From: Bryobacteraceae bacterium
GTDB lineage: Bacteria > Acidobacteriota > Terriglobia > Bryobacterales > Bryobacteraceae
Direction: 5' to 3'
DNA length: 6,565 nt
Assembly: GCA_025350445.1 (NCBI GenBank)
Contig: JANXXV010000063.1
Coordinates: forward strand, 1-6,565
The translations under genes were made by a program, and so were the position numbers. The notes beneath the pieces are model-generated. The model was not told the DNA's origin. It was given only the letters and a program-made list of their open reading frames with translations, and ran no database searches. Of this stretch, positions 1-6,565 are shown one piece after another (position 1 is the first letter of the stretch; each line of letters begins with the position of its first letter).

Positions 1-302
1 TCCAGAACCAGCGTCGCGGAGACGCCGATTTTGTCGATATCGATGCCAGTAACGTCTTGAAAGCTCACAATTCCTCGGCAAGCCACATGTTTCGGCTCTT
101 GGCAAGCCAGATTCTGTGTCCACGCGATTCCTTCATCCGACACCCGGAAGCCAGTATGGCTGCCGGATCGTGCGCCGCCTCTCCTTGGCAGGTGACTTGC
201 GAGGCGACTCCAGGGGGCGCGATCCTCGGCGGGCAAGGTCAGACGCGTGCGCTTCCCTCTGTTGGGTGTGCTCCATTGTAACTTTGTGAGCGAAAACTGC
301 AT
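1..302 (-). CDS. Hypothetical protein, 3' end beyond the window
   Basis: An ATG at 302 opens a frame of 100 codons that runs off the left edge without a stop. A TAA lies in frame just before it (TAA-TTG-ACC-ATG), so the start is either this ATG or the TTG at 308. The peptide begins MQFSLTKLQWST, has an Arg/Gly-rich middle (PRRGGARSGSHTGFRV), and ends with a well-behaved segment, ACRGIVSFQDVTGIDIDKIG, followed by VSATLVL. I do not recognise the family. No strong ribosome site is visible. A competing frame (133-384) overlaps it, and GC-rich DNA makes chance frames common, so this is a moderate call. It lies 78 bases downstream of the restriction gene on the same strand. Confidence 0.4.
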   Translation of the reverse strand, partial: MQFSLTKLQWSTPNRGKRTRLTLPAEDRAPWSRLASHLPRRGGARSGSHTGFRVSDEGIAWTQNLACQEPKHVACRGIVSFQDVTGIDIDKIGVSATLVL

Positions 303-363
303 GGTCAATTAGAGAACGATCATCTAGTCGTCCGTCAGCGACGTGCAACATTCGCCCGGACCG

Positions 364-380
364 CGTTACGCAACGTAACG
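364..380 (-). repeat. Perfect 7-bp hairpin just after the restriction gene
   Basis: CGTTACG-caa-CGTAACG is a perfect inverted repeat (364-370 and 374-380) with a three-base loop, starting directly after the stop codon at 381. It is followed on the minus strand by CGCGGTCC and not by a T-run, so a classical intrinsic terminator is unlikely. It could be an operator for the downstream frame, or a hairpin protecting the mRNA 3' end. Confidence 0.5.
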
Positions 381-998
381 TCACCTCCGTTTTTGCTTCG
401 CAACAAACGCCGCAACTGCCTTAAGCAGTTCTATGTCCGTCTTGGAATGCGGTTGCAGTTTCTCGGCGAATGTCCGGCCAGGATGGAGTACGTCCCACGG
501 CGATCGCTGTTGCCGATAGCTGCCTGACCCTGGATCATGATTGCCGAATTCATCAATGAGCCGGTTCCATATCGGCGAAAACATCTCGATCAGCAATGAT
601 TCGCCCAGCGGAATCCAAATCTCATCGACAACCAGATAGCGGCAAGCGAAATCCTTGACCGATAGGTTCTTGGTCTGCTGGATCGACTCGGCATGATCGC
701 AGAGCCGGTTGAAAAGAACCACTCCAGCGGGGGCGTCTAATCCGAAACCGCCCTTATGCGCACCTTCTGGAACGGCCTTGCCGACGTAGATCAGCGGTAT
801 CTCTTTGCCCTCCGCATCAGCTTTGGCAATAGTGCGGTAGACTGCGTGATCGCCCGAATAATAAATGGCATAGATTCCGGCCCCGATAAACTTCTCGCAG
901 GGTGGAAGGGGACCAACTGGCTGTGCCAGCAGTGCATTCACAATGCTGGTTCCGAGACTTTTCTTATCCAGCGGGTTAAAGAGCTGTTCTGTCCGCAC
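381..998 (-). CDS. Eco29kI-family GIY-YIG type II restriction endonuclease
   Basis: This 205-residue enzyme of the Eco29kI family is a GIY-YIG nuclease type that cuts double-stranded DNA; Eco29kI itself recognises CCGCGG. Landmarks are FNPLDKKSLG (7-16), GAGIYAIYYSG (39-49, Tyr43), PLIYVGKAVP (68-77, Tyr71), LFNRLCDHAESI (Arg98, His102), WIPLGESLLIEMFSPIWN (Glu133, Asn145), then FGNHDPGSG and RSPWDVLHPGR, which are typical of the family. All residues I would expect in the active site are present and length is close to the family's. The start is GTG at 998, because GGAG (1009-1006) lies seven bases upstream and the protein then begins as relatives do. An ATG at 1067 would add 23 residues read from the methyltransferase piece. 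It overlaps that piece by 23 bases. Recognition of CCGCGG is inferred from family membership only. The gene looks intact although no complete cognate methyltransferase is in the window. Confidence 0.88.
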   Translation of the reverse strand: MRTEQLFNPLDKKSLGTSIVNALLAQPVGPLPPCEKFIGAGIYAIYYSGDHAVYRTIAKADAEGKEIPLIYVGKAVPEGAHKGGFGLDAPAGVVLFNRLCDHAESIQQTKNLSVKDFACRYLVVDEIWIPLGESLLIEMFSPIWNRLIDEFGNHDPGSGSYRQQRSPWDVLHPGRTFAEKLQPHSKTDIELLKAVAAFVAKQKRR

Positions 999-1224
999 GC
1001 TTTTTCTCCACGAGATGCCTGCCGATGTCGGCGGCCATAATCCGTCCCAGATCAACCTGGACCGCATTGCCTAGCTGCCGCATATTTTCACTCCACGATC
1101 CGCGGAAAAGAAATTGATCGGGGAACATCTGGATTCTGGCCGATTCGCGTACGATCAGATACCGAAAGTTTCCCGGCTTAATAGGATTCTGTTGAGTATT
1201 GGTGCTGACATATTTGATAGGCAT
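976..1224 (-). CDS. C5-cytosine DNA methyltransferase, C-terminal fragment
   Basis: This 82-residue piece carries the closing part of a C5 methyltransferase. Motif IX is FRYLIVRESARIQMFPD (20-36) and motif X is MRQLGNAV (48-55), followed by the terminal helix DLGRIMAADIGRHL. The Pro that normally follows GNAV is Gln56. No catalytic Cys, cofactor motif or recognition domain is present. The best start is the ATG at 1224, one base after the reader-nuclease stop (TGA-C-ATG); a TTG at 1254 is also in frame. No ribosome site is visible, so translation would depend on re-initiation. Two counted lines give 43% and 47% GC against 58-63% for the N-terminal piece, so the two pieces may come from different methyltransferases. 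It overlaps the restriction gene by 23 bases, as expected for the original end of a methyltransferase-restriction operon. It is probably a non-functional remnant, though split complementation is conceivable. Confidence 0.8.
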   Translation of the reverse strand: MPIKYVSTNTQQNPIKPGNFRYLIVRESARIQMFPDQFLFRGSWSENMRQLGNAVQVDLGRIMAADIGRHLVEKKRADRTAL

Positions 1225-1225
1225 G

Positions 1226-2227
1226 TCAAAGCGGTAAATGAAATTGTTCGTCAATCACGACCTTTGACAGCCTGAACCCGTCAACGAGGGCAATTGGATT
1301 CTTGCCATCCTCGTTCGCCTCATTGATAGCTGCCTTTGAGAAGTGACTCGTCGTGACAACAGCGCCCCTGGCAAATGGCTTCAAGCTTCCACGTAGCTCA
1401 GCGACTTCCTTGCGTCCCACGGAGTGCAGCCAACGCTTGGCCTGCACTTGGACCAATGCGTTTTCAAAGAGCCAAAGCCGACTCCCAACTATGGCGTTCA
1501 CATCGACTCCACCATCGGAACTGAACTTTGTAACGCAGACGTCCGAAAAACCGCAATGTTCAAGTAGATCCTTAACAAAAAACTCGAAGTTCTTGGGCTC
1601 CATCGCTAACAACTTGCTACGAACCCGCTCGATCCGCTCGATGTTCTCAGTTTGTTGGTAATCGCCCGCGTGGATGATCTCGTCGTCGTCGGAATTATTG
1701 ACAATTCGGAGTCTCGACGTAGTTAGCGTTTGGTTCGAAATTTCAGCTTCGATCGCAAGGGGCAAGATCTGACGTTCGCGATGAATCCTGAATTCAAAAA
1801 GCCAGACTCTGCGGACCTTGCCATCGGCGTCGAGTTGCGTGTCCGGATAGTGCCGAAGGTATTCAAGCAACCCCAGATACTTCCAGCGTTTCGGTCCGAC
1901 GGACCGGTCCCTTCTATTGGCGGCTAACACGAATCCGTGTATGGGAAAATTGAAGGTCTTTTGCTCGATCACCCGATTGTTTACACCGGCGAGCGTCTGT
2001 TGGCCGAGTTTTCCGGCCGCCGTATAGGTCAATATACCCTCCTCCAATCTGTCATGGTATGGATTCTCACCAGTGCCATGGAGGCCTTGTAAAGAGGTCA
2101 TGATAATCGCCCTCAGAACCGATTTGTTCTGAAGCGAAAGGCGGATACCCCCGGCGTTTGAAACCTTGAGGGATCTAAAGATCTCATCATTTGAATAAAG
2201 CTGTCCTACCACTAATGCTTCGATCAT
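1226..2227 (-). CDS. SRA-like modified-base reader fused to Mrr-type restriction nuclease
   Basis: The product has 333 residues and two domains. Residues about 5-150 (VGQLYSNDEIF, AGGIRLS, GENPYHDRLEEGILTYTAAG, WKYLGLLEYL, RRVWLFEFR) resemble the SRA-like reader of ScoMcrA-type modification-dependent endonucleases, which flips or senses modified cytosine. Residues about 205-330 form an Mrr catalytic domain of the PD-(D/E)xK fold: FEFFVKDLLEHCGF, then SSDGGVDV with Asp242, then VQVQAKRW with Gln262-Ala263-Lys264, then a closing ALVDGFRL. The catalytic set looks complete, so a type IV-like restriction role on modified DNA is the best inference. The ATG at 2227 overlaps the preceding TGA (ATGA) and has no ribosome site of its own, suggesting coupling. 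An in-frame extension to 2419 was rejected. Counted lines give 37-53% GC, clearly lower than upstream. It lies between the two methyltransferase pieces. The nuclease call is firm, the reader call moderate. Confidence 0.75.
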   Translation of the reverse strand: MIEALVVGQLYSNDEIFRSLKVSNAGGIRLSLQNKSVLRAIIMTSLQGLHGTGENPYHDRLEEGILTYTAAGKLGQQTLAGVNNRVIEQKTFNFPIHGFVLAANRRDRSVGPKRWKYLGLLEYLRHYPDTQLDADGKVRRVWLFEFRIHRERQILPLAIEAEISNQTLTTSRLRIVNNSDDDEIIHAGDYQQTENIERIERVRSKLLAMEPKNFEFFVKDLLEHCGFSDVCVTKFSSDGGVDVNAIVGSRLWLFENALVQVQAKRWLHSVGRKEVAELRGSLKPFARGAVVTTSHFSKAAINEANEDGKNPIALVDGFRLSKVVIDEQFHLPL

Positions 2228-2277
2228 CGGACACGGCTCACGCGTTCGCAGCGTTCGGATGGGTTGAGAGTGTACAT
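2224..2277 (-). pseudogene. Truncated second vsr start (17 codons), overlapping the next gene
   Basis: The frame reads MYTLNPSERCERVSRVR and then TGA. The intact Vsr at 3229 begins MDTLTAVERSERMSRVR and continues SADTTPE. The two peptides share TL, ER, ER and SRVR at equivalent places, but the codons differ widely, so this is a divergent vsr rather than a recent duplicate. It has a plausible ribosome site (AGGAG, 2291-2287), and its stop overlaps the ATG of the reader-nuclease gene as ATGA. The GC drop begins at this junction. It may now serve as a translated leader delivering ribosomes to the downstream gene. The match is short, so chance similarity cannot be excluded. Confidence 0.5.
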
Positions 2278-2375
2278 CCCCTGGTTCTCCTGGCCAATCA
2301 TAACGCCCGATCCCCGCGATTGCCCATAGGAGACAGTCCTTTGTCGAGAACTCACTATACCCCGGCTGTTCCGGT
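2278..2375 (-). promoter_or_regulatory. Non-coding gap with possible promoter and ribosome site
   Basis: About 100 bases separate the truncated methyltransferase from the Vsr-like leader. I see no methyltransferase remnant in any frame. TGGGCA (2326-2321) and TATGAT (2302-2297), 18 bases apart, resemble a sigma70 promoter (4/6 and 5/6 matches to consensus). AGGAG (2291-2287) then lies nine bases before the ATG at 2277. The predicted transcript start would fall almost on the ribosome site, which weakens the promoter call. The ribosome site is more convincing than the promoter. Confidence 0.3.
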
Positions 2376-2819
2376 TCAGCGTGAAATGGCCGGGATCGGG
2401 CGCATCTCGATCCCAACACGAAGGACGCGCGACCGGGGGAAGCACTGTCGCGTCAGGCCTTTTACGTTCTCGATCAGGATGGCCTTCGGCCGCAACGCCA
2501 GTACCGCCCTGACGGTTTCAGGGAACATGTTCCGTTCGTCGTCGTAGCCGCCATGCTTCCCGCCCATCGACCAAGGCTGGCAAGGCACACCCGCGGCGAG
2601 CAGGTCAATGTCCGTACCGCATTCGTCGAAAGCAAACTGCGTGACGTCGGCCTCAAAGAGAGGCCAATCCTTCACCGGCTGAAGGCCGCGCTTTTGATTT
2701 GCACGGATCGTGTCGCAGGCGTCCTTATCGATCTCGACAACCGCCTTATGCGAAAATCCGGCATTCGATATGCCGAGCGCAAGGCCACCGGCCCCGGCGA
2801 ATAGCTCCACTGACGTCAA
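2376..2819 (-). CDS. C5-cytosine DNA methyltransferase, N-terminal fragment
   Basis: This 147-residue piece belongs to a C5 methyltransferase of normally about 320-420 residues, which transfers a methyl group from S-adenosylmethionine to cytosine C5. Motif I is VELFAGAGGLALG (4-16), motif II VEIDKDA (28-34), motif IV AAGVPCQPWS with nucleophile Cys80, and motif VI ILIENVKGL (114-122). Similarity to the family stops around residue 125 (LTRQ). A tail of about 22 unrelated residues follows before a stop at 2376. Motifs VII-VIII, the target recognition domain and motifs IX-X are absent. The start is TTG at 2819: GGAGG lies four bases upstream, TTG shares two bases with the vsr TGA, and the protein then begins right at motif I. 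Local GC is about 58-67%, unlike the C-terminal piece at 976-1224. On its own it should not be a sequence-specific methylase. Confidence 0.85.
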   Translation of the reverse strand: MTSVELFAGAGGLALGISNAGFSHKAVVEIDKDACDTIRANQKRGLQPVKDWPLFEADVTQFAFDECGTDIDLLAAGVPCQPWSMGGKHGGYDDERNMFPETVRAVLALRPKAILIENVKGLTRQCFPRSRVLRVGIEMRPIPAISR

Positions 2820-2828
2820 TCTGCCTCC
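2816..2828 (-). promoter_or_regulatory. Ribosome site and TTGA stop-start overlap coupling vsr to the methyltransferase
   Basis: GGAGG (2828-2824) precedes the TTG start (2819-2817) by four bases. The TTG overlaps the vsr stop TGA (2818-2816). This decides the methyltransferase start and indicates translational coupling. Confidence 0.65.
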
Positions 2829-3229
2829 AAGAACTCCCTTATTGTATCGGCAAGTTTGGGCGATTTGATAGCGCACTCCCAGATCACCAGAACTTTCCAA
2901 CCCTCACGCCGCAAGTCACGCTGCGATTTGAGATCGCGCTCGCGGTTTTTTTCGAGCTTCGGTTTCCAGAACTCTAAACGGGACTTCGGCATCCGCGCCA
3001 ACTTGCAAGTCGCGCCGGGGTGCCGATGCCAAAAACATCCATGTATGAAAATGATTTTACCGCGGCTTGGGAAGACGAGGTCGGGCTTGCCCGGAAGGCC
3101 GGAAACGTGCAACCGGTAGCGGAACCCCATCCTATGGATGAGACGCCGAACGAACAACTCCGGCGTAGTGTCCGCGCTGCGGACTCTACTCATGCGCTCG
3201 CTACGTTCGACCGCCGTCAACGTATCCAT
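2816..3229 (-). CDS. vsr: Vsr very-short-patch-repair endonuclease
   Basis: This is a 137-residue mismatch endonuclease of the Vsr family. Vsr nicks DNA 5' of the T in T:G mismatches left by deamination of 5-methylcytosine and is typically encoded beside a C5 methyltransferase. The sequence shows the usual N-terminus (ERSERMSRVRSADTTPE), the GLPGKPDLVF segment carrying catalytic Asp50, HGCFWHRHPG (63-72) with the active-site histidines, EFWKPKLEKNRERD (86-99) and the C-terminal VLVIWEC (113-119). Length and motifs are complete. I chose the ATG at 3229 because it gives a typical Vsr N-terminus. An in-frame TTG at 3262 would add 11 residues. No strong ribosome site is visible. The gene starts 41 bases after the NRPS stop, and its TGA overlaps the TTG start of the next gene. 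GC in the one line I counted is 68%, in line with the NRPS side. Confidence 0.9.
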   Translation of the reverse strand: MDTLTAVERSERMSRVRSADTTPELFVRRLIHRMGFRYRLHVSGLPGKPDLVFPSRGKIIFIHGCFWHRHPGATCKLARMPKSRLEFWKPKLEKNRERDLKSQRDLRREGWKVLVIWECAIKSPKLADTIREFLEAD

Positions 3230-3243
3230 GGACGTGGCTGTCC

Positions 3244-3270
3244 AATTTAGACTGTTTGCCAACCAGTCAA
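3244..3270 (-). promoter_or_regulatory. Possible promoter/operator ahead of vsr
   Basis: Directly after the NRPS stop codon lies TTGACT (3270-3265), then 15 bases, then TAAATT (3249-3244). This is a loose sigma70-like pair with short spacing. An imperfect inverted repeat, GACTGGTT-ggc-AAACAGTC (3268-3250, one mismatch), fills the spacer and could be an operator. There is no T-run, so it is unlikely to be an intrinsic terminator for the NRPS gene. The gap to the vsr ATG is only 41 bases, and read-through from the NRPS is equally possible. Confidence 0.25.
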
Positions 3271-6200
3271 CTACGACGCCTTGCCCATCACCCGGAATCG
3301 CGGAGCCTCCTCCTGATTCTCACCGCCGATCAGCAGGACCCCCGCAATGGTTCGCTGTGCCAGCAGTTGCTTCGGAGTGATAGCGATGCCCGCGGCCTTG
3401 GCGCGGGTGCTGATTTGCAGGACGTGATGCGAATCGGCGCCAAGCTCGAAGATGTCATCCTCCACTCCGACCTGATCCAGCCACAGCGCTTCAGCCCAGA
3501 TCCGCGCCAGGGTCTTCTCAGCCGCTGTCCGCGGCGCGACGTATTCGCGCCCAATTCGATGTCCGTAATCCGGGGCAGGGAGCGCGCTTCGATCCACTTG
3601 CCCGTCCTGTGCCGCAGGCAGATGCTGCATCATTACAAACGCGGTGGGAATCAAATGCGCCGGCAAAGAGTCCGCCAGGCACGCCCGAAGATCCTGCGCC
3701 GCAATCGATGACTCCGCCGGAACCACGTAAGCGGTCAGGCGCTTGTCGCCGGGCGTGTCCTCGCGAACGACTACTGTGGCTTCCAATACGGCGTCGTGTT
3801 GCAAGAGGGCCTGCTCGATTTCTCCCGGTTCCACTCGAACGCCACGAAGCTTCACTTGTCTATCGAGTCGTCCCAGGTATTCGATCTCCCCGCCGGGCAG
3901 TATTCTTGCCAGATCCCCCGACCGGAAGAAACGGCTGTCCGGCTTATTTGAATACGGGTCCTGGACAAAGCGCCCGCTGGTAAGATCCTCGCGATTCCAA
4001 TAGCCGCGCGCAACACCTGCGCCGCCGATGCACAACTCACCCTCGACACCGCTGGGAACCGGGTTCAAGTTCCGGTCGAGAATATACATCTCCACGTCTG
4101 GAAGGGGCTGGCCAATCAGGCTGCCCCGCCGGTTGCCCGGTTCGCTTACGGCGTCCGCCGTCCGCACGCCGCGGCAGGAAGCGAAGACCGTCGCCTCGGT
4201 AGTGCCGTACATGTTGAACACTTCCACACGATCGTCTCCGTTGCGATCAAACCAAGGCTTGAGGCCGGCGAACGGAAGAGCTTCCCCGCTCAGTATGAGC
4301 AGGCGCAGCGGCAGACGATTGCCCGCCAGGTTCTGCTGGTCGGCTTCGATCAAATGATGGAACGCGGATGGTGTTTGATTCAGTACCGTGACGCATTCCG
4401 CTTCGAGCAAGCGGCGAAAATCCTGCGCGGAAGCGGCAACGGCGGAAGGAACAATTACCAGCCGGCCGCCGTAGAGAAGGCAGCCCCAAAGCTCCCAGAC
4501 GGTGAACGCCGATGCCCAGGGGTGAGCCAGTGCCCAGACGTCGGATGGTTCAAAGTGGAATCTCTCATCGGTGGCGGCGAAAAGGCGAGCCACATTGCGA
4601 TGGGTAAGGACGACGCCTTTCGGTTTACCGCCGGAATCCGGTGTATAAATCGTGCAGCACAAATTGTCCGGCGAGCCCGCCGGAGCAGGGTTCTGTTCGC
4701 TCTCCCGGGCGATAAGCGGCCAATCCGTGTCAATGCAGATACTTCTGATTCCGGCGCTGGGAAAGTAGTTCAATAACGCCAGTTCGGTAACAATGAAACT
4801 GCTCCGCGCGTCTTCCAGCAGGAACCGCAGGCGCTCGGGTGGTCCGCCCGCGTCGAGCGGAACATATCCGCCTCCAGCCTTAAGAATGCCAAGTACACCA
4901 ACTAACATAGCCAGCGAATGTTCGACGCAGAGGCAGACCGCTGTTTCCGGCCCAACGCCGTGCTTCCGTAAATAGCGCGCCAACTGATTGGCCCTGGTGT
5001 TCAACTCGCCATACGTTAGCCGCCGGTCTTCCAGCATGACGGCGACGGCGCTCGGGTTGACCGCTGCTTGCTCCTCAAAGATTTCGTGAATGCAGCGAAC
5101 CGCCGGATATTCACGGGGGGCCCTGCTCCAACCTGAAAGTACCGCCGCCGTCTCCGCGGGCGTCATTAGAGCGACGCGCTGAACAGACTGTGTGGGGTCG
5201 GCCGCCGCATGCAGCAGAAACGATTCGAAGTGGCCCAGCCACCGGCGAATGGTGGATTCGTCGAATAGGTCCGTGCTGTAATCGCAATCGAGAATGAGTC
5301 CGTCGCTTAATGCGGTCACTCTCAGGAACAGGTCGAAATGGACGGCGCTCTTCGGGTTGGCGGTGACGGCCGCCGCGAGTCCGTCGAAAGCCAATCCCGC
5401 GCCCGCGTGCTCCAGATTGAATTGAACTTCCATCAACGGCTGGCGGCCCTTGTCCCGCGGTAGATCGAGTTTGCGGACAAGAGTTCCGTACGTATATTCC
5501 TGGTGGTCGCAGGCGTCCACCAGCGTCCGCTTTGTCTGATTGAGGAACTGCTCTACCGTTGTTTCGTCTTCGGTTCGCGCCAACAGCGGGAGAAAGCCGA
5601 TGGAGCGGCCAACCACAGTGGCGGCTTCGATCGCCGATTGGGCCGCCGCCGGAATTCCTACTACGGAAATCGCGCGGCCGGCCAAACGCTGCAGCAACGC
5701 GTGCAGGCCGCTCAGCAGGGTTACGAAAAGGGTGCATCCTTGGGTCAGTCCCAGACATTCGATCTGGTGTGCATTTTCGGCGGAGATGGTTGCGCGGCAG
5801 GTGGCAACCCGAAACGACGGCACCGCAGGCCGCGGACGATCCGATGGCAAGTCTAAAGGCGGCGGGATTTCCTTGAATTGTTCCAGCCAATAGGCCTCAG
5901 TCCTCCGGCCGTCCGCGGTTGCCGGACGCCGTTGCCCGGCGATGGCATATTCACGGAACGAGCTTACCTCCGGCAACCGGCAGACCGACTCTTGGCGTTT
6001 TGCGGAATAGAGCTTCGAGATTTCGTCCAGGACTACGTTTGCCGACCACCTGTCACAAATAATCCGATGGCTGGAGAAAACTAAAATGTGGTCGTCAGGT
6101 TGAAGGCGTACCAGCATCGTCCTGACAAGCGGACCGGCCGCCAGATCGAACGGCGTTCCGGAATCTTCCATGACCAACTGTTGGTAGGCGCTGGCGCGCT

Positions 6201-6565
6201 CGTCCGGTTCCAGGCCTGAGAGGTCGACGATGGTGAAGGGAAGATCGAGCGCCGGGGCAATGCGCAGCGATTCGCCTTGCGCCTCCACGGCGGCTCGCAG
6301 CGCTTCATGGCGCGCAATGATTTCGGCAATGGAATCCTGCAGTGCGGGGATGTCCAGATCGCCCAGCAGATGGACGCTGCATGAATCGTTAAAGACGATG
6401 TTCGCGATGCCACCACCGTGCGCAGCCCGCGAGATCTCAATTTGGGCTTCGGTCATCGGTACGGTCGACACCGGGGAAGGGATAACGGGTTCCGGAACGG
6501 ACGCTTTTTCCGGAGGGGACGGGAACAAGCCGCCTTCCTGCATTTCCCGTACGCTGCGGCGGAAA
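3271..6565 (-). CDS. Non-ribosomal peptide synthetase, C-A-T module with degenerate catalytic motifs (5' partial)
   Basis: This is one NRPS extension module. Numbering from the ATG at 6543, a Pro-rich linker (about 5-28) leads into a condensation domain (about 29-460), an adenylation domain (about 484-985) and a thiolation domain (about 1003-1072). The frame stays open upstream of the ATG to the window edge and no good ribosome site precedes it, so the protein probably continues to the right. C-domain landmarks are PMTEAQ, RHEALR and VQFNLE. The normal HHxxxDG is HRIICDR (159-165). A-domain landmarks are LTYGELN, LKAGGGYVPLD, NMYGTTE and GELCIGG. The P-loop reads YTPDSGGKPKG (633-643). The specificity positions read A-F-W-N-I-S-M-V-F-Q, close to the threonine code DFWNIGMVHK but with the anchoring Asp (A679) and the catalytic Lys (Q982) lost. 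The carrier motif LGADS keeps Ser1038. There is no thioesterase and the protein ends 18 residues after the carrier. Family assignment is certain. Loss of activity is inferred. Confidence 0.95.
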   Translation of the reverse strand, partial: FRRSVREMQEGGLFPSPPEKASVPEPVIPSPVSTVPMTEAQIEISRAAHGGGIANIVFNDSCSVHLLGDLDIPALQDSIAEIIARHEALRAAVEAQGESLRIAPALDLPFTIVDLSGLEPDERASAYQQLVMEDSGTPFDLAAGPLVRTMLVRLQPDDHILVFSSHRIICDRWSANVVLDEISKLYSAKRQESVCRLPEVSSFREYAIAGQRRPATADGRRTEAYWLEQFKEIPPPLDLPSDRPRPAVPSFRVATCRATISAENAHQIECLGLTQGCTLFVTLLSGLHALLQRLAGRAISVVGIPAAAQSAIEAATVVGRSIGFLPLLARTEDETTVEQFLNQTKRTLVDACDHQEYTYGTLVRKLDLPRDKGRQPLMEVQFNLEHAGAGLAFDGLAAAVTANPKSAVHFDLFLRVTALSDGLILDCDYSTDLFDESTIRRWLGHFESFLLHAAADPTQSVQRVALMTPAETAAVLSGWSRAPREYPAVRCIHEIFEEQAAVNPSAVAVMLEDRRLTYGELNTRANQLARYLRKHGVGPETAVCLCVEHSLAMLVGVLGILKAGGGYVPLDAGGPPERLRFLLEDARSSFIVTELALLNYFPSAGIRSICIDTDWPLIARESEQNPAPAGSPDNLCCTIYTPDSGGKPKGVVLTHRNVARLFAATDERFHFEPSDVWALAHPWASAFTVWELWGCLLYGGRLVIVPSAVAASAQDFRRLLEAECVTVLNQTPSAFHHLIEADQQNLAGNRLPLRLLILSGEALPFAGLKPWFDRNGDDRVEVFNMYGTTEATVFASCRGVRTADAVSEPGNRRGSLIGQPLPDVEMYILDRNLNPVPSGVEGELCIGGAGVARGYWNREDLTSGRFVQDPYSNKPDSRFFRSGDLARILPGGEIEYLGRLDRQVKLRGVRVEPGEIEQALLQHDAVLEATVVVREDTPGDKRLTAYVVPAESSIAAQDLRACLADSLPAHLIPTAFVMMQHLPAAQDGQVDRSALPAPDYGHRIGREYVAPRTAAEKTLARIWAEALWLDQVGVEDDIFELGADSHHVLQISTRAKAAGIAITPKQLLAQRTIAGVLLIGGENQEEAPRFRVMGKAS
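4615..4647 (-). other. NRPS A-domain P-loop (A3 motif), altered
   Basis: Codons 633-643 read YTPDSGGKPKG where adenylation domains have YTSGSTGKPKG. Ser, Gly and Thr of the nucleotide-binding loop are replaced by Pro, Asp and Gly, while the following KPKGVVLTHRN is normal. This loop contacts the ATP phosphates in the superfamily. Confidence 0.9.
6046..6069 (-). other. NRPS C-domain active-site motif, altered to HRxxxDR
   Basis: Codons 159-166 of the NRPS read H-R-I-I-C-D-R-W. The family motif is HHxxxDGW. The second His, which is needed for peptide-bond formation in most studied condensation domains, is Arg (CGG, 6066-6064). The Gly is also Arg (AGG, 6051-6049). The surrounding residues (ILVFSS before, WSANVVLDE after) keep the family pattern, so the alignment is unambiguous. 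Confidence 0.9.

Follow-up and report, generated by a model that had tools for sequence, protein, structure and literature searches.

A bacterial PKS-NRPS line apparently disabled in its KS, AT, ACP, C and A domains: a candidate pseudo-megasynthase

Assembly lines that tolerate inactive domains have been described in several systems. According to section 4.1 of PMC8949500 and to passages of PMC3777966, the inactive adenylation (A) domains of the albicidin, ramoplanin and enduracidin lines are complemented in trans and stay in the protein despite having lost core motifs, and bleomycin-type lines are described in passages of the latter as carrying a non-functional A domain. The X domains of glycopeptide NRPSs, as treated in PMC8949500, are C-type domains with a mutated HHxxxDG motif and a function other than condensation, and the prozymes of trypanosomes (AdoMetDC and DHS) are presented in PMC5201418 and PMC3663545 as paralogues without activity of their own that switch an enzyme on. 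Working lines with a single dead domain, and dead paralogues with a regulatory role, are, in short, already known. A literature search restricted to best matches, with few subscription journals covered, returned no account of an entire assembly-line protein disabled in the manner reported here, and the main text of PMC9723581 contains no occurrence of either "inactive" or "pseudogene".

The stretch of DNA analyzed here (6,565 nucleotides, hereafter the window) carries on its minus strand a frame (3271-6564) that runs open to the window edge and encodes, in 1,097 codons, the C-terminal part of a PKS-NRPS, with an aminotransferase (AMT) tail followed by a condensation (C), A and PCP module. Pfam matches in this frame comprise PF00668 (Condensation), PF00501 (AMP-binding), PF13193 (AMP-binding_C) and PF00550 (PP-binding). 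With the frame open to the edge and its first residues (FRRSVREMQEGG) matching the aminotransferase end of two related proteins, P0020 and P0185, the ATG at 6543 is probably an internal codon; the true start probably lies outside the window. Hence, the 1090-codon frame of the original prediction was open as claimed, but its start was probably misplaced on an internal methionine. From the layout of its relatives, the module of the window would itself be preceded by KS, AT, ACP and AMT domains. At the other end of the frame, the C-terminal tail RFRVMGKAS (3271-3300, minus strand) resembles those of P0004 (RFRVAGKLS), P0239 (RFRVMDMAS), P0020 (RFRLMDKAS), P0240 (RIRIMEKAS) and P0008 (GFRLMEKAS), and is a possible candidate for a docking tail.

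Directly downstream of the PKS-NRPS frame lies a restriction-modification island (381-3262), also on the minus strand, in which profile matches identify Vsr (2816-3262), the N-terminal part of a C5-cytosine methyltransferase (2376-2900; profile positions 2-116), an Mrr-type nuclease (1226-2419) and an Eco29kI-type endonuclease (381-1067). A C5-methyltransferase end piece (986-1224; profile positions 263-323 of 324) follows the Mrr gene, and the middle part of the enzyme was not found between the two profile-matching ends. The methyltransferase thus appears to be split, with the Mrr gene placed between its ends.

The A domain of the window (3565-5112, minus strand; Pfam) scores 278.8 bits against PF00501 and 397.3 bits against TIGR01733, which places it among the NRPS adenylation domains at the curated cut-off, and its code reads AFWNISMVFQ. 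The original prediction had described this domain as the descendant of a threonine activator, deprived of its phosphate loop, its substrate aspartate and its catalytic lysine, and alignment, including a HMMER alignment to LgrA, bears out the three substitutions. An alanine (GCG, 4509-4507) stands opposite Asp235 of GrsA and a glutamine (CAA, 3600-3598) opposite the A10 lysine, Lys517, both at the positions claimed, and the remainder of the pocket is indeed F-W-N-I-S-M-V-F. The A3 loop reads TPDSGG opposite TSGSTG, although its codons lie at 4644-4627, one base away from the 4645-4628 initially given. The A7 aspartate and the A8 arginine are still present. Asp235, Lys517 and the first serine and the glycine of the loop are found in 108 of 108 full-length homologues (protein-search matches above 2,500 aa) outside the clade defined below, and the loop threonine in 107; eight shorter homologues (P0244, P0248, P0256, P0258, P0265, P0276, P0305 and P0307) were excluded from this set. 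The claim that the changes fall on catalytic sites also stands: nine of the 63 near-invariant A-domain columns are lost in the window, and six of these nine belong to the A3, A4 and A10 motifs, which hold only 12 of the 63 (hypergeometric P = 8.6e-4, for a set of motifs picked after the losses had been seen).

Judging from these residues, the A domain would no longer make an acyl-adenylate. Loss of Asp235 alone occurs in A domains for substrates that lack an alpha-amino group, and this background, together with the retained A7 aspartate and A8 arginine, could be taken to mean that the domain still activates a substrate by some unusual mechanism, for instance an acid that has no alpha-amino group. 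We regard such activity as highly improbable, given that the P-loop and the A10 lysine are lost together and that in the related protein P0020 much of the P-loop is missing altogether.

The lesions are not restricted to adenylation. The C domain (5140-6462, minus strand; PF00668) is degenerate, with 19 of 76 near-invariant columns lost, and in place of the HHxxxDG motif of functional condensation domains it carries HRIICDR (6069-6049, minus strand), in which the second histidine and the glycine are both replaced by arginine. This broken motif had been overlooked in the original prediction, which was accurate for the lesions of the A domain. Both histidines, the aspartate and the glycine are present in all 108 homologues outside the clade. 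The PCP domain (3334-3516, minus strand; Pfam), on the other hand, still has the phosphopantetheine serine expected of a carrier protein (LGADSHH; Ser codon 3432-3430).

Protein searches identified six relatives with catalytic losses in the domains that they cover (P0239, P0240, P0020, P0008, P0178 and P0185), which form, together with the window, what we term the dead line. Identity to the window amounts to 80% (79.7%) over 1,093 residues for P0240, 75% over 1,093 for P0239, 66% over 820 for P0020 and 59% over 1,017 for P0008, which is labelled Bryobacteraceae; the sequences of P0178 and P0185 are confined to KS-AT-ACP-AMT. Full-length open frames are found in P0239 (2,668 aa) and P0240 (2,653 aa), which align with eight short gaps. 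In all five A domains of the dead line, the window included, Asp235 is replaced by Ala or Ser and Lys517 by Gln or Gly. The KS cysteine is replaced by His or Tyr and the AT serine by Gly in 4/4 proteins with these domains (P0239, P0240, P0178 and P0185), and the ACP serine by Val, Ile or Ala in 6/6. An Arg replaces the second histidine of the C motif in the window and in P0239 and P0240; in P0020 and P0008, where alignment of the C3 region is unreliable, this motif has been deleted or can no longer be recognized. P0240 additionally lacks one KS histidine, and P0020 and P0008 carry in-frame deletions in both C and A. Conversely, the PLP lysine and the aspartate of the AMT are kept in all six relatives, as expected of a PKS-linked class III aminotransferase of the mycosubtilin/microcystin type; the window contains only the AMT tail. 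The PCP serine is kept in four of the five dead-line proteins with a PCP (window, P0239, P0020 and P0008), P0240 having a proline. The residues tested in KS, AT, ACP, AMT, C, A and PCP are kept in 108 of 108 homologues outside the clade, with the A3 loop threonine as the one position conserved in 107.

From these residues, we would say that the KS, AT, ACP, C and A domains of the dead line are incapable of their usual chemistry. The dead A domain initially proposed is hence supported, but that reading was too narrow, since the damage in the full-length relatives extends to KS, AT, ACP and C. A strain-specific lesion, an outcome on which the original prediction was to be given up, is ruled out, as all four clade relatives with an A domain (P0239, P0240, P0020 and P0008) are without Asp235 and Lys517 and have an abnormal loop. 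An assembly artefact is ruled out by the origin of the sequences, which lie on distinct contigs of four sources (ncbi, ena, jgi and lgn), and a recent mutation of a single gene by the long stem common to the dead clade. Outside the 108-homologue set, P0176 (2338 aa, AMT-C-A-PCP) presents altered A3 (IYTSGADGQPHA) and A10 (DGRVDR) motifs and is possibly an independent case of an altered A domain.

The retained PCP serine in four of five proteins raises the alternative of a working module in which a separate A domain loads the PCP in trans, as has been proposed for albicidin and ramoplanin in section 4.1 of PMC8949500. A residue loaded in this way would, however, have no evident user, with the C domain broken and, in the full-length relatives, KS, AT and ACP broken too, and the serine itself is gone in P0240; we therefore hold this alternative to be improbable.

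Trees computed with FastTree for the A, C, KS-AT and AMT domains, from selected subsets of 31, 27, 18 and 20 sequences, respectively, all recover the dead line as one clade with support 1.0. Among the sequences chosen, the A and the C tree both place P0004 as its sister. P0004 (857 aa) has intact A and PCP motifs and is 65% identical to the window over 846 residues. Its code, DFWNIGMVHK, which we take to be the threonine code, is shared by five of the six intact relatives read (P0004, P0033, P0147, P0126 and P0122), the sixth, P0124, having an A domain of another type (DILQLGMIWK). The descent from a threonine activator put forward earlier is supported by both the shared code and the position of P0004, and we infer that the ancestor of the dead line activated threonine. 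The catalytic losses would be older than the spread of the dead line.

The constraint acting on the dead protein was gauged by protein-level tests, against neutral simulations started from the window DNA and run to the identity observed between the window and P0240. No stop codon separates these two proteins, against a neutral mean of about 7-11, depending on the setting, and a minimum of 1 in 1,600 runs, and a single gap of 4 aa is found between them; copies with a broken frame may go unseen, given the bias of protein databases towards open ones. Conservative replacements make up 0.401 of the differences (neutral about 0.26, maximum 0.348), and replacements needing at least two base changes 0.153 (neutral about 0.06, maximum 0.129). 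For C and A taken separately, the conservative share is 0.45 and 0.42, respectively, compared to 0.42 and 0.38 in intact pairs. Near-invariant columns of the A domain are spared between the window and P0240 (3/63 changed versus 92/424 other sites, P = 4e-4), and between P0239 and P0240 the corresponding values are 10/114 versus 72/313 for KS, 3/55 versus 41/216 for AT and 6/147 versus 55/288 for AMT. The identities of P0239 and P0240 in KS, AT and ACP (0.81, 0.84 and 0.83; intact means 0.83, 0.78 and 0.72) lie within the intact range relative to AMT divergence. No uniform-omega simulation, at settings from 1.0 to 0.1, attains the observed multi-base share, and we therefore claim no omega value.

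These results bear directly on the main rival explanation, a slow decay in which the cluster lost its use, the catalytic residues went and the copies now seen are those whose frames are by chance still open. Several observations favour it. The C domain has a flat substitution profile, its near-invariant columns being unspared both between the window and P0240 (13/76 versus 60/348) and between P0239 and P0240 (17/76 versus 92/348), and the conservative share in the C domains of P0020 and P0008 (0.27) equals the neutral level. Damage also mounts in P0020 and P0008, with 46 of 76 near-invariant C columns lost in P0020 and 36 of 76 in P0008; P0185 (1614 aa, KS-AT-ACP-AMT) stops a few residues inside the C domain, and P0240 has lost its PCP serine. 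Slow decay does not easily account, however, for two open frames of about 2,650 codons, for window/P0240 replacements more conservative than in all 1,600 neutral runs, for the sparing of near-invariant columns in KS, AT, A and AMT, or for the clustering of A-domain losses in catalytic motifs. We consider it a serious alternative, albeit one that we doubt.

The losses accumulated across the dead line differ among domains, near-invariant columns being lost at 4-8% in KS, 4-9% in AT, 17-33% in ACP, 7-9% in AMT, 25-61% in C, 13-35% in A and 12-38% in PCP. Change at near-invariant columns exceeds that of intact pairs in all six domains compared, AMT included, an excess that arises partly by construction because it was the intact set that served to define the columns. 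Between P0178 and P0185, the conservative share is low (0.42 in KS, 0.30 in AT, 0.17 in ACP and 0.36 in AMT), for small numbers of differences (12-26 each). At equal identity to the window, multi-base replacements are fewer in the dead P0020 (0.199) than in the intact P0004 (0.313), a sign that constraint on P0020 may be the weaker. Taken as a whole, we read these mixed patterns as suggesting that KS, AT, A and AMT are under a constraint that is genuine although relaxed, and that C is the most eroded domain. The retention of the fold, which had been suggested from the open frame, is supported by the differences between the window and P0240 and, weakly, by a low-confidence structure model (mean pLDDT 66.4, pTM 0.53, built on 10 sequences) that matches C-A structures and whose low-confidence stretches include residues 642-647, 681-686 and 985-988, at or beside the altered motifs.

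DNA of orthologues was sought in several collections. Two viral-contig scans returned no relative, and a genome-contig scan returned 17 loci with best segments only 26-42% identical. The best identity was 52% among 192 relatives of a Calditrichota genome and 51% in another set of 40 such relatives, and four genomes from a phylum selected with the ADOP marker held no match at the limit set. Matches at the limit were found in 16 of 60 relatives of another genome (best 52%) and in 12 of 249 genomes of a further phylum (best 53%), the latter including no dead-line member. With the aminotransferase as query, 15 of 394 genomes of one class of that phylum had a match (best 60%), again with no dead-line member; aminotransferase identity inside the dead line is 80-94%. 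These genome sets overlap in part, and only 2-8 candidates were scored per genome in those of 192, 60, 249 and 394; we infer that the last two cover the Acidobacteriota. All plasmid matches fell below 60% identity and a 16S pattern search gave 0/80. Within the genomes searched, the dead line looks narrow.

The reading that we prefer, with slightly better than even confidence, is that the window codes for the C-terminal part of a pseudo-megasynthase that is retained for some use other than synthesis. By sequence, the dead line is a side line of an AMT-linked PKS-NRPS family in which the catalytic residues of KS, AT, ACP, C and A were lost wherever these domains are covered while the frame stayed open; its protein would no longer extend a chain. 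The folded body might then carry an aminotransferase acting in trans, a use that we deem possible but unlikely. The AMT of the dead line may still be capable of its chemistry, because P0239 retains the PLP lysine in an AMT that can be aligned over its whole length with its mycosubtilin synthase counterpart. Less likely still, the protein could serve as an inactive, prozyme-like partner of an active homologous synthase. In its most general form, our proposal is that a PKS-NRPS of about 2,650 residues, disabled at catalytic residues of KS, AT, ACP, C and A, is maintained in a bacterial lineage with at least one member labelled Bryobacteraceae, where it would be a folded pseudo-megasynthase working for the aminotransferase embedded in it or regulating a homologue that is active; we put this forward tentatively, at somewhat less than even confidence. 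If true, it would constitute a pseudoenzyme at the scale of an entire assembly-line protein. Genome-mining pipelines would probably call a threonine-activating module in it, predicting a product that could not be made in this way. Moreover, should selection keep the dead body, the line would provide a natural test of what the fold of a megasynthase is worth without catalysis, and of the repurposing of assembly lines.

Compared to known systems, the dead line has the same domain order as the intact KS-AT-ACP-AMT-C-A-PCP synthases P0241-P0243, P0245-P0247, P0121 and P0124, whose named members are labelled Terriglobia or Bryobacteraceae and which are 53-57% identical to P0185 over KS-AT-ACP-AMT, but which differ in having another type of A domain (A4 TTLSFD). 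In contrast to intact homologues, it retains only the AMT residues and, mostly, the PCP serine. Its likeness to subunit A of mycosubtilin synthase lies in the AMT, for which 6kfm is the best solved match to P0239, aligned end to end and with the lysine aligned. The albicidin, ramoplanin, enduracidin and bleomycin systems, the non-functional A domain of the last being that of NRPS-0, each have one dead domain in a working line, whereas here KS, AT, ACP, C and A are all apparently dead; in a similar vein, the X domain is a single domain, and here most of a protein is concerned. Finally, the likeness to prozymes resides in a dead paralogue with a putative function, and is a comparison of how the two would work only, in which the active partner of the dead line is hypothetical.
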